Assembly (NCBI GenBank): GCA_019638705.1
Contig: JAHBTI010000003.1
Location: forward strand, 124,001-188,000
DNA length: 64,000 bases
Reading direction: 5' to 3'
Source: Bacteroidota bacterium
GTDB lineage: Bacteria; Bacteroidota; Bacteroidia; B-17B0; Aurantibacillaceae
The translations under genes and the position numbers were made by a program. The notes beneath the pieces were generated by a model. That model saw nothing but the letters and a program-made list of their open reading frames with translations. It had not been told where the DNA came from and did no database searches. Below, piece after piece: positions 1 to 64,000 of this stretch; the stretch's first letter is position 1; each line of letters opens with the position of its first letter.

Positions 1-2
1 AC

Positions 3-311
3 GATGACGACAAAAAAAATCTTTCCGTAAAACCGCAAAAACAATTAACCATTACACAAGAGCTTCGCCAAAAAGCATTTGATAATTACGACACGCAAGA
101 CGACCACGGTATGCACATTACAGGTTTGGTAAAAGACCAAAACAACACGCCGTATTATGTGGTAAAAAACTCTTGGGGCAAAGACCGCAACCAATGCGAC
201 GGTTATTTTTATGCCAGCGAAAGTTATGTGCTGTATAAAACCACCTGCATAATGCTTCACAAAAAAGCCCTGCCTGCGGAGATTGCAAAGAAATTGGGGA
301 TTACACAGTAA
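3..311 (+). CDS. Aminopeptidase C / bleomycin hydrolase (peptidase C1B), 3' end
   Basis: This is the last 102 codons of a cysteine aminopeptidase; the catalytic Cys half lies left of the window. The fragment contains the catalytic His region (HGMHITG, His at fragment residue 38) and the catalytic Asn region (VVKNSWG, Asn at 56), which together are diagnostic of papain-fold C1B peptidases of the PepC/bleomycin hydrolase type. Members trim N-terminal residues from peptides as homo-hexamers; some Bacteroidota members are exported. The open frame runs in from base 3 with no start in view. It converges on the T9SS remnant that ends at 331. Confidence 0.85.
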   Translation, partial: DDDKKNLSVKPQKQLTITQELRQKAFDNYDTQDDHGMHITGLVKDQNNTPYYVVKNSWGKDRNQCDGYFYASESYVLYKTTCIMLHKKALPAEIAKKLGITQ

Positions 312-330
312 GAAAATTGTTTCTTAAATA

Positions 331-792
331 TTACAATTTCACAACCTTTCTGAAAATTTTTTGGGCGGTATTTCCAAAATCAAGTTCAAGCAAATAAAAA
401 CCTGATTTTAATTCATCAAGCGGAAGTGTAATATCTGAAATACCCGAACCATAGTTATAAGTTCCGCTTTTAGCAACGCGACTTGTTTCGTTTATAAAAC
501 GGTAATTTACCTTGCCCGAAACAGGTGTTTTTATTTGAAAAAAGATTTCATTTTCGGCGGGGTTTGGTTTTATGGGCGATGCCAAAAACCCTGTTGGCGA
601 GTTTAACACATAAATAATCGGCGAGTATTCGTAGCTTAAATCAAAATCAACCTGTTTAAGTCTGTAATAGCTTATTTCCGTTTCAATTTGTTTGTCTGTA
701 AAAGCGTATGAACGAGGAAAAATGCTGTTTCCCGAACCTTTTATTTTGGCAAGGGAAGTCCAATTTTCTCCGTCGTAGTTTTTTAGATAAAA
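331..792 (-). pseudogene. C-terminal remnant of a T9SS type A-sorted secreted protein
   Basis: About 153 residues that look like the end of a large secreted protein: a beta-sandwich segment (DGENWTSLAKIKGSGNS, then YYRLKQVDFD) followed by a type A sorting domain with the PNPAENEI motif and a final SGFYLLELDFG...KIFRKVVKL strand. There is no signal peptide. The frame stays open to about 930, but those extra residues resemble nothing and lie antisense to the start of the neighbouring LON-domain gene. I read this as a 5'-truncated gene whose body was deleted. A start further upstream giving a short intact protein is possible but unlikely to be exported. Confidence 0.6.
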
Positions 793-920
793 CCGCTGTA
801 TTAAGGTTTTTAATTTTACCGTTTTTTCACAAAAAGGTTGTGTTTGAAAGGATAATAAAAAAACAGAACCCAACCTTTGCCATGTATTTATGCGTATTAT
901 TACAAACAAGCGCACAGCAC

Positions 921-1514
921 ATGAACACAAGACACTTAACTATACCTATGTTTCCCCTGAACATAGTGTTGTTTCCGGGCGAAACAACCAAACTTTACAT
1001 TTTTGAAGAACGTTACAAGCAATTAATTGAAGATTGCATTGACAATAACGCCTCGTTTGGTATTCCTTTTGTAGAGAACGGCAAAATGAAAACGTTTGGC
1101 TGCGAGGTAAAAGTAAACCGCATTTTAAAAACGTATGATAACGGCAATATGGATATTTTGGTGGAAGCTACCGATGTTTTCCGCTTGCTTAATTTTTCAA
1201 ATGTGCTAAGTCCAAAATTGTACGGCGCAGGTTTGGTGGAATATTTAAACAAAACACAAAAAATTACCTTAAATAATTTGCAAGATGCCACAGTAAATTA
1301 TTTTGCCGGTGTTCAAAATAAATTAATTGATTATGACACCGTTTCAAAGCTGACGGTTTACAATGTAGCGGCTGCCTTGCAGCTCACCTATCCCGAAAAA
1401 TATAAATTAATTTCTTCCGCCAACCAACAGGTGCATTTGCTCAACCTGCTCAATTTTATTATTCACATTATTTCGGCAGAGCAAAAACTGAAAGACCGTT
1501 TTATTGAAAATTAG
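921..1514 (+). CDS. LON peptidase N-terminal (substrate-binding) domain protein
   Basis: A 197-residue protein consisting of one LON-N domain without the AAA+ or protease parts of Lon. It begins TIPMFPLNIVLFPGE, the conserved first strand of the domain, and later has IFEERYKQLIEDC, also typical. Such stand-alone proteins are common in Bacteroidota; a role in substrate binding is inferred from the domain and has no direct support. The frame is open back to 708, but those residues lie over the T9SS remnant and do not fit the family, so the ATG at 921 is chosen; ATG 948 is an alternative. Gene end 1514 is 3 bases from the convergent gene at 1518. Confidence 0.8.
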   Translation: MNTRHLTIPMFPLNIVLFPGETTKLYIFEERYKQLIEDCIDNNASFGIPFVENGKMKTFGCEVKVNRILKTYDNGNMDILVEATDVFRLLNFSNVLSPKLYGAGLVEYLNKTQKITLNNLQDATVNYFAGVQNKLIDYDTVSKLTVYNVAAALQLTYPEKYKLISSANQQVHLLNLLNFIIHIISAEQKLKDRFIEN

Positions 1515-1517
1515 TTT

Positions 1518-2639
1518 TTACTTCAAATTAAAACGATAGCCCAAACCGTATTCAAAACAATAGGCTACGGCAAAGTGTGTGCGCAGACCCCAGTGCAATA
1601 TCAAGCCGCTTGATGTGTAATAGCGCGCACCTATACGGGTTACAATAGCAGCATCGGGGTTTGTTTTTTTTAACACATAATACCCCACTTCAAACGGAAA
1701 ACTTATGCGCCCCATGTTGTAAGAATAGCCCACTCTTGCGGCTATGCGCATTTTATCCAAACCCTGTGGGTCTGTGCCAAGCGTGTTTTTGTAATCCACA
1801 AAATAATTTTGGTCGCAAAAGAAATCAAAGCCTGCGCTGAATTTATGTCGGTTGCTTACATTGCGCTGATACACCGCCGATACCATATACGTTTTTAATT
1901 TGGGCGAAGCAATGCTGTGCTGATTGAAGCCAATGGCAGCATAAGTTAAAATTTCGTGTTTTGATTTGGCTTTTGTAGAACTGTCTATTTCGGTAATTAA
2001 AGGCGTTGGTTTTTTTGTGGGCAGCACATAATTTAATCCTGCGTTCAAACTCATAATATTCAATCCCAAATTAGGATTTCTGAATTTTCCGTTGCTGGCG
2101 TGGGTAAACGCAAAACCCGGTTCAAAGCGCAAATGCTTGGTAAGCTGCAAATGCCAAAACCATTTGAATTGTACAAAAGCATTTACATGGCTGCCAATGG
2201 CAATGTTTTTAGGGTTTTGGTGAATGTCAAAATGTTTGGTAATATAAGTTGCCCCAAAACACAAGCGCAAAATTAAACGCGACATTTTATGTTCTTGCTG
2301 ACACAGCGGTATTTCGACAAATGGTGCAAGGGTGTATGCGTAACCAAGTTGCGCGGGATTTTTAAAATCAATACATTGAAATGAAATACCCATATCGGGT
2401 TTGTTGTTTTCCAAATGCCACAATTTATTTCCGAGTGTACGTTTTGAAACATTCATTTCATAAATGGCAGGATAACCTTTTACCAAATGCCCGATGGTGA
2501 TGCGATGCACCAAAATAAATCCTGTGTTAATAACAGGTTTTATTTGCCATGAACTTAATTTACGCGCTGTATCTTTTTGCGCTTTAACACCAAAAGCTGC
2601 AAACAATAAGAGAAAAATGTATGAGAGATATTTTTTCAA
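1518..2639 (-). CDS. Acyloxyacyl hydrolase / PagL-like lipid A deacylase family outer-membrane protein
   Basis: A 373-residue protein with a signal peptide (MKKYLSYIFLLLFAAFGVKAQ) and a beta-barrel-like alternation of aromatic and polar residues. The motif FTHASNGKFRNPNLG at residues 178-192 carries the His-x-Ser-Asn-Gly signature of the PagL/acyloxyacyl-hydrolase family (His180, Ser182), whose members remove acyl chains from lipid A in the outer membrane. It is longer than classical PagL (about 150-170 residues), as is usual in Bacteroidota. I did not identify the third catalytic residue. It converges on the LON-domain gene. Confidence 0.65.
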   Translation of the reverse strand: MKKYLSYIFLLLFAAFGVKAQKDTARKLSSWQIKPVINTGFILVHRITIGHLVKGYPAIYEMNVSKRTLGNKLWHLENNKPDMGISFQCIDFKNPAQLGYAYTLAPFVEIPLCQQEHKMSRLILRLCFGATYITKHFDIHQNPKNIAIGSHVNAFVQFKWFWHLQLTKHLRFEPGFAFTHASNGKFRNPNLGLNIMSLNAGLNYVLPTKKPTPLITEIDSSTKAKSKHEILTYAAIGFNQHSIASPKLKTYMVSAVYQRNVSNRHKFSAGFDFFCDQNYFVDYKNTLGTDPQGLDKMRIAARVGYSYNMGRISFPFEVGYYVLKKTNPDAAIVTRIGARYYTSSGLILHWGLRTHFAVAYCFEYGLGYRFNLK

Positions 2640-2766
2640 AAACCTTGCGAAAATAAATAAAAACGCGCCAAATGTTAAAACCCGAAGTTTTATTGTTTTA
2701 TCCGTTTGATTGTTTTATTTTTGGTTTATAATTTATTTAATAATTATTAACTAAAAACAAATTATT

Positions 2767-3255
2767 ATGAAAAAGAACATCAAAATTCAATTAGTGCTTG
2801 GCTTTATTGCCATGCTTGCCTTTACTCAAAGTACAAAAGCGCAAACAACTTTAATTACTCCTTTTGCAATAATAAACAGTCTGCCTTGCGATATTGTGGT
2901 TTCTTACGAAATATCAGACTGCGTTGTTAATTTCTTTTGCGGCAGCGGTACTTTCATAATTCCAGCCGGTGGAACTTATAATATTACGGGTGGTTCTCCC
3001 TGCCCTCTTACCGCCGCCGTTGCAGCGAGTGGAGATGTTTTTGTTTATGTTTGGGAAGTGGGTGCAAGTGGCGGCATAGGCACAGGGTTTGACGTAACTC
3101 CATATTGGCCCACAGTAAGTTGTAATTGCGGTTGTTTGTCAAGTCAGGGTACAAGTTACTCCTTACCTGCCGGAACAATACCCACCGCGTATGGCTGCGG
3201 CGGAATCGGTTCATTTACTATGCAGTGGTCAAACTCAAATGTGAAAATTTTTTAA
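2767..3255 (+). CDS. Small Cys-rich secreted protein, unknown function
   Basis: A 162-residue protein with a clear signal peptide ending TKAQ at about residue 26. The mature part has around ten cysteines, including a dense cluster (CNCGC) near residues 120-124, and is rich in Gly, Ser and Thr; disulphide bonding outside the cytoplasm is likely. I recognise no family. It has no sorting domain. The next gene starts 26 bases downstream on the same strand, so the two are probably co-transcribed and may work together, but the function is unknown. Confidence 0.6.
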   Translation: MKKNIKIQLVLGFIAMLAFTQSTKAQTTLITPFAIINSLPCDIVVSYEISDCVVNFFCGSGTFIIPAGGTYNITGGSPCPLTAAVAASGDVFVYVWEVGASGGIGTGFDVTPYWPTVSCNCGCLSSQGTSYSLPAGTIPTAYGCGGIGSFTMQWSNSNVKIF

Positions 3256-3281
3256 GTTGTACCTATTCCTTAGAAAAACAG

Positions 3282-5378
3282 ATGAAGCCCATCTTGTCTT
3301 GCATATTATTTTTTACTGTTTTGGGTTTAAACGCCCAAAACGAAAATACCAAATGGTATTTTGGTAATCATGCTGCTTTGGATTTTATGACTAATCCGCC
3401 TACTATTTTGAATAATAGTGCTATGAACCAATTGGAAGGCTGTGCAAGCATAGCCGACGGCGCAGGTAATTTATTGTTTTATACGGACGGAGTAACGGTA
3501 TATAACCAATTAAATGCTGTAATGGCAAACGGCACGGGATTATTTGGCAGTGTCACAAGTTCTCAATCTGCCTTAATTGTTAAGCAACCTAACAGTTCTA
3601 ATCTCTACTATATTTTTACAACAATGACTCAATGGCAAAGCGTAGCAAATGTTTGGGCAGAGGCGTATTATTCTGTAGTAGATATGAGTTTAGCAGCAGG
3701 TATGGGTTCTGTTACCATAAAAAATATGCCATTATATGCCGGTCAATGTACTGAACATCTCCATGCTGCCAAACACGCAAATGGTATAGATTATTGGATA
3801 ATGATACACGAGCGTAACACAAATAATTTCAGAGCCTATCTTCTTAGCCCAACAGGAGTAAATACTGCGGCAGTTGTTTCTTCGGTAGGAAATGCCTATG
3901 CCGGTACCGGTGAGCAAGGTTGTATGAAATTTTCTCCTACGGGACAAAAATTGGGGGTAGCTTCAGGTGGAAGCTTTAATGGAACCGGTTTTGCGGCGTT
4001 GTACGACTTTAATAAAAATACGGGCACAGTCAGCAATGCTCTTACATTGGGACAAATTGATTTAGCTTATGGTTGCGAGTTTTCTCCCGATGGAAAAAAA
4101 TTTTATTGTGCGTCTCAATATAATAATATAGTTCAATGGGATTTGAGTGCAAGTTCTGATGCAGCCGTTATTTCTTCTTCTGTCATTATTGCCTCCACCT
4201 CCGGAAATGGTTTTGGCAGTATGCAATTAGCTCCTAATGGAAAAATATATGTTGCAAATGTTGGTACTCAATCTATCAGCATTATTCATAAGCCCAATGT
4301 TGCCGGTGCAGGGTGTAATTTTTCATATATAGGACAGCCTGTTAATGCTTTAAATATCAACACTAATCAATTGGCGTATTCTACCTATGGTTTACCAAAT
4401 ATGTTATCATCACCATGTTTTGTTTCGTTTTCTTTATTAAACGGCAGTGTTACATGCAATAGTGCAGCAACAGGCAGCGCAGCAGTTATTAGTACAACAG
4501 GAAACTTAACGTATCTGTGGAGTAATGGAACAACTACATATAACACACAGCAGGTAAACAATCTGAGTGCAGGTATATGGAGTATTACCGTTACAGATAC
4601 TACAAGTTGTTCTACACACAGCGTGTTTGCAATTTCTGAACTACCGCCTCCCACATTCACACCAAGCATTTCAAGTAGTAATTCTGTTATTTGTCCAAAT
4701 GATACAGTTGTTTTAACTGCAAACGGTGCAAACAGCTATATATGGAGCAATGGTGCTCACACTTCAAGTATTTCTGTTAGTCCTTTAGGTACTACACAGT
4801 ATTATGTTTCAACCACAGACTTAAACGGTTGCATAAGTAACAGTTCTGTTGTTACTATTAATGTGTTGCCTGCGCCTATCCTTAGCATAAGCGGCTCTAC
4901 TATATATTGCAGCGCACAAATAGTTACACTCACCGCTTCGGGTGCATACAATTATTATTGGCAATGGGGTGGTACTCATGCCCATGCTTCCTCATCAAGC
5001 ATTGTTTTAAAACAAAATATAACTACACAATATACCATTACAGGCACAAACAAAATTGGCTGCAAAAGCACGGAGGTGGTTACGGTTACTATTGGCTGTG
5101 TAGGAAGTGATGAGTTAGGAGTGATGAATGATGAGTTGAGGGTGTATCCGAACCCGACAAGCGAAATGTTAAATGTTGAAAACCCACTAACCTCCAAAGG
5201 GGGAACAGTTGAAATTTATGTGTATGACATTTTAGGAAATACAGTCATTAGCTCCGCTGAACTTACGTTTCATAATTCTACATTTAACATTCATCATTCC
5301 ATTGATGTGCGTGAGCTAAAAAGCGGAATGTATTTTATAAAAATCGGTAACCGAACGCAGAAATTTGTGAAAGAATAA
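3282..5378 (+). CDS. T9SS type A-sorted secreted protein with beta-propeller and Ig-like domains
   Basis: A 698-residue exported protein. It has a signal peptide (ending LNAQ at about residue 19), a WD40-like propeller region of about 380 residues (WYFGNHAALDF, then FSPTGQKLG and FSPDGKKFY repeats), two or three SprB/Ig-like modules with YLWSNG and YIWSNG motifs, and a type A sorting domain with VYPNPTSE. T9SS would carry it across the outer membrane and attach or release it at the surface. The frame is open back to 3126 over the preceding gene, but ATG 3282 directly begins the signal peptide and is chosen. The substrate or ligand is unknown. Confidence 0.75.
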   Translation: MKPILSCILFFTVLGLNAQNENTKWYFGNHAALDFMTNPPTILNNSAMNQLEGCASIADGAGNLLFYTDGVTVYNQLNAVMANGTGLFGSVTSSQSALIVKQPNSSNLYYIFTTMTQWQSVANVWAEAYYSVVDMSLAAGMGSVTIKNMPLYAGQCTEHLHAAKHANGIDYWIMIHERNTNNFRAYLLSPTGVNTAAVVSSVGNAYAGTGEQGCMKFSPTGQKLGVASGGSFNGTGFAALYDFNKNTGTVSNALTLGQIDLAYGCEFSPDGKKFYCASQYNNIVQWDLSASSDAAVISSSVIIASTSGNGFGSMQLAPNGKIYVANVGTQSISIIHKPNVAGAGCNFSYIGQPVNALNINTNQLAYSTYGLPNMLSSPCFVSFSLLNGSVTCNSAATGSAAVISTTGNLTYLWSNGTTTYNTQQVNNLSAGIWSITVTDTTSCSTHSVFAISELPPPTFTPSISSSNSVICPNDTVVLTANGANSYIWSNGAHTSSISVSPLGTTQYYVSTTDLNGCISNSSVVTINVLPAPILSISGSTIYCSAQIVTLTASGAYNYYWQWGGTHAHASSSSIVLKQNITTQYTITGTNKIGCKSTEVVTVTIGCVGSDELGVMNDELRVYPNPTSEMLNVENPLTSKGGTVEIYVYDILGNTVISSAELTFHNSTFNIHHSIDVRELKSGMYFIKIGNRTQKFVKE

Positions 5379-5400
5379 AGGTTAAACAGTTTCTTAAAAT

Positions 5401-5432
5401 TTTAGAATTTAGAAATTAGCATTTAGAATTTA
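5401..5432. repeat. AT-rich TTTAGAATTTAGAAATT spacer repeat
   Basis: Self-similar low-complexity sequence built from TTTAGAA/AAATTAG units. Similar stretches lie at 13883-13920 and 28806-28838, always between genes. It resembles dispersed intergenic filler common in Bacteroidota; no function can be assigned. Confidence 0.4.
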
Positions 5433-5440
5433 ATAATTCT

Positions 5441-5448
5441 TACTTTTG
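5441..5448 (+). promoter_or_regulatory. Candidate -7 box (TACTTTTG) for pdhB
   Basis: A full match to the Bacteroidota TAnnTTTG consensus 20 bases before the pdhB start codon. No convincing TTG -33 element precedes it, because the upstream spacer is low-complexity AT sequence. Confidence 0.45.
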
Positions 5449-5467
5449 GGCTTCATATTTCAATTTT

Positions 5468-6451
5468 ATGAGAGTTATTGAATTTAGAGAAGCCTTGCGC
5501 GAAGCCATGAGCGAAGAAATGCGCAAAGACGAAACCATATTTTTAATGGGTGAGGAAGTTGCCGAATACAACGGTGCTTACAAAGTAAGCAAAGGTATGT
5601 TGGCAGAATTTGGCGCAAAGCGCGTAATAGATACTCCTATTGCCGAACTGGGTTTTGCAGGCATTGGCGTTGGCGCAGCAGCAAACGGCTTGCGCCCCAT
5701 TATAGAATTTATGACCTTTAACTTCAGCTTGGTGGCTATTGACCAAGTGATAAACTCTGCCGCAAAAATGTACAGCATGAGTGGCGGACAATACAATGTG
5801 CCTATCGTGTTTCGCGGACCAACCGCAAGCGCAGGTATGTTAAGTTCGCAGCACTCGCAGGCGTTTGAAAGCTGGTATGCCAATTGCCCCGGTTTAAAAG
5901 TGGTTGTGCCAAGTAATCCTTACGATGCCAAAGGACTTTTAAAATCTGCCATTCGCGATAACGACCCCGTAATTTTTATGGAAAGCGAACAAATGTACGG
6001 CGACAAAGGCGAAGTGCCCGAAGAAGAATATACCATTCCGCTTGGCTTGGCAGATGTGAAACGCAGCGGTACAGATGTTACCATTGTATCCTTCGGCAAA
6101 ATTATGAAAGTGGCTTTAGCTGCCGCAAGCGAATTGCAAGCAGAAGGCATTAACGCCGAAGTAATTGATTTGCGCACCGTGCGCCCCATTGATTACAATA
6201 CCGTAATTGAAAGCGTGAAAAAAACAAACCGTTTGGTAATTGTGGAAGAGGCTTGGCCCCTCGCAAGCATTTCATCTGAAATTACTTTCAAAATTCAAAA
6301 AGAAGCTTTTGATTATTTGGACGCACCTATTTTGCGTGTTACAAGCGCAGACACTCCTCTGCCCTACGCACCAACGTTAATTGAAGCAAGTTTACCAAAC
6401 GTGAAACGTGTGGTAAAAGCCGTAAAAGAAGTGATGTACGTCAAAAATTAA
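5468..6451 (+). CDS. pdhB: Pyruvate dehydrogenase E1 component, beta subunit
   Basis: A 327-residue protein, full length for E1-beta. Together with E1-alpha it forms the thiamine-diphosphate enzyme that decarboxylates pyruvate and acetylates E2 lipoyl groups. Family features include GEEVAEYNGAYKVSKG near the N terminus, RVIDTPIAELGFAGIGVGAA, and the conserved GGQYNVPIVFRGP and SSQHSQAFESWYANCPGLKVV segments. The E1-alpha and E2 genes are not in the window, so the complex is encoded at split loci. The next gene overlaps its stop codon (TAATG). Confidence 0.93.
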   Translation: MRVIEFREALREAMSEEMRKDETIFLMGEEVAEYNGAYKVSKGMLAEFGAKRVIDTPIAELGFAGIGVGAAANGLRPIIEFMTFNFSLVAIDQVINSAAKMYSMSGGQYNVPIVFRGPTASAGMLSSQHSQAFESWYANCPGLKVVVPSNPYDAKGLLKSAIRDNDPVIFMESEQMYGDKGEVPEEEYTIPLGLADVKRSGTDVTIVSFGKIMKVALAAASELQAEGINAEVIDLRTVRPIDYNTVIESVKKTNRLVIVEEAWPLASISSEITFKIQKEAFDYLDAPILRVTSADTPLPYAPTLIEASLPNVKRVVKAVKEVMYVKN

Positions 6452-7593
6452 TGCGTGTAGCCCTTATCACTGACGGAATTTTTCCTTATGTGCTTGGCGG
6501 AATGCAAAAGCACTCGTATTATCTCTGCAAATATTTAGCTCAACAACAAGTGTATGTTGAGCTTTTTCATTTCAATCAGAGCCATTACGATATTTCCAAA
6601 TTGGAATTTTTCAGTGAGGACGAAAAAAAATTCATCACTTCTACAATTGTTGATTTTCCCAAGAGTTTTCCTTTTCCGGGGCATTATCTTTACAACTCTT
6701 ACCGCCACTCAAAATTAATTTTTAACGCCCTTGAAAAAAAGTTACACACTTACGATTTTATTTATACCAAAGGCTTTACAGGCTGGTATTTGATTGAACA
6801 AAAATTTAAAGGCAAAATAAATTGCTCGCCAATCGGGGTGAAATTTCACGGTTACGAAATGTTTCAAAAACCGCCGAGTTTTAAAATAAAATTGCAGCAC
6901 ATTTTTTTGTTGCGGCAGCCTGTAAAAAACATTTCGCTGAAAGCCGATGTTGTTTTTTCTTACGGCGGAAAAATAACGGACATTATTCGCGCACTTGGCG
7001 TAAAAGAAGAAAAGATATTTGAACTGCCCTCAGGCGTTGAAAATTCAACTTTGGTAAAAAATATCATTCCTGTTTCCGACAAGCTGAAATTTCTTTTTTT
7101 GGGGCGTTACGAACGCAGAAAAGGTATTGAAGAATTGAATGTTGCTCTGAAAAATATAGAAACTCAACATTCCAACTTTGAATGTCATTTTATTGGTCCA
7201 ATTCCCGAAGACAAACGTTTACACAAAGCAAACATTTTTTATCACGGCGAAATCCGTGACAAACAAAAACTGCAAACTTTAATTCGGGAATGTGATATTC
7301 TTGTTTGCCCAAGCTGGAGCGAAGGAATGCCCAACGTTATTTTAGAAGCTATGGCAAACGGACTTGCCGTAATTGCAACTGACACAGGTGCAACCAATGT
7401 TTTGATAAACGCACACACAGGCTGGCTTTTAAGCCAAAGCAATCCCGAAGAAATTGCAAATGCCATTCAAACTGTTCTCAACACCAACCAAACAATTATT
7501 AACGATAAAAAACAAAACGCTTTGCAGCACATTACACAAAATTTTGTGTGGGAAAAATTGATTGTAAGGTTTAAGGAACGATTTTTGTTGTGA
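6451..7593 (+). CDS. Glycosyltransferase family 4/1 (GT-B fold)
   Basis: A 380-residue retaining GT-B glycosyltransferase. The N-terminal half opens with ALITDGIFPYVLGGMQKHS, the acceptor-side GG motif of GT4 enzymes. The C-terminal half has FLGRYERRKGIEEL and the nucleotide-sugar-binding EGMPNVILEAMANGLAVIATDTG, with the E-x7-E pattern. It transfers a sugar from a nucleotide donor to a glycan or lipid; the specific sugar cannot be told. ATG 6451 overlaps the pdhB stop, so co-transcription is likely though the functions differ. It converges on lptG. Confidence 0.85.
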   Translation: MRVALITDGIFPYVLGGMQKHSYYLCKYLAQQQVYVELFHFNQSHYDISKLEFFSEDEKKFITSTIVDFPKSFPFPGHYLYNSYRHSKLIFNALEKKLHTYDFIYTKGFTGWYLIEQKFKGKINCSPIGVKFHGYEMFQKPPSFKIKLQHIFLLRQPVKNISLKADVVFSYGGKITDIIRALGVKEEKIFELPSGVENSTLVKNIIPVSDKLKFLFLGRYERRKGIEELNVALKNIETQHSNFECHFIGPIPEDKRLHKANIFYHGEIRDKQKLQTLIRECDILVCPSWSEGMPNVILEAMANGLAVIATDTGATNVLINAHTGWLLSQSNPEEIANAIQTVLNTNQTIINDKKQNALQHITQNFVWEKLIVRFKERFLL

Positions 7594-7600
7594 GTTATAT

Positions 7601-8716
7601 TTACTTCTGCGCCGCTTTATAAAAATACAAAGCCACCAGCGAAAATAAAATATTCGGTGTCCAAACGGCGAGCATGGGCGGCGCAAAACCTGTGGTGGCA
7701 ATGGTGGTAAAAACGTACATCAACATCACATAAACACAGCTCAGGGTTAAACCCAAAGCAATTTGAAAACCCACACCGCCGCGCACTTTGCGCGATGACA
7801 CACAAAAAGCAATAATGGTAAGAATAAATGTTGCAAATGGAAACGATGTGCGTTTATACTGCTCCACTTCAAAAAATTCAACGCGGTTAGAGCCTTTCAT
7901 GCGTTCACGAATAATATATTCTTTCAGCTCAAAATAAGGCATGGTTTCTATTTTACTTTCGTAGCGCCACATATCGGAAGGGTAAAATTCCAATTTCATT
8001 TTTTTACTCGGGAAAAAATTTATTGTCTGCTTATAAATCGGCTTTTGATTTTTCAAAGTGTCCAATGCGTCTTGCGAAATAATTTTTCGCTCATACACAT
8101 TGTTTAAAATCCACTCGTGCGAAATGGTGTCCCATTGCATATTATCCGCACTCAGATAATAAATTTGTTTATGGTTCAGCACATCTTCCACACTCACTTT
8201 GTATGCCGTGTTGGTATGATTGTTATAGCTTTCCATATACAACAAACGGTTAGAGCCGATTTTGCGATGAATATTTTTTTGGCTGGTGCTGTAAGTGTTG
8301 TTAATCCATTTATCTTCAAAGCCAATTTTTTGTGTGAACACATGCGGCAATACAAAATGATTTAAAGCCAGAGAACCGAGAGCCAAAAAGCCTGCGCCAA
8401 TCACATAAGGGCGCATAATGCGGTTAAAACTTGTGCCGCTGCTGAAAATGGCAATAAACTCGGTTTGCTGCGCCATTTTGGAAGTAAAAAAAATAACCGC
8501 AATAAAAATAAACAGCGGACTGAAATAATTTCCGTAATACGGAATGAACATCAGGTAATACTTTATAATTTCAGACAGAGGAATGTGATTGGTGGTAAAT
8601 GTAGAAACCTTGTCTTTGATGTCAAACACAATAAAAATCATCAGAATTAAACTGATAGAAAAGAAAAATGTAGAAAGAAATTTCTTTAAAATATATCGGT
8701 CTAAAATTTTTAGCAT
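7601..8716 (-). CDS. lptG: LptF/LptG-family permease of the LPS export ABC transporter
   Basis: A 371-residue inner-membrane protein with the YjgP/YjgQ architecture: three transmembrane helices at the N terminus, a periplasmic jellyroll-like domain of about 170 residues, and three helices at the C terminus. LptF and LptG with the ATPase LptB extract lipopolysaccharide from the inner membrane and push it along the Lpt bridge. MLKILDRYILKKFLSTF is a typical family start. It lies 3 bases after tgt on the same strand, so the two form an operon. LptF versus LptG is hard to decide from sequence alone; G is a best guess. Confidence 0.8.
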   Translation of the reverse strand: MLKILDRYILKKFLSTFFFSISLILMIFIVFDIKDKVSTFTTNHIPLSEIIKYYLMFIPYYGNYFSPLFIFIAVIFFTSKMAQQTEFIAIFSSGTSFNRIMRPYVIGAGFLALGSLALNHFVLPHVFTQKIGFEDKWINNTYSTSQKNIHRKIGSNRLLYMESYNNHTNTAYKVSVEDVLNHKQIYYLSADNMQWDTISHEWILNNVYERKIISQDALDTLKNQKPIYKQTINFFPSKKMKLEFYPSDMWRYESKIETMPYFELKEYIIRERMKGSNRVEFFEVEQYKRTSFPFATFILTIIAFCVSSRKVRGGVGFQIALGLTLSCVYVMLMYVFTTIATTGFAPPMLAVWTPNILFSLVALYFYKAAQK

Positions 8717-8719
8717 ACT

Positions 8720-9850
8720 TTACAAACGCTGCGCCATTTGCACAACCATTTTATTTTTCCATTCAACAAACGTTCCGTCCATTATTTTTTTGCGTGCTTC
8801 TTTTACCAACCACAGATAAAAACCGAGATTATGAACGCTCGCAATTTGCGCGGCTAATAATTCGTTGCAAACCAACAAATGTCGTAAATAGGCTTTTGTG
8901 TATTCTTTATCCACATAGGTTGTTCCGTTTTCATCTAATACCGAAAAATCATTTTTCCATTTTTCGTTGCGAATGTTGATGATGCCGTTTTGCGTAAACA
9001 ACAAGCCGTGTCGCGCATTGCGTGTCGGCATCACACAATCAAACATATCAATGCCCAAAGCTATGCTCTCTAAAATATTTGCGGGAGTACCCACGCCCAT
9101 TAAATAACGCGGTTTGTCTTTGGGTAAAATGTTGGTAACAACTTCGGTCATGGCATACATTTCTTCGGCAGGTTCGCCCACGCTTAATCCGCCAATGGCA
9201 TTGCCAAAACAATTTTTTTCTGCAACAAATTCTGCCGACTGAATGCGCAAATCTTTATATACACTCCCCTGAACAATCGGGAACAAAGCCTGCCCGTAAC
9301 CATACTTTGGCTGCGTTTCATCAAAACGTTTTATGCAGCGTTCCAACCAGCGGTGCGTGAGTGCCAATGAGTTTTTTGCGTAATTATATTCGCATGGATA
9401 GGGCGTACATTCATCAAATGCCATAATAATATCCGCGCCGATTGTGCGCTCAATATCCATAACGCTTTCAGGCGAAAAAAAATGTGTGCTGCCGTCAATA
9501 TGACTTTTAAAGGTTGCGCCCTCTTCACTCAATTTACGTTGCGCCGCCAGCGAAAAAATCTGATACCCGCCGCTGTCGGTTAAAACAGGTTTGTCCCAAC
9601 CGTTGAATTTGTGCAAGCCGCCCGCGCTTTCAATAATTTCAATTCCGGGACGTAAATACAAATGATACGTATTTCCTAAAATAATTTGTGCCTGAATATC
9701 ATGTTTCAGTTCGCGCTGATGAACACCTTTTACCGTACCTGCCGTGCCCACAGGCATAAAAATCGGAGTTTCAATGTGTCCGTGTTCCGTTTCCAACAAA
9801 CCTGCGCGGGCTTTGGTAGCGGTGTCTGTATGTAATAAAGAAAATTTCAA
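8720..9850 (-). CDS. tgt: Queuine/preQ1 tRNA-ribosyltransferase
   Basis: A 376-residue protein of normal length. It swaps guanine-34 of tRNAs with GUN anticodons for a queuosine precursor. Visible are the acid/base Asp in TDSGGYQIFS (Asp92), the nucleophile Asp in MFDCVMPTRNARHG (Asp271) and GGLSVGEP. The usual zinc loop (Cys-x-Cys-x2-Cys) is replaced by DENGTTYVDKEY at 306-317, while the fourth ligand region SVHNLGFYLWL (His340) is present. I recall that loss of these cysteines is shared by many Bacteroidota Tgt proteins. The catalytic residues are intact, so activity is expected. Confidence 0.92.
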   Translation of the reverse strand: MKFSLLHTDTATKARAGLLETEHGHIETPIFMPVGTAGTVKGVHQRELKHDIQAQIILGNTYHLYLRPGIEIIESAGGLHKFNGWDKPVLTDSGGYQIFSLAAQRKLSEEGATFKSHIDGSTHFFSPESVMDIERTIGADIIMAFDECTPYPCEYNYAKNSLALTHRWLERCIKRFDETQPKYGYGQALFPIVQGSVYKDLRIQSAEFVAEKNCFGNAIGGLSVGEPAEEMYAMTEVVTNILPKDKPRYLMGVGTPANILESIALGIDMFDCVMPTRNARHGLLFTQNGIINIRNEKWKNDFSVLDENGTTYVDKEYTKAYLRHLLVCNELLAAQIASVHNLGFYLWLVKEARKKIMDGTFVEWKNKMVVQMAQRL

Positions 9851-9934
9851 GCGATTGCAAAGTTATAGTAAAAAAGCAATGTTGAACATTACAAGTTACA
9901 CAAATCAGGATTTAGAATTTTGTGCTTACAACTT

Positions 9935-11113
9935 TTACTCCAACAGTTGAATATCCCCTACCGCGTTTCCTGCAATGCCTTTAATAGAGCCGTAAAACTG
10001 TGTGGTGTTCAACAGCACCTTGTCTAATTGCTTTTCGCGCTCTTTCCAAATTTTTTCCATTGAAATTTTTTCGCGGGTAATGCCGTCTTTCAATGCCATA
10101 AAGCCTTCTACAATGGCTTCCACATTTTGACGAAACTCGTTTCCTGTCAAATAATTGTACAACATTTGCATTTTGTCGCCTTTGTTTTCTTGGCTCACCA
10201 ATGCGTTGTTCACACGAATTAAACTGTCGCGCAACAAAAACGACAACGCCTTCACTTCACCGAAACGGCAAATCCAAACACCGTCTTTAAAACCAAATGC
10301 GTCCATATCTTTTGGCAGGGCTTCGGTTACAATCACGGCAATATCGGCTTGCTGCGCACGCATATCGTTTTTTAATTTTTCAATCCATTCGCCGGTAAAA
10401 CTTTTGGTACGTTTACTTTCGTAAATAATTTTTCCGCACACCTGCGCCAAATTGTTTTTTACGGTTTGTATGCAATCTGCACCACGCACGCCTTTTGCTA
10501 CTTCATCAATGCTGTCAAAGGGAAAAGCTGTGCGCAACAATTCTTCCAAAGCCAATTCCTGAACTTCACCTTGCAGTTGCATACTGCCTTGTTCGGCTTT
10601 GCGCTGCATTTCTTCAATCAATTTTTTTTGGTCAGAGAGTTGTTTTTCGTATTCTTTAAATTGTAAAGCATTGCGCTCTTGTTCCTGTTTTTTTATGGCT
10701 TCGGCAATGGTGTTACGTTCTTCATTCAACTTTTTTTGCAGGGCAATTTCCAGTTCGGCTTCTTTATCTTTTAATGCCTGTTCTTTTTTCAAAAATTCCA
10801 CTTCTCTTTGAATGGCAGTTTTCAGCTTTTCTTCGTTGTTCGCATTAATTTCACGCAACGATTTTAATTGAGCTTCAAAATCGGTGCTGATGTTTTTGCG
10901 CAGGGTTTCTTCAATGTTAAGTTTTTGCTTTTCCAACTGCTCTTTCAACTGCAAACTGAAAGTTTCTTCTTTCTTTTTAAATTCTTCTTCGCGTTTACTT
11001 TGCCATTCTTTAGCCTTTTGGTTCAGTTCTTTTTGAACTTCATCTCTAAAGGCATCAGTCGCTTCAAACTCTTGGCTGCAACTCGGGCATTTTATGGTTG
11101 ATTTATTACTCAT
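9935..11113 (-). CDS. DUF2130 domain-containing protein
   Basis: A 392-residue cytoplasmic protein. The N terminus has a CPSC zinc-ribbon-like motif (residues 9-12) with no obvious second half. A Glu/Lys-rich coiled coil spans about residues 25-190, and the C-terminal half is a DUF2130 domain, including GEVQELALEELL and DCIQTVKNNL. DUF2130 proteins resemble coiled-coil-fused nuclease-like folds (a GEVQ..E/Y..K core), but their role is not established. No partner genes are adjacent; it is upstream of tgt by 84 bases on the same strand. Confidence 0.75.
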   Translation of the reverse strand: MSNKSTIKCPSCSQEFEATDAFRDEVQKELNQKAKEWQSKREEEFKKKEETFSLQLKEQLEKQKLNIEETLRKNISTDFEAQLKSLREINANNEEKLKTAIQREVEFLKKEQALKDKEAELEIALQKKLNEERNTIAEAIKKQEQERNALQFKEYEKQLSDQKKLIEEMQRKAEQGSMQLQGEVQELALEELLRTAFPFDSIDEVAKGVRGADCIQTVKNNLAQVCGKIIYESKRTKSFTGEWIEKLKNDMRAQQADIAVIVTEALPKDMDAFGFKDGVWICRFGEVKALSFLLRDSLIRVNNALVSQENKGDKMQMLYNYLTGNEFRQNVEAIVEGFMALKDGITREKISMEKIWKEREKQLDKVLLNTTQFYGSIKGIAGNAVGDIQLLE

Positions 11114-11230
11114 AACAAAACACTATTCTGTGTAAATTTATCATTTAAAGAGATTTAATTTAAGGCGATTTTTAAACATGAAATGAGTGATTTTTGTAAA
11201 CCAAAGCGTTAGCTCTGCTCTTATCAACGC

Positions 11231-12373
11231 TCAAAACACTGCCACTACCTCATCTCTCAAATTATATCGGCTGCTCATTACTTCGCCGTAAGCCCCTGCG
11301 CTGCGAATGGCAATTAAATTTCCGCGCTGCATTTCGGGCAACATAAGGGCTTTGCCGAAACAATCGCTGCTTTCGCATATTGGACCAACCACATCGTATT
11401 TTTCTGTTTTTCCATTCGGGTTACTCAAATTTTCAATTTTGTGAAAAGCCTGATACAATGCGGGGCGCAAGAGTTCGGTCATGCCCGCATCTAAAATGGC
11501 GAAGTTAGTGTTAATGCCTTTTTTAATGTACAACACGCGGCTGATTAAACTTCCGCATTGGGCTACGATGCAACGCCCCAATTCAAAATGAATGTGTTGT
11601 TCGGTTTGCGTTTCCAAAAAATCTCTGAACACATTAAAGTAGCTTTCAAAATCAACAATGGCGTGTGTGTCAGGTTCGGTGTAATTTACACCCAAACCTC
11701 CGCCCAAATTCAAATGCTGCGGAAAAAATCCCTGCTGAATAAAATGTTTGTTGATTTCGTTCACACGCAAACACAAATTTTTAAACGCGCTTAAATCCTG
11801 AATTTGCGAACCAATGTGAAAATGTAAACCGATAAAATTCAAATGCGCAGATTTTTTTATTTCCTCAAACACTTGTTCAAATTCATAAGGGTTTATTCCG
11901 AATTTATTTTCTTCCAAACCTGTGGTAATGTATTTGTGCGTGTGTGCGTCCACATTGGGATTGATACGCAAAGCAATATTGGCTTTTACGTTTTTGTTTT
12001 TCGCTAATTCATTCAACACTTGCAATTCGTGGATACTTTCTACATTGAAACAAAAAATAGAATTATCTAAGGCAAAATTTATTTCTTTATCACTTTTACC
12101 AACGCCTGCAAATACAATGTCGCTGCTCTTGAAACCGATTTCAACAGCGCGTTTCACTTCGTTGCCGCTCACACAATCAGCACCAAAACCCGCTTCTTTT
12201 ATTAAGTTCAAAATTTTGGGATTTGCGTTTGCTTTCAGCGCATAATGAATGTGATAATTTTTTTTGTTTGCCTGTTTAATTGCTTCAATGGTTTTTTGCA
12301 GCAAGTCTAAATTGTAGTAATAGAAAGGCGTTTCAAGCGATTGAAATTTTTGTATGGTATTTTCGTTAAACAT
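11231..12373 (-). CDS. lysA: Diaminopimelate decarboxylase
   Basis: A 380-residue PLP enzyme that makes L-lysine from meso-diaminopimelate. The PLP lysine lies in HYALKANANP (Lys47 counted from the chosen start); HFHIGSQ, GGGLGVNY, ELGRCIVA and CESSDCFGK mark the substrate and PLP sites. The frame is open to 12445, but the bases beyond about 12395 are a palindromic repeat, so ATG at 12373 (MFNENTIQKFQ) is preferred; ATG at 12400 is the alternative. lysC lies upstream on the same strand and dapF elsewhere in the window. Confidence 0.9.
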   Translation of the reverse strand: MFNENTIQKFQSLETPFYYYNLDLLQKTIEAIKQANKKNYHIHYALKANANPKILNLIKEAGFGADCVSGNEVKRAVEIGFKSSDIVFAGVGKSDKEINFALDNSIFCFNVESIHELQVLNELAKNKNVKANIALRINPNVDAHTHKYITTGLEENKFGINPYEFEQVFEEIKKSAHLNFIGLHFHIGSQIQDLSAFKNLCLRVNEINKHFIQQGFFPQHLNLGGGLGVNYTEPDTHAIVDFESYFNVFRDFLETQTEQHIHFELGRCIVAQCGSLISRVLYIKKGINTNFAILDAGMTELLRPALYQAFHKIENLSNPNGKTEKYDVVGPICESSDCFGKALMLPEMQRGNLIAIRSAGAYGEVMSSRYNLRDEVVAVF

Positions 12374-12394
12374 AATTTTCGTTTTTTGTACATC

Positions 12395-12499
12395 TGTCAT
12401 TTCGAGTAGCCGACGATAGGAGGCGTATCGAGAAATGATTTCCATTAAACAGTTCTCGATACGATTTGCAAAGAGGCAGCAAACCTACTCGAACTGACA
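12395..12499. repeat. REP-like extended palindrome
   Basis: Outer arms TGTCATTTCGAGTAG (12395-12409) and CTACTCGAACTGACA (12485-12499) are inverted repeats matching at 14 of 15 positions. Inner arms CGTATCGAGAA (12424-12434) and TTCTCGATACG (12453-12463) match perfectly. The whole 105-base unit can fold into a long interrupted hairpin. It lies between lysA and lysC and reads through as spurious codons in front of lysA. Its form resembles REP/BIME elements that are scattered in many copies in Bacteroidota genomes; only this copy was noticed here. Confidence 0.75.
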
Positions 12500-12550
12500 G
12501 CACATTTTCAATTTTAAATTATCAATGTTCAATGTTACTTTTTTATAAAA

Positions 12551-13870
12551 TCAATAATTAAACAGCCCTTTATTCAACGCTTGCAAGGCTTCTTTCTTTA
12601 AACTTCCGTCCACCAATACCGAAATATTGTTTGCACTTCCGCCATACGATACCATGCGCAAAGGCACGTCTTTCAGGGCTTCCAGCACTTTGTAACCATA
12701 GCCCGATTTTCCTTTCGGCAACTGACCAACGATACAAATAATACTTTGGTTTTCGTCAATTTCCACTTGCGCAATTTCTTTCAGTTCTTTAATAATTGCT
12801 TCCAAGTTTTTGTTGTTGTCAATGGTGAGTGAAACCGCCACTTCGCTTGTCGTAATCATGTCAATCGGGGTTTTGTAGCGTTCAAAAATTTCAAACACGG
12901 CACGCAAAAAACCGTAAGCCAACAACATTCGGTCGCTACGCACGGTAATTGCCGTAATACCGTCTTTTGCCGCCACCGCTTTCACGCCCTCTTGCGTAGA
13001 AACGTTGTCAATCAATGTTCCTGCGGCTTCGGGTTGCATGGTGTTTTTTAATCGCACGGGAATGTTGCGTTTTTTTGCAGGCAAAATGCAAGTAGGGTGC
13101 AAAATTTTCGCGCCGAAATAGGCTAACTCCGCCGCTTCGTCAAAACTTAATTTACTAATCGGGTGAGTTTTATTTACCACACGCGGGTCGTTGTTGTGCA
13201 TACCGTCAATGTCCGTCCAAATCTGAATTTCAGGGCTGCGGATTGCCGCGCCAACAATGCTTGCCGTGTAATCGCTGCCGCCGCGTTTTAAGTTATCAAT
13301 CTCGCCAAAAGAATTGCGGCAAATGTAACCTTGTGTGATAAACAAATTTTCGTTCGGGAATTTTTTCAGTTCTTCGGAAAGATATGTTTCAATGTAAGCC
13401 ATGTCGGGTTCGTCATTCGTGTCCAAACGCATAAAATTGAGCGCAGGCAGCAAAACCGAACTTACGCCAAATTCCTCCAAATAGTAGTGAAACAGGGCGG
13501 TGCTCAACAATTCGCCTTGCGCCAAGATTGCTTTTTCTTCGTTAGCGGTAAACATATCCAGCGTAAAAGCCTGCAAATAATTAAAATGATTTTCAATTAA
13601 CTCTTTTGCTTTGCTCAAGGAATTTTCTTTGGAATACAATTCAGAAATTTCTTTCTTGTATTTTTCTTTCAGTTCGTTAATTAATTGCTTTGACTTTTCG
13701 GTTTCCTTGCTGTACAAGGCTTCGCAAATTTCTACCAATTTGTTGGTAGTGCCACTCATGGCACTTAATACCACAATTTTTGGCGTGGGGTTTACGGTGA
13801 GTTTCACCAAATCTTTTATACGTTGTGCAGAACCTACGCTTGTTCCGCCGAATTTCATAACAAGAAACAT
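12551..13870 (-). CDS. lysC: Aspartokinase
   Basis: A 439-residue monofunctional aspartate kinase, the first step of the aspartate family (lysine/DAP, threonine, methionine). VMKFGGTSVGSAQRI is the kinase signature at the N terminus, followed by RGGSDYTASIVGAAI and WTDIDGMHNNDPR. Two ACT domains lie in the last 150 residues (ITAITVRSDRML, then QSIICIVGQLP), so feedback regulation is expected. It precedes lysA on the same strand by about 180 bases with the palindromic repeat between them. Confidence 0.92.
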   Translation of the reverse strand: MFLVMKFGGTSVGSAQRIKDLVKLTVNPTPKIVVLSAMSGTTNKLVEICEALYSKETEKSKQLINELKEKYKKEISELYSKENSLSKAKELIENHFNYLQAFTLDMFTANEEKAILAQGELLSTALFHYYLEEFGVSSVLLPALNFMRLDTNDEPDMAYIETYLSEELKKFPNENLFITQGYICRNSFGEIDNLKRGGSDYTASIVGAAIRSPEIQIWTDIDGMHNNDPRVVNKTHPISKLSFDEAAELAYFGAKILHPTCILPAKKRNIPVRLKNTMQPEAAGTLIDNVSTQEGVKAVAAKDGITAITVRSDRMLLAYGFLRAVFEIFERYKTPIDMITTSEVAVSLTIDNNKNLEAIIKELKEIAQVEIDENQSIICIVGQLPKGKSGYGYKVLEALKDVPLRMVSYGGSANNISVLVDGSLKKEALQALNKGLFNY

Positions 13871-13882
13871 AATTTTATAAAT

Positions 13883-13920
13883 AAATTCTTAAATTCTAAT
13901 CTCTAAATTCTAAAATCTAA
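13883..13920. repeat. AT-rich TAAATTCTAAAATCTAA spacer repeat
   Basis: The same low-complexity family as 5401-5432, in the opposite orientation. It occupies the spacer upstream of lysC. The rest of 13871-14182 holds the hairpin at 13972-14012 and tRNA-Glu; no gene is seen there. Confidence 0.35.
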
Positions 13921-13971
13921 TTAGGCTGTGAGTAAATAAATCTGTCCCCTATACCATCCCCCGAAAATTCA

Positions 13972-14012
13972 AATCCCCTGTAATTACCAGTATTACAGGG
14001 GATTGTTTTTTT
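13972..14012. terminator. Strong hairpin with T-run next to tRNA-Glu
   Basis: Arms AATCCCCTGTAAT (13972-13984) and ATTACAGGGGATT (13992-14004) pair perfectly around a 7-base loop. The best T-run (14006-14012) is on the plus strand; on the minus strand the hairpin sits directly behind tRNA-Glu with a weaker TTTGAATTTT tail. It probably ends the leftward tRNA transcript and may act in both directions. Confidence 0.65.
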
Positions 14013-14015
14013 GTG

Positions 14016-14087
14016 TAGCCCGTACGGGAATCGAACCCGTGTTTCGTCCGTGAAAGGGACGCGTCCTAACCCCTAGACGAACGGGCC
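14016..14087 (-). tRNA. tRNA-Glu (anticodon TTC)
   Basis: Read on the minus strand the sequence starts GGCCCGTTCGTCTAGGGG, has the anticodon loop CTTTCAC (TTC), the T-arm GGTTCGATTCC, and an acceptor ending ACGGGCT plus A. The 7-base acceptor stem pairs with one G-U at its end. CCA is not encoded. It is a single tRNA, with a hairpin behind it. Confidence 0.95.
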
Positions 14088-14182
14088 AAATCTTAAAATT
14101 TGGAGCGGCAAAACTACTGATTTATTTACATCTCACAAAAATTATTTTGCTTTTTTTATGTTCACTTGTGTTTGCGCGGGGT

Positions 14183-15556
14183 TTAAAACACAGCGTACAA
14201 CAAACGCCCGATTAAAAAATAAATGGTAATGCCGATAATGTCGTTGAGTGTGGTTACAAACGGACCTGTGGCGAGGGCGGGGTTTATTTTGAATTTGTTC
14301 ATAGTTAAAGGAACAAATGTGCCTAAAAAAGAGGCGCACAAAATTACGGTAAGCAAGGCTATGCTTACGGTTGCGGCAAGCTGCCAGTCTTCTATTAAAA
14401 AAGCATAACTCCAAATTAAAGCAGAACAAATCAGTCCGTTAATTAAACCAACGCCAAGCTCTTTAAATAATTTTGGTGTAATGTTATCGCCAAGCAAGGT
14501 ATTATTTGCCAAACCTTGCACAATAATGGCGCTGCTTTGCACGCCAACGTTTCCGCCCATAGCGCCAATTAAAGGAATAAAAAATGCCATTTCGGGGTGA
14601 ATTTGAATTTGTGCTTCGTAACTTCCAATAATTCTTGAACCTATAATGCCGCCACACATACCCACCAACAACCACGGAATACGCGCTCTTGACAAACGCC
14701 AAATATGGTCGTTAGTGTCCACATCGTCAGAAATACCGCTCATGCGCTGAATGTTTTCATCGGCGGTTTCTTTAATCACATCCACCACATCGTCAATGGT
14801 AATGCGCCCTACAAGTCTTCCTAACTGGTCAACCACAGGCAACATTACTAAATCGTATTTATGCATTATGTCGGCAACTTCTTCGGTGGTGGCACTTGTT
14901 TTTACCGAGCGAATATCAGGCTCATATATTTCTTCTATTCTTGCAAGCGGGTGAGAGATGATGAGTTTTTTCAGGGAAAGTATGCCTATTAACCGTTCGT
15001 TGTTATCCAACACATACACGGCATACATGGTATCTACATTATCGGTTTGTTTGCGAATTTCTTCAATACATTGCGATACGGTTTCAAAAGCATACACACT
15101 CACCAACTCCTTTGCCATAAGCGAGCCTGCCGTGCCTTCCTGGTAATTAATCAGTTCGGCAATGTCGCTGGCTTGCTCAATGTCTTCAATGTGCGAAAGC
15201 ACCTCTTCCTGAATTTCTTGGGGGAGTTCAGAAATCACGTCAGCCGCATCATCGCTCTCCATGTTGTCCAACTGCTCGGCAATTTCTTTGCTGCTGAACG
15301 TTGCTAAAAGTTCTTCGCGCTTTTCTTCGTCTAATTCCAACAACACATTTGGGGCGGTTTCCTCATCAAGTAATTCGTAGATGTAAGCTGCCTGCTCTAA
15401 ATTGAGTTGATTGATAATTTGAGCAATATCGGGCGGGTACAGTTCATGCAACTGCGTGTTGAGAAAATCGTTGTTTTTCTCATCAATAGCCTGTTTCAGG
15501 CTGTCAAGAATATCCGTTGTCAGCTCAAACTGCATAATTTCTTGCAAAAAAGACAT
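14183..15556 (-). CDS. mgtE: Magnesium transporter MgtE
   Basis: A 457-residue protein with the full MgtE layout: an N-terminal superhelical domain (ELYPPDIAQIINQL, LLATFSSKEIAEQLDNMESDDAADVISELP), two CBS domains (about residues 135-260), the plug helix, and five C-terminal transmembrane helices with the pore segment MGGNVGVQSSAIIVQGL. It is a magnesium-gated Mg2+ channel in the inner membrane; the cytosolic domains close it when internal Mg2+ is high. MSFLQ is the chosen start; the second Met (residue 8) is possible. Confidence 0.92.
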   Translation of the reverse strand: MSFLQEIMQFELTTDILDSLKQAIDEKNNDFLNTQLHELYPPDIAQIINQLNLEQAAYIYELLDEETAPNVLLELDEEKREELLATFSSKEIAEQLDNMESDDAADVISELPQEIQEEVLSHIEDIEQASDIAELINYQEGTAGSLMAKELVSVYAFETVSQCIEEIRKQTDNVDTMYAVYVLDNNERLIGILSLKKLIISHPLARIEEIYEPDIRSVKTSATTEEVADIMHKYDLVMLPVVDQLGRLVGRITIDDVVDVIKETADENIQRMSGISDDVDTNDHIWRLSRARIPWLLVGMCGGIIGSRIIGSYEAQIQIHPEMAFFIPLIGAMGGNVGVQSSAIIVQGLANNTLLGDNITPKLFKELGVGLINGLICSALIWSYAFLIEDWQLAATVSIALLTVILCASFLGTFVPLTMNKFKINPALATGPFVTTLNDIIGITIYFLIGRLLYAVF

Positions 15557-15671
15557 GGCAAAAGTAAAGAAATTAAAACCCTGCTGAAACTTTTTTGACT
15601 TTTTGTTAGAAGTCTTTGCTTAAAAAATGAGGTGAGATTGAAATACAAAAAATTAGCATCTTTGCCACGTT

Positions 15672-16568
15672 TTGTCAAAAGCAGCCAAAGGACATATTGC
15701 GCTCTTTGTAGTTCAAATTATTTACGCGCTCAATTATTCTTTTGCCAAAGATTTAATGCCTGCCTTTATGAACCCCATGAGCATTGTGGTGTGTCGTGTA
15801 ACCGTTTCGGCAATTTTATTTTGGTTGCTTTCTTTATTCGTAAAAACACAAAAAATTGAAAGGAAAGATTTTTTGAAATTATTTTGGCTGGCTCTTTTCG
15901 GGGTGTGTCTTAACCAAGTGTTTTTTATGTATGGACTTTATTACACTACACCCATTAACTCCGCAATCATCATGATTTCAAACCCCGTTTTTGTTTTGAT
16001 TATTACTTTAATTGTTTTTAAAACGCGCATTCGTTTCATGCAAATAATTGGCTTGGCTTTTGCAATTACAGGCGCAGTCATGATTTTACGTTATCGCGGA
16101 AATTTTGAAGTAGGCAGCGAAACTATTCTTGGCGATGTACTCACTTTAATCAATTCTATTTTTTGGGGACTTTTTATTGTTACGGCAAAACCAATTATGC
16201 AGAAATACAATACCATTTCTGTTATGCGTTGGGTGTTTTTATTCGGAAGCATTTATGTTTTACCTTTTGGTGTTGATGATATGATTGATACCAATTGGTC
16301 AAATTTCACCGCCCATGCTTGGTTTTCAATAGGCTTTGTGGTTATTGCCACAACGTTTGTTGCCTACCTTTTAAATGTGTACGGATTGGAAACATTAAGT
16401 GCCGAAACCGTGAGCGCGTATATTTATATGCAGCCTTTACTTGCAGCTTTGTTTGCCATTATTGGCGGAAAAGACGTGATGACTACCACAAAATTAATTT
16501 CGGGGATATTTATAATTTTCGGCTTATACTTGCTGAATATAAAAACAAAAAAATCAGAACATGATTAA
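15672..16568 (+). CDS. EamA/DMT-family transporter
   Basis: A 298-residue membrane protein with ten predicted transmembrane helices in two EamA repeats. VVQIIYALNYSFAKDLM is the first helix, and the later GLETLSAETVSAYIYMQPLLAALFAII is a typical second-repeat signature. It exports or imports small metabolites; the substrate is unknown. The only start that keeps helix 1 is the TTG at 15672. A near-consensus -7 box (CATCTTTG, 15657-15664) lies just before it, which suggests a leaderless or near-leaderless mRNA. It overlaps yicC by 8 bases. Confidence 0.82.
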   Translation: MSKAAKGHIALFVVQIIYALNYSFAKDLMPAFMNPMSIVVCRVTVSAILFWLLSLFVKTQKIERKDFLKLFWLALFGVCLNQVFFMYGLYYTTPINSAIIMISNPVFVLIITLIVFKTRIRFMQIIGLAFAITGAVMILRYRGNFEVGSETILGDVLTLINSIFWGLFIVTAKPIMQKYNTISVMRWVFLFGSIYVLPFGVDDMIDTNWSNFTAHAWFSIGFVVIATTFVAYLLNVYGLETLSAETVSAYIYMQPLLAALFAIIGGKDVMTTTKLISGIFIIFGLYLLNIKTKKSEHD

Positions 16569-17430
16569 ATCAATGACGGGCTTCGGAAAAGCCTCACTTG
16601 AACTGAACGACAAAACCATTAACGTTGAAATTCGTTCACTAAACAGCAAGAACGCAGATATTAGTTTGCGCTTATCATCTTCACTTCGCAATTACGAACT
16701 GGAATTACGCAACGAACTCTCAAAACAATTGGAGCGCGGTAAAATTGATTTGAGCATTTACATTGAAAGCAAAGCCGCCGAAACGCCCGTTGAAATAAAT
16801 ATTGATTTGGCAAAAGCATATTACGCGCAATTAAAAAATTTAGCGCAAGTCTTAAACGAGCCTTTGCAGGAAGCTGTTTCGCAGGTGCTGCGTTTTCCTG
16901 ACGTGATGAAAAATGAACGCAAAGAAGCCGATGAAAACGAATGGAAACAAATAAAAAAATGTATTGATTTAGCCATTTCTCAACTCAATAATTTCCGCGA
17001 AGCCGAAGGGAAATCAATACAAAAAGATTTTGAAGAACGTTTGGGCAAAACTGAACATTGTTTGGAAGAAATTAAAAAGTTAGACACGCTGCGCACCACC
17101 GCCATTAAAGAACGCATTAAAAATAATTTGGCAGAAACAATCGGCTTGGATAAAATTGATAAAAACCGTTTGGAGCAGGAATTGATTTACTACATTGAAA
17201 AATTAGACATCAACGAAGAAAAAGTACGCCTCAAAACCCATTTGGATTATTTTAAAGAAACCTGCAAAGAAAATTCCGCAGGAAGAAAATTAAATTTCAT
17301 CAGTCAGGAAATTGGGCGCGAAATAAACACAATCGGCTCTAAAGCCAACGATGCCGCCATTCAAAAACTCGTAGTATTAATGAAAGACGAGTTGGAAAAA
17401 ATTAAAGAACAATCAAATAATGTGTTGTAA
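16561..17430 (+). CDS. yicC: YicC/YloC family endoribonuclease
   Basis: A 289-residue protein of normal length, with the family start IKSMTGFGKASLE, then EIRSLNSKNADISLRL and the C-terminal EIGREINTIGSKANDAAIQKLVVLMKDELEKIKEQ. YicC proteins are now known as endoribonucleases. Its ATG overlaps the end of the EamA gene, so the two are translationally coupled. In many Bacteroidota yicC is followed by gmk; here a toxin-antitoxin pair and an OmpA gene follow instead. Confidence 0.9.
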   Translation: MIKSMTGFGKASLELNDKTINVEIRSLNSKNADISLRLSSSLRNYELELRNELSKQLERGKIDLSIYIESKAAETPVEINIDLAKAYYAQLKNLAQVLNEPLQEAVSQVLRFPDVMKNERKEADENEWKQIKKCIDLAISQLNNFREAEGKSIQKDFEERLGKTEHCLEEIKKLDTLRTTAIKERIKNNLAETIGLDKIDKNRLEQELIYYIEKLDINEEKVRLKTHLDYFKETCKENSAGRKLNFISQEIGREINTIGSKANDAAIQKLVVLMKDELEKIKEQSNNVL

Positions 17431-17432
17431 CT

Positions 17433-17453
17433 ATGAAAACATCAATCTTCCTC
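17433..17453 (+). repeat. Near copy of the start of the OmpA/PD40 gene, left of the MntA/HepT pair
   Basis: These 21 bases, beginning with an ATG, match the first 21 bases of the OmpA/PD40 gene at 18115-18135 at 18 positions; the last 11 (CAATCTTCCTC) are identical. The frame started here, MKTSIFLIQNSFSLSL, resembles a signal peptide and then stops. It sits 2 bases after yicC, where the OmpA gene would start if the mntA-hepT pair were absent. Confidence 0.55.
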
Positions 17454-17472
17454 ATACAAAACAGTTTTTCGT

Positions 17473-17480
17473 TATCTTTA
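17473..17480 (+). promoter_or_regulatory. Candidate -7 box (TATCTTTA) for mntA-hepT
   Basis: It matches TAnnTTTG except the last base and lies 16 bases before the mntA start codon, directly behind the duplicated gene start. The cassette therefore appears to carry its own promoter. Confidence 0.4.
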
Positions 17481-17496
17481 AAACCAAAACGAACAA

Positions 17497-17793
17497 ATGT
17501 CGTCAGTAGAAAAAAATAAAATCATGCAAACCATCGTTGATTACCTTAAAAATTACAAGGTGATTGAGGTTGGTTTTTTCGGCTCGTTTATGCGCGATGA
17601 GATGAACGCTGACAGCGACATTGATATTTTGGTTAAATATAACAGAGGCACAACCTTGTTTGACATTGTGAAAATGAAAATGGACTTAACCGAAAAAACA
17701 GGAAGAAACATTGATTTGGTTGATAAAGAAGCTGTGTTCCCGAAAGTAATGGAATACATACAAAAAGACCTGAAAACGGTTTATCATGCTTAA
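17497..17793 (+). CDS. mntA: MntA-type minimal nucleotidyltransferase (antitoxin)
   Basis: A 98-residue nucleotidyltransferase with the complete GSX10DXD active site: GS at residues 29-30 and D41-I-D43 within GFFGSFMRDEMNADSDIDILV. In MntA/HepT systems this protein AMPylates the partner ribonuclease HepT on a tyrosine near its active site and so neutralises it. The downstream hepT overlaps by 8 bases, as usual. The pair lies between yicC and the OmpA gene and looks like an insertion because the OmpA gene start is partly duplicated upstream. Confidence 0.85.
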   Translation: MSSVEKNKIMQTIVDYLKNYKVIEVGFFGSFMRDEMNADSDIDILVKYNRGTTLFDIVKMKMDLTEKTGRNIDLVDKEAVFPKVMEYIQKDLKTVYHA

Positions 17794-18118
17794 AGATAAT
17801 TCTATTTATATTGCTCATATTTTAGAAAGAGCAGAAAAAATTTTGTCATATACTCAAGGAATGACAGAAACTTCGTTTCTGAAAGATGATAAAACGCAAA
17901 GTGCTGTTATCAGAGAATTGGAAGTAATCGGCGAAGTAACAAAAAAATTAAGCGACGATTTCAAAAATCAATACCCCGACATTCCATGGAAAATAATGGC
18001 AGGTATGCGCGATGTTCTCATTCACGATTATGAAGGTGTAAATCCGTTTCGTGTTTGGGACACTATAATCAACAACATTCCACAATTAATTACCGATTTA
18101 AAGAAATTATCAAAATGA
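17786..18118 (+). CDS. hepT: HepT-like ribonuclease toxin (DUF86)
   Basis: A 110-residue HEPN-domain protein with the RX4HXY catalytic motif RDVLIHDY (Arg75, His80, Tyr82). The Tyr is the known AMPylation target in the family. It is the toxin of the MntA/HepT pair and acts on RNA, in studied cases on tRNA. Its stop codon overlaps the ATG of the OmpA gene (ATGA), so it abuts the host gene with no spacer. Confidence 0.85.
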   Translation: MLKDNSIYIAHILERAEKILSYTQGMTETSFLKDDKTQSAVIRELEVIGEVTKKLSDDFKNQYPDIPWKIMAGMRDVLIHDYEGVNPFRVWDTIINNIPQLITDLKKLSK

Positions 18119-18135
18119 AAAACACAATCTTCCTC
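18115..18135 (+). repeat. Original copy of the duplicated OmpA gene start
   Basis: This is the intact partner of 17433-17453: the first 21 bases of the OmpA/PD40 coding region. The differences are confined to bases 8-10 of the unit. Confidence 0.55.
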
Positions 18136-20082
18136 TTCATCACAATTTTCTCTTTCGCTTGCAAAGCGCAATTACCACCCGGTCAATACACCTCTTCAAA
18201 CAAAAAAGCCATTAAATATTTAAACGAAGGGCGCAAAGCTTTTGAGGTTCATAAAGACGATGAAGCCGAAAAAAATTATTTACGCGCTTTGGCAGAAGAC
18301 AAAAATTTTATAGAAGCCGCTTTGGGTTTGGGCGATTTGTATCAGGTAACACGCCGCCACGAGCAAGCTATTGAGTATTACAAAAGAGCCATTGCCATCA
18401 ATCCGAAATTTTATAACAATGCCTATTATTTTTTGGCACTCTCGCAGTTTGACAGAGAACAATACGAAGACGCAAAAAACAATTTGGAATTTTTCGTGAA
18501 GTTGGAACGCATAAATCCCAACACCAAAGAAGCGGCGGAACATTTGTTGGGAAATGCAACCTTTGCCGCCGAAGCCGTAAAAAATCCGAAACCATTTACG
18601 CCCGTAAACGTTGGTGCTGGCATTAATACAGATATGAACGAATATTTTCCTGCCGTTACCGCTGACGGAAAACAATTTTTGTTTACGCGCGGATTACGCA
18701 TTGAAGAAATGCCGGGTTACGAAAACGAAGATTTTTTTGTGAGCCTGAAACAAAACGATGTGTGGCAAATGGCGCAACCCATTCGTGAAATTAACTCACA
18801 GGGAAACGAAGGCGCACCAACACTTTCGGCTGACGGAAACACTATGTTTTTTACTTCCTGCCAAAGCAGCGAGGGCGGTGATTACGGCACACCTGACAGA
18901 AAAGGATATGGCAGTTGCGATATTTTTTATTCGCAAAAAGTAAACGGAAAATGGTCAAGACCGCGAAATGCAGGCGCGGCAATCAATACAGCAAATTGGG
19001 AAACGCAACCAAGTTTCAGCAGCGACGGAAAAACTTTGTATTTCATTCGCGGCATGGTGGGGCGTGGCGGCATTCGTGAGCAAGATATTTATTACAGCAG
19101 CATTGACGACAACGGAAAATTTACCACCGCCGTAAAAATGTCAAGCGTAATTAATACGCCCTACAAAGAAGAAAGCGTGTTCATTCACCCCGACAATCAA
19201 ACTTTATATTTCAGCAGCACCGGACACAAAGGCATGGGCGGTTTGGATATTTTTATGAGCCGCCGCCAAGCCAACGGCGAGTGGGGCGAGCCTGTGAATT
19301 TGGGTTATCCCATAAATTCTTCCAAAGACGACAACAGCTTGTTGGTCTATCCTTCGGGTAAGCTGGCGTTTTTTGCTACGGAGGGAAGAAAAGACGGTTT
19401 TGGCGGTTTGGACATTTATCAGTTTGAATTGCCCGAAGATATGCAGCCGCAAAAAATTACTTATGTGAAAGGAAAAACATTTAACGCAAAAACAAAAGAA
19501 CCTTTGAGCGCAAGTTTTGAATTGATTGATTTGGAAACACAGCAATCGCTTACACGTTCGTATTCTCAAAACAACGGCGAGTTTTTTGTAACGCTCACCG
19601 CCAACAAAAATTATTTGGTAAACGTGAGCAAAGAAGGCTTTTTGTTTTACAGCGACAATTTTTCTTTAAAGGACAAAGAAACAGATTTCAACAAACCGTT
19701 TTTGTTGGAAATACCTTTGCAGCCCATTGATACAGGCAGCGTGGTGGAACTGAAAAATATTTTCTTTGACGTAAATAAATGGGATTTAAAACCCGAAAGT
19801 AAAGCGGAGTTGGAAAAATTAATTTCATTCCTCAACAAAAACGCCACAGTAAAAATTGAAATTGGCGGACACACCGACAACAGCGGCGACAAAAAATTTA
19901 ATGTTACTTTATCGTCTAACCGCGCCAAAGCGGTTTACGATTATTTAATTACCAACGGAAAAATAAACGCCGCGCGCCTCAGCTATAAAGGCTACGCCGA
20001 CACCAAACCCAAAGTGCCAAACGACACACCCGAAAACAAAGCGAAGAACAGAAGGACAGAGTTTAAGGTGGTGGGGAAGTGA
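18115..20082 (+). CDS. TPR-PD40-CRD-OmpA envelope protein, PorE-like architecture
   Basis: A 655-residue exported protein. The signal peptide ends ACKAQ (a weak lipobox at Cys17 is possible). TPR repeats cover about 25-150, WD40-like PD40 blades about 170-430 (SADGNTMFFTSC, SSDGKTLYFIRG, HPDNQTLYFSST), a carboxypeptidase-regulatory-like domain about 445-520, and an OmpA peptidoglycan-binding domain at the end (GGHTDNSGDKKFN). This order matches PorE, the T9SS component that anchors the system to peptidoglycan, but Bacteroidota carry several such paralogues, so the name is not assigned. ATG 18115 is chosen because the signal peptide follows directly. Confidence 0.75.
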   Translation: MKNTIFLFITIFSFACKAQLPPGQYTSSNKKAIKYLNEGRKAFEVHKDDEAEKNYLRALAEDKNFIEAALGLGDLYQVTRRHEQAIEYYKRAIAINPKFYNNAYYFLALSQFDREQYEDAKNNLEFFVKLERINPNTKEAAEHLLGNATFAAEAVKNPKPFTPVNVGAGINTDMNEYFPAVTADGKQFLFTRGLRIEEMPGYENEDFFVSLKQNDVWQMAQPIREINSQGNEGAPTLSADGNTMFFTSCQSSEGGDYGTPDRKGYGSCDIFYSQKVNGKWSRPRNAGAAINTANWETQPSFSSDGKTLYFIRGMVGRGGIREQDIYYSSIDDNGKFTTAVKMSSVINTPYKEESVFIHPDNQTLYFSSTGHKGMGGLDIFMSRRQANGEWGEPVNLGYPINSSKDDNSLLVYPSGKLAFFATEGRKDGFGGLDIYQFELPEDMQPQKITYVKGKTFNAKTKEPLSASFELIDLETQQSLTRSYSQNNGEFFVTLTANKNYLVNVSKEGFLFYSDNFSLKDKETDFNKPFLLEIPLQPIDTGSVVELKNIFFDVNKWDLKPESKAELEKLISFLNKNATVKIEIGGHTDNSGDKKFNVTLSSNRAKAVYDYLITNGKINAARLSYKGYADTKPKVPNDTPENKAKNRRTEFKVVGK

Positions 20083-20101
20083 TTTTTAAACAAAAATAGT
20101 A

Positions 20102-20872
20102 ATGGGATTTTTTGACTTCTTAAAAAAGAAAACAGAGAATGTTTTAACATTAGAACAACTTTTACAAAAAGCTGCAACAGAGCCTGCATACATAATTGAA
20201 TTTTACAAGCGACTTCTTACAGATGAGCTTGTAGTAATTACACAGGGTTCAAATCATCAACAAGGAAATGTGATTTTAGAAAAAGATACTAATGTCAATA
20301 TTGTTATGCTTGACGGTAAAATACCTGTATTTACTTCAACTGAAAGAATTTTTGATAATGGAATTATTAAAGAGCAAGTTGATTATCTAAAATTGAAAGG
20401 AGAAGACTTATTTGGTTTTACCAAAGGAGCAACTTTTCTTCTTAATCCGTATTCTAATCTTGGTAAAGAATTATTGCCTGACGAAATTGAGAATTTATTA
20501 AATAGGACTTTCTATGATAACAGAATTAGAAGCACAATCGTAGAAAAAGATACGCAAGTGAAAATTAAGCAGCCCACAAAATATCCAACTGAAATGGTAA
20601 ACTCCTTGAAAATTTTATTTGCTGAAAAACGAAATATAAAAGCAGCTTATTTGGCTTGGATTTATAATCCCGAAAGTGGTCAACCTCCTCATTATATTAT
20701 TGGTCTTGATGGAAACGGAAATATACAGGACACGGCTAAAGAAGCTATTTATATAACTTCTCAATTTGTAGAAAAAAATGAATTTGTTGATTTTGTGAAA
20801 ATAGAAGAGAACGATGATGTTAGTGATTATTTTACAAAAGAAACTAAACCATTTTACAAGCGATTAGAATAA
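20102..20872 (+). CDS. SseB-like protein
   Basis: A 256-residue soluble protein that looks like the SseB family (enhanced serine sensitivity): an N-terminal SseB domain with DELVVITQGS, KIPVFTSTERI and GATFLLNPYSNLGKELLPDEI, and a C-terminal domain with AAYLAWIYNPESGQPPHYIIGLDG. The family function is poorly known. The stop codon TAA (20870-20872) is directly followed by the first copy of the CDF gene start, so originally the CDF gene probably began on the next base. Confidence 0.65.
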   Translation: MGFFDFLKKKTENVLTLEQLLQKAATEPAYIIEFYKRLLTDELVVITQGSNHQQGNVILEKDTNVNIVMLDGKIPVFTSTERIFDNGIIKEQVDYLKLKGEDLFGFTKGATFLLNPYSNLGKELLPDEIENLLNRTFYDNRIRSTIVEKDTQVKIKQPTKYPTEMVNSLKILFAEKRNIKAAYLAWIYNPESGQPPHYIIGLDGNGNIQDTAKEAIYITSQFVEKNEFVDFVKIEENDDVSDYFTKETKPFYKRLE

Positions 20873-20903
20873 ATGTCCACCGAACAAACAGCCCTAAAAG
20901 CAA
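20873..20903 (+). repeat. Copy 1 of the CDF gene start
   Basis: A 31-base unit starting ATGTCCACCGAACAAACAGC. It matches copy 2 at 29 of 31 positions and the true gene start (copy 3, 22003) at 28 of 31. The frame gives MSTEQTALKAKLI and then stops. It directly follows the SseB stop codon. Confidence 0.85.
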
Positions 20904-20905
20904 AG

Positions 20906-20934
20906 TTGATTTAACACAAAACTTCGTATCTTTG
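20906..20934 (+). promoter_or_regulatory. Bacteroidota promoter of cassette 1 (TTG-N18-TATCTTTG)
   Basis: TTG at 20906-20908 and TATCTTTG at 20927-20934 are separated by 18 bases, matching the -33/-7 consensus. The GTG start codon at 20940 follows 5 bases after the -7 box, which implies a leaderless transcript. The promoter lies directly behind the repeat. Confidence 0.65.
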
Positions 20935-20939
20935 GCATA

Positions 20940-21116
20940 GTGAAAACCACAAAACATAAAGTTACTGTTCCAAATTCCAAAGGGGCTTCTATTTTCAAAA
21001 AAATGATTGAAGATAAACAGGCTATTCACGCTTACCTGAAAGCGGGCGGTAATATTTCTGATTTAGCTGAAAAATACAACCTTGTTAAAATCGTATCCAT
21101 TACAGCAAAACAGTGA
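20940..21116 (+). CDS. Small cassette protein 1, antitoxin-like, unknown family
   Basis: A 58-residue basic protein (V/MKTTKHKVTVPNSKGASI...) with a helix-rich middle (KKMIEDKQAIHAYLKAGG) and a GTG start right behind a good promoter. Size and context resemble the small partner of a toxin-antitoxin pair, but I recognise no family. A second frame (+1 relative) without stops overlaps its end and continues to 21207, encoding HKNNHQLTEIILAFKELNE. Either this is a second tiny gene or the original protein continued there and a frameshift occurred near 21086-21092. Confidence 0.5.
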   Translation: MKTTKHKVTVPNSKGASIFKKMIEDKQAIHAYLKAGGNISDLAEKYNLVKIVSITAKQ

Positions 21117-21209
21117 ATATTCGTTTTTAATTCACAAAAACAATCATCAGCTCACCGAAATAATTCTTGCGTTTAAAGAACTGAACGAAAGAGCAAGCGG
21201 TAAATAATA

Positions 21210-21240
21210 ATGTCCACCGAACAAACAGCCATAAAAACAA
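21210..21240 (+). repeat. Copy 2 of the CDF gene start
   Basis: The same 31-base unit, identical to the true gene start at 30 of 31 positions (A instead of T at base 18). It follows the TAA that closes the second frame of cassette 1 after two bases. Confidence 0.85.
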
Positions 21241-21257
21241 GCACCAATTTTTTTTCG

Positions 21258-21265
21258 TAAGTTTG
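21258..21265 (+). promoter_or_regulatory. -7 box (TAAGTTTG) of cassette 2
   Basis: A full TAnnTTTG match located 17 bases after repeat copy 2 and 17 bases before the TTG start of the next gene. It repeats the arrangement seen at cassette 1. Confidence 0.5.
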
Positions 21266-21282
21266 TATTAAGGCAAACAATT

Positions 21283-21819
21283 TTGAGAAAGACAAAACAC
21301 ACAGGCTTAGATTTTGAAGTGGATAAACTCACTAATTCTATTGAAAATGTAGTTAGCGGCGATAGTTTCCGTACAGAAATTTCGGTGCTTACTTTGCAAG
21401 ACTTAAAAAATGTAACAAAGAAAAATGCTTGGGTATTTGATTGGAAACTTGAATACAAACAGCCAAAACGCGAAGTTTACAAATTAACCATTGAAGGTAA
21501 TTCCGATATAATTCAAGGGTTGATTTGTTTGGAAGTAAAAGAAGACCATGTTTATATGCACTTGATAGAAAGCGCACCTTTCAACAAAGGAAAAACAAAA
21601 GTGTATGCAGGTGTTGCCGGAAATTTAGTTGCTTTTGCTTGCAAGTTTTCTTTTCAGCGCGGACACGAAGGAAATGTTTCTTTCATTTCTAAAACGCAAC
21701 TTATTGAACATTACGAGAAAGAATTGGGAGCTGTTCATTTTGGCGGACGAGTAATGATAATACACAAAGAAACTGCACTAAAATTAATTGGTAAATATTT
21801 TAAAGATTGGGAATTATGA
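21283..21819 (+). CDS. GNAT-like putative toxin of a small two-gene cassette
   Basis: A 178-residue protein. The C-terminal half has a GNAT-like core: VYAGVAGNLVAFACKFSF, where acetyl-CoA would bind, then HYEKELGAVHFGGRVMIIH. The N-terminal half is beta-rich (VYKLTIEGNSDIIQGLICLE). The start is a TTG, since no earlier ATG exists. It overlaps the following 57-residue basic gene by ATGA, the layout of a toxin-antitoxin pair; acetyltransferase toxins acting on tRNA are known elsewhere. The toxin role is inferred from size and context. A stand-alone acetyltransferase is the alternative. Confidence 0.5.
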   Translation: MRKTKHTGLDFEVDKLTNSIENVVSGDSFRTEISVLTLQDLKNVTKKNAWVFDWKLEYKQPKREVYKLTIEGNSDIIQGLICLEVKEDHVYMHLIESAPFNKGKTKVYAGVAGNLVAFACKFSFQRGHEGNVSFISKTQLIEHYEKELGAVHFGGRVMIIHKETALKLIGKYFKDWEL

Positions 21820-21989
21820 AAAAAAACACAATTATTGATTTGCCTGATACGATAGGTGAACAAGGCAGAGAGCCAAGCAAAGAAGATTTTGCTGCTATAA
21901 GCAAATACATTGCTGAGCACAAAGCTAAACGCAAAAAACTTGCTTTAGCTAAAACTAAAGTTGTTCGCAAAAAGAAACAAGCTGCATAG
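21816..21989 (+). CDS. Small basic protein, putative antitoxin partner
   Basis: A 57-residue protein with an acidic N-terminal part (DLPDTIGEQGREPSKEDFAAI) and a Lys/Arg-rich tail. ATG 21816 overlaps the upstream TGA, giving translational coupling. The length and pairing fit an antitoxin; no DNA-binding fold can be assigned. 13 bases separate its stop from the CDF gene start. Confidence 0.5.
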   Translation: MKKNTIIDLPDTIGEQGREPSKEDFAAISKYIAEHKAKRKKLALAKTKVVRKKKQAA

Positions 21990-22002
21990 AGAGATTGCAT
22001 AA

Positions 22003-22033
22003 ATGTCCACCGAACAAACTGCCATAAAAACAA
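22003..22033 (+). repeat. Copy 3: genuine start of the CDF gene
   Basis: The first 31 bases of the intact CDF transporter gene. Only this copy continues into the transporter sequence (ACGTATTTCAGTCTTGC), which identifies it as the target that was duplicated. Confidence 0.85.
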
Positions 22034-22869
22034 CGTATTTCAGTCTTGCAACAAATGTGCTGTTGGCGGCGGTAAAAGGATTGGCGGGCTTTTTCGGAAA
22101 TTCTTATGCTTTGATTGCCGATGCCATTGAAAGCACTACCGATATTTTTTCTTCGCTTTTGGTTTTGTTCGGCTTGAAATACGCCAACAAACCTGCCGAC
22201 AAAAATCACCCTTACGGACACGGTCGCATTGAGCCTTTAATCACATTTATTGTGGTTGGTTTTTTAATTACTTCGGCAACAATCATTGCTTACGAAAGCA
22301 TTCAAAATATCGGCACGCCGCACGAATTGCCCAAAGCATGGACACTTGCCGTGCTTGGCGCAATCATTGTTTGGAAAGAAATTTCATTTCAAATTGTAAA
22401 CAGAAAAAGCAAAGAAACAAACTCATCTTCCTTAAAAGCCGAAGCCTGGCATCATCGCAGCGATGCCATTACTTCAATCACGGCGTTTGTCGGAATTTCC
22501 ATTGCTTTAATTTTTGGCAAAGGTTATGAAAGCGCAGACGATTGGGCTGCACTCTTTGCATCGGCGTTTATTTTGTACAACTCGTATTTAATTTTTCGTC
22601 CCGCCCTCGGCGAAATAATGGACGAAAATGTGTACGACGATTTAATTAAAGAAATCAGAGAAATTTCTTTAACCGTAAACGGTGTGCTTGGCACGGAAAA
22701 ATGTTTTATCCGCAAAGCAGGATTAAACTATCATGTGGATTTGCACGCCATTGTAAACGCCGACATCAGCGTAAAAGCAGGACACGACATCGCGCACCAA
22801 CTCAAAGATACTTTGCGCGAAAAATTACCGCAATTGGGTCATGTGCTAATTCATGTTGAACCCGCTTAA
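22003..22869 (+). CDS. Cation diffusion facilitator (CDF) transporter
   Basis: A 288-residue protein with six transmembrane helices and a C-terminal cytoplasmic domain. The metal site residues show in ALIADAIESTTD (helix 2) and WHHRSDAITSI (helix 5); HPYGHGRIEPL follows helix 2, as in the family. It exports divalent cations such as Zn2+, Fe2+ or Mn2+ in exchange for protons. The coding start is part of a three-copy repeat. The last residues (HVLIHVEPA) are typical of the regulatory domain. Confidence 0.9.
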   Translation: MSTEQTAIKTTYFSLATNVLLAAVKGLAGFFGNSYALIADAIESTTDIFSSLLVLFGLKYANKPADKNHPYGHGRIEPLITFIVVGFLITSATIIAYESIQNIGTPHELPKAWTLAVLGAIIVWKEISFQIVNRKSKETNSSSLKAEAWHHRSDAITSITAFVGISIALIFGKGYESADDWAALFASAFILYNSYLIFRPALGEIMDENVYDDLIKEIREISLTVNGVLGTEKCFIRKAGLNYHVDLHAIVNADISVKAGHDIAHQLKDTLREKLPQLGHVLIHVEPA

Positions 22870-22928
22870 TAAGTTTAAAGTTTGAAGTTCAAAGTTTAGA
22901 AACTTTTCAACTTTCAAACTTTCTAAAC

Positions 22929-22988
22929 TTTCAACTCTAAACCCTCAACTTTCAACTCTAAACCCTCAACTTTCAACTCTAAACCCTT
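22929..22988. repeat. 21-base tandem repeat, about 2.9 copies
   Basis: The unit TTTCAACTCTAAACCCTCAAC occurs at 22929-22949 and 22950-22970 and partly at 22971-22988. Just upstream an inverted pair, AAAGTTTAGAAA and TTTCTAAACTTT, can form a hairpin. All of this lies in the 170-base spacer between the CDF gene and the aminotransferase. No spacers of differing sequence are present, so it is not a CRISPR. Confidence 0.75.
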
Positions 22989-23009
22989 TCAACTTCAAAC
23001 TTTTCTTAT

Positions 23010-23017
23010 TACGTTTG
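23010..23017 (+). promoter_or_regulatory. -7 box (TACGTTTG) of the aminotransferase gene
   Basis: A full match to TAnnTTTG, 22 bases before the ATG at 23040. No clear -33 TTG is visible upstream. Confidence 0.45.
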
Positions 23018-23039
23018 CTCCTTAAAAATTTCTCTTTTT

Positions 23040-24236
23040 ATGGAAACTTTATCCGACAGAGTAAACCGAATTTCTGAAAGCCAAACCATTGCTATGGCGC
23101 GTAAAAGTCGCGACCTGAAAGCGCAAGGCGTAAATGTGATTAGTCTTAGCTTGGGTGAACCCGATTTTGCAACGCCCGACATCATTAAAGAAGCGGCAAA
23201 AAAAGCCATTGACGAAAATTTCAGCTATTACACACACGTTTCGGGTTATTTGGAACTGCGTGAGGCAATCTGCAAAAAATTTAAACGCGACAATAATTTA
23301 GATTATACACCCGACCAAATTGTGGTGTCCACAGGTGCTAAACAAAGCATTGCCAATGCCGTGCTGTGTTTGGTAAATCCGAATGATGAAGTAATTATTC
23401 CCGCGCCGTTTTGGGTAAGCTATTTGGAAATTTTAAAATTGGCGGAAGGAAAGCCCGTGATTTTAAATACGACTATTGAAACGGATTTTAAAATTACAGC
23501 GCAACAATTAGAAAAAGCCATTACGCCAAAAACAAAATTGATTATGTTGAGTACGCCTTGCAATCCTACAGGCAGTGTGTATCACAAAGAAGAGTTGAAA
23601 GCATTGGCGGAAGTGGTTGCCAAACATAAAGACCTTTACATTATCAGCGATGAAATTTACGAGCATATTAATTTCGGCAGCGGACACCAAAGTTTTGCGC
23701 AATTTGATTTTATCAAAGACCGCGTGATTACCATTAACGGCGTTTCCAAAGGTTTTGCCATGACGGGCTGGCGCGGCGGCATTATGGCTGCACCAAAGTG
23801 GATTGCCCAAGCCTGCGACAAAATGCAGGGGCAATTTACATCTGCCACAAGCAGCATTACACAAAAAGCCATGCACAAGGCTATGGAATTAGATTACCCG
23901 ACTTACATCAAACCCATGCGCGATGCCTTTTTAAACCGCCGCGATTTGGTGTTGAAACTGATGAAAGAAATTCCGGGTTTAAAAATTAATGTTCCCGAAG
24001 GTGCGTTTTATGTATATCCTGATGTGTCGTATTACATCGGAAAAAAATATAAAAATTACACTATTAATAATGCAACGGATTTAACCCTGTTTTTGTTGGA
24101 CGAAGCCCATGTAGCCCTCGTACCCGGTGCGGCTTTCGGCGAAGATACTTACATTCGTTTTTCTTACGCCACCAACGAAGAAATTTTAACCGAAGCCATT
24201 AAACGCATGAAAGAAGCATTGGCAAAACTTCAATAA
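23040..24236 (+). CDS. Aspartate/aromatic aminotransferase, PLP class I
   Basis: A 398-residue class I aminotransferase. The PLP lysine is Lys237 in NGVSKGFAMTGWRGG; STPCNPTGSVY and the terminal PGAAFGEDTYIRFSYA are conserved substrate and PLP sites. The sequence is closest to the bacterial aspartate aminotransferase I-gamma type, which interconverts aspartate and oxaloacetate and feeds lysC. The kinase gene follows 13 bases downstream. Confidence 0.9.
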   Translation: METLSDRVNRISESQTIAMARKSRDLKAQGVNVISLSLGEPDFATPDIIKEAAKKAIDENFSYYTHVSGYLELREAICKKFKRDNNLDYTPDQIVVSTGAKQSIANAVLCLVNPNDEVIIPAPFWVSYLEILKLAEGKPVILNTTIETDFKITAQQLEKAITPKTKLIMLSTPCNPTGSVYHKEELKALAEVVAKHKDLYIISDEIYEHINFGSGHQSFAQFDFIKDRVITINGVSKGFAMTGWRGGIMAAPKWIAQACDKMQGQFTSATSSITQKAMHKAMELDYPTYIKPMRDAFLNRRDLVLKLMKEIPGLKINVPEGAFYVYPDVSYYIGKKYKNYTINNATDLTLFLLDEAHVALVPGAAFGEDTYIRFSYATNEEILTEAIKRMKEALAKLQ

Positions 24237-24249
24237 TCTCCACACAACA

Positions 24250-25266
24250 ATGAAAAAATTTTCAGTTAAAAAAGAAAACATTCGCGAAATTTTTAAATCG
24301 TTCAACAACCTGAATGTGCTTATCATCGGCGATGTGATGATTGACAGTTATTTGTGGGGAAAAGTAAACCGCATTTCGCCCGAAGCCCCTGTGCCCATTA
24401 TTGCCGTTACAAAAAAAGAACGGCGTTTGGGCGGCGCAGCCAACGTGGCGTTGAACATTCAGGCTTTGGGTGCGAACCCGATTTTGTGTTCGGTAATTGG
24501 TGTGGATTATGACGGACAAACTTTTTTGGATTTATTGAAAACCCAAAAATTAAGTCAGAAAGGAATTTTAAAAAGCCGCGACAGAGTTACTACCGTAAAA
24601 ACGCGCGTGATTGGCAACAACTCGCAATTGCTGCGTGTGGACGAAGAAACGGAAGACGATATTTCGGCTTACGAAATTCAACAACTATTGATTTTGATTT
24701 CTCACATCATCACACACGATAAAATTGATGCCATTATTTTTGAAGATTATAACAAAGGTTTAATTAGCCCGAAACTCATTTCAAAAGTGGTGGAACTTGC
24801 CAAAACCAAAGGTATCCCGACTTGCGTTGACCCTAAAAAGAAAAATTTTACCGCCTACAAAGGCGTAAGTTTATTTAAACCGAATTTAAAAGAACTCCGC
24901 GAGGGTATTAAATTAGACATCAGTGGCGATAACATTAACGAACTGCAACGCGCAGTGAGCAGTTTCCGTGTAAAACAAAAAATGGAAACCATTTTGGTTA
25001 CGCTTGCCGAAAAGGGCGTGATTACTAATTCGCGCAAAGTAAAAGAACATTTGCCTGCACACATTCGCAGCATTGCCGATGTGAGCGGGGCAGGCGATAC
25101 CGTTATCAGCGTGGCTGCCCTGTGCCGTGCCTTGGAATGTAACGATATTCTCACGGCAGCCATTGCCAACCTTTCGGGCGGCTTGGTATGCGAGCAAATT
25201 GGCGTAGTGCCTGTAAACAAAGAACAACTTTTGGAAGAAGCCCTGAAATTGGATTTTGTACGCTAA
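24250..25266 (+). CDS. PfkB-family kinase, HldE kinase-domain (RfaE1) homologue
   Basis: A 338-residue sugar kinase. The N terminus VLIIGDVMIDSYLWGKVNRISPEAPVPII and the RRLGGAANVALN motif are typical of the heptose-7-phosphate kinase domain of HldE, which makes the heptose precursor of LPS core. The catalytic DVSGAGDTV motif (about residue 279) is intact. The second, adenylyltransferase, domain of HldE is absent, so this is a kinase-only form. Other PfkB sugar kinases are a possible alternative. Confidence 0.8.
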   Translation: MKKFSVKKENIREIFKSFNNLNVLIIGDVMIDSYLWGKVNRISPEAPVPIIAVTKKERRLGGAANVALNIQALGANPILCSVIGVDYDGQTFLDLLKTQKLSQKGILKSRDRVTTVKTRVIGNNSQLLRVDEETEDDISAYEIQQLLILISHIITHDKIDAIIFEDYNKGLISPKLISKVVELAKTKGIPTCVDPKKKNFTAYKGVSLFKPNLKELREGIKLDISGDNINELQRAVSSFRVKQKMETILVTLAEKGVITNSRKVKEHLPAHIRSIADVSGAGDTVISVAALCRALECNDILTAAIANLSGGLVCEQIGVVPVNKEQLLEEALKLDFVR

Positions 25267-25431
25267 TGTGGCAACACCGAAACAAGAACACAAAACCCAT
25301 TGAAAATCAAATTTATAAATCATTAAGCATTACCCTATTTAACATTTTTCGCTCATTTTTTTGCATTTTGTATTAATAATTTTTTTCCTTTGCGGTTTTT
25401 AAAATTTAAAACCTGCACATATATATAAGGT

Positions 25432-28005
25432 ATGAGTAAAAATTTAGTGATTGTGGAGTCCCCTGCCAAAGCCAAAACCATTGAGGGATTTTTAGGGAAA
25501 GATTTTACCGTAAAATCAAGTTTCGGGCATGTGCGCGACCTTGTGAAAAAAGGCTACGGTGTGGATATTGAAAAGGATTTTACACCTACTTACGAGGTGC
25601 AACCCGATAAGGAAAAAGTAATTGCCGAACTGAAAAAGTTAAGCAAAGCTGCCGAAATGGTTTGGCTGGCTTCCGATGAAGACCGCGAGGGGGAAGCCAT
25701 TAGTTGGCATTTGTTTGAAACTTTGGGCTTGGACAAAAAGAAAACCAAACGCATTGTGTTTCACGAAATAACCAAACCCGCCATTCAAAAAGCCATTGCC
25801 AATCCGCGCGAAATTGATATTAATTTGGTAAATGCACAGCAAGCCCGCCGTATTTTAGACCGCTTGGTTGGTTTTGAACTTTCGCCCATTTTATGGAAAA
25901 AAGTGCGTCCGAGTTTGTCTGCGGGGCGTGTGCAATCTGTTGCCGTGCGCCTGATTGTGGAGCGTGAGCGCGAAGTGAAAAATTTTCAAAGCACCTCGGC
26001 GTTTAAAGTTTCTGCGATTTTTATTGTGGGTGGAAAATCAGTGTTGAAAGCGGAATTAGACAACCGTTTTAAAACAGAACCCGAAGCCAACGACTTTTTA
26101 GAAAAATGCAAAGGCGCAATTTATACCATTAACAGCATTGAAACCAAACCCGCCAAACGCAGCCCAAGCGCACCATTCACCACTTCCACTTTGCAACAGG
26201 AAGCAGCACGGAAATTAGGTTTCAGCGTTTCGCAAACTATGGTGGTGGCGCAGCGTTTATACGAAGCAGGTAAAATTACTTATATGCGTACCGACAGCGT
26301 AAACCTTTCGGAAACCGCTATGGGGCAGGCACGCGAAGCCATTACAAAAAATTACGGCGACAAATATCATCAGCCGCGCCAATACAAAACCAAGAGCAAA
26401 GGCGCGCAGGAAGCGCACGAAGCCATTCGCCCCACTTACATACAAAATCAGGAAATTGCCGGCGACCGCAACGAACAGCGTTTGTACGAATTGATTTGGA
26501 AACGCACCATTGCCAGCCAAATGGCTGATGCGGAATTGGAAAAAACAACGGCTAAAGTGGGTATCAGCACACGCCAAGAACAATTTGTGGCACAAGGCGA
26601 AGTGTTGAAATTTGACGGTTTTTTGAAAGTGTATATTGAAGGCACGGACGATGAAAACGACGAAGAAAATTCTTCAATCCTGCCGCCAATGAACCAAGGC
26701 GACAAACTGCAACTGAAAGAAATTACCGCCACGCAGCGTTTTACGCATCACCCTGCACGCTACACCGAAGCAAGTTTGGTGAAAAAATTGGAAGAATTGG
26801 GCATTGGTCGCCCGAGTACTTATGCGCCGACAATCAGCACCATTCAAAAACGTAATTATGTGGAAAAGACCGACAGAGAGGGTACGCCGCGCAATTACAC
26901 ACATTTAATTTTTGAGGGAACAAAAATTACCCGCGAAACAAAAACCGAAAACACAGGCGCGGAAAAAGCAAAATTATTCCCGACCGATATTGGTATGGTG
27001 GTGAATGATTTTTTAATTCAGTACTTCCCCGATATTTTGGATTTTAATTTCACGGCAAAAGTGGAAGAAGATTTTGACGAGATTGCCGAAGGAAAAATGA
27101 AGTGGACGGATATGCTGAAAGAGTTTTACAAACCCTTTCACAAAACCGTAGAACATACCAACGAAAACAGCGAACGTGCCAGCGGTGAGCGGGTTTTGGG
27201 CATTGACCCGAATACAAAAAAACAAGTGATTGTTCGCATCGGGCGTTTTGGACCTTTGGCGCAAATTGGCGAAAACAACGAAGATACAGGCGAGAAAGCC
27301 ACCTTTGCAAGTTTGAGAAAAGAGCAAAGTATTGAAAGCATAACTTTAGAGGAAGCATTGGATTTATTTAAACTTCCGCACTCTTTGGGTGATTATAAAG
27401 ACAAAGAAGTGATTATCGGCGTTGGGCGTTTTGGACCTTATGTAAAATGGGGCGAGCAATACATTTCCATTCCGCGCACGGAAGACCCTCTGAAAGTGGA
27501 TATGGAACGCGCCATGCAACTCATCAGCGAAAAAGAACAAGCCGATGCGCCGATAGCCATGTATAATGGAAAAGGCGTTACCAAAGGCAAAGGGCGTTTT
27601 GGACCATTCATAAAATACAACGATTTGTTTATTAATGTGCCTCGCGCTTACAATTTTGATAATCTTTCGCAAAAAGACATTAACGAGTTGATTGAAAAAA
27701 AATTGGAGAAAGAAGCCAACCGCTACATTCAACAATGGGAAGAAGAAAAAATTGCCATTGAAAACGGGCGCTGGGGCGCATTCATTCGCTTCGGCAAAAA
27801 TATGTTGAAACTGACGGACGAAGACGGTAAAAAAATTCCTGCCGAAGAAGCCGCCGCCTTAACTTTAGACGAAGTAAAAAAAATGATTGAAGCGCAACTG
27901 CCGGGAGCGTTTGAGAAGAAAGGGAAAAATGCTGCACCTAAGAAAGCTTCCACTAAAAAAGTTGCTGCTAAAAAAACTGCGAAGAAAGCGGCTAAGAAGA
28001 AATAA
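25432..28005 (+). CDS. topA: DNA topoisomerase I
   Basis: An 857-residue type IA topoisomerase that relaxes negative supercoils. KNLVIVESPAKAKTIEGFLG is the Toprim start; DEDREGEAISWHL holds the metal-binding acidic residues; the active-site tyrosine is Tyr284 in GKITYMRTDSVNLS. The C terminus has three repeated topoisomerase C-terminal modules (VRIGRFGPLAQIG, IGVGRFGPYVKWG, KGRFGPFIKY) in place of Cys4 zinc fingers, and ends in a Lys/Ala-rich tail, as in many Bacteroidota. Confidence 0.94.
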   Translation: MSKNLVIVESPAKAKTIEGFLGKDFTVKSSFGHVRDLVKKGYGVDIEKDFTPTYEVQPDKEKVIAELKKLSKAAEMVWLASDEDREGEAISWHLFETLGLDKKKTKRIVFHEITKPAIQKAIANPREIDINLVNAQQARRILDRLVGFELSPILWKKVRPSLSAGRVQSVAVRLIVEREREVKNFQSTSAFKVSAIFIVGGKSVLKAELDNRFKTEPEANDFLEKCKGAIYTINSIETKPAKRSPSAPFTTSTLQQEAARKLGFSVSQTMVVAQRLYEAGKITYMRTDSVNLSETAMGQAREAITKNYGDKYHQPRQYKTKSKGAQEAHEAIRPTYIQNQEIAGDRNEQRLYELIWKRTIASQMADAELEKTTAKVGISTRQEQFVAQGEVLKFDGFLKVYIEGTDDENDEENSSILPPMNQGDKLQLKEITATQRFTHHPARYTEASLVKKLEELGIGRPSTYAPTISTIQKRNYVEKTDREGTPRNYTHLIFEGTKITRETKTENTGAEKAKLFPTDIGMVVNDFLIQYFPDILDFNFTAKVEEDFDEIAEGKMKWTDMLKEFYKPFHKTVEHTNENSERASGERVLGIDPNTKKQVIVRIGRFGPLAQIGENNEDTGEKATFASLRKEQSIESITLEEALDLFKLPHSLGDYKDKEVIIGVGRFGPYVKWGEQYISIPRTEDPLKVDMERAMQLISEKEQADAPIAMYNGKGVTKGKGRFGPFIKYNDLFINVPRAYNFDNLSQKDINELIEKKLEKEANRYIQQWEEEKIAIENGRWGAFIRFGKNMLKLTDEDGKKIPAEEAAALTLDEVKKMIEAQLPGAFEKKGKNAAPKKASTKKVAAKKTAKKAAKKK

Positions 28006-28006
28006 A

Positions 28007-28330
28007 TTATTCTTCCAGAATACTGATATTCTGTATGGCATCAATTTGAATGGTGCGTTGCCCTGTGCCGTTTTTGGGAATAACCATGTTTGACTTAAAC
28101 ATCTTTTTTGATTTTGAAATCAGTTTTACGCTGTAACTTCCTTTGGATATTTTTTTAAAATCGGTGGTTTGCTGCAAATCCACATTCAGGAACACAATTT
28201 TATTTTCACCAATCACCACGCTGTCCATTGGTTCAAGGTAATAGTTTGCAAAACGCACATCATAGCCCCTGTCGCATGAACAGAGCGCAAGCAGCGCAAA
28301 AAACAGTATCACATTGTTAAATCGTTTCAT
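28007..28330 (-). CDS. Small lipoprotein, unknown function
   Basis: A 107-residue protein with a lipoprotein signal (VILFFALLALCSC, lipid-bearing Cys at about residue 19 from MKRFNN). The remainder forms a small beta-rich domain. No family is recognised. The ATG at 28330 is preferred over one two codons upstream because a charged MKRF start follows. It lies 8 bases after smpB on the same strand and is probably co-transcribed with it. Confidence 0.6.
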   Translation of the reverse strand: MKRFNNVILFFALLALCSCDRGYDVRFANYYLEPMDSVVIGENKIVFLNVDLQQTTDFKKISKGSYSVKLISKSKKMFKSNMVIPKNGTGQRTIQIDAIQNISILEE

Positions 28331-28338
28331 TGTCAAAT

Positions 28339-28797
28339 TTAAAATTTACGGTTCATTTCCCGTTCCGTGTCGCGTTTTTTAATCGTTTCGCGTTTATCAA
28401 ATTCTTTTTTTCCTTTGGCTAAAGCAATGTTCATTTTTGCAAAGCCTTTTTCGTTAATAAATAATTTTACAGGCACAATCGTCAAGCCCTGCTCTTTTAC
28501 CTTACGCAACCATTTGTTTAATTCCTGGCGGCTCAATAATAATTTTCGTTCGCGCATGGGCTCGTGGTTGTAAAACGAAGCATTTTCATATTCCGTTATG
28601 TGAAAATTTCGCACAAATAATTCATCGTTTTTAAAATAACAATAGCTGTCTGCCAAGCCTGCTTTGCCCTCGCGTATGGATTTTATTTCTGTTCCTTTCA
28701 GCACCAATCCCGCTGTGAGCGTGTCCAAAAACTGATAATCAAATTTGGCTTTGCGGTTTTCTATGTTTACTGTATTGCTTAATTTGGTTTTAGCCAC
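28339..28797 (-). CDS. smpB: SsrA-binding protein
   Basis: A 152-residue protein of normal length. It binds tmRNA and is needed to rescue stalled ribosomes. Signatures are NRKAKFDYQFLDTLTAGLVLKGTEIKSIR, NEKGFAKMNIALAKGKKEFDKRETIK and a final R-rich tail. The tmRNA gene ssrA is not visible in the window. The region upstream (28798-30000) carries small accessory genes. Confidence 0.93.
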   Translation of the reverse strand: MAKTKLSNTVNIENRKAKFDYQFLDTLTAGLVLKGTEIKSIREGKAGLADSYCYFKNDELFVRNFHITEYENASFYNHEPMRERKLLLSRQELNKWLRKVKEQGLTIVPVKLFINEKGFAKMNIALAKGKKEFDKRETIKKRDTEREMNRKF

Positions 28798-28805
28798 AGT
28801 GTAAA

Positions 28806-28838
28806 GTTAGAATTTAGATTTTAGAAATTAGAATTTTA
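28806..28838. repeat. AT-rich TTAGAATTTAGATTT spacer repeat
   Basis: A third copy of the low-complexity intergenic family seen at 5401-5432 and 13883-13920. It lies just upstream of smpB. Confidence 0.35.
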
Positions 28839-28913
28839 CCTTTTCTTTTTCAAACCTTTAAGTATTTTGTAGATTTGGGGGATTGCGCATATTTATTAAT
28901 TAGCGGTCAGAAT

Positions 28914-29435
28914 ATGACAACAGAATACAACGAACTATTTAAGCAACTTTTGACGGAATACAATCTGCCAAACGACCTTTCGTTTTCAATGGACTTGCCG
29001 ACAGAAGTACAAACTATACTTAACGACAAAATAATAGTTACAGACTTAGGAATTACGTTAAAGTCATTTAACAGACTTTATAAAGCCACGCAAAAATGGG
29101 AAAATCAATCAATAATTGAAGACAGCGAAAACCATTTTCACGTTGATAGTTATATTGACACGGCTGACAACAAAAAAGCGTTTATGCTTGGTGTGAAAAC
29201 TTTGACTTTACTTGCTGACAAATTTCAAAAAGAAAAATTTAATGGCATTAGACTTTGGTATTCGTTTCAAACGCCTGAACTTGGACGACTTTGGGCTAAA
29301 CACAACAACCTTGACGAAGAAAATGATGAACATTTTATTAGTGACAGATTAAGTTTTTATAAATTGCGTAATGGGGAAAATGTTATATCAACAAATGAAA
29401 ATAAATTTTGGGCAATATTGAAAATAGACATTTGA
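28914..29435 (+). CDS. Hypothetical protein in accessory patch
   Basis: A 173-residue acidic cytoplasmic protein starting MTTEYNELFKQLLTEYNLP. It contains no motif I recognise; DLGITLKSFNRLYKATQKW and SFQTPELGRLWAKHNN are the most distinctive segments. The frame is open back to 28875, but ATG 28914 gives a more natural N terminus. The gene is more AT-rich than its neighbours and begins a short patch of non-core genes next to smpB. Confidence 0.5.
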   Translation: MTTEYNELFKQLLTEYNLPNDLSFSMDLPTEVQTILNDKIIVTDLGITLKSFNRLYKATQKWENQSIIEDSENHFHVDSYIDTADNKKAFMLGVKTLTLLADKFQKEKFNGIRLWYSFQTPELGRLWAKHNNLDEENDEHFISDRLSFYKLRNGENVISTNENKFWAILKIDI

Positions 29436-29488
29436 AAAAATGCCGAACAGAACAATGAAATATTACACCTTTACAGTGCTTCAAGAAT

Positions 29489-29818
29489 ATGGAAATAAAA
29501 ACTTTAGAAAATCTTGCAATTAATTGGGAAAATATACCAACCGAAAAAGCGAACGGCATTACAGGGTTTGTATTAGCTAAAACCATTGAATTGCCTGCTT
29601 TCAAAATCAGGGAACTTAGTTTTTCAGAAAACTATGAAGCTGACCATTGGTGCGAAAAAGGGCATATTATTTATGTAATTTCAGGGGAACTAATCATTGC
29701 CTACAATGACGGAACGCATATAACAATTCCAACAGGAAATTCTTTGATTTTGGGTGACAACATTTCATCGCACAAAGCAAAAACCAAAACAGAAACACAA
29801 ATTTTAATCATCGATTAA
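29489..29818 (+). CDS. DHCW-motif cupin-fold protein
   Basis: A 109-residue single-domain cupin. The sequence NYEADHWCEKGHIIYVISGELII (residues 49-71) shows the ADHWC-x-KGH motif that names the DHCW cupin family, followed by the second cupin box (IPTGNSLILGDN). The family has no firmly known substrate; metal binding by His, Cys and Glu is likely. It lies 53 bases after the hypothetical gene and directly before a truncated secreted gene. Confidence 0.75.
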   Translation: MEIKTLENLAINWENIPTEKANGITGFVLAKTIELPAFKIRELSFSENYEADHWCEKGHIIYVISGELIIAYNDGTHITIPTGNSLILGDNISSHKAKTKTETQILIID

Positions 29819-29821
29819 AAA

Positions 29822-29998
29822 ATGAAACAATTTATTAATATCACAATACTGACGTTTGTTTTGGCATTTATCAATTCCATTGCTTACGGACAGGATACAA
29901 CTAAATGTAAATCAAATTACTTCAATGATACATTGCTCGACAAATTAACCGGTAATTGGACGGCAACAGGCAATGTTGGCGGCGACAAAGTATTTTAG
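29822..29998 (+). pseudogene. Truncated secreted protein, N-terminal remnant
   Basis: A 58-residue frame with a good signal peptide (MKQFINITILTFVLAFINSIAYGQ) followed by LLDKLTGNWTATGNVGGDKVF and a stop. The mature part looks like the first strand of a lipocalin or DUF1579-like domain (LxGxWxxxG), which should continue for over 100 residues. The frame ends 4 bases before the convergent gene's stop codon, so the rest was probably lost in a deletion or insertion junction. Confidence 0.5.
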
Positions 29999-30002
29999 AA
30001 TT

Positions 30003-30701
30003 TTATCTTCTCATTTCACTCTTATACCTCCTGTAACACTCCATCACCTTTGAGTACAAATCAAAACCCTCGTGGGTAATGATGTAATAATTGTTCACAT
30101 AGTAGCAATATTTTCTGAACGCTTCGTAATCAATGTTTTCATCATGTGTAAGTTTCACCAAAATTTCGCGGCTGAGTTTTTGTTGCACCTGTTCTTCAAT
30201 CATCAGGTCTTCAAAAATTTTTGCGAGTTTGTTTATTTGTTTTCCCTCTTTGCTGTATTTCATGTACAGCGCGGTTATCGGGCTGCCAAACGCCTCTATT
30301 TTGCGAATTTTACTTCGGTCAATAATATCGTTCATGTATTCGCGTTCGTAAGGTTTTATTTTAAAGGTAGAAACCGTTACCGTTTTTAAATTAATCGGCA
30401 TGGCGCGCATAACTAATTTCACTTCGCCTTTGTTGTTTGCTTGCAAATCTTTTACAGGCATATAGAGTTTTGCAAAACCGATGTACGAACAAATCAGCGT
30501 GTCATTATCACTCGTAACTAACGAAAATTTTCCGTCCGCGCCGCTCATTGTGCCGTTGCCGTTACTTTTATTAATAATGTAAACAAAAGGCATTGCAGTT
30601 GTGCTGTCATTTTCTACAATTATTCCTTTCACAACGCGCTGTGCCAAGCCGTTAAAAGGAAACAGGAAAATAAACAGAATATAAAAGGGGCGAAAATTCA
30701 T
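30003..30701 (-). CDS. Secreted CarboxypepD_reg-like domain protein
   Basis: A 232-residue exported protein. The signal peptide ends FNGLAQ; an N-terminal carboxypeptidase-regulatory-like beta-sandwich follows (VVKGIIVENDSTTAMPFVYIINKSNGNGTMSGADGKF, CSYIGFAKLYMPV). The C-terminal 100 residues are helical with charged residues and have no known fold. Such domains occur at the N termini of TonB-dependent receptors and in stand-alone periplasmic proteins; this one has no barrel. ATG 30701 is chosen because it leads directly into the signal peptide. Confidence 0.7.
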   Translation of the reverse strand: MNFRPFYILFIFLFPFNGLAQRVVKGIIVENDSTTAMPFVYIINKSNGNGTMSGADGKFSLVTSDNDTLICSYIGFAKLYMPVKDLQANNKGEVKLVMRAMPINLKTVTVSTFKIKPYEREYMNDIIDRSKIRKIEAFGSPITALYMKYSKEGKQINKLAKIFEDLMIEEQVQQKLSREILVKLTHDENIDYEAFRKYCYYVNNYYIITHEGFDLYSKVMECYRRYKSEMRR

Positions 30702-30807
30702 TCGGATAAAAGTAAAATTTATAAACATACCGTTGATAAATTAAGCGTTTTTATTTGCAATTATTGTGTGGAAACTTGGCTTCACATTGTATATTTAAGA
30801 ACTCAAA

Positions 30808-32538
30808 ATGGACAATTTTATTGTATCGGCGCGCAAGTACAGACCACAACATTTTAACACTGTTGTCGGGCAAAACCATATTACCAATACGCTGAAAAAC
30901 GCCATTATCAACAAGCAACTGGCGCAAGCCTATTTGTTTTGCGGACCGCGCGGTGTGGGCAAAACAACCTGTGCGCGTATTTTTGCCAAAACAATTAATT
31001 GTACCAATATTTCAAAAGAGGGCGAAGCCTGCGACCAATGCGAATCGTGTTTGTCTTTTAATTCGGGAGCTTCATTAAACGTTTACGAATTAGATGCGGC
31101 GAGCAACAATTCCGTTGAAGACATTCGCAATTTGGTTGACCAGGTACGTTTTGCACCTCAACTCGGCGAATACAAAGTGTATATTATTGACGAGGTGCAT
31201 ATGCTGAGCACCGCCGCTTTCAACGCATTTTTAAAAACGCTGGAAGAGCCGCCGAAACACGCCAAATTTATTTTGGCAACCACCGAAAAACACAAAATTA
31301 TTCCTACCATTTTATCGCGTTCGCAGGTATTTAATTTCAACCGCATAAAAGCCGAAGACATCAGCAAATACTTGGAATTTATTGCGAAAAACGAAAACGT
31401 GAGTTTTGAACCCGAAGCCCTGCAAATTATTGCGCAAAAGGCTGACGGCGGCTTGCGCGATGCCTGTTCTATTTTTGACCAAATGGTGGCGTTCACAGGA
31501 AATCACTTAACCTACAAACAAGTGGTTGAAAATTTGAACGTGCTGGATTACGATTATTATTTCAAAATTGTTGATGCGTTCCTTGCACAACGCTTGCCCG
31601 AAGTAATGATAACCTTTGACGACATTTTGAAAAAAGGTTTTGATGCGCATAATTTTTTAATCGGCTTGGGCGAACATTTACGCAATTTGTTGGTAAGCAA
31701 AGATGCGCAAACCGTTTCCCTGCTTGAAATTGGCGAGAACTTAAAACAACGTTACGCCACGCAAGCGCAGCAATGTCCGCTTAATTTTTTATTACGCGCT
31801 TTGGCACTCATCAGCAAAACCGATGTCAATTACAAGAGCGCGAAAAATCAACGCCTGCTCGTTGAAATGGCTTTAATGCAGCTTTGTTACATGACCGCGC
31901 CGACCAACGACGCGGAAAAAAAAAACAATGAACTAAGCGTTTTTGAAGAACTCGCCCCTGTTCAAAAATCTGCACCTCAACAAAAAGTAAGCGCGGTGCA
32001 AGAACCGCAGGAAAAAATTGCGACCAAACCAACTTTTTCACCTGAACAATTACGCACCTTAGTAACCAATGTTGGCGGCGTAAGCGTAAAAAAAGAAAAT
32101 CTTTCGCAAACTGCCGAAAAATCAAGTAACACAACCCTTGCTGAAAAAGCCGTAGCCTATGATTTTGTAAACAAAAAAGTTTCGGAAGAAGAAGTAAAAA
32201 CCTGTATTTTAAATTACAGCAAACAAAAAATGCAGGAAGGCTCGCGGCAACTGGCTGTTACTTTGGAGCAAGCCGAAATTAAGTTTTCGGAAAACTTAAT
32301 CACCCTCACCATTCACAACGAAACACAACGCGAGCAATTAGCAAACGTGAAACAAATCTTCTTAGACGATGTTCGCAAACAGCTTCAAAACAATAACGTT
32401 GGTTTAGATATTCAAATTTCACAAATAGAAACGCAGGCAAAACCATTTAAACCTTCGGATATTTTTAAAGCCATGAGCGAAAAAAATCCTGCGCTGTTGG
32501 AAATGAAAAAAAGGTTTGATTTGGATATTGAGTATTGA
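30808..32538 (+). CDS. dnaX: DNA polymerase III subunit gamma/tau
   Basis: A 576-residue clamp-loader ATPase. It has the Walker A GPRGVGKTT (about residue 43), the zinc module CTNISKEGEACDQCESC, the Walker B IIDEVHMLS, the sensor 1 LATTEKHKI and SRSQVFNFNRI. The C-terminal 200 residues are less conserved tau-like sequence that would contact the polymerase and helicase. It loads the sliding clamp during replication. The R-M pair begins 129 bases downstream. Confidence 0.92.
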   Translation: MDNFIVSARKYRPQHFNTVVGQNHITNTLKNAIINKQLAQAYLFCGPRGVGKTTCARIFAKTINCTNISKEGEACDQCESCLSFNSGASLNVYELDAASNNSVEDIRNLVDQVRFAPQLGEYKVYIIDEVHMLSTAAFNAFLKTLEEPPKHAKFILATTEKHKIIPTILSRSQVFNFNRIKAEDISKYLEFIAKNENVSFEPEALQIIAQKADGGLRDACSIFDQMVAFTGNHLTYKQVVENLNVLDYDYYFKIVDAFLAQRLPEVMITFDDILKKGFDAHNFLIGLGEHLRNLLVSKDAQTVSLLEIGENLKQRYATQAQQCPLNFLLRALALISKTDVNYKSAKNQRLLVEMALMQLCYMTAPTNDAEKKNNELSVFEELAPVQKSAPQQKVSAVQEPQEKIATKPTFSPEQLRTLVTNVGGVSVKKENLSQTAEKSSNTTLAEKAVAYDFVNKKVSEEEVKTCILNYSKQKMQEGSRQLAVTLEQAEIKFSENLITLTIHNETQREQLANVKQIFLDDVRKQLQNNNVGLDIQISQIETQAKPFKPSDIFKAMSEKNPALLEMKKRFDLDIEY

Positions 32539-32633
32539 TTATGAATTGTGTGCTATTTTATGAGTAACCTACAACAAAGAAGTTTGTTATAAACTTTTGA
32601 CCCCCTTACCCGTAAAAGCAAAAGATGTTTCCA

Positions 32634-32641
32634 TATCTTTG
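32634..32641 (+). promoter_or_regulatory. -7 box (TATCTTTG) of the R-M operon
   Basis: A full match to TAnnTTTG 26 bases before the GTG start of the restriction gene. No clear -33 element was found. The R-M genes thus seem to have their own promoter, separate from dnaX. Confidence 0.5.
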
Positions 32642-32667
32642 TTACTATTCAATAAATTATCGGAATA

Positions 32668-33630
32668 GTGGCAGCGACAACACAAGAACTTATCATGAAA
32701 TCTTTCCAAATTCACAATGGAAACACGGCTATTGTACTTAAACAGAAAGTTGAAATGATTGCTTCGCATTACGGAAGTACATCAGCCTTTTTGAAAGCAA
32801 CACGCAAAGATTTTGATAAAATTGTTTTCAAAATAGATGATAAAAAATTCAAGTTATCAGACAACGAATTCCAAAAAATTCAAGCCTTACAAAAAAGTGG
32901 ATTGATTGATGCTAAACTTTCTGTTGAAGATAATTTTATAAAGATTTTAACCACTCAATTTGTTCAAAGACAATTGGAAATGATTGACAAGTTAGAACTT
33001 GAAACATTAAATGTAAATCCAATTTTAGCAGGGGCTTTAAATCTTAATAACGAAACAGACCTTATACGTTATTACGCTTATCAAGCTATTTCACGGAGTA
33101 TGGTTACTTCCGTAGGTTTTCTTGTCCAAAATTTATTGTTATACGCAAGCAACTCTGTTTTTGATGGAAAATATAATGAATTGGGAATAGCAACTAAATG
33201 GGATTTGGTTGTTGAAAAAGGAAAACAACCGAAAGCATTTTTAGAAATAAAAAGTGGAACAAATGATTTAAATAAATCTCAAATACATCATTTTGAAAAA
33301 GAAATAAAACAAATAGAAAAACAAGGTTTCAAAGCATTTATTGGTGAAACATACGGAAAACGAGAAGATAAAACCGTTACCCACGGTTTATATAAAATGT
33401 ACCTGCCAAATTGGGAAAAACGTACACTTATTGGAAAAGAACTTTGGGAATTTATAAGTGGCAAGAAAAATTATCACGAAAAATTAATTGAAACACTTTT
33501 CAAAACTTCAAAAGAGCTTTTAGCTGATGAAACATTCATCAAAAAAATTGAAGCGAAAATAAAACCGCTTACAGCGGATTTTAAAAAGCAATATAAGTCG
33601 TACAAAAACTTTTTGAAATCGCTATGGTAA
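32668..33630 (+). CDS. Type II restriction endonuclease, PD-(D/E)XK type
   Basis: A 320-residue protein (GTG start; ATG 32695 is an alternative). The catalytic motif is TKWDLVV...AFLEIKSG, giving Asp179, Glu193 and Lys195 of PD-(D/E)XK. It lies directly before, and overlaps by 7 bases, a cytosine-5 methyltransferase gene, so it is the cognate nuclease. The recognition sequence cannot be inferred here. The N-terminal 100 residues (SHYGSTSAFLKATRKDFDK) may serve in target recognition. Confidence 0.8.
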   Translation: MAATTQELIMKSFQIHNGNTAIVLKQKVEMIASHYGSTSAFLKATRKDFDKIVFKIDDKKFKLSDNEFQKIQALQKSGLIDAKLSVEDNFIKILTTQFVQRQLEMIDKLELETLNVNPILAGALNLNNETDLIRYYAYQAISRSMVTSVGFLVQNLLLYASNSVFDGKYNELGIATKWDLVVEKGKQPKAFLEIKSGTNDLNKSQIHHFEKEIKQIEKQGFKAFIGETYGKREDKTVTHGLYKMYLPNWEKRTLIGKELWEFISGKKNYHEKLIETLFKTSKELLADETFIKKIEAKIKPLTADFKKQYKSYKNFLKSLW

Positions 33631-34841
33631 ACAGCAACTCAAAATACAATGTAGTATCTCTGTTTTCGGGGGCTATGGGCTTAGACCTTGGACTTGAAAA
33701 AGCGGGATTGAACACATCTGTTTGTGTTGAAATGAATAAACTTGCTTGCCAAACAATTCGTGAAAACACAAACATTCCCGTAATTGAGGGCGACATATCA
33801 CAAATTTCAACAGAAGAAATTTTACAAACTGCCAACCTAAAAAAAGAAGATGTTTTTATGGTAGTTGGCGGACCGCCTTGTCAGGCATTTAGCACCGCAG
33901 GGAAAAGACTTTCGTTGCAAGATTTGAGAGGAAATGTGATAATGAATTATGTTAGAGTTGTTGAAGAAATTGCACCACCCTATTTTATTCTTGAAAATGT
34001 TCGCGGTATTCTTTCTACCCCAATGAACGCTGTTCCAAAGGAGTATGAAGAAGAATACGGAAACATAACAACTATTCCCGGTAGTGTAGTTTATTTTTTG
34101 TGGAATGAATTTAAAAAATTAGGTTACGATGTTAGTTTCACTTTGTTTAATAGTGCAAACTATGGCGTTCCACAAATGAGAGAGCGCGTTATTATGTTTG
34201 GAAGTAAAAATGGAAGAATACCGTTGCCTTCGCCAACTCATACAGAAACAGGAATAGAAACAGGAAAAAAATGGGTAACCATTGCCGAAGTATTTGAAGG
34301 ACTTGGAAAACAAGAACAATATTGTGAACTCTCGGAAAAAATGAAACGTTTTGTCGGAATGTTAAAAGAAGGCGAAAATTGGACACATTTACCAAAAGAA
34401 TTTCACAAAGAAGCAATGGGGAAATCACTTGAGTTGAACGGTGGTAAAACAGGTTTTTATAGACGACTTTCATTTAATAAACCTTCGCCAACTTTACTAA
34501 CAAGTCCTGTTATGAATGCAACATTACTTGCACACCCAACGGAACTTCGTTCATTGTCAATCCAAGAATACGCCCGCATACAACAATTCCCTGATGATTG
34601 GAAACTGCAAGGAAAACTGACAGACATTTTTAAACAAATTGGTAATGCTGTTCCAACAGGTTTAGGTTATGTTGCAGGAAAAACAATTTTAGACTTTCAC
34701 AACGGAAACTTTGACCCACAACGAGAAAAAATAAACACCATTCCTTATTCACGCTACAACGGTTGTTCAGACTTTGAGTTTATTCCAATGTTTAAAAATC
34801 AATTACAAAAAAATAAACAACAGGAGTTTAACTTCATATAA
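33624..34841 (+). CDS. DNA (cytosine-5-)-methyltransferase, type II
   Basis: A 405-residue C5 methyltransferase with all main motifs: I (VVSLFSGAMGLDLGLE), IV with the catalytic Cys86 (VGGPPCQAFSTAGKR), VI (ILENVRG), VIII (QMRERVIMFG), IX (RSLSIQEYARIQQFPDDW) and X (FKQIGNAVPTGLG). It protects the host DNA from the upstream nuclease. The variable target-recognition region lies between motifs VIII and IX (about residues 205-285). The pair is AT-rich relative to its neighbours, consistent with transfer. Confidence 0.93.
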   Translation: MVNSNSKYNVVSLFSGAMGLDLGLEKAGLNTSVCVEMNKLACQTIRENTNIPVIEGDISQISTEEILQTANLKKEDVFMVVGGPPCQAFSTAGKRLSLQDLRGNVIMNYVRVVEEIAPPYFILENVRGILSTPMNAVPKEYEEEYGNITTIPGSVVYFLWNEFKKLGYDVSFTLFNSANYGVPQMRERVIMFGSKNGRIPLPSPTHTETGIETGKKWVTIAEVFEGLGKQEQYCELSEKMKRFVGMLKEGENWTHLPKEFHKEAMGKSLELNGGKTGFYRRLSFNKPSPTLLTSPVMNATLLAHPTELRSLSIQEYARIQQFPDDWKLQGKLTDIFKQIGNAVPTGLGYVAGKTILDFHNGNFDPQREKINTIPYSRYNGCSDFEFIPMFKNQLQKNKQQEFNFI

Positions 34842-34911
34842 AGACAAAAGCAACCCTAAATACTATGGATAATGAATTGCCGTGCAAGGCTTCATAAAAT
34901 GTATAATTCCA

Positions 34912-36321
34912 CTAAAAAATCTTCTCAGGATTTAAAATACAATTCGCGTCAAATACCTTTTTAATGTTGCGCATTAAATCCAATTGATGTGGCGGAAACA
35001 CAATCGGCAAATATGGTTTTTGAACCAAACCAACGCCGTGTTCTCCGCTGATTGTGCCTCCTAAGGCTTTACACAATTCAAAAATTTCTGTAATGCCTTT
35101 CGGTAAATCGTTTTGCCAAACGCTGTCGGGCAAATTGCCTTTAATAATATTAACGTGCAAATTTCCGTCACCCGCATGACCGTAGCAAACAGATTTGAAG
35201 CCGTATTTTTTTCCAATCTCTTTTACACCGCGCAACAATTTCGGTAATTCTGCACGAGGTACAACCGTATCTTCTTCTTTGTACACGCTGTTACTTTTCA
35301 CTGACTCCCCTACTTTACGACGAATTTTCCACAAAGCATTTTTTTGCTCCGCACTGTCGGCAAACAAAATTTCGTCGCAACCGTGATTTTGCATAACGGT
35401 ACTAATGATTTCGCAATCGCTCATCAGCACATCTAAATTATTTCCGTCCACTTCCACCAACAACAAGGCTTGCCATTCGGGTTTAATTTCAAAATTCACT
35501 TCGCCCGCGTATTTCATGCTCCAGTCAATGGCATCGCGTTCCATAAATTCCATAGCACTCGGAATGATGCCCTCTCTGAAAACCGCGCCAACAGCTTCAC
35601 ACGCCTGCTCCGCACTTTTAAATGGAATTAACATCAGCAAATCATGCTTAGGCAATGGAATTAATTTGAATACAATTTTTGTAACAATGCCCAACGTTCC
35701 CTCGCTGCCAATCATTAAATGCGTGAGGTTATAGCCTGTTGAATATTTCAGGGTGTTTGCACCTGTCCAAATAATTTCGCCGTTGGCAAGCACCACTTCT
35801 AAGTTTAAAACATAATCGCGCGTTGTGCCGTATTTCACGGCTTTTGGTCCGCCGCTGCTATGCGCAATATTTCCACCCAAACTGCAACTGCCCCAACTTG
35901 CGGGGTCGGGCGGATAAAACAAACCGAGTTTTTTTACTTCTTCCTGAAAAATATAATTAATCACACCCGGCTCAACGGTGGCTTGTAAATTACGTTCGTC
36001 AATGTTTAAAATTTTGTTGAATTTTTCCATGCTTAACAATACGCCGCCTTTTACAGGCAATGCGCCGCCGCTTAAACCTGTTCCTGCCCCGCGCGTAGTT
36101 AAAGGAATTTTATTGTCGTTACATAATTTTGCAATGGCAGAAATTTGCTCCACCGTTTGCGGTTTCACAATCACATCAGCCAAAAAAATAAAATCTTCGG
36201 TATGGTCTTGTCCGTATTTTTCAAGCTGTTCTTTGTCCGAACTGATGTTTGCGTTCCCGACAACCACTTCCAGTTCTTTAAAAATTATTGACGTTACCTT
36301 GTTATAATTATCCGTATTCAT
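34912..36321 (-). CDS. FAD-linked oxidase, GlcD-type
   Basis: A 469-residue vanillyl-alcohol-oxidase-fold flavoprotein. The FAD-binding PCMH domain shows TTRGAGTGLSGGALPVKGG and PDPASWGSCSLGGNIAHSSGG; the C-terminal half has CYGHAGDGNLHVNII and GTISGEHGVGL. Close relatives are glycolate oxidase subunit GlcD and D-lactate dehydrogenase. No GlcE or GlcF gene is next to it. It probably oxidises a 2-hydroxy acid and passes electrons to the respiratory chain. Confidence 0.88.
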   Translation of the reverse strand: MNTDNYNKVTSIIFKELEVVVGNANISSDKEQLEKYGQDHTEDFIFLADVIVKPQTVEQISAIAKLCNDNKIPLTTRGAGTGLSGGALPVKGGVLLSMEKFNKILNIDERNLQATVEPGVINYIFQEEVKKLGLFYPPDPASWGSCSLGGNIAHSSGGPKAVKYGTTRDYVLNLEVVLANGEIIWTGANTLKYSTGYNLTHLMIGSEGTLGIVTKIVFKLIPLPKHDLLMLIPFKSAEQACEAVGAVFREGIIPSAMEFMERDAIDWSMKYAGEVNFEIKPEWQALLLVEVDGNNLDVLMSDCEIISTVMQNHGCDEILFADSAEQKNALWKIRRKVGESVKSNSVYKEEDTVVPRAELPKLLRGVKEIGKKYGFKSVCYGHAGDGNLHVNIIKGNLPDSVWQNDLPKGITEIFELCKALGGTISGEHGVGLVQKPYLPIVFPPHQLDLMRNIKKVFDANCILNPEKIF

Positions 36322-36360
36322 AGAAATTTGTGAGGTTTAAAGTTACTAAGTTTGTGTTCA

Positions 36361-36384
36361 AATTTAACCACATAGAACACATAG
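36361..36384 (+). repeat. Left inverted repeat of the GxxExxY cassette
   Basis: AATTTAACCACATAG followed by AACACATAG. The heptamer ACATAG recurs at 36840-36862 and, in inverse form, in the right arm. Confidence 0.65.
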
Positions 36385-36393
36385 TTTTCTACA

Positions 36394-36822
36394 ATGGGAA
36401 TGACAAATAATTTGACTAAAAAATATCTTGATGATTTGACTTACAATGTTGTTGGTGCAGCTATTGAAGTACATAAAACAATGGGCAAGGGTTTATTGGA
36501 AAGTGTGTATCATCAATGTATGTTGGTGGAGCTTGAACATAGAAACATAAATTTTTCCACAGAGTTAAAAATCCCTGCATATTACAAAAACAAAGAATTA
36601 AACATTGATTTCAGGTGTGATTTGTTTATTGAAAATTGTTTGGTGCTTGAGTTAAAAGCTGCAACAGAAATGAACCCTCTGTTTGAAGCGCAACTTCTTA
36701 CTTACATGAAACTCTTAAAAGCACCCAAAGGCATTTTAATTAATTTTAGTTGCGAAAATATTTTTGCCGAAGGACAAAAAACTTATGTAAACGAATATTA
36801 CAGAAATCTCAACAACTTTTGA
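36394..36822 (+). CDS. GxxExxY protein, PD-(D/E)XK nuclease-like
   Basis: A 142-residue protein of the GxxExxY family, with the name-giving motif GLLESVY (residues 33-39) in MGKGLLESVYHQCMLVELEHR. A PD-(D/E)XK-like core follows: Asp76 in FRCDLFIEN and Glu86-x-Lys88 in LVLELKA, and later AQLLTYMKL. This family is widespread, often in several copies per genome, and its function is unknown; nuclease activity is inferred from the fold. The gene fills most of an inverted-repeat element. Confidence 0.85.
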   Translation: MGMTNNLTKKYLDDLTYNVVGAAIEVHKTMGKGLLESVYHQCMLVELEHRNINFSTELKIPAYYKNKELNIDFRCDLFIENCLVLELKAATEMNPLFEAQLLTYMKLLKAPKGILINFSCENIFAEGQKTYVNEYYRNLNNF

Positions 36823-36947
36823 TTTTATTTTTTCAAACACATAGATACATAGTTTGCATAGAAAAGATTTCATACAAAAAAGGAACACAGAGAAATGTCG
36901 CTTTGCGACACTATGTGAACCTAAAAACAGTACAATAACTATGAAAC

Positions 36948-36970
36948 CTATGTACCTATGTGGTTAAATT
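36948..36970 (-). repeat. Right inverted repeat of the GxxExxY cassette
   Basis: The reverse complement reads AATTTAACCACATAGGTACATAG, equal to the left arm over the first 15 bases and similar beyond. The TatD start codon is at 36974. Confidence 0.65.
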
Positions 36971-36973
36971 AAT

Positions 36974-37621
36974 ATGTTCATCAACGTTCACACACATTCT
37001 CAACTTTACGATGCCAAGATTGAATTGGTAAACCTTGCCATTGATGCCACCGACAAGCCGAATTATTATTCTTACGGTTTGCACCCTTGCCACATTAACA
37101 AAGAAAGCTGTTACGATGTGTTGGAACGTTTGGAAATTATAGCGACAGAAAAACGTTGCCTTGCCATTGGTAAATGTGGTTTGGATAAATTGGCGGAAAC
37201 GGATTTTGATTTGCAGCAGGAAATTTTTGTGGAACAAATTAAAATTGCCAACCGCATAAAAAAACCTTTAATCGTTTATTGCGTAAAGGCGTTTAACGAA
37301 CTGATGAATTGTTTGCGACTGAACGATAACGAAATGCCTGTGATTATCCAAGGCTATAACCACAGCGAAAATATTGCGCAAGTGCTGATGAGCGAAAATT
37401 GTTTGTTTTCATTCGGCAAAGCCCTGTTGGGTTATGAGAGTAACGCTGCGAGAACATTGATAAACGTTGGTCGTAAAAACCTTTTTTTAGAAACAGATGA
37501 GGCGGATATTTCCATAAAATACATTTACAAAAAAGCAGCAGAATTATTGGGCATTGACGAAAACATTTTGCAAGCGCAATTACAAAGTAATTTTGAAAGC
37601 GTTTTTAAATTAAAATTATAG
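36974..37621 (+). CDS. TatD-family protein with degenerate metal site
   Basis: A 215-residue TatD-type (amidohydrolase-like) protein. It keeps the HTH motif (His6, His8) and the ETD motif (Asp175). Three other ligands of active TatD nucleases are changed: GECGLD is GKCGLD (Lys67), the His of IVHC is Tyr102, and the His of HGF is Gln126. DNase or metal-dependent hydrolase activity is therefore doubtful. Its start lies directly at the right end of the GxxExxY element, so its native promoter may have been displaced. Confidence 0.75.
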   Translation: MFINVHTHSQLYDAKIELVNLAIDATDKPNYYSYGLHPCHINKESCYDVLERLEIIATEKRCLAIGKCGLDKLAETDFDLQQEIFVEQIKIANRIKKPLIVYCVKAFNELMNCLRLNDNEMPVIIQGYNHSENIAQVLMSENCLFSFGKALLGYESNAARTLINVGRKNLFLETDEADISIKYIYKKAAELLGIDENILQAQLQSNFESVFKLKL

Positions 37622-37661
37622 AAACCTTCATATCAAGTGCTTTAGCTATCTTCGCCACCTA

Positions 37662-39272
37662 ATGACTACTAAACGTAATTTTCTGCTGTTAAGTTTATGC
37701 TCTGCGCTGCTGCTTTCCCTGGCGTGGTATTGGCATTTAAGCGTACTTATTTTTTTCGGGTTTGTGCCGCTTTTAATTCTTGAAGACGAACTTTCCGGTG
37801 CGCCAAAATCGCGATTAAAATTATTTGCTTACGCTTATCTCACGTTTTTGCTTTGGAATTTAGGCGTATCGTGGTGGGTAGTGTATGCCTCATTTGGCGG
37901 GGCTTGCATGGCTTGGTTGGCTAATGCCTTATTAATGGCTTTTGTGTTTCTCATTTTTTCAAACATCAAACGCAGACTAAATAAATGGTGGGCGGTGTGG
38001 TTATTCATTCCTTTGTGGATTGCCTGGGAACACGCGCACACGCTTTGGGATTTAACATGGACATGGCTCACACTTGGAAATGTGTTTGCCTTTAATCATA
38101 CTTGGGTGCAGTGGTACGAATTTACAGGCACTTCGGGCGGAACGCTGTGGGCGTTGGCTGCCAACATTTTTATTTTTCAAACGATGAAAAATAATACTGC
38201 GCTGAAATTGTTTTCAAAACCTGTTTTAAAAATGGCGGCAATTATTTTCATTCCGATTTTGATTTCGTTTTGCATTTATGCTTACCGTGTAAAAATTTAT
38301 CACAAAGTAGGAGGACTTCAAACCGTTATCGTTCAACCGAACATTGACCCATACAACGAAAAATTTTATTTTGATTATCAATCGCAATTTTTCAAAGCCT
38401 TAAACCTTGTGCGCGGAAAAATTTCGGAGCAAACAGAATTTTTGGTTTTACCTGAAACTTTTATTACTGAAAATTTAAACGAAGCGCACATTAACGAAAG
38501 CGAGGAAATACAATGGTTTCGTGACAGCTTGATTTCAAAATTCCCAAAACTGAAAATTATTGCGGGTGCAAACACTTATAAATTTTACGAAAACGAAAAA
38601 GACGTTACCTCAACTGCAAGACTTGATGAACAAAGCGGAAAATATTACGATGTGTTTAATACTGCTTTGTACATTGACAAAACACGCTGCGAAGTGTATC
38701 ACAAATCAAAGCTCGTTCCGGGTGTGGAAAGAATGCCTTTTCCTGCCTTGTTAAAACCTTTGGAAAATTTGGCTCTTGACATGGGCGGCACTATGGGAAG
38801 TTTGGGCGTGCAAGATGAACGAAGCATTTTTGAAGACACAGCAAGCAACACAAAAATTGCGCCCCCCGTGTGCTACGAAAGTGTTTACGCCGATTACATG
38901 AGCGAATACATTCGCAAGGGTGCAAATTTAATTTTTATTATTACCAACGACGGTTGGTGGGACGATTCGCCCGGTTACGTTCAGCATTTGAATTACGCGC
39001 GTTTGCGAGCCATTGAAAACCGCCGCCCGATTGCGCGTTGCGCCAACACAGGCATCAGTTGCTTTATTGACGAAACAGGAAACATTTCCAACACAACCGA
39101 ATGGTGGAAAGAAACTGTGATTGATGATTATTTAATTCCAAACAACAAGCTCACTTTTTTTTCACGCTTCGGCGATTTGATTTCGTACTTTTCTGTGATT
39201 TGCTCTTTGGCGTTGATTGTTTTTTACTTTGTAAAGAAGTATATCCGCGTTAAGCAAAATGGAATGTCTTAA
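37662..39272 (+). CDS. lnt: Apolipoprotein N-acyltransferase
   Basis: A 536-residue membrane enzyme that adds the third acyl chain to lipoproteins. Six to eight N-terminal transmembrane helices (to about residue 210) precede a nitrilase-like domain with the triad Glu265 (LVLPETF), Lys348 ([11 protein letters not shown]) and Cys404 ([10 protein letters not shown]). The C terminus has a last transmembrane helix. It overlaps the convergent aroC by 4 bases. A near -7 box (TATCTTCG, 37647-37654) precedes the start. Confidence 0.92.
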
Positions 39273-40351
39273 ATTTTATTGCTCCGCGCCAACAATAAAA
39301 AATCTGCCATTACCAAAGCCGTCATGCTTTCTACAATGGGCACGGCGCGCGGCAACACACAGGGGTCGTGTCTGCCTTTGGCTTCCAACAAAATTTCTTC
39401 GCCCTGTGTGTTTACCGATTTTTGCGTTTGCATAATGGTTGCCACAGGTTTAAAGGCTACATTAAAATAAATCGGCATTCCGTTGCTGATGCCGCCCTGC
39501 ACACCGCCACTGTAATTGGTTTTTGTTTTTATTATGCCCGATTGATTTGAAACAAACTCATCGTTATGTTGCGAGCCTTTAAAATGTACGGTATTAAATC
39601 CGCTGCCAATTTCAAAACCTTTTACGGCATTAATGCTTAACATGGCGTGTCCCAAAACCGCGTGTAACTTGTCAAACACAGGCTCGCCCAAACCCGCAGG
39701 CGCGTTTTGAATAACGCATTGAATTATTCCGCCAACGGTGTCACCTTGCTTTTTTATCTCTTCAATGTAGTTAATCATTTGCGCTGCCGTTTTTTCGTCG
39801 GGACAACGCACCACATTACTTTCTGTTTTTGACAAATCTAATTCATCAAAATTTTGTTCCAATTTTATTTCGCCAACCTGTTTTACAAAAGCATTCACCG
39901 AAATATTTTTTTCTTTCAGCAATAATTTTGCAATTGCTCCTGCCACAATGCGGCACGCGGTTTCTCTGGCACTGCTGCGTCCGCCACCGCGATAATCGCG
40001 CACACCGTATTTTTGTTGGTAAGTAAAATCGGCGTGTGAGGGACGGAAACTTTCTTTTAAATGTGAATAATCCTGCGGTTTCTGGTCTTCGTTTTTTATG
40101 ATAAACCCGATTGGTGTTCCCGTGCTTACGCCTTCAAAAATTCCCGATAAAAACTCAACCCTATCACTTTCTTTGCGTTGAGTTGTAATGTGCGATTGCG
40201 CAGGTTTACGGCGGTTTAATTCCTGTTGCACAAAATCAACATCTATGTTTAATCCCGCAGGGCAGCCCTCAATAATACCGCCAATAGCCGCGCCATGACT
40301 TTCGCCAAAGCCGGTAAGTTTAAATAAAGTGCCGAATGAATTTGCTGACAT
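39269..40351 (-). CDS. aroC: Chorismate synthase
   Basis: A 360-residue FMN-dependent enzyme that makes chorismate from EPSP. Signatures are [41 protein letters not shown] and [15 protein letters not shown], and the C-terminal [16 protein letters not shown]. It is the last gene of a leftward run that starts with the T9SS type B protein: 6 bases separate it from the PorP gene. Confidence 0.95.
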
Positions 40352-40357
40352 TAGAAA

Positions 40358-41356
40358 TTAAAATTTAGGATAACTGATACCGGCGCGCTTGTTTCGTTTG
40401 GCTTTATCTGCAATTTCATACACAAGCGAAACTTCGTGTCCGCCTTTTGTGGTGCTGAGTTTCATGCTTGATAAGGTATAATCGTAGCTGTAACACACGC
40501 GCACACCGTCATCGGGAATTTCAAAACCTACAAGCAGCGCAATACTTTCGTTGTTTGAAAAACCGGGCAGTCGTTTAAACGGCAAGCCTCTGTACCAAAG
40601 CCCGATGTTTATCATGGATTTATAATAATACGCGCCAATGTCAAACTGGTCGTTTGCGCCCTGATGACGGTAATTAAAACAGCCGATAATGTATTCTTCC
40701 ATTTTGCTTGTGCCGGGCGAGCTGTTGGTAAATATGTAGCGGTATCCTCCGTGTACGTTCATATACATAGAAAGGCGCGAAGCTGCCCCTGTTAAACTCA
40801 CATCGGGGCGAGTGAGGTGTTTTATGCTCATGCCCAGCCAAAGACTTTTTGCTGTGTATAACACGCCTGCACCCGCATCGGGATAAATAATCCGCTGCGC
40901 GCTGCCGCCGTCTGTTGAAGCCGCCGAACCTGTTATCAGCTGGTCGTTAAATATCAGGGAGGTATTGTCTATTTTTTGTTGTCCCATGGACAGGTTAATA
41001 CCCCCACGCAAATTAGATTTTTCGTCAAGCTCAATGGAATACGCATAATTTATGCCTATCAGCGTTTTGGTTAATCTGAAACTCGGGGCAACATCTTGCA
41101 TGGCATACACACCCAAGCCGCTGTTGATGTCCGAAAAATTATAATCATACGAAGCGATGTACGATTTATAACCGCGGCTTATGTTGGGCCACTGATTGCG
41201 GTACGTTGCCGTAACGCGGTGTTCAATCGTTAAGCCTGTAAAGGCAGGGTTCAGGTAAAGAGGCGAAGAATAAAACTGCGTAAACTGTGCATCTTGTGCA
41301 GGAAGGTAAATACTCAATAAAATTGCAATACAGGTGTGGGTAAATTTATTGCTCAT
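40358..41356 (-). CDS. PorP/SprF-family type IX secretion membrane protein
   Basis: A 332-residue outer-membrane protein of the PorP/SprF family. The signal peptide is followed by AQDAQFTQFYSSPLYLNPAFTG, the family hallmark, and by a predicted 14-strand barrel. PorP/SprF proteins bind T9SS substrates with type B sorting domains; each is often encoded beside its cargo. Here the cargo candidate is the PKD protein two genes upstream, and the PD40 gene overlaps its start by 11 bases. Many paralogues exist per genome, so it need not be the core PorP. Confidence 0.9.
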   Translation of the reverse strand: MSNKFTHTCIAILLSIYLPAQDAQFTQFYSSPLYLNPAFTGLTIEHRVTATYRNQWPNISRGYKSYIASYDYNFSDINSGLGVYAMQDVAPSFRLTKTLIGINYAYSIELDEKSNLRGGINLSMGQQKIDNTSLIFNDQLITGSAASTDGGSAQRIIYPDAGAGVLYTAKSLWLGMSIKHLTRPDVSLTGAASRLSMYMNVHGGYRYIFTNSSPGTSKMEEYIIGCFNYRHQGANDQFDIGAYYYKSMINIGLWYRGLPFKRLPGFSNNESIALLVGFEIPDDGVRVCYSYDYTLSSMKLSTTKGGHEVSLVYEIADKAKRNKRAGISYPKF

Positions 41357-42929
41357 GGTTTTTTATCAACTTAATTTCTAATTTTTGTTCTTCTCTTTCT
41401 ACTGCCGCCGCTTTCAGCATTATTTTCTGAGGTTCGTAGCCTTCCACTTCTATCACAACTTTATAGGGTTTAAAAGGATTCAAAAGTATAATAAATTTTC
41501 CGGTGTTGCGGTTTGAAAAATACTGTCCTGTTTCTCCGTTGCTTTCCATGTCGGTTAAAGTAATTTTTGAAAACAAAGGTTCGTTATACTCGCTGAGGAT
41601 AATGCCGCTTTTTACCGCCAAATCATTTTCGCTGAAGCGCGTGTCTATCTGATAAATGTCTTCGCCGCCAAACGACTCCTGTTTTATGGAGGAGTAATAA
41701 CCGCGCTGTCCGTCCACACTCAGCACAAAGAAAATATCATCGTTCACATCGTTAATCGGGTAGCCCATGTTTTCGGCTCTTACAAACTCGTTTGTTTCCA
41801 CGTTTAATTTACTTTTAAATATGTCGTAATCGCCAATGGTATTATGTCCTTTGCTGCTGAAATAAAGCGTTACGCCGTCGGGGTGCATAAAGGGAGCATC
41901 GTCGTCGTAAGGCGAGTTGATGTAAGGTCCTAAATTAAACGGCACAGACCATTTGCCGTTGGGTAATTTTTTAATGCGGTAAATGTCCTTGCCGCCGTAG
42001 CCGCCCGGGCGGTTGCTGCTGAAATAAATCTCGTTAGTATCGTTGCTGAAACAGGCACTTGTTTCAAAATATTCGGAATTAATAACGCTGTTTATCCGTT
42101 GCGGTTCTTGCCATTTATAGTCTTTGCCTATCGTGGAAATGTATAAATCGCCCGACATTTGATTGGGAATATTGCGGTAAATAATCATGCGTTGCCCGTC
42201 AGGGCTGATTGCCACACAGGCATCGTTGTTATCTGTATTAATGGGCGCACCAATATTTTTTGCTTTTTTCCATTCACCCTTTTCTTGGTACGATACATAC
42301 ACATCTTCATACAGCGTACCGTCACGGTTACGTTTTCCGCCTGTGCTGCCATTGCGTTTTGAAGTAAAATACAAAGCCGATTCATCGGGCATAATAACAG
42401 GCACATAATCATCAGCCACCGAATTTATTTCAGCACCCATGTTTTTTATAACTGCCTTGTGAGGTTTAGACACAAAGGTTTTTGCGCTGTTGCACACTCT
42501 GATTAAATAATCGGCTTCTTCATTGCTGTGCAAACGCCTTTTTTCACCTGTTTTTTTGTATGCCTCCAATAAGGTAATGGCTTCGTCAAACAAATGCTGC
42601 TTGTGTTTTATTTTGGCGAGGTAATATTTTGCGTCAATTAATTTTGAGGCGGAAAGCGTTGTACCCAAAACAAAGGCACTGTCCACCGAATAATTTAATT
42701 TAAACAGAGATATGGCGGCGTTTACCGCTGCCACTTCATTTTTGGGGTCGTGCAGCAGCAGGGCTTTGTAGGCACTCCAAGCCATCGTATAATCTTCCCC
42801 GTCAAGATAAGCCTGTGCTTCTTCAGTTAATTTATGAATGTCTTTTCTGCCTGTTTTGCTTTGCGAAAACGCAGAACTACCACAAACCACAAGCAACAGC
42901 ATTAAAATTTTATTTTTTACACACTTCAT
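41346..42929 (-). CDS. TPR-PD40 envelope protein without OmpA domain
   Basis: A 527-residue exported protein. After the signal peptide (ending SSAFSQ), TPR-like helices span 30-150, PD40 beta-propeller blades about 180-430 (MPDESALYFTSKRNG, SPDGQRMIIYRN, HPDGVTLYFSSKG), and a carboxypeptidase-regulatory-like domain about 435-510. It resembles PorE but lacks the OmpA domain, so it would not bind peptidoglycan directly. Its place between the PKD type B protein and PorP is typical of T9SS cargo operons. Confidence 0.8.
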   Translation of the reverse strand: MKCVKNKILMLLLVVCGSSAFSQSKTGRKDIHKLTEEAQAYLDGEDYTMAWSAYKALLLHDPKNEVAAVNAAISLFKLNYSVDSAFVLGTTLSASKLIDAKYYLAKIKHKQHLFDEAITLLEAYKKTGEKRRLHSNEEADYLIRVCNSAKTFVSKPHKAVIKNMGAEINSVADDYVPVIMPDESALYFTSKRNGSTGGKRNRDGTLYEDVYVSYQEKGEWKKAKNIGAPINTDNNDACVAISPDGQRMIIYRNIPNQMSGDLYISTIGKDYKWQEPQRINSVINSEYFETSACFSNDTNEIYFSSNRPGGYGGKDIYRIKKLPNGKWSVPFNLGPYINSPYDDDAPFMHPDGVTLYFSSKGHNTIGDYDIFKSKLNVETNEFVRAENMGYPINDVNDDIFFVLSVDGQRGYYSSIKQESFGGEDIYQIDTRFSENDLAVKSGIILSEYNEPLFSKITLTDMESNGETGQYFSNRNTGKFIILLNPFKPYKVVIEVEGYEPQKIMLKAAAVEREEQKLEIKLIKNHEQ

Positions 42930-42936
42930 ATTGCAG

Positions 42937-45900
42937 TTATTTTAACAGTAACACATCGCCTGTTTTATTAAAGGTTTTTCCGTCTAACAATACAGCATCT
43001 AATTTCCAAATGTAAACGTCCTGTTCACACAGTTTTCCGCGATAGTAGCCGTCCCAGCCTTCATCGGGGTTTTGGGTATCAAACAATAATTCGCCCCAGC
43101 GCGAATAAATACTGAAATGAAATTTAGTTCTGTTTATGCCTTTTAAATACGGATGAAAAATATCGTTGCTTAAATCTGACGGGTCATACAGCGTTCCGCG
43201 CGAACCGCTTGGGTTGGGCGTAAAGGCGTTTGGCATTTCAATAAGGGTTTCGTGCAACACTTTAATGTCAAGCACCGCTGTATCGCGGCAGCCTTTGTTG
43301 GTTATGGCAATTAACGAGATGGAATAAAAGCCCACCGTTCGGTAGGTGTGTTCGGGTTCAACCCCTGAAGACATATCCGTATCGCCAAAATGCCATTCAT
43401 ACAATCTGGCATCGGCAGATAAATTTTTTGTAGTGAGGGGTTTGTTTACATACACACTGTCCGCAGGGTTTGTTTCAAACAAAGCCGTTGGCAGCGGAAA
43501 GGCTTTTATGTATTTAACAGAGGTATCGGCGCATTTGCTCGCATCTTGCGCAATTAAAGTAATGGTGTATGTTTTTGCTTTGGCGTTATCCGAAAAAAAT
43601 GTTCTTACTATGTTGCCCTCGCCGCCAAACAAATCTTTGCCGTTAAACCATTGGTATTCCGTAACCTTATCAATCTTTGCAAAGGTTACGTTTAACGGTG
43701 CGCAGCCGCTGTCAGCCGAAGCAATAATGTTGTAGTGGGGTTTTGGCGATACTTTTATGCGCACTCGGGCGGTATCTCGGCAATTATGTTTTGCTATCAC
43801 CGCCAAGCTTGCGGTAAACGACTGAACAACGGTGGAGGTGTTTGTGTAAGCGTGCATTATGCTCGGGTCGGCAGAAAAAGCAGGTTTTCCGTCCCCGAAA
43901 GTCCATTGGTAAATAAGTGTGTCGCCCGATATGGAAGTGCTGTTAAGCGTAAGGGTTCTGTTTGAACACGCCAGCGTATCGGTGGTAAAATCGGCTTTTG
44001 GTTTGTAATAAACCAACACGGTGCGCGAAACAGAATCTTTGCAGCCGTTGCTGTGTCCTGCTATTAAGGTGCAGGTAAACGTGTGGTCTGCAATATTGGA
44101 AGGGTTTACAAAAGTATGCGCAGGGTCGGTTACATTGCCTGTTGTGCCGTCGCCAAAACGCCAAACAAGCGAGTGATTGTTAGTGCTTGAATTGGTAAAA
44201 GTAGTTGAAAACGGAGAGCAGCCCACCGTTGAGGTTACGGCAAAATTGGCAACAGGCTGTGCAAATACCGTAATCGGACTTGTTGCCATATTGGTACAGC
44301 CCGAAACCGATGTGGCAAGCAGTTTTACCGTGTAAGTGGCGTTGCCCGGAATGGTGGTGTTGTATATGTACGAAGGGTTTGAAGCCGTTGTTGCCGCGCT
44401 TGCATCGCCAAAACTCCACGAGTAGGTGCTTGCGCCAAGCGATGTGTTGGTAAAGCTGACAAAAGCAGAAGCACAGTCGGGTGCATTTACCGAAAAACTT
44501 GCACTCGGCTGATGATACACCAAAAATATTTTTGAAAGCGAATCCTGACAACCGTCGTTGGTTGTGGCAATTAACGTTGTGGTAAAATGTTCTCCCGCAG
44601 TATTGCTTGTGTTAGAAAATGTATGACTTGTATTGGTGGCGGTATGTGTACTTCCGTCGCCAAAATTCCACAAATAAGAAACTGCGTTTGCGCTTGTGTT
44701 GGTAAATGTTACGTTTAGCGGTGAGCAACTCGCATCGGCACTTACCGAAAAATTGAGGATTGGTTTTGAAAGTACCGTAAGCGTAGTTACCGCCGAATTA
44801 ACACAGCCATAACTGTTATCTGCCGTTAAATGAATGGTAAAAATTTGATTGGCAGTTGTGCTGTTTATGTAGGTGTGAGAAACCGCTGCCAATGTAGAAA
44901 ATGTTGGTGTTCCGTCGCCGTAATCCCATGTGTAAGATGAAACACCTGCCAATGTGGGCAAATCAACGGCAAGCGGCGTGCAACTATAATCGGGGCTTAC
45001 AGACAAAGACACAAGCGACTGCGGAAAAACATGAATAATGTGCTGAATGGTATCGGTACACGAAAAACTGTTTTCGGCAATTAACACTACGGTGTGCTCT
45101 ACCGGTGCAAGTGTAGTGTTGCTGTAACTGTGAACAGGATTGACCGTTGATGAACCGTTTCCGTCCCCAAAATTCCACGAATATGTGGTTGCACCAACCG
45201 TGTTATTAGTAAACGTGGTTGCCATAGGCGGGCAAATTCCCTCAGCCTCGTTCACGGTAAAACTTGCCACAGGGCGGGGGTTTATGGTAATGGTTTGTTC
45301 AAGGGTATCGTTACAACCCAAAGTGCCGTAAGCAATTAAACTCACCGAATGTGTCATCGGGTTTAAGGTTGTGTTATCGTAAAAATATGTTGGGTCTGTT
45401 GCCGATGAAGTTGCGCTTGGCGAGGCTTCAAAACTCCACAGATAGCTTGTGGCGTTTGCGCTGTTATTGCTGAATGTTACGATAATCGGCGGACAAGTGA
45501 GTGTTGGGGTAAACGTAAAATCCATACTTGGCACAACACCCACCGAAACAACTTTTTCAACTACATCAGAACAAAATGCTGTTGTTGCCGTTAATTTAAC
45601 CGAGTACGTTGTCGCGCTTGTAAACGTATGCGAAGGATTTACAAAACTTGTTGTTGCAGAGCCATCGCCGAAATCCCAAGTGTAGGAAGTAACGGGGTCT
45701 ATGCTTGTGGTAGTGTTTGTAAAATCAGCAACGGCATTTTCGCAATAGGAAACAAGCGAAAAATCAGGCATGGGATTTGGGTAAACTGTAATGGAAAGTG
45801 TTTGTGTGTTGGAGCAACTTGTAGTTCCCATTGCAACAAGCGTTGGCACATACACAGCAGCACTTGTATAATTCTGCATTGGCGGAATTTGCAAGGTGCT

Positions 45901-47205
45901 TGTATTTCCGTTTCCAAAATCCCAATTCCAAAACACAGCATTTGTACTCATATCGGTAAACACCACATCAGTAGCTGTGCCGCAGGCAGTGTTAAGGTTC
46001 ACCGAAAAATCAACTGTGGGAAATATGCCAATCGTTATGGGAACTTTTACCGTATCTCTGCAAAAGGCGTTTGCACCCGGAATGTAAGTTACTAACCTTA
46101 GCGTGTATGTTCCTGCGGTGGCGTATGTCTTGTTGGGCTTTGCACCCGAACCGATTGGTGTAAACCCTCCGCCGTCGCCAAAATGTATGGTGTATAAAAG
46201 TCCCGGGTCGCTGGTGTTGGTAAAGGTAAGCGGCATACCCACACAATAACCGCTTGCAGGCACAGCCACATTTGCCGTTGGCGGATGAATAACATTGACA
46301 GGAATGGTGAGTGCATCAGAACCGCACTGGCTGCTGTCGCGTAACTGCACGGTGTATGTGCCGGGCGCAGGATAGGTTATTGTTACAGGCGCGGCAGGTG
46401 CGTTTCTCCAACCGATAATAGAATCGTGTCCGTAACCCCAGTAATCGCCAAAATTCCATTGCTCGCGGCGTTGCGCCGTATTGCCCTGCGAAGCACAGTT
46501 TCTTACGGTGGAATTGGTAAAGGTAAATTGATTGTCAGGCGAACAACTGATGTATTTGTTCGGCGAAATGTCCACAATATCCAGTTCAAATACGCGCATG
46601 GGATTAATGCTGAACGTGCTTGGCGTGGTATTGCAATAATTCTGTGCCGTTAATTTTAAAACGGTTTCGCAGTTTACCGTATAGGGCAAATAGGTATGAT
46701 TAACATTCGTTCCCGCATTCGTGTAATCATAATTTAAAATGGTGGCATCGCCAAAATCCCAGGTGTAGCGCGTGGCTTTGCTGTTGTTAAGACTTTGGTT
46801 GGTAAGCGTGATTGTTTTTCCTGCACAAACCGAATGTGCCACGGGCGCAAGACTTGCCACGGCAGCAGTTTCCATAACGGTTACGCCCGTAAGCGTGCAG
46901 TTTAACGAGGGAATAATAAGCGTAACAGGAAAAGTATCGGTAGCAGAAGCATAAAAGTGATTGATAATGCTGTTGGCGGTATAGCTTGCGTTGTTGGTTA
47001 TGGGAGAGCCGTCGCCCCAGTTAATGGTATATGTGCCCCAGCTTACGTTTGACTGAAAACTTGCGGTGTAAGCCGCGCCTGTGCAACTGATGAAATAAGG
47101 ATTAGAAGATAAAGTGCCTGTGCCGTCGTAAACCTGCGGACACTGGGGTTTAGCGTGGGAGCAAATTAGTGTCAGTAAAAAAAATAATAAATGTTGTTTT
47201 CTCAT
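42937..47205 (-). CDS. Giant PKD-repeat adhesin-like protein with T9SS type B sorting domain
   Basis: A 1422-residue surface protein. The signal peptide ends HAKPQ; about a dozen PKD-like repeats of 80-90 residues follow, each with a YTWDFGDG-type motif (for example residues near 142, 425, 510, 675, 845, 930, 1010, 1090). The last 95 residues form the gliding-motility-associated C-terminal (type B) sorting domain: MPNAFTPN, FSIYSRWGELLFDT, GWDGYYRG. It is secreted through T9SS, probably with the neighbouring PorP paralogue, and likely works as an adhesin or surface fibre. Confidence 0.85.
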   Translation of the reverse strand: MRKQHLLFFLLTLICSHAKPQCPQVYDGTGTLSSNPYFISCTGAAYTASFQSNVSWGTYTINWGDGSPITNNASYTANSIINHFYASATDTFPVTLIIPSLNCTLTGVTVMETAAVASLAPVAHSVCAGKTITLTNQSLNNSKATRYTWDFGDATILNYDYTNAGTNVNHTYLPYTVNCETVLKLTAQNYCNTTPSTFSINPMRVFELDIVDISPNKYISCSPDNQFTFTNSTVRNCASQGNTAQRREQWNFGDYWGYGHDSIIGWRNAPAAPVTITYPAPGTYTVQLRDSSQCGSDALTIPVNVIHPPTANVAVPASGYCVGMPLTFTNTSDPGLLYTIHFGDGGGFTPIGSGAKPNKTYATAGTYTLRLVTYIPGANAFCRDTVKVPITIGIFPTVDFSVNLNTACGTATDVVFTDMSTNAVFWNWDFGNGNTSTLQIPPMQNYTSAAVYVPTLVAMGTTSCSNTQTLSITVYPNPMPDFSLVSYCENAVADFTNTTTSIDPVTSYTWDFGDGSATTSFVNPSHTFTSATTYSVKLTATTAFCSDVVEKVVSVGVVPSMDFTFTPTLTCPPIIVTFSNNSANATSYLWSFEASPSATSSATDPTYFYDNTTLNPMTHSVSLIAYGTLGCNDTLEQTITINPRPVASFTVNEAEGICPPMATTFTNNTVGATTYSWNFGDGNGSSTVNPVHSYSNTTLAPVEHTVVLIAENSFSCTDTIQHIIHVFPQSLVSLSVSPDYSCTPLAVDLPTLAGVSSYTWDYGDGTPTFSTLAAVSHTYINSTTANQIFTIHLTADNSYGCVNSAVTTLTVLSKPILNFSVSADASCSPLNVTFTNTSANAVSYLWNFGDGSTHTATNTSHTFSNTSNTAGEHFTTTLIATTNDGCQDSLSKIFLVYHQPSASFSVNAPDCASAFVSFTNTSLGASTYSWSFGDASAATTASNPSYIYNTTIPGNATYTVKLLATSVSGCTNMATSPITVFAQPVANFAVTSTVGCSPFSTTFTNSSTNNHSLVWRFGDGTTGNVTDPAHTFVNPSNIADHTFTCTLIAGHSNGCKDSVSRTVLVYYKPKADFTTDTLACSNRTLTLNSTSISGDTLIYQWTFGDGKPAFSADPSIMHAYTNTSTVVQSFTASLAVIAKHNCRDTARVRIKVSPKPHYNIIASADSGCAPLNVTFAKIDKVTEYQWFNGKDLFGGEGNIVRTFFSDNAKAKTYTITLIAQDASKCADTSVKYIKAFPLPTALFETNPADSVYVNKPLTTKNLSADARLYEWHFGDTDMSSGVEPEHTYRTVGFYSISLIAITNKGCRDTAVLDIKVLHETLIEMPNAFTPNPSGSRGTLYDPSDLSNDIFHPYLKGINRTKFHFSIYSRWGELLFDTQNPDEGWDGYYRGKLCEQDVYIWKLDAVLLDGKTFNKTGDVLLLK

Positions 47206-47227
47206 ATTTACTTTTTCCTTTGTTCTC

Positions 47228-47601
47228 GTGCAAGTTTGTAAGCCGGGTTCTGTTTCACCGTTTATTGCTAAACAGTATATCTATCATTTATCTTCGCGAC
47301 CTACCCTATTGCGACTTCCGCCTTTCGGCGGAATAAGACGGGCAGCCTTAAACCGCAACCTATTTGGTCTTTCAACATCCGAGGTTTTCCCAACGCGGCT
47401 GTTACCACCCGCGCCTGTGAGCTCTTACCTCACATTTTCACTATCACCGCGCGTGTTACCCCGCGGCTACCTTGCTTTCTGTGGCACTTTCTGTTACCAA
47501 AACATTTCTGTTTCGGCACCCACCCTTTCAGGTGGCGGATTACCCTGTGTTGCCCGGACTTTCCTCTCCAATTTTCATTGGAGCGATAGAAAAACTTGCG
47601 C
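47228..47601 (-). ncRNA. rnpB: RNase P RNA, bacterial class A
   Basis: On the minus strand the conserved 5' core GAGAGGAAAGTCCGGGCAAC is present near 47545-47575 and the 3' core AACCCGGCTTACAAACTTGC at its end. P1 is formed by GCAAGTTT (47592-47599) and AAACTTGC (47230-47237), which pair perfectly and fix both ends to a few bases. The length, about 374 nt, is normal. The RNA is the catalytic part of RNase P, which matures tRNA 5' ends. Open frames across this stretch are not genes. Confidence 0.93.
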
Positions 47602-47603
47602 CA

Positions 47604-47611
47604 TAAAGGTA
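47604..47611 (-). promoter_or_regulatory. Candidate -7 box (TACCTTTA) of rnpB
   Basis: Read on the minus strand it matches TAnnTTTG except the last base and lies a few bases before the predicted 5' end of RNase P RNA. Confidence 0.4.
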
Positions 47612-47656
47612 ATGAAAAAAACTACTTACGAAATTTTTGTGGATTGAATGAATGAA

Positions 47657-49939
47657 CTATTCCTCTTTCACCACCTTACCCGCAAACTCGCCTTTTGGCA
47701 GTATCACTTTGTAGTAATACAAGCCTTTGCTCAGTGTGCTTATGCTTATTGCGCTACGGTTGGTGTAATTCTTTTTGCTTAATACCAAGCTGCCGAGTGT
47801 GTTATATAACTCAACGTTTATTTGTTTTTCGTTGCTTGGTATGTCAAAATAAATTTCGCTCTTGGCAGGGTTCGGGTACACTTTTAACTTTAAACTTTGA
47901 ACTTCAAACTCCTCCACACCTGTACCATTGGCAGGCGTAGTAGCGCAAGCCGTATTACTAAACGCGCTGCTGCCTGCGCTGTTGGTAGCCGCTACTTTAT
48001 AGCAATACGTTGTAGTATAGCTTAACCCTGTGTGCGTGTAGCTTGTAGTATTGGCGGGTAGTGTAGCCAACAAGCTGTATGTTGGGTTACTGCCGAATGT
48101 GTAATGCAATTCAAAATTATCTTCGTTATTGCTGTTATCTGTCCACGCTACGTTATTGGTGAGGCTGCCGTTGTTTGTTGCCGTTAAGTTAAGCGGCGCG
48201 TTGGGTGCTGTGCCTGTACCGCCGCCATTGGTAGGGGTAGTGGCGCAACCTACATTAGTAAAGAAACTTGCGCCTATGTTGTTTACTGCTCTTGCTTTAT
48301 AGCAGTAAGTTGTATTGTATGCTAAACTTGTATGTGTGTAACTTATAGTGTTTGCAGGTAAAGTGGCAAGCAAAGAAAATGTAGGGTTGCTGTTGGTATT
48401 ATACCACAGCTCATAGCTGTTTTCATATTGTGCGTTATCTATCCATGTTACATAATTGGTAAGTGTGGCTTGGTACACCGCTGCCAAACTTGTAGGCGGC
48501 AGTGGGCTTAGGCTTGTGCTGCTGCTGTTACAGGCAAAACCATATTTGGCTACAAAACCGTCTTCTGAGCCGCCAATTATGTTTACGGCTGTACCCGCGC
48601 TATCCAATGTGCCGCCAAACATACCACCTATGTATATATTGCCTTGTTCGTTTACATCTAAGCCGTTAATAGTTTCATATTGACTGCCCGATTGGGGTAG
48701 CATATTTATACTAACAAAGCTACTGCTTGTCGCACTTATTTTTCCTATACAACTTTGTCCTCCACTTGCCGCTGTGGAAGTATATGTTGTAGTGTTGAAT
48801 GTAACACTACCAATAACTTTACCTTTAAAATGAACGCTATCATCTCGGTTAGTGTAATGGGGGTGTAAGCTCGCAACGCTTGCAACATTATATGTACCTG
48901 TTATTCCAGATATTAAATTTCCTGTTGCGGCATCTAACCAATAAAAAGTAGATGCTCTATGATTGGGAGGAACATTAACAACATAGCCAAAAACATTTGC
49001 CCCGTTCTCCGCATTACCCCCAACTACTATTCTTGTGCCACTTGTATCAATAGCACAGTTAAGTAGCGTACTTAAAACCGAAGTATTGTTATCGGTCTTA
49101 TGCCATAGCATAATTCCGTTAGGAGAAAATTTTATAATTAAGGATTTTAATCCGCTATTGGGGATTAGAGTAGTGCCACCACCTATGTTAATAGTGTTGC
49201 TATATGCTCCACTCAAATAGACATTATCATTTTTGTCAAGGGTTATACCAACAATTTGAGGACAGAAAGGTGTAGGCGCAACATAATTGTATGTTGCTGT
49301 TATTGCCCCTAATGAGGAAGGAATTACATAACTTGATAATCCGTTTGAGAGAAAATAATTTCCTTGACTGTTAATGAATATTTGCAGCATATCTGTATAA
49401 GGAGCAGTAGAAAAAGTCGGATAGTTACTTGCATTAATAAAATGCCCCGCTGTGTCATATTTAGCTATAAACAACGTAATGTTACCGTTATTTAATATGG
49501 TGTCATGTACCCCGTCGCCGATTGTATATGTGGAACTTACACATTCTCCTGCTATAATCACTTGTCCATTACCATTTAATGCTAACGAAGTAGCTTTGTC
49601 ATCACTCGTACCCCCCATTCTGCGCCACCAAAGCACATTGCCGCAAGAGTTGTATTTTATCAAATACGCGTCTGAACCACCATAACCACCTGTTGTGGGT
49701 AGCCCGCTGGTTGCATTTACAAAAGTAGGATTAGGATAAAAATAGCCTACGGCATACACGTTCCCGTATTTGTCTGCTTTCACATCAGTAATTGCTTCAT
49801 TATATGTAGGATTAAAAGGATTACCGTTGTTGTCGTTTACAGTACCTACGCGCTTTGCCCATTGCCAATTTTGAGGTTGTGCGTAGCTGTATGATACGGT
49901 AAGCAATAAAAAAAGTAAAAAGGTAATGCTCGTTTTCAT
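47657..49939 (-). CDS. T9SS type A-sorted secreted protein with propeller and two Fn3 domains
   Basis: A 760-residue exported protein: signal peptide (ending SYAQ), an SBBP-type beta-propeller region of about 450 residues (DVKADKYGNVYAVGYF, LALNGNGQVIIAGE, LDKNDNVYLSGAY), two near-identical fibronectin III domains (both with SLLATLPANT and YCYKA/V), and a type A sorting domain with VYPNPAKSE near residue 690. The two Fn3 copies probably come from an internal duplication. It would be displayed on or released from the cell surface; its ligand is unknown. Confidence 0.8.
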   Translation of the reverse strand: MKTSITFLLFLLLTVSYSYAQPQNWQWAKRVGTVNDNNGNPFNPTYNEAITDVKADKYGNVYAVGYFYPNPTFVNATSGLPTTGGYGGSDAYLIKYNSCGNVLWWRRMGGTSDDKATSLALNGNGQVIIAGECVSSTYTIGDGVHDTILNNGNITLFIAKYDTAGHFINASNYPTFSTAPYTDMLQIFINSQGNYFLSNGLSSYVIPSSLGAITATYNYVAPTPFCPQIVGITLDKNDNVYLSGAYSNTINIGGGTTLIPNSGLKSLIIKFSPNGIMLWHKTDNNTSVLSTLLNCAIDTSGTRIVVGGNAENGANVFGYVVNVPPNHRASTFYWLDAATGNLISGITGTYNVASVASLHPHYTNRDDSVHFKGKVIGSVTFNTTTYTSTAASGGQSCIGKISATSSSFVSINMLPQSGSQYETINGLDVNEQGNIYIGGMFGGTLDSAGTAVNIIGGSEDGFVAKYGFACNSSSTSLSPLPPTSLAAVYQATLTNYVTWIDNAQYENSYELWYNTNSNPTFSLLATLPANTISYTHTSLAYNTTYCYKARAVNNIGASFFTNVGCATTPTNGGGTGTAPNAPLNLTATNNGSLTNNVAWTDNSNNEDNFELHYTFGSNPTYSLLATLPANTTSYTHTGLSYTTTYCYKVAATNSAGSSAFSNTACATTPANGTGVEEFEVQSLKLKVYPNPAKSEIYFDIPSNEKQINVELYNTLGSLVLSKKNYTNRSAISISTLSKGLYYYKVILPKGEFAGKVVKEE

Positions 49940-50014
49940 GTTGTATTTTTTTAATGGTTAAGTGCAGGTAAAGTACAAAGTTATTTTTACAATGTGCTGT
50001 TCGTTCACACAGTT

Positions 50015-50055
50015 AAAAGGGTATTTCACACAAAAAAAAGGGTATTTCGCACAAA
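50015..50055. repeat. 20-base direct repeat, two copies
   Basis: AAAAGGGTATTTC(A/G)CACAAA occurs at 50015-50034 and 50036-50055 with one difference. It lies in the 233-base spacer upstream of the T9SS protein gene, where it could be a binding site. Nothing else except the tRNA-Leu terminator is seen in 49940-50172. Confidence 0.6.
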
Positions 50056-50124
50056 GGGCTGTTTTTTGGCGGAATTTTTTGGGTATATGCGGCTGCGAAG
50101 CCATCTCACAAAACTATCAGGTAT

Positions 50125-50164
50125 AAAAAAAAGCGGACTTCTCTTTTTGCAGTGAGAAATCCGC
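50125..50164 (-). terminator. Rho-independent terminator of tRNA-Leu
   Basis: On the minus strand GCGGATTTCTC (50164-50154) and GAGAAGTCCGC (50143-50133) pair with one mismatch around a 10-base loop, followed by eight T. It lies 8 bases behind the tRNA 3' end. Confidence 0.85.
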
Positions 50165-50172
50165 CTTACTTG

Positions 50173-50254
50173 TACCCGGAATGGGACTTGAACCCATACG
50201 CCTTACGGCACACGCCCCTCAAACGTGCTTGTCTACCAGTTCCAACACCCGGGC
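50173..50254 (-). tRNA. tRNA-Leu (anticodon GAG)
   Basis: On the minus strand it begins GCCCGGGTGTTGGAACTGG and has a long variable arm around TGCCGTAAGGCGT, typical of tRNA-Leu. The anticodon loop TTGAGGG gives anticodon GAG. The T-arm GGTTCAAGTCC and the acceptor TCCGGGT plus A close the molecule. CCA is not encoded. Confidence 0.93.
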
Positions 50255-50306
50255 AAATTTTTTGGGAGCGTAAAGTTGGCAATAAAAATCAAAACTTTAA
50301 AATAAT

Positions 50307-50339
50307 TTGCGCGGTTTTCATGTAAATTCTATATATTTG
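50307..50339 (+). promoter_or_regulatory. Promoter of rplS (TTG-N22-TATATTTG)
   Basis: TTG at 50307-50309 (in TTTGC) and a full -7 box TATATTTG at 50332-50339 are separated by 22 bases. A leader of about 65 bases precedes the rplS start, which could carry autoregulation. Confidence 0.6.
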
Positions 50340-50411
50340 CCACCCCGTTTCAAGCCGCTGTTTACACAGGGTAAAGTATGCTGAACCGGTTAATTAAAAA
50401 AACAAAATAAA

Positions 50412-50777
50412 ATGAGCCTTTTATTAGATTACGCTAAAAAGCAATTATCCGCAGAAACTCAACATCCGTCTTTTAAAGCAGGCGACACCGTTACGGTTTC
50501 CTACAAAATTAAAGAGGGAGACAAACACCGTATTCAGCAATTTTCGGGTGTTGTTATTCAACGCAAAAACGAAGCCGCAACCGCTTCTTTTACCGTTCGC
50601 AAAATAAGCAACGGCATTGGCGTGGAGCGTATTTTTCCGCTTGCTTCACCGTTTATTGATAAAATTGTGGTGAACAAAGTTGGTATTGTTCGCCGTGCCA
50701 AATTATTCTACTTGCGCGAACGCACAGGTAAAGCCGCACGCATCCGCGAAAAAATTCAAAACAACAAAGAAGCCTAA
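50412..50777 (+). CDS. rplS: 50S ribosomal protein L19
   Basis: A 121-residue protein of standard length at the 30S-50S interface. Signatures are [52 protein letters not shown] and [19 protein letters not shown]. It is a single gene with its own promoter and terminator, apart from the rpsP-rimM-trmD cluster found in many other bacteria. Confidence 0.96.
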
Positions 50778-50802
50778 TTCTTTTCAAAATAAATTTAAAA
50801 AG

Positions 50803-50830
50803 AAGCTCCGAATGTTTTCGGGGCTTTTTT
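50803..50830 (+). terminator. Rho-independent terminator of rplS
   Basis: AAGCTCCGAA (50803-50812) and TTCGGGGCTT (50817-50826) pair around a 4-base loop with one G-T pair, followed by a T-run to 50830. It lies 26 bases after the rplS stop. Confidence 0.88.
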
Positions 50831-50918
50831 ACTTACAGAAATTTGACAACTTTTGAATTTGTCAAATCTCAAATCTCTAACAATTCCCGCAAATGCTTAT
50901 ATTTGATTTGAATTTACT

Positions 50919-52205
50919 ATGTTATCAGACCTTACCATTACCTTTATTCTTATTGTATTAAACGGTTTTTTTGTTGCCGCCGAATTTGCCCTTGTTAAAG
51001 TGCGCGCCTCTCAATTAGATTTAAAAGTCCAAAAAGGCAGCCGCGGTGCTAAACTTGCCAAATCTTTGTTAGAAAAATTAGATGCCTATCTTTCTGCTTC
51101 GCAACTCGGCATCACGTTGGCTTCACTGGCGTTGGGTGCGGTGGGCGAGCGGGTAATTGCACAAATGCTTGAAACTTACGTTATACCCGATAAATGGGCA
51201 GTTCACAGCATTTCATTACCCATTGCTTTGGTGTTCCTTACTTTTTTTCACGTTACACTCGGCGAGCAAATTCCGAAAATGATTGGTATAAAATACAGTT
51301 TGCCTGTGATTATGTCAATTGCTTTGCCAATGAGAATATTTTACGTTTTGTTTTCGCCCTTTATTTGGTTTCTCAACAAAACATCAAACATTGCTTTGCG
51401 TGCAATCGGCATAAAAAATGTGGGCGAAGAAGTTCACACCGAAGAAGAGTTGCGCTTAATTTTAACCGAAAGCGAAGAGGGCGGTTCAATTAAGCCAAGT
51501 GAAAACGAACTCATTCAAAACGTGTTTGATTTTGACGACCGCATTGTAAAACAAATTATGTTGCCGCAAAACCGCATTGTGGCTTTAGCTGCGGAACTTA
51601 GCCGAAATGAAGTTGCCGAACGGGTAATTGAAGAAGGATTTTCGCGCTTGCCTGTTTATACAGGCAATATTGATAATGTTATTGGCATTGTTCACAGCAA
51701 AGATTTGCTGAAAGCCCTGATAGAAAACAAATTCAGTTCGCTGAAAGACATTATGCGCCCCGTGCATTTTGTGCCCGAAATAATGAAAGTGAACGAGCTT
51801 TTGCGCGATTTTCAAAAACATCACATTCAAATGGCAATTGTAACCAACGAGTTTGGCGCAACAGCCGGTTTAATTACTATGGAAGACATTATTGAAGAAT
51901 TAGTCGGCGAAATTCAGGACGAGCACGATGAGGAAAAACCAAACGTGGACAAAAAAAGCGATACCGAGTTTGTTGTAAACGCGCAGGCAAACATTCAGGA
52001 TGTGAACCAGATTTTACCCATTGCCTTACCTGAAAATCCGCAGTACGAAACGGTTTCGGGGTATATTAATTTTATTTTCGGGCGCATTCCTGCCGTAAAC
52101 GACAAACGCAAAAAAGACGGTTACGACATCACTATTTTAAAACGCAGCCGCCAAAGTGTGGAAACGGTAAACTTAAAAATGTCGGAAGAAAATTCTACTG
52201 AATAA
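50919..52205 (+). CDS. CNNM/CBS hemolysin-family membrane protein
   Basis: A 428-residue protein with an N-terminal CNNM (DUF21) membrane domain of about 190 residues (LNGFFVAAEFALVKVRASQLD, TFFHVTLGEQIPKMIGI), two CBS domains (about 205-335) and a C-terminal CorC/HlyC domain. Relatives move or sense Mg2+ or Co2+, and the Bacteroidota paralogue GldE supports gliding; this protein could be either type. I cannot tell them apart from sequence here. Confidence 0.85.
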   Translation: MLSDLTITFILIVLNGFFVAAEFALVKVRASQLDLKVQKGSRGAKLAKSLLEKLDAYLSASQLGITLASLALGAVGERVIAQMLETYVIPDKWAVHSISLPIALVFLTFFHVTLGEQIPKMIGIKYSLPVIMSIALPMRIFYVLFSPFIWFLNKTSNIALRAIGIKNVGEEVHTEEELRLILTESEEGGSIKPSENELIQNVFDFDDRIVKQIMLPQNRIVALAAELSRNEVAERVIEEGFSRLPVYTGNIDNVIGIVHSKDLLKALIENKFSSLKDIMRPVHFVPEIMKVNELLRDFQKHHIQMAIVTNEFGATAGLITMEDIIEELVGEIQDEHDEEKPNVDKKSDTEFVVNAQANIQDVNQILPIALPENPQYETVSGYINFIFGRIPAVNDKRKKDGYDITILKRSRQSVETVNLKMSEENSTE

Positions 52206-52222
52206 CAAATGGAACAGACACA

Positions 52223-52257
52223 GAGGCACAGAGAAAATAAAAAAAACTCTGTGCCTC
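52223..52257. repeat. Solo CACAGAG hairpin
   Basis: GAGGCACAGAG (52223-52233) and CTCTGTGCCTC (52247-52257) pair perfectly around an A-rich loop. Behind them, at 52259-52280, further CTCTGT units follow, and ACAGACACAGAG lies before. The heptameric CACAGAG pattern resembles the ends of the GxxExxY cassette but no gene is inside. It fills the spacer between the CNNM gene and the aminotransferase. Confidence 0.7.
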
Positions 52258-52293
52258 AGAGCCTCTGTACCTCTGTGTTTAAAATAAAAAACC

Positions 52294-53484
52294 ATGAACC
52301 AACGCGAATTATTTTTACGGCATGTGGCGCAAACATCTGATTTGCCTTTGTTGGGTGTTGATGTAAACATTGCCAAAGCGCAAGGCTCAAAACTGATTGA
52401 CGTAAACGGAAAAGAATACATTGATTTAATCAGCGGAATTTCGGTGAGCAGCGTGGGGCATTGCCACCCAAACGTGGTGGAAGCAATTAAACAACAATCC
52501 GAAAAATTTATGCACCTGATGGTGTACGGCGAGTTTAATCAAAGTCCGCAGGTGAAATATGCCACAACGCTTTCAAACTATTTACCAAAAAATTTAAACT
52601 CCGTTTATTTTACCACAGGCGGCAGCGAAGCCGTTGAGGGCGCAATGAAACTCGCCAAACGCGCCACAGGCAGAACAGAAATTATTTCATTCAAAAACGC
52701 CTATCACGGCAGCACGCAAGGCGCAATGAGCTTAATGAGCGATGAAAGTTTTAAAAATTCGTTTCGTCCGCTTTTGCCCGATGTGCAACATTTGGAGTTT
52801 AATAACAGTGATGAATTAAAAAATATTTCTTCAAAAACTGCGGCGGTTATTATTGAACCCATTCAAGGCGAAGCCGGTGTAAGAAAAGCCACGCCGGAGT
52901 TTTTGCAAGCATTAAAAAACAAATGCGCTGAACACGGTGTGCTTTTAATTTTTGACGAAATACAAAGCGGTTTTGGAAGAACAGGAAAATTATTTGCCTT
53001 TGAGCATTACAATAGTGTTCCTGATATTTTATTGATTGCAAAAGGCATGGGCGGCGGTTTGCCCATTGGCGCGTTTGTGGCTTCAAGGGAATTAATGAAC
53101 AATTTAACGCATAATCCCGTACTCGGACATACGAACACCTTTGGCGGAAACGCGCTGTGTGTAGCCGCCGCGCAGGCAACCTTAGAAATTTTATTGAATG
53201 AAAATTTATCTGCCCGCGCTTTGGAAATTGAAAAAATTATTCGCCAAAAACTAAAACACAAATTGATTAAAGAAGTTCGCATTCATGGCGCATTGGGCGC
53301 AATAGATTTTCACGATGAACAATTAAATATGCGTGTCATCAAATCATGCATTGAAAACGGCATTATCAGCGATTGGTTTTTATTTTGCTCAACCGCCATG
53401 CGCATTGCACCGCCGTTGGTAATTTCTGACGAAGAATTAATTTTTTCTATTGAGAAAATAATCTCTGTATTAAACAAACTATAA
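52294..53484 (+). CDS. Class III (acetylornithine/GABA-type) aminotransferase
   Basis: A 396-residue PLP aminotransferase. Asp221 in LLIFDEIQSGFGRTG binds the PLP ring nitrogen; Lys250 in LLIAKGMGGGLPIGA forms the Schiff base; TTGGSEAVEGAMKLAKRATGR is conserved. The family moves the omega-amino group of ornithine, acetylornithine, 4-aminobutyrate and similar substrates. Substrate cannot be fixed; no arg genes are adjacent. Confidence 0.88.
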   Translation: MNQRELFLRHVAQTSDLPLLGVDVNIAKAQGSKLIDVNGKEYIDLISGISVSSVGHCHPNVVEAIKQQSEKFMHLMVYGEFNQSPQVKYATTLSNYLPKNLNSVYFTTGGSEAVEGAMKLAKRATGRTEIISFKNAYHGSTQGAMSLMSDESFKNSFRPLLPDVQHLEFNNSDELKNISSKTAAVIIEPIQGEAGVRKATPEFLQALKNKCAEHGVLLIFDEIQSGFGRTGKLFAFEHYNSVPDILLIAKGMGGGLPIGAFVASRELMNNLTHNPVLGHTNTFGGNALCVAAAQATLEILLNENLSARALEIEKIIRQKLKHKLIKEVRIHGALGAIDFHDEQLNMRVIKSCIENGIISDWFLFCSTAMRIAPPLVISDEELIFSIEKIISVLNKL

Positions 53485-53523
53485 AAACAAAAAAGCCCAA
53501 TCTCTCTCTCATAAGATTGGGCT
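53485..53523 (-). terminator. Hairpin terminator for the gene at 53560-53955
   Basis: AGCCCAATCT (53494-53503) and AGATTGGGCT (53514-53523) pair perfectly. On the minus strand the hairpin is followed by TTTTTTGTTTTT (53494-53484). It lies between two convergent genes and may serve both. Confidence 0.8.
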
Positions 53524-53559
53524 ATCAGGCAAAAACTGAAAATGGAACATTTAAAATTT

Positions 53560-53955
53560 TCAGTATGCCTTTATTATCTTTTTTTCTGCAAAGGTTTTAC
53601 TTAATTCTTCGCCCTTAGTGTTTTGTTTTTCCAAAGTCCAGTTGTCGGTAACACTTGTTTCTAACCAAACCCTGCCCGATTTTCGGAACACCTGCACCCA
53701 CAAACCAAACATATCTTTAAAATTTTGTTCCAGTTCACCTACCGTCATTTGCGGAACAATGCTGATTGTTCCTGATTTATGAACGGTGCGACACTCTCCC
53801 AGCGTTTTAGAGCTTTCCATCATCAGTTTTTTTGGCGATGAACCGCCGATTTTATGCGGTTTTGAAAAAAACTCAATTTTCAGATACGGAAATTCATCGT
53901 TGAATTTTTTTTGAATGGAAGAAATTTTTCTGCTATCGTTTATGGTCAATTTCAT
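53560..53955 (-). CDS. Hypothetical protein
   Basis: A 131-residue cytoplasmic protein beginning MKLTINDSRKISSIQKKFNDEFP. Its C-terminal half (SIVPQMTVGELEQNFKDMFGLWVQVFRKSGRVWLE) looks like a conserved alpha/beta fold. I recognise no family or catalytic motif. It has its own terminator and stands alone between convergent and divergent neighbours. Confidence 0.6.
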   Translation of the reverse strand: MKLTINDSRKISSIQKKFNDEFPYLKIEFFSKPHKIGGSSPKKLMMESSKTLGECRTVHKSGTISIVPQMTVGELEQNFKDMFGLWVQVFRKSGRVWLETSVTDNWTLEKQNTKGEELSKTFAEKKIIKAY

Positions 53956-54116
53956 ATTTTATATTCGCTATTGAGTAACATTTTCCAAAGTTAGTTCACT
54001 TAAAGCATTGCATAAATGAGTTATGTCATAAATAAACATGAGATTTGTCAGGATTTGGAAACAAATTTTAGTGTTACTTTGCCCGACTGTTTTTTATGAT
54101 TGGCGAAACTAAAACC

Positions 54117-56513
54117 ATGGAGGCGTGCTACCATTGCGGCGAAGACTGTGAAAACCAAAACATTTGCATTGAGGAAAAACAGTTTTGTTGTCAGGGCTGC
54201 AAAACGGTTTACGAAATATTAAACAAAGTTGAACTTTGCGATTATTACAGCATTTCGGAAAAACCGGCAGGTATTAACCAAAAAAATAATTCCCGACCTG
54301 AAAAGTTTGCGTTTTTAGACGATGAAAATTTGCAGGCAAAACTCATTCATTTTAAAGATACGGAACAAAGCCACGCCACGTTTTATTTACCGCAAATGCA
54401 CTGTTCTTCGTGTATTTGGTTGCTGGAACATTTGAATAAGTTGGATAAAAACATTGTTCGCTCACAGGTCAATTTTCTGAAAAAAGAATTGAGTTTGGTG
54501 TTTAATCACAAACACATTTCTTTGCGCAAAGTTGTGGAGTTGCTTGCGAGTATTGGCTACGAGCCGCATTTCAGTTTGCAAAACGCGGCAGGCAAAAAAG
54601 CAAAAATGTATGATAAAACCCGTGTGATTAAAATAGGCATTGCAGGTTTTTGTTTCGGAAATATTATGTTGTTGAGTTTTCCTGAATATTTTTCAATTGA
54701 CGAGGCAGGCGACTACAATTTGAAACAACTTTTTTCTTACCTGAATTTAGGCTTGTCATTGCCCGTGTTTTTTTATTGCGCTTCCGAATTTTTTGTTTCG
54801 GCGTGGAAAAGTTTCAAGCAGAAATTTTTAAATATTGATACGCCCATCGCGCTCGCCATTTTAATTACGTTTGCCCGCAGCCTTTACGAAATTATGACAC
54901 AAACAGGCGCAGGCTATTTAGACAGCATGAGCGGCATTGTGTTTTTTATGTTAGTGGGGCGTTTTTTTCAAAACAAAACCTATAATACCTTGGCGTTTAA
55001 CCGCGATTATACCTCGTACTTTCCGCTTGGCGTAACGGTTTTAAACGAACGGAATGAAGAAACACAAATTCCTGTTTCCAATTTAAAAACAGGAATGCAC
55101 ATAAAGGTTTACAGCGGTGAAATTATTCCTGCCGACTGTATTTTGTTTATGGGCAAAGCCGTGATTGATTACAGCTTTGTGTCGGGCGAAGCCATTCCCG
55201 TTGAAAAAAACATAGGCGAAATTATATACGCAGGCGGTAAACAAACAGGCGGCGCATTGGAAATGCAAGTGGTAAAAGATGTGTCGCAAAGCTATTTAAC
55301 ACAGCTTTGGAACAACGAGGCATTTCAAAAAAAGGAAGAAAGCAAATCGTACATTCATGTCATGAGCAAATATTTTACGCTCGTACTTTTCAGCATTGCT
55401 GCGGCTTCGGCGATGTATTGGTATTTTCACGACACAACAAAAATCTGGCACGCGGTAACTTCTATTTTAATTGTGGCTTGTCCTTGTGCGCTGTTATTGT
55501 CGGCAACGTTTACCAACGGAAATATGCTGCGCGTGTTGCAAAAATTTGGTTTTTATGCACGCCACGCCGAAGTGATTGAACAAATCTCTAACGCCAACGA
55601 AATTGTATTTGACAAAACAGGCACAATTACCGAACAGCAAAAATCAAACACTTCGTATTCGGGAAAAACATTGAGCGAAGACGACATTGTTTTAATAAAA
55701 TCGTTGGCTGCTCAATCTTCGCACCCTTTGAGCAGAGCCGTTTCTCAGCAGTTTTCGAATGTAAAAACTTTAAACGTAAAATTGTTTGAAGAACTGAAAG
55801 GTAAAGGCATAAAAGGAATGGTGAGCAACAAAACCGTGATAATTGGCTCGGCAGATTTTGTTAATGCAAATTTAAACGAAGCGCAAAGCAGCAAGGTGTA
55901 TTTAAACATTGACGGTGAAATTTTGGGCGCATTCTCTATTCAAACACAATACAGAAAAGGAATAAAAACCTTGTTGGAAAAGTTAAAACCAAATTACAAA
56001 CTCTCGTTGCTTTCGGGCGATAACGCCGCAGAGTTGCAACACCTGAAACCGTTGTTTAATTCGGAATTATTATTCAATCAGCAACCGCAGGATAAATTGG
56101 ATTACATTAAAACCCTGCAAACACAAAACAAAAACGTGATGATGATTGGCGACGGCTTAAACGATGCAGGCGCACTCAAACAAAGCAACGTGGGCATTGT
56201 GGTGAGCGACAACATCAATAATTTTTCTCCCGCTTGTGATGCCATTATGGACGGAAAAACACTTTCTTATTTTGACGGCATTTTACATTACTGCAAACAA
56301 AACAAACGCATCATCAACATTAGTTTTGTGGTTTCCATTTTGTACAATGTTGTGGGTTTGTATTATGCCACCCGCGCCGAATTGCAACCTATCATCGCTG
56401 CCATTCTCATGCCCGCAAGCTCTATCAGCATTGTGTTATTGACTACGGGATTGAGTTCTTTGTTTGCGGTTTCGTTGAAAAAGCGCAGGAAGTATTTTTT
56501 ATTAAAACATTGA
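54117..56513 (+). CDS. Heavy-metal P1B-type ATPase, FixI/CcoI-like
   Basis: A 798-residue copper-type ATPase. The N terminus has a Cys-rich zinc-finger-like module (CYHCGEDCEN, CCQGCKTVYEIL) found in FixI/CcoI, then an HMA-like domain with MHCSSCIWLLEHL. The ion path motif is CPC (Cys455-Cys457), the phosphorylated Asp is Asp499 in DKTGTIT, and GDGLNDAGAL follows near residue 678. CcoI supplies copper for cbb3 oxidase, but no ccoS or ccoNOP gene is adjacent. ATG 54117 is preferred over 54096. Confidence 0.88.
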   Translation: MEACYHCGEDCENQNICIEEKQFCCQGCKTVYEILNKVELCDYYSISEKPAGINQKNNSRPEKFAFLDDENLQAKLIHFKDTEQSHATFYLPQMHCSSCIWLLEHLNKLDKNIVRSQVNFLKKELSLVFNHKHISLRKVVELLASIGYEPHFSLQNAAGKKAKMYDKTRVIKIGIAGFCFGNIMLLSFPEYFSIDEAGDYNLKQLFSYLNLGLSLPVFFYCASEFFVSAWKSFKQKFLNIDTPIALAILITFARSLYEIMTQTGAGYLDSMSGIVFFMLVGRFFQNKTYNTLAFNRDYTSYFPLGVTVLNERNEETQIPVSNLKTGMHIKVYSGEIIPADCILFMGKAVIDYSFVSGEAIPVEKNIGEIIYAGGKQTGGALEMQVVKDVSQSYLTQLWNNEAFQKKEESKSYIHVMSKYFTLVLFSIAAASAMYWYFHDTTKIWHAVTSILIVACPCALLLSATFTNGNMLRVLQKFGFYARHAEVIEQISNANEIVFDKTGTITEQQKSNTSYSGKTLSEDDIVLIKSLAAQSSHPLSRAVSQQFSNVKTLNVKLFEELKGKGIKGMVSNKTVIIGSADFVNANLNEAQSSKVYLNIDGEILGAFSIQTQYRKGIKTLLEKLKPNYKLSLLSGDNAAELQHLKPLFNSELLFNQQPQDKLDYIKTLQTQNKNVMMIGDGLNDAGALKQSNVGIVVSDNINNFSPACDAIMDGKTLSYFDGILHYCKQNKRIINISFVVSILYNVVGLYYATRAELQPIIAAILMPASSISIVLLTTGLSSLFAVSLKKRRKYFLLKH

Positions 56514-56718
56514 AAAATCAATGTATTGTTTGATATCTACTGATAAACCTTTGTTATGGCTCGTTTTTTCTGTCATTTCAGATGTTTAAATATCCGTTCG
56601 TCACTGGTTAAATACAAACCAAAAATATCTGTTTTGCAGACAAAGAACCGAAGAGCATATTACATCTTGCCACAATGATTGTCAAATGATTGTCATAAGA
56701 GTAAACAACGATTTTTGA

Positions 56719-56856
56719 AAATATTATTTGAGAAAAGTAGAAGAAGGCAAAAACAAAATGAGTATATTAAATGCTGTGAGAAATAAAATCATTCATCGTA
56801 TTTTTGCCTTAATCGAGAAACAAACTGTTTACCAAAATAATTTGTTAGTGTCATAG
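56719..56856 (+). pseudogene. IS110-family transposase remnant, C-terminal 45 codons
   Basis: A 45-codon frame without a start, reading YYLRKVEEGKNKM and NAVRNKIIHRIFALIEKQ before the stop. These residues match the conserved C-terminal end of IS110-family (Transposase_20) recombinases, where an NAVRNK-x-x-HR motif is usual. A stop codon lies directly upstream, and no DEDD domain or full element is seen. The remaining bases of the 450-base gap 56514-56963 hold a doubled ATGATTGTCA and nothing else I can identify. Confidence 0.65.
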
Positions 56857-56963
56857 AAGTCGCAATGACGAAAATACCCCCCTAAACGGTTAGTAAAAAC
56901 TTGTAATATTTAATATGAAAGCAGTTTTATAAATCTGTACATTTACTCTGCGATTTTTTAGCC

Positions 56964-57614
56964 ATGCGTTTAAAGCGTAAAATTCCTGTTTTTATTTTTG
57001 GGGTCTCTATCGGACTTGTTGTGGGCATTGGATTTTTTGTATTCAAATTCAATGATATGTTTAATAAAATAAAAGATTCTGCCAAAGAACACATCACCAT
57101 TATTCAGCAGCCTGTGAAAACCATAAACATTGGCGAAGAAGACAAAGTAAAGAAACAAGACAAAGAGCGATTTAAAGTCAATCTTGAAAAAAACCAAAAA
57201 GTAGATTATCGCGAAGTGGACAGCCTCACCGCTTTGAAAGAGGACATGAACATTAAAGTGGCAACCGATGAATTATTGTCAGTTAAAAATATTAAAGTCA
57301 TAAAAATCGGCGACAATTTTTCAGGTTCAGATAAAGATTCGTTGATTGCAGATTTAGCTAATGTTAATGAAAGTGCTTCTGATTTATATGTGCTTGAATT
57401 TTGGAAAACGCCGCTTAACACAAAAGGTTATCGCTTTTCAAAAAACAGAATTATGCTTTACGGCTTTGTTGATTTTAACGATGTGGTCTTGTATCAACTA
57501 AACAACGTTTATTATATAAAAGCAAGCAATCAGGTTTACAAACTTAGTTATGGCGGCGAGTTTAAGCCACTGGAGCGCGTTTCGGACAGCGAACTTATTG
57601 CCAAACTCAGCTAA
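56964..57614 (+). CDS. Membrane-anchored hypothetical protein
   Basis: A 216-residue protein with one N-terminal membrane helix (IPVFIFGVSIGLVVGIGFFVF, about residues 7-27) and a charged coiled stretch (KDSAKEHITII, then KKQDKERFKV), followed by a beta-rich domain near the C terminus (LYGFVDFNDVVLYQLNNVYYIKASNQVYKL). I recognise no family. It lies 5 bases before dapF on the same strand, so the two are likely one transcript. Confidence 0.65.
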   Translation: MRLKRKIPVFIFGVSIGLVVGIGFFVFKFNDMFNKIKDSAKEHITIIQQPVKTINIGEEDKVKKQDKERFKVNLEKNQKVDYREVDSLTALKEDMNIKVATDELLSVKNIKVIKIGDNFSGSDKDSLIADLANVNESASDLYVLEFWKTPLNTKGYRFSKNRIMLYGFVDFNDVVLYQLNNVYYIKASNQVYKLSYGGEFKPLERVSDSELIAKLS

Positions 57615-57619
57615 ATTTT

Positions 57620-58405
57620 ATGCAAATTACTTTTTACAAGTACCAAGGTACGGGCAACGATTTTATTTTAATTGATAACCGAAACAATTCTGTTTCGCTT
57701 ACACAGGAACAGGTATTACAACTTTGCAACCGTCGTTTTGGCATTGGTGCAGACGGTTTAATTTTATTGGAAAACGCCACAGGTTTTGATTTTAACATGG
57801 TGTATTATAACAGCGACGGCAACAAAAGTACCATGTGCGGAAACGGCGGGCGTTGCATTACAGCCTTTGCAAAACACCTTGGCATAATTACGGACAAAGC
57901 AAATTTTTTGGCTGCCGACGGTGCGCACGAAGCTTTGATTGACGACAACGAAACGGTGTCGTTAAAAATGAACGATGTAAAAACTATTGAAATGGGCGAA
58001 GATTATTTTTTTTTAAACACAGGCTCACCGCACTATGTAAAGCAGGTACAAAACTTGCAGCAATACAATGTGTTTGCCGAAGGAAAAAAAATAAGAAACA
58101 GCGAACGGTTTAAAGAAGAAGGCACAAACGTAAACTTTATTGAAAAAAATGATGATGATACTTTGTTTGTGCGTACTTATGAGCGCGGTGTGGAAGACGA
58201 AACGTTTTCCTGCGGAACAGGCGTAACCGCTTCGGCTTTGGTAGCGGCAGTTTTGGGTTTCAGCACCGAAAAAAATAAATGCAGCATAAAAACGCTCGGC
58301 GGAAACTTGGAAGTGAGTTTTGACAAAGTGCTGGAACATAATTTTTACAACGTTTGGCTGAAAGGTTCAGCCACGTTGGTTTACAGGGGTACGGTTGAAC
58401 TGTGA
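57620..58405 (+). CDS. dapF: Diaminopimelate epimerase
   Basis: A 261-residue enzyme that converts LL- to meso-diaminopimelate for lysine and peptidoglycan. The two catalytic cysteines are Cys73 in MCGNGGRC and Cys198 in FSCGTGVTASA. YQGTGNDFILID begins the protein in the usual way. The next gene overlaps its stop codon (GTGA). Confidence 0.95.
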   Translation: MQITFYKYQGTGNDFILIDNRNNSVSLTQEQVLQLCNRRFGIGADGLILLENATGFDFNMVYYNSDGNKSTMCGNGGRCITAFAKHLGIITDKANFLAADGAHEALIDDNETVSLKMNDVKTIEMGEDYFFLNTGSPHYVKQVQNLQQYNVFAEGKKIRNSERFKEEGTNVNFIEKNDDDTLFVRTYERGVEDETFSCGTGVTASALVAAVLGFSTEKNKCSIKTLGGNLEVSFDKVLEHNFYNVWLKGSATLVYRGTVEL

Positions 58406-58938
58406 TACAAGAATATTTGCATATTGAATTAAACCCTGTTTCGTTTCAGGAAACGGATTTAAAAAAAGGAACTTGGCTGGCTTTACTTTACGCAAGGCGC
58501 ATTCCACCGCACATTGGCTTAATTATAAACGGCAGTTACAATTCGCTCAACATAAAAGGACAAGAGTTAAATGTTTCAACAGAGGCTTTATTAAAATTAA
58601 TTTCGCAGCGCAACATTGAAACAACATTTATAAAAATTGCTGCACACCCCGTATTTAGTGGCGATTATCAGTTAAACGTTTTTCAGGAATGTGTAAAACA
58701 ATTTCAGTCGGTAGAAAAAAACGCAACGTGTTTGTTTCCTGTAAAATTATTTTTTCGGGAATTTTATGCGTTACAGTTAAACCAAGAAGAACTGTTGTTT
58801 GATTTTTTAGTGCGTTTACACAACAATCATTTTCTTGAATGGTTTACCACACAAAATTTTTCTTCTCAACGTTTGGAAATTCCGTTTTACACCAAAGAGG
58901 AATTGCAACGCAGAATAGAGCAGGAGCGAGGCAATTAA
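58402..58938 (+). CDS. Hypothetical protein downstream of dapF
   Basis: A 178-residue soluble protein with a GTG start that overlaps the dapF stop codon, so translation is coupled. Distinctive segments are LYARRIPPHIGLIINGSYNSL and FPVKLFFREFYALQLNQEELLFDFLVRLHNNHF. No catalytic motif or known family is recognised. The end overlaps the convergent ABC transporter gene by 4 bases. Confidence 0.65.
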   Translation: MIQEYLHIELNPVSFQETDLKKGTWLALLYARRIPPHIGLIINGSYNSLNIKGQELNVSTEALLKLISQRNIETTFIKIAAHPVFSGDYQLNVFQECVKQFQSVEKNATCLFPVKLFFREFYALQLNQEELLFDFLVRLHNNHFLEWFTTQNFSSQRLEIPFYTKEELQRRIEQERGN

Positions 58939-60674
58939 TGACTTTGCAAATTGTTCAGCTCAAAGTAATTTTTCTTTAAGGCAAGCAAGTCCTCGTGTGT
59001 ACCCACTTCGGCAATTTCACCGTCTTTCAGGTATAAAATTAAATCTGCCTTTTTAATGCTTGAAATGCGATGACTGATAATCAGGCTTGTTTTGCTTTGC
59101 ATTTCGGTTTTTAAGTTGGACAGAATAAGTTCTTCGGTTTCGCTGTCCACGGCACTTAAACAGTCGTCAAACATTAAAATTTTCGGCTTGTTTATAATTG
59201 CGCGGGCAATGGAAATACGTTGTTTTTGTCCGCCACTCAGCGTTACACCACGCTCGCCCACCATGGTTTCAAATTTTTCTTGAAAACGCATAATGTTATC
59301 GTAAACGCCTGCCTGTTTGGCTGCGTTTTCAATGTCTGAAAAATTTGCTTTTCCTTCGGGGCTGCCAAACGAAATGTTATTGGCAACCGTGTCGCTGAAC
59401 AAAAAAACTTCCTGAGGAACAACCCCACAATTTTTCCTCAATAAATGCAAATTGTGTGTGCTGATGTTTTTTCCGTCAATTAAAATTTCGCCGTCCGTAA
59501 CATCGTATTGCCGTGTGAGCAGGGTAATAATGCTTGATTTTCCGCTGCCTACTTGCCCCGTAATGCCAAGCGTTTGCCCTTGTTTCAGTTTAAATGAGAT
59601 GTTTTTTAATGCTGTAATATTGTTTTCGGGATAAGTAAAACTCACGTTTTTAAATTCAATTTCACCTTTAATGTCATAAACATGGTGATTGTTATTTTTA
59701 ATCAAAGGTTCGTGTTTCAAAAATTCGTTAATGCGTTCCTGCGAAGCCGAAGCGCGCTGTATTAACGAAATTACCCAACCCAAACTTGCAAAGGGCCACA
59801 TTAAACGAAACACATACAAAATAAATTCGGTAATGTTACCCGGTTCAATTTTGTTTTCAATGGCAAGTTTTCCGCCGAGCCAAACAACAATCAGCACACT
59901 CAAACCAACCATTAAGCCCATAACGGGCGCAAAAAATGCTTCAATGTTCGCGAGCTTTAACGATGTTTTTTTGTAAACCTCGCCTTTGTTTTGCATTTCG
60001 CCGTTAAAATAATTTTCGCGCGCGTATGCTTTAATTACACGAATGGCACTGAATGTTTCCTGCGCTTGCGTTGTTAAGTTGCTCAATTCTTCCTGAACTT
60101 TTGTGCTTTGTTTGGAGATTAAATCCGACACTTTGTACATAATGAAAGACAAAATCGGTAAAGGAAAAAATACCCAAAGCGTGAGTGTAACATTTACTTT
60201 CAGCATAAAAATTAAAATGGTGATTGTAGTTACAATCGTATTTGTAATGTACATGAGTGCCGGACCTGTGTACATACGCACTCTGCCAACATCTTCGCTG
60301 ATGCGGTTCATTAAATCGCCGGTGGTGTTTTGTTTAAAAAAACGGCTGTCTAATTGTTGGTATTGGGCATAAATTTCATTTTTTTGGTCGTACTCAATGT
60401 GGCGGCTCATCACAATAATGGTTTGCCGCATTAAAAACATAAACAAACCGCTGATTAACGCCAAACCGATAATGATAAGTCCGTAGTGTATAAACTCGTT
60501 GGTTTCCGCATTTTGGTTTTTTCCAATGATGTCTAAAATTTTGTTTGTGCCCTCGCGCACAACCACGCCCTGATATGTGCCGAAAATGGTAGAAAGAGAA
60601 ACAAACAGCAATCCGCTGAGGAAATGCCATTTGTATTTTATAAAATAATGATTTAAAACTTTGAGGTGTTTCAC
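58935..60674 (-). CDS. ABC exporter, MsbA-like
   Basis: A 579-residue half transporter: a six-helix membrane domain (about residues 15-310) and an ATPase domain with Walker A GQVGSGKSS, signature LSGGQKQRISIARA and Walker B ILMFDDCLSAVDSE. The His switch lies in LIISHRISSI. It works as a dimer and exports lipids or hydrophobic compounds; a lipid A role like MsbA is possible but the substrate cannot be assigned from sequence. Confidence 0.88.
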   Translation of the reverse strand: MKHLKVLNHYFIKYKWHFLSGLLFVSLSTIFGTYQGVVVREGTNKILDIIGKNQNAETNEFIHYGLIIIGLALISGLFMFLMRQTIIVMSRHIEYDQKNEIYAQYQQLDSRFFKQNTTGDLMNRISEDVGRVRMYTGPALMYITNTIVTTITILIFMLKVNVTLTLWVFFPLPILSFIMYKVSDLISKQSTKVQEELSNLTTQAQETFSAIRVIKAYARENYFNGEMQNKGEVYKKTSLKLANIEAFFAPVMGLMVGLSVLIVVWLGGKLAIENKIEPGNITEFILYVFRLMWPFASLGWVISLIQRASASQERINEFLKHEPLIKNNNHHVYDIKGEIEFKNVSFTYPENNITALKNISFKLKQGQTLGITGQVGSGKSSIITLLTRQYDVTDGEILIDGKNISTHNLHLLRKNCGVVPQEVFLFSDTVANNISFGSPEGKANFSDIENAAKQAGVYDNIMRFQEKFETMVGERGVTLSGGQKQRISIARAIINKPKILMFDDCLSAVDSETEELILSNLKTEMQSKTSLIISHRISSIKKADLILYLKDGEIAEVGTHEDLLALKKNYFELNNLQSH

Positions 60675-60732
60675 GGGCGCGAAATTAGAAATTTAAACAC
60701 ATAGAATTGGATATTACAGACAGACAAAAAAC

Positions 60733-60769
60733 AAAAATCCCGCAAGTGTTTTAACATCGCGGGATTTTT
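60733..60769 (-). terminator. Rho-independent terminator of clpC
   Basis: AAAAATCCCGC (60733-60743) and GCGGGATTTTT (60759-60769) pair perfectly; on the minus strand a long T-rich tail follows. It lies 5 bases after the clpC stop. Confidence 0.88.
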
Positions 60770-60774
60770 TTAAT

Positions 60775-63342
60775 TTATTCACCTTCTTTGTCTTCTTTTT
60801 CTTTATCCTCTTTCTTGCTTTTTTTGGCTTTTGCCTTGCGCGAATGGACTACAATTTCGTCTTTTTCTTTGTTGTAATCCACTTCCAGTTCATCGCCTTC
60901 GCTTAATCCGCTTTTTATGATTTCCTCTGCCATTGGGTCTTCTAAGTATTTCTGAATGGCACGTTTCAAAGGTCGTGCGCCGTAATTAACATCATACCCT
61001 TTTTCCACAATGTAATCTTTGGCAACATCGGTAATTTTAATCACAAAGCCCAAGCCGTTTACACGCCCAAACAAACCTGCCAGTTCAATGTCAATAATTT
61101 TGTGAATGTCTTCTTTGCTTAAAGAGTTAAACATTATCACATCATCAATACGGTTTAAAAATTCAGGCGCAAAGGCTTTTTTCAATGCGCTTTCAATCAC
61201 ACCTTTTGCGGCTTCGTCTTCGTGCTCTTTGCGCGTTTGCGTGCCGAAACCAACACCTGTACCAAAATCTTTCAACTGGCGTGCGCCAATGTTAGAGGTC
61301 ATAATAATAATGGTGTTTTTGAAATCAATTTTCCTACCCAAACTGTCGGTGAGCAAACCGTCGTCTAACACCTGCAACAGCATATTAAACACATCGGGGT
61401 GTGCTTTTTCAATTTCGTCCAACAACACAACCGAATACGGACGGCGACGAACTTTTTCCGTTAATTGTCCGCCTTCCTCATAGCCCACATAACCCGGAGG
61501 TGCGCCAATCAAGCGGGTGGTCGCAAATTTTTCCATGTATTCGCTCATGTCAATGCGGATAAGCGCATCGTCGCTGTCAAATAAATGACGCGCCAAAACC
61601 TTTGCTAATTGTGTTTTTCCAACACCTGTCGGACCTAATAAAATAAACGAACCAATTGGTTTGTTCGGGTCTTTTAATCCCGCACGGTTACGCTGAATGG
61701 CTTTTACCACCTTTAACAAAGCAGGGTCTTGACCAATCACTTTGCCTTTCAGCAGGTCGTACATTTTCACCAATTTCTCGCTTTCGTTTTGGTTTACACG
61801 TTGCACGGGCACGCCACTCATCATGCTCACCACTTCGGCTACGTTATCTTCGGTAACGGTAACGCGGTTTTGCTTGGTTTCTTCTTCCCACGCTTTTTTA
61901 GCTGCTTCCAACTGCGCGTGTAATTGTTTTTCGGTGTCGCGCAAGCGGGCAGCTTCTTCATATTTTTGGCTGCGCACCACTTGATTTTTTTGCTCTTTTA
62001 TCTCTTCAATTTTTGCTTCAATGTCCACAATGTTTTTTGGAACATTAATGTTGGTAATGTGAACGCGCGAACCTGCCTCATCTAAAGCATCAATGGCTTT
62101 GTCTGGCAAATGGCGGTCGGTAATGTAACGCGCCGTGAGCATAACACAGGCTTTAATGGCTTCATCGGTGTAAGTTACGTTGTGATGTTCTTCGTATTTA
62201 CTTTTAATGTTATTTAAAATCTGCAAGGTTTCGTCGGGTGTTGCAGGCTCAATAATTACTTTTTGAAAACGGCGTTCCAACGCTCCGTCTTTTTCAATGT
62301 ACTGACGGTATTCATCTAAAGTAGTTGCACCAATACATTGAATTTCGCCGCGCGCCAAAGCAGGTTTAAACATATTGCTGGCATCTAAACTTCCGCTTGC
62401 ACCGCCTGCGCCAATAATGGTGTGAATTTCGTCAATGAACAAAATTACATCGGGCGATTTTTCCAATTCGTTCATCACGGCTTTCATGCGTTCTTCAAAC
62501 TGTCCGCGATATTTTGTGCCCGCCACCAAACTTGCCAAATCTAACGTAACCACACGTTTGCCGAACAACACGCGCGACACCTTGCGTTGCACAATGCGCA
62601 ACGCCAAACCTTCTGCCACGCTTGATTTACCAACGCCCGGCTCGCCAATTAAAATCGGGTTGTTCTTTTTGCGGCGCGATAAAATTTGCGACACGCGCTC
62701 AATTTCTTTCTCGCGACCAACAACAGGGTCAAGTTTTCCGTCTTCTGCCATTTTAGTCAGGTCGCGACCAAAATTATCTAACACAGGCGTTTTTGATTTG
62801 TTTTCGCCTTGCTTTTTAGGTGCGCCGCCCATGCCGCCAAAGTTGGCTTCGTCCGTATCATCGTCATCGCTGCCCGCCGTTGAGTTTTCAATGCGCACAG
62901 GATTTTCTAAAAACGCTTCTAATTCGGCGCGGGCTGCCGTATAGTCCACACCATATTTTAAAAGCATTTTGGTAATGACATTATCGTTGTCTTTCAAAAT
63001 ACAAAGCAACAAATGCTCTGTGCCAATTTGAATGGACTTAAACGTTTTTGCTTCTAAATAAGTAAGTTTTAAAGTTTTTTCGGCTTGCTTTACCAAGGGT
63101 ATGTTTGCCAAATTGTTTGTTTTGCGAAGCCCCGGTGTGAGGCTGTGCTCAACCGTTCTGCGAAGTTCGGCGGTGTTTACGCCAAGTTTTTTTAATAAGC
63201 GCATACCCACGCCGTCGCCGTCTCTAATCATACCCAACATTAAATGTTCTATGCCTATAAAGTCGTGCCCGAGTCTTAATGCTTCTTCACGACTGTAAGT
63301 AATGACATCTTTTACTCTAGGCGAAAATTTTGCTTCCATCAT
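60775..63342 (-). CDS. clpC: ClpC-type AAA+ unfoldase
   Basis: An 855-residue Clp ATPase. Two Clp-N repeats (about 1-145), the first AAA+ domain with GEPGVGKSS and VILFIDEIHTIIGAG, a UVR-type coiled region (about 430-470, SQKYEEAARLRDTEKQL), the second AAA+ domain with GPTGVGKTQ and a ClpB-D2 small domain follow. It unfolds proteins for ClpP. The C terminus is a Lys/Glu-rich tail (KAKAKKSKKEDKEKE). No ClpP gene is near. Confidence 0.93.
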   Translation of the reverse strand: MMEAKFSPRVKDVITYSREEALRLGHDFIGIEHLMLGMIRDGDGVGMRLLKKLGVNTAELRRTVEHSLTPGLRKTNNLANIPLVKQAEKTLKLTYLEAKTFKSIQIGTEHLLLCILKDNDNVITKMLLKYGVDYTAARAELEAFLENPVRIENSTAGSDDDDTDEANFGGMGGAPKKQGENKSKTPVLDNFGRDLTKMAEDGKLDPVVGREKEIERVSQILSRRKKNNPILIGEPGVGKSSVAEGLALRIVQRKVSRVLFGKRVVTLDLASLVAGTKYRGQFEERMKAVMNELEKSPDVILFIDEIHTIIGAGGASGSLDASNMFKPALARGEIQCIGATTLDEYRQYIEKDGALERRFQKVIIEPATPDETLQILNNIKSKYEEHHNVTYTDEAIKACVMLTARYITDRHLPDKAIDALDEAGSRVHITNINVPKNIVDIEAKIEEIKEQKNQVVRSQKYEEAARLRDTEKQLHAQLEAAKKAWEEETKQNRVTVTEDNVAEVVSMMSGVPVQRVNQNESEKLVKMYDLLKGKVIGQDPALLKVVKAIQRNRAGLKDPNKPIGSFILLGPTGVGKTQLAKVLARHLFDSDDALIRIDMSEYMEKFATTRLIGAPPGYVGYEEGGQLTEKVRRRPYSVVLLDEIEKAHPDVFNMLLQVLDDGLLTDSLGRKIDFKNTIIIMTSNIGARQLKDFGTGVGFGTQTRKEHEDEAAKGVIESALKKAFAPEFLNRIDDVIMFNSLSKEDIHKIIDIELAGLFGRVNGLGFVIKITDVAKDYIVEKGYDVNYGARPLKRAIQKYLEDPMAEEIIKSGLSEGDELEVDYNKEKDEIVVHSRKAKAKKSKKEDKEKEDKEGE

Positions 63343-63682
63343 AAAATAGTTCCTTTTTTTGATTTGGTTAAATTACATAATTAGTGCCAAACCCAAAAGT
63401 AGTTTCAAACCTGCCGAAAGCGACAGAGGAAAAATTGATTTTTTAACAAAAAAACTGTTCATAAATTTAATTGTACCGCCCTCAATTTTATGGGCTTGCG
63501 CGGGGTTTTGAGTGATTTGTTTTTTGAAAAAAGTGAGATTGGCTTGAAACTGACAAATGGGCAGGAAGTTGTATAAATGAGTTTGGTTTTGTAGGTTTGG
63601 GATTGTGTATGTACAAATTTAAGTTAGCAGCAACGTTGAACGACCCACTATACATAATACTCCATTTTATAAATAAAGCATA
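63343..63682. other. Intergenic region between clpC and the Imm26-like gene
   Basis: 340 bases separate the divergent starts of clpC and the Imm26-like gene. No convincing gene, hairpin or repeat is seen here. It should contain both promoters, but no clean TTG/TAnnTTTG pair was found. Confidence 0.5.
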
Positions 63683-64000
63683 ATGAAAAAAGCAAAAAAG
63701 AACACATACAAAGCAGGTGATATTTTCGCCATTCAAATTGAAAACGGACAATACGTTTTTGGACGTATTTTATTAGACATACCCCGACAATGTATTGAAC
63801 CAAACCTTGTCGCTGACGACAATCCGTTAAGAATGATGAAATGTCTTGTGCTGGAAGGATATAACCTTTTAAAAGATGAACCCGTTTTTGAAGATGCTCC
63901 CGTTATAATAAACGGCTACTTAGCTTACGATTCCGCTTTTGTTGATGGTGTATTCAAAATTGTGGGGCATAAAGCAGTTAATCCAAAAGAAGTTGAATTT
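63683..64000 (+). CDS. Imm26-like immunity-family protein, 5' part
   Basis: The first 106 codons of a gene that runs off the window. After the basic start MKKAKKNT, the segment YKAGDIFAIQIENGQYVFGRIL is the typical opening of the Imm26 family, whose members are predicted to protect against secreted polymorphic toxins. The remainder (CLVLEGYNLLKDEPVFED) is consistent with a small beta-rich domain. No toxin gene is visible on this side; one could lie to the right. Confidence 0.6.
   Translation, partial: MKKAKKNTYKAGDIFAIQIENGQYVFGRILLDIPRQCIEPNLVADDNPLRMMKCLVLEGYNLLKDEPVFEDAPVIINGYLAYDSAFVDGVFKIVGHKAVNPKEVEF

Follow-up and report, generated by a model that had tools for sequence, protein, structure and literature searches.

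GxxExxY nuclease genes framed by inverted heptamer arrays: a candidate two-part mobile element with gene-less copies

INTRODUCTION

In the window (the whole stretch of 64,000 nucleotides that was analysed) a GxxExxY gene lies between inverted repeats, next to a TatD gene. Does this arrangement represent a small mobile unit, with a nuclease-like protein that may act on the repeats as REP-associated proteins do? Such was the original prediction. The GxxExxY nucleases form a large family that owes its name to a motif alone; end repeats specific for the cognate protein would give the family a testable role. In the mainly open-access literature searched, the name receives only passing mentions, in two papers; an earlier description elsewhere is possible.

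RESULTS AND DISCUSSION

The unit in the window

The locus has the following features; 'gene-less copies' are the dispersed elements of the source genome described in the section after next.

34912..36321, minus strand: FAD-linked oxidase (PF01565/PF02913), upstream flank and site marker, divergent from the GxxExxY gene
36366..36965, plus strand: whole unit, AACC...GGTT, 600 bp, bounded by an inverted repeat, with ends matching both ends of gene-less copies L002-L030
36366..36384, plus strand: left arm AACCACATAGAACACATAG, two heptamers, equal to the 'right-type' end of the gene-less copies
36394..36822, plus strand: GxxExxY gene, 142 aa, PD-(D/E)XK nuclease by PF13366, TIGR04256, conserved columns, AlphaFold2 and Foldseek
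36835..36965, no strand assigned: module of gene-less type behind the gene, with inward arm AAACACATAGATACATAGTTTGCATAG, internal hairpin TGTCGCTTTGCGACA and outer arm, by order and sequences as in the gene-less copies and by single-stranded DNA folding
36948..36965, minus strand: right arm, reading inward AACCACATAGGTACATAG
36974..37621, plus strand: TatD-family hydrolase (PF01026), downstream flank and site marker; the orthologous junction occurs with and without the unit in congeners

The inverted repeat is perfect over its outer 15 bases (AATTTAACCACATAG at 36361-36375 and CTATGTGGTTAAATT at 36956-36970) and, with one indel allowed, runs inward to CACATAG/TACATAG, thus covering 23-24 bases, exactly as originally described. 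When the two 200-bp flanks were shuffled 2000 times with dinucleotides preserved, a match of 15 bases never appeared (the shuffle maximum was 14), which rules out a chance inverted repeat. The claim that the unit stops 3 bases before the TatD gene is correct for the repeat (ATG at 36974); the ends of the gene-less copies in the genome define the element proper as AACC...GGTT (36366-36965), the outer AATTT/AAATT being flank. Hairpins built of the same heptamers had been described behind the gene, and region 36835-36965, with its extra heptamers and central hairpin, is indeed predicted to fold as one long single-stranded hairpin (z -6.2). A search for known RNA families gave no Rfam match.

We also saw, at 32668-34841, a C5 DNA methyltransferase gene (33624-34841) located 1.5 kb from the unit; by the ORF list only, the ORF directly ahead of it resembles a restriction partner.

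The GxxExxY protein

The protein encoded in the window matched TIGR04256 (E 4e-38, 130.3 bits; cut-off 35) and PF13366 (E 1.6e-36, 125.7 bits; cut-off 22). Its GxxExxY motif, G33-E36-Y39, is intact; in the family alignments E36, D76, E86-x-K88 and Q100-xxx-Y104 are invariant or nearly so. The AlphaFold2 model (pLDDT 93.5) was compared by Foldseek with solved structures; the best match was Cas4 SSO0001 (4ic1, E 2.8e-4), with lambda-exonuclease-like enzymes as weaker hits, and a profile search found the 4ic1 chain weakly as well (E 0.74). As modelled, the fold is closest to the Cas4/RecB nucleases, with the active site intact. The four-cysteine Fe-S set of Cas4 is missing; among the cysteines only C42 is nearly invariant.

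Nucleases similar to Cas4 tend toward end-directed exonucleases and perform no obvious DNA transposition, a point that counts against a mobile unit. SSO0001 itself is a 5'-3' exonuclease acting on single-stranded DNA (PMC3466216); activity of the GxxExxY protein on ends or hairpins is therefore as plausible as duplex cutting. No known transposase (DDE, serine, tyrosine or HUH) was found in the unit, where the PF13366 gene is the only sizeable one, and PADLOC and PHROGs gave no match to an anti-phage defence or phage family.

Gene-less copies in the source genome

The source genome (3.22 Mb) carries one GxxExxY gene. The pattern AACCACATAGNNNACATAG, with up to two mismatches, had 35 matches in this genome versus 3 for the reversed pattern; a variable-gap version had 58 matches versus 0. 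Thirteen complete gene-less copies, 59-134 bp long, could be aligned. Most of them have asymmetric ends, one of which reads AACCACATAG-GN-ACATAG-TTTGNATAG and the other AACCACATAG-AA-CACATAG; their interior contains a hairpin like TGTCGCTTTGCGACA and, as a third unit, GTTTCACATAG. The unit of the window is made of both ends and the inner module of these copies with the gene in between; this is the relation usual for a full-length element and its deletion derivatives. The copies have the properties of MITEs: they are short, non-coding and dispersed, with terminal inverted repeats common to the gene-carrying unit. A consistent target-site duplication was seen neither at the 13 aligned copies nor at two empty sites (described below), and this counts against the mobile-unit model.

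Some of the CACATAG copies (L027, L030 and L025) contain or abut CACAGAG-type arrays, with nested arms in L027 and L030. These arrays look like the trace of an earlier family, as if heptamer families had replaced one another in this genome. A literature search with the heptamer strings found no match.

Frames around GxxExxY genes across phyla

Of 150 related genomes, 110 have GxxExxY genes, with 1-20 matches each; scanning GTDB yielded 80 named loci spread over many phyla. Frames were scored by local alignment of one 250-bp flank with the reverse complement of the other. Scores of at least 12 were observed for 56% of 166 GxxExxY genes (some of these loci are orthologous, hence not independent), versus 5.7% of 523 other ORFs from the same loci and 2.4% of random intervals; at a threshold of at least 16 the respective values were 37%, 0.8% and 0%. 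A separate count of the commonest flank 7-mer agrees with the frame score (at least five copies in 42% versus 5.4%). The check proposed at the outset, inspection of GxxExxY flanks for inverted ends and empty sites, thus produced frames across phyla and empty sites, but not a frame at every locus; about 44% of the loci lack one by this simple score, which counts against the mobile-unit model.

The arms consist of tandem words of about 7 bases, constant within a unit and differing between units, often following an ACC or AACC tip; CACATAG, CACAGAG, CGCAGAG, CGCAAAG, CACTAAG, CATTAAG, CATAAAAG, CACTAATT and ACAGGAT are among the words observed. Framed genes (score of at least 12) occur in Bacteroidota, Ignavibacteriota, Chlorobiota, Acidobacteriota, Planctomycetota, Verrucomicrobiota, Chloroflexota, Cloacimonadota, Hydrogenedentota and Pseudomonadota, and in one Methanosarcinales archaeon; some of these cases are MAG contigs, with a phylum that depends on binning. 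In Bacteroides finegoldii the gene comes directly after radA and is clearly flanked by two arms of CACAGAG type. A recently gained copy, L239, has no left arm, and this also counts against a mobile unit.

At three loci (L184, L179 and L156) 10-12 copies of one 7-mer are crowded within 300 bp on each side of the gene, which suggests local amplification of gene-less copies. Genome G086 has a second GxxExxY gene (L238, about 4000-4340) without clear arms; when an empty site was sought in the near-identical neighbour G051, no homologous site was found. A Sphingomonas parapaucimobilis megaplasmid (L274) has a GxxExxY gene within a core cluster of fatty-acid genes, flanked by fabD and fabG.

Protein type and heptamer type vary together

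If the protein acts on the repeats, heptamer and protein should covary; such covariation was observed, and the original suggestion of a REP-associated-like protein that may act on its repeats is supported at the sequence level. In 93 framed loci, protein identity correlated with k-mer similarity of the arms (Mantel r 0.39, pairs above 80% identity left out; the permutation maximum was 0.12 in 2000 permutations and 0.13 within GC classes). For nearest protein neighbours with non-syntenic flanks, the repeat unit was identical in 43% of cases (11% expected at random) and differed by at most one base in 78% (43% expected at random). When unit labels were mapped on a maximum-likelihood tree of the protein (67 rows), they changed 24 times versus 39.5 times when shuffled, and none of 200 shuffles went as low as 24. 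All eight CACATAG loci on this tree fall into one clade (99/90), which includes an Ignavibacteriota contig along with several Bacteroidota lineages. Spacers between heptamers vary, therefore the heptamer itself seems to be what is kept. In a sister-contrast scan for specificity residues the outcome was dominated by few loci. One should bear in mind that unit and protein can covary through joint inheritance, with no direct recognition.

Repeat abundance follows the gene as well. Three repeat patterns had 729, 138 and 129 matches in the 150 genomes, where reversed controls had hardly any; the average was 8.84 repeats per genome when a GxxExxY gene was present versus 0.60 when it was not (p 2e-6; within family only, p 1.3e-4). 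Repeats of CATTAAG type were present in 8 of 9 genomes with CATTAAG-type GxxExxY flanks versus 1 of 20 with other types (Fisher p 2e-5). Halpernia humi, a culturable species with multiple copies, has 20 CATTAAG matches. Genome G012 (98% complete) counts against the mobile-unit model: it has 12 exact CACATAG array matches and no detected GxxExxY gene; its arrays may be orphan copies left after gene loss or a sign that the gene was missed in assembly.

One could suppose that the heptamer repeats are spread by other machinery, with GxxExxY genes being cargo caught between two repeats. Many repeats of the source genome are located far from any GxxExxY gene, G012 has repeats and no detected gene, and this enzyme class is not among the known transposases, all of which would fit. 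Cargo, however, would vary, yet other ORFs of the same loci are rarely framed; the heptamer tracks the protein clade, and the CATAAAAG repeats, three in each of two near-identical genomes, all occur at the GxxExxY gene. We consider this explanation unlikely, though it is the strongest of the rivals to a unit mobilised by its own protein.

Gain, loss and genomic context

At the junction of the FAD-linked oxidase and TatD genes, the GxxExxY gene is present in the source genome and four congeners (G006, G019, G026 and G037); in many other genomes the flanking genes are adjacent with no GxxExxY gene between them. Comparison of G021 with G019 (90% identity) showed presence/absence at the TatD site, with spacers too diverged for base-exact joints. 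In a second genus, genome G046 has units of 464 bp and 612 bp that are both missing at the same sites in its sister G052 (flank identity 95-98%, with 5 and 15 bp between the aligned flanks at the empty sites). In the joints of these two empty sites we saw no duplication, nor did the joints have an exact point in common. G062 and G065 likewise lack the second unit at that site, thus a gain in G046 is the simplest interpretation; the first unit is present in G065, thus it may have been lost from G052.

For the five genes at the TatD site, nine pairwise dN/dS values were in the range 0.07-0.14 and one was 0.23; because of the high dS these are rough values. As the gene is common to five species and dN/dS is mostly about 0.1, it must have been maintained for a long time. 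The empty sites and gene-less copies speak for mobility, as originally suggested, but the TatD-site unit is old and under purifying selection rather than a recent insertion. RAYTs are likewise kept functional in place over long times (PMC8049555).

No GxxExxY match was found in 50,697 phage records; among 72,556 plasmids only 8 carry the gene, all typed as non-mobilizable and several of them very large. Phage or plasmid cargo was ruled out by these counts.

A randomly oriented insert is expected to have the direction of its neighbours in half of the cases. We observed that GxxExxY genes are co-directional with co-directional neighbours in 98 of 108 cases, while ordinary ORFs are so in 337 of 408. 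Dependence of the genes on host read-through transcription is a likely reason for the bias.

The orientation bias (98 versus 10) would also agree with the paired arrays being operators or chromosome-structuring sites, bound by the GxxExxY or another protein, with the gene situated among its own operators. Predicted sites of a global regulator have been described in Geobacter metallireducens as paired opposite-strand tandem repeats with the consensus TCTCCGTS[Y], whose reverse complement resembles CACGGAGA (PMC2700814). Nevertheless, ordinary genes show a similar bias (337 versus 71), a regulator would not need the invariant D, ExK and Q/Y catalytic residues, and both the transposon-like common interior of the gene-less copies and presence/absence at orthologous sites speak against it; we find this explanation less likely again than passive cargo. 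Still more improbable is a free-standing gene of homing-endonuclease type, which would rely on double-strand-break repair and reach no site other than the allelic empty one, with arms that protect or mark its own cut site. A gene for a nuclease alone, a site that is filled in one sister species and empty in another, and the lack of a visible target duplication are what such a gene would show; allelic homing leaves unexplained the gene-less copies and the genes at many unrelated sites. Finally, a purely local coincidence, by chance or as a feature of the TatD promoter, might be suggested by the single GxxExxY gene of the source genome, but it is refuted by the shuffles, by TatD sites that are empty and have no repeat, by dozens of copies elsewhere in the genome and by the same frame around the gene in other phyla.

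A probable two-part system

We regard it as probable that the unit represents a mobile or replicating DNA system with two parts, of which it is one copy, organised like REPIN/RAYT and driven by an unrelated PD-(D/E)XK nuclease. This reading builds on the following observations: genes and arms are associated, the heptamer varies with the protein, gene-less copies have the ends of the unit, units are polymorphic for presence and absence, and the gene is under purifying selection. The first part would be the GxxExxY gene encoding a small Cas4/RecB-like nuclease; the second would be the ends, which form inverted arms, each with an AACC tip followed by two to four heptamers in tandem. The protein may recognise its own heptamer array and cut at or near the arms, either as duplex or as hairpins formed during replication; host repair might then move or copy the unit into A/T-rich intergenic sites with no regular target duplication. 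Units with internal deletions, which at 59-134 bp consist of the arms and a hairpin, could be moved in trans as non-autonomous copies.

The GxxExxY family thus looks like the engine of a widespread and little-recognised mobile element with gene-less copies scattered in the genome. One could go further and speculate that it is a new class of transposition engine, in which a single-domain Cas4-like PD-(D/E)XK nuclease alone, with host repair, mobilises DNA bounded by specifically recognised heptamer arrays, the array code being readable from the protein and changing with it, from Bacteroidota to archaea; this we offer tentatively, as possible rather than probable. If the nuclease alone drives movement, this would be a mobile element without any known recombinase. 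The link to GxxExxY would explain why heptamer repeats of this class are common in the intergenic DNA of bacteria, and it would provide numerous natural pairs of protein and DNA from which a recognition code could be worked out.

Comparison with known systems

Similar to the nucleases of the Cas4/RecB/lambda-exonuclease group, its best structural match, the GxxExxY protein has the D, ExK and QxxxY motif; unlike Cas4, it is only 142 aa long, has no Fe-S cysteine set, is encoded outside CRISPR loci and is framed by repeats. Like IS-derived MITEs, the gene-less copies are internal deletions that keep both ends; in contrast to them, there is no DDE, serine or tyrosine recombinase, no target-site duplication was seen and the ends are heptamer arrays.

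The Geobacter metallireducens sites are also multicopy opposite-strand pairs of tandem 7-8-mers at variable distance, with a class 2 consensus resembling CACGGAG; in 2009 they were read as IHF/HU or regulator sites, and in the text consulted no link to a GxxExxY gene is drawn (PMC2700814). Both of their classes, GTTGCTYN (class 1) and TCTCCGTS[Y] (class 2), resemble arms seen here (CGCAACG of L147 and CACGGAG).

The closest parallel is REPIN/RAYT (the TnpA-REP 'REPtron'), where one gene is accompanied by dispersed short intergenic elements, inverted pairs that form hairpins (PMC3116915, PMC8266576, PMC8049555). In both systems non-autonomous copies outnumber the gene, the repeat type co-evolves with the protein, and the gene is maintained by selection and hardly occurs on plasmids or in phages; correlation of repeat abundance with gene presence and of repeat type with protein group was found here too. 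On the other hand, the enzyme is a PD-(D/E)XK nuclease (PF13366 only) and not the HUH/Y1 transposase TnpA-REP; the arms are tandem heptamers with an AACC tip and not palindromic REPs with a GTAG tip; and the GxxExxY gene, of which a genome has 1-20 copies and several heptamer types, has a frame of its own and undergoes gain or loss. As enzyme and repeat structure both differ, the GxxExxY unit is REPIN/RAYT-like in its organisation and not a member of that family.
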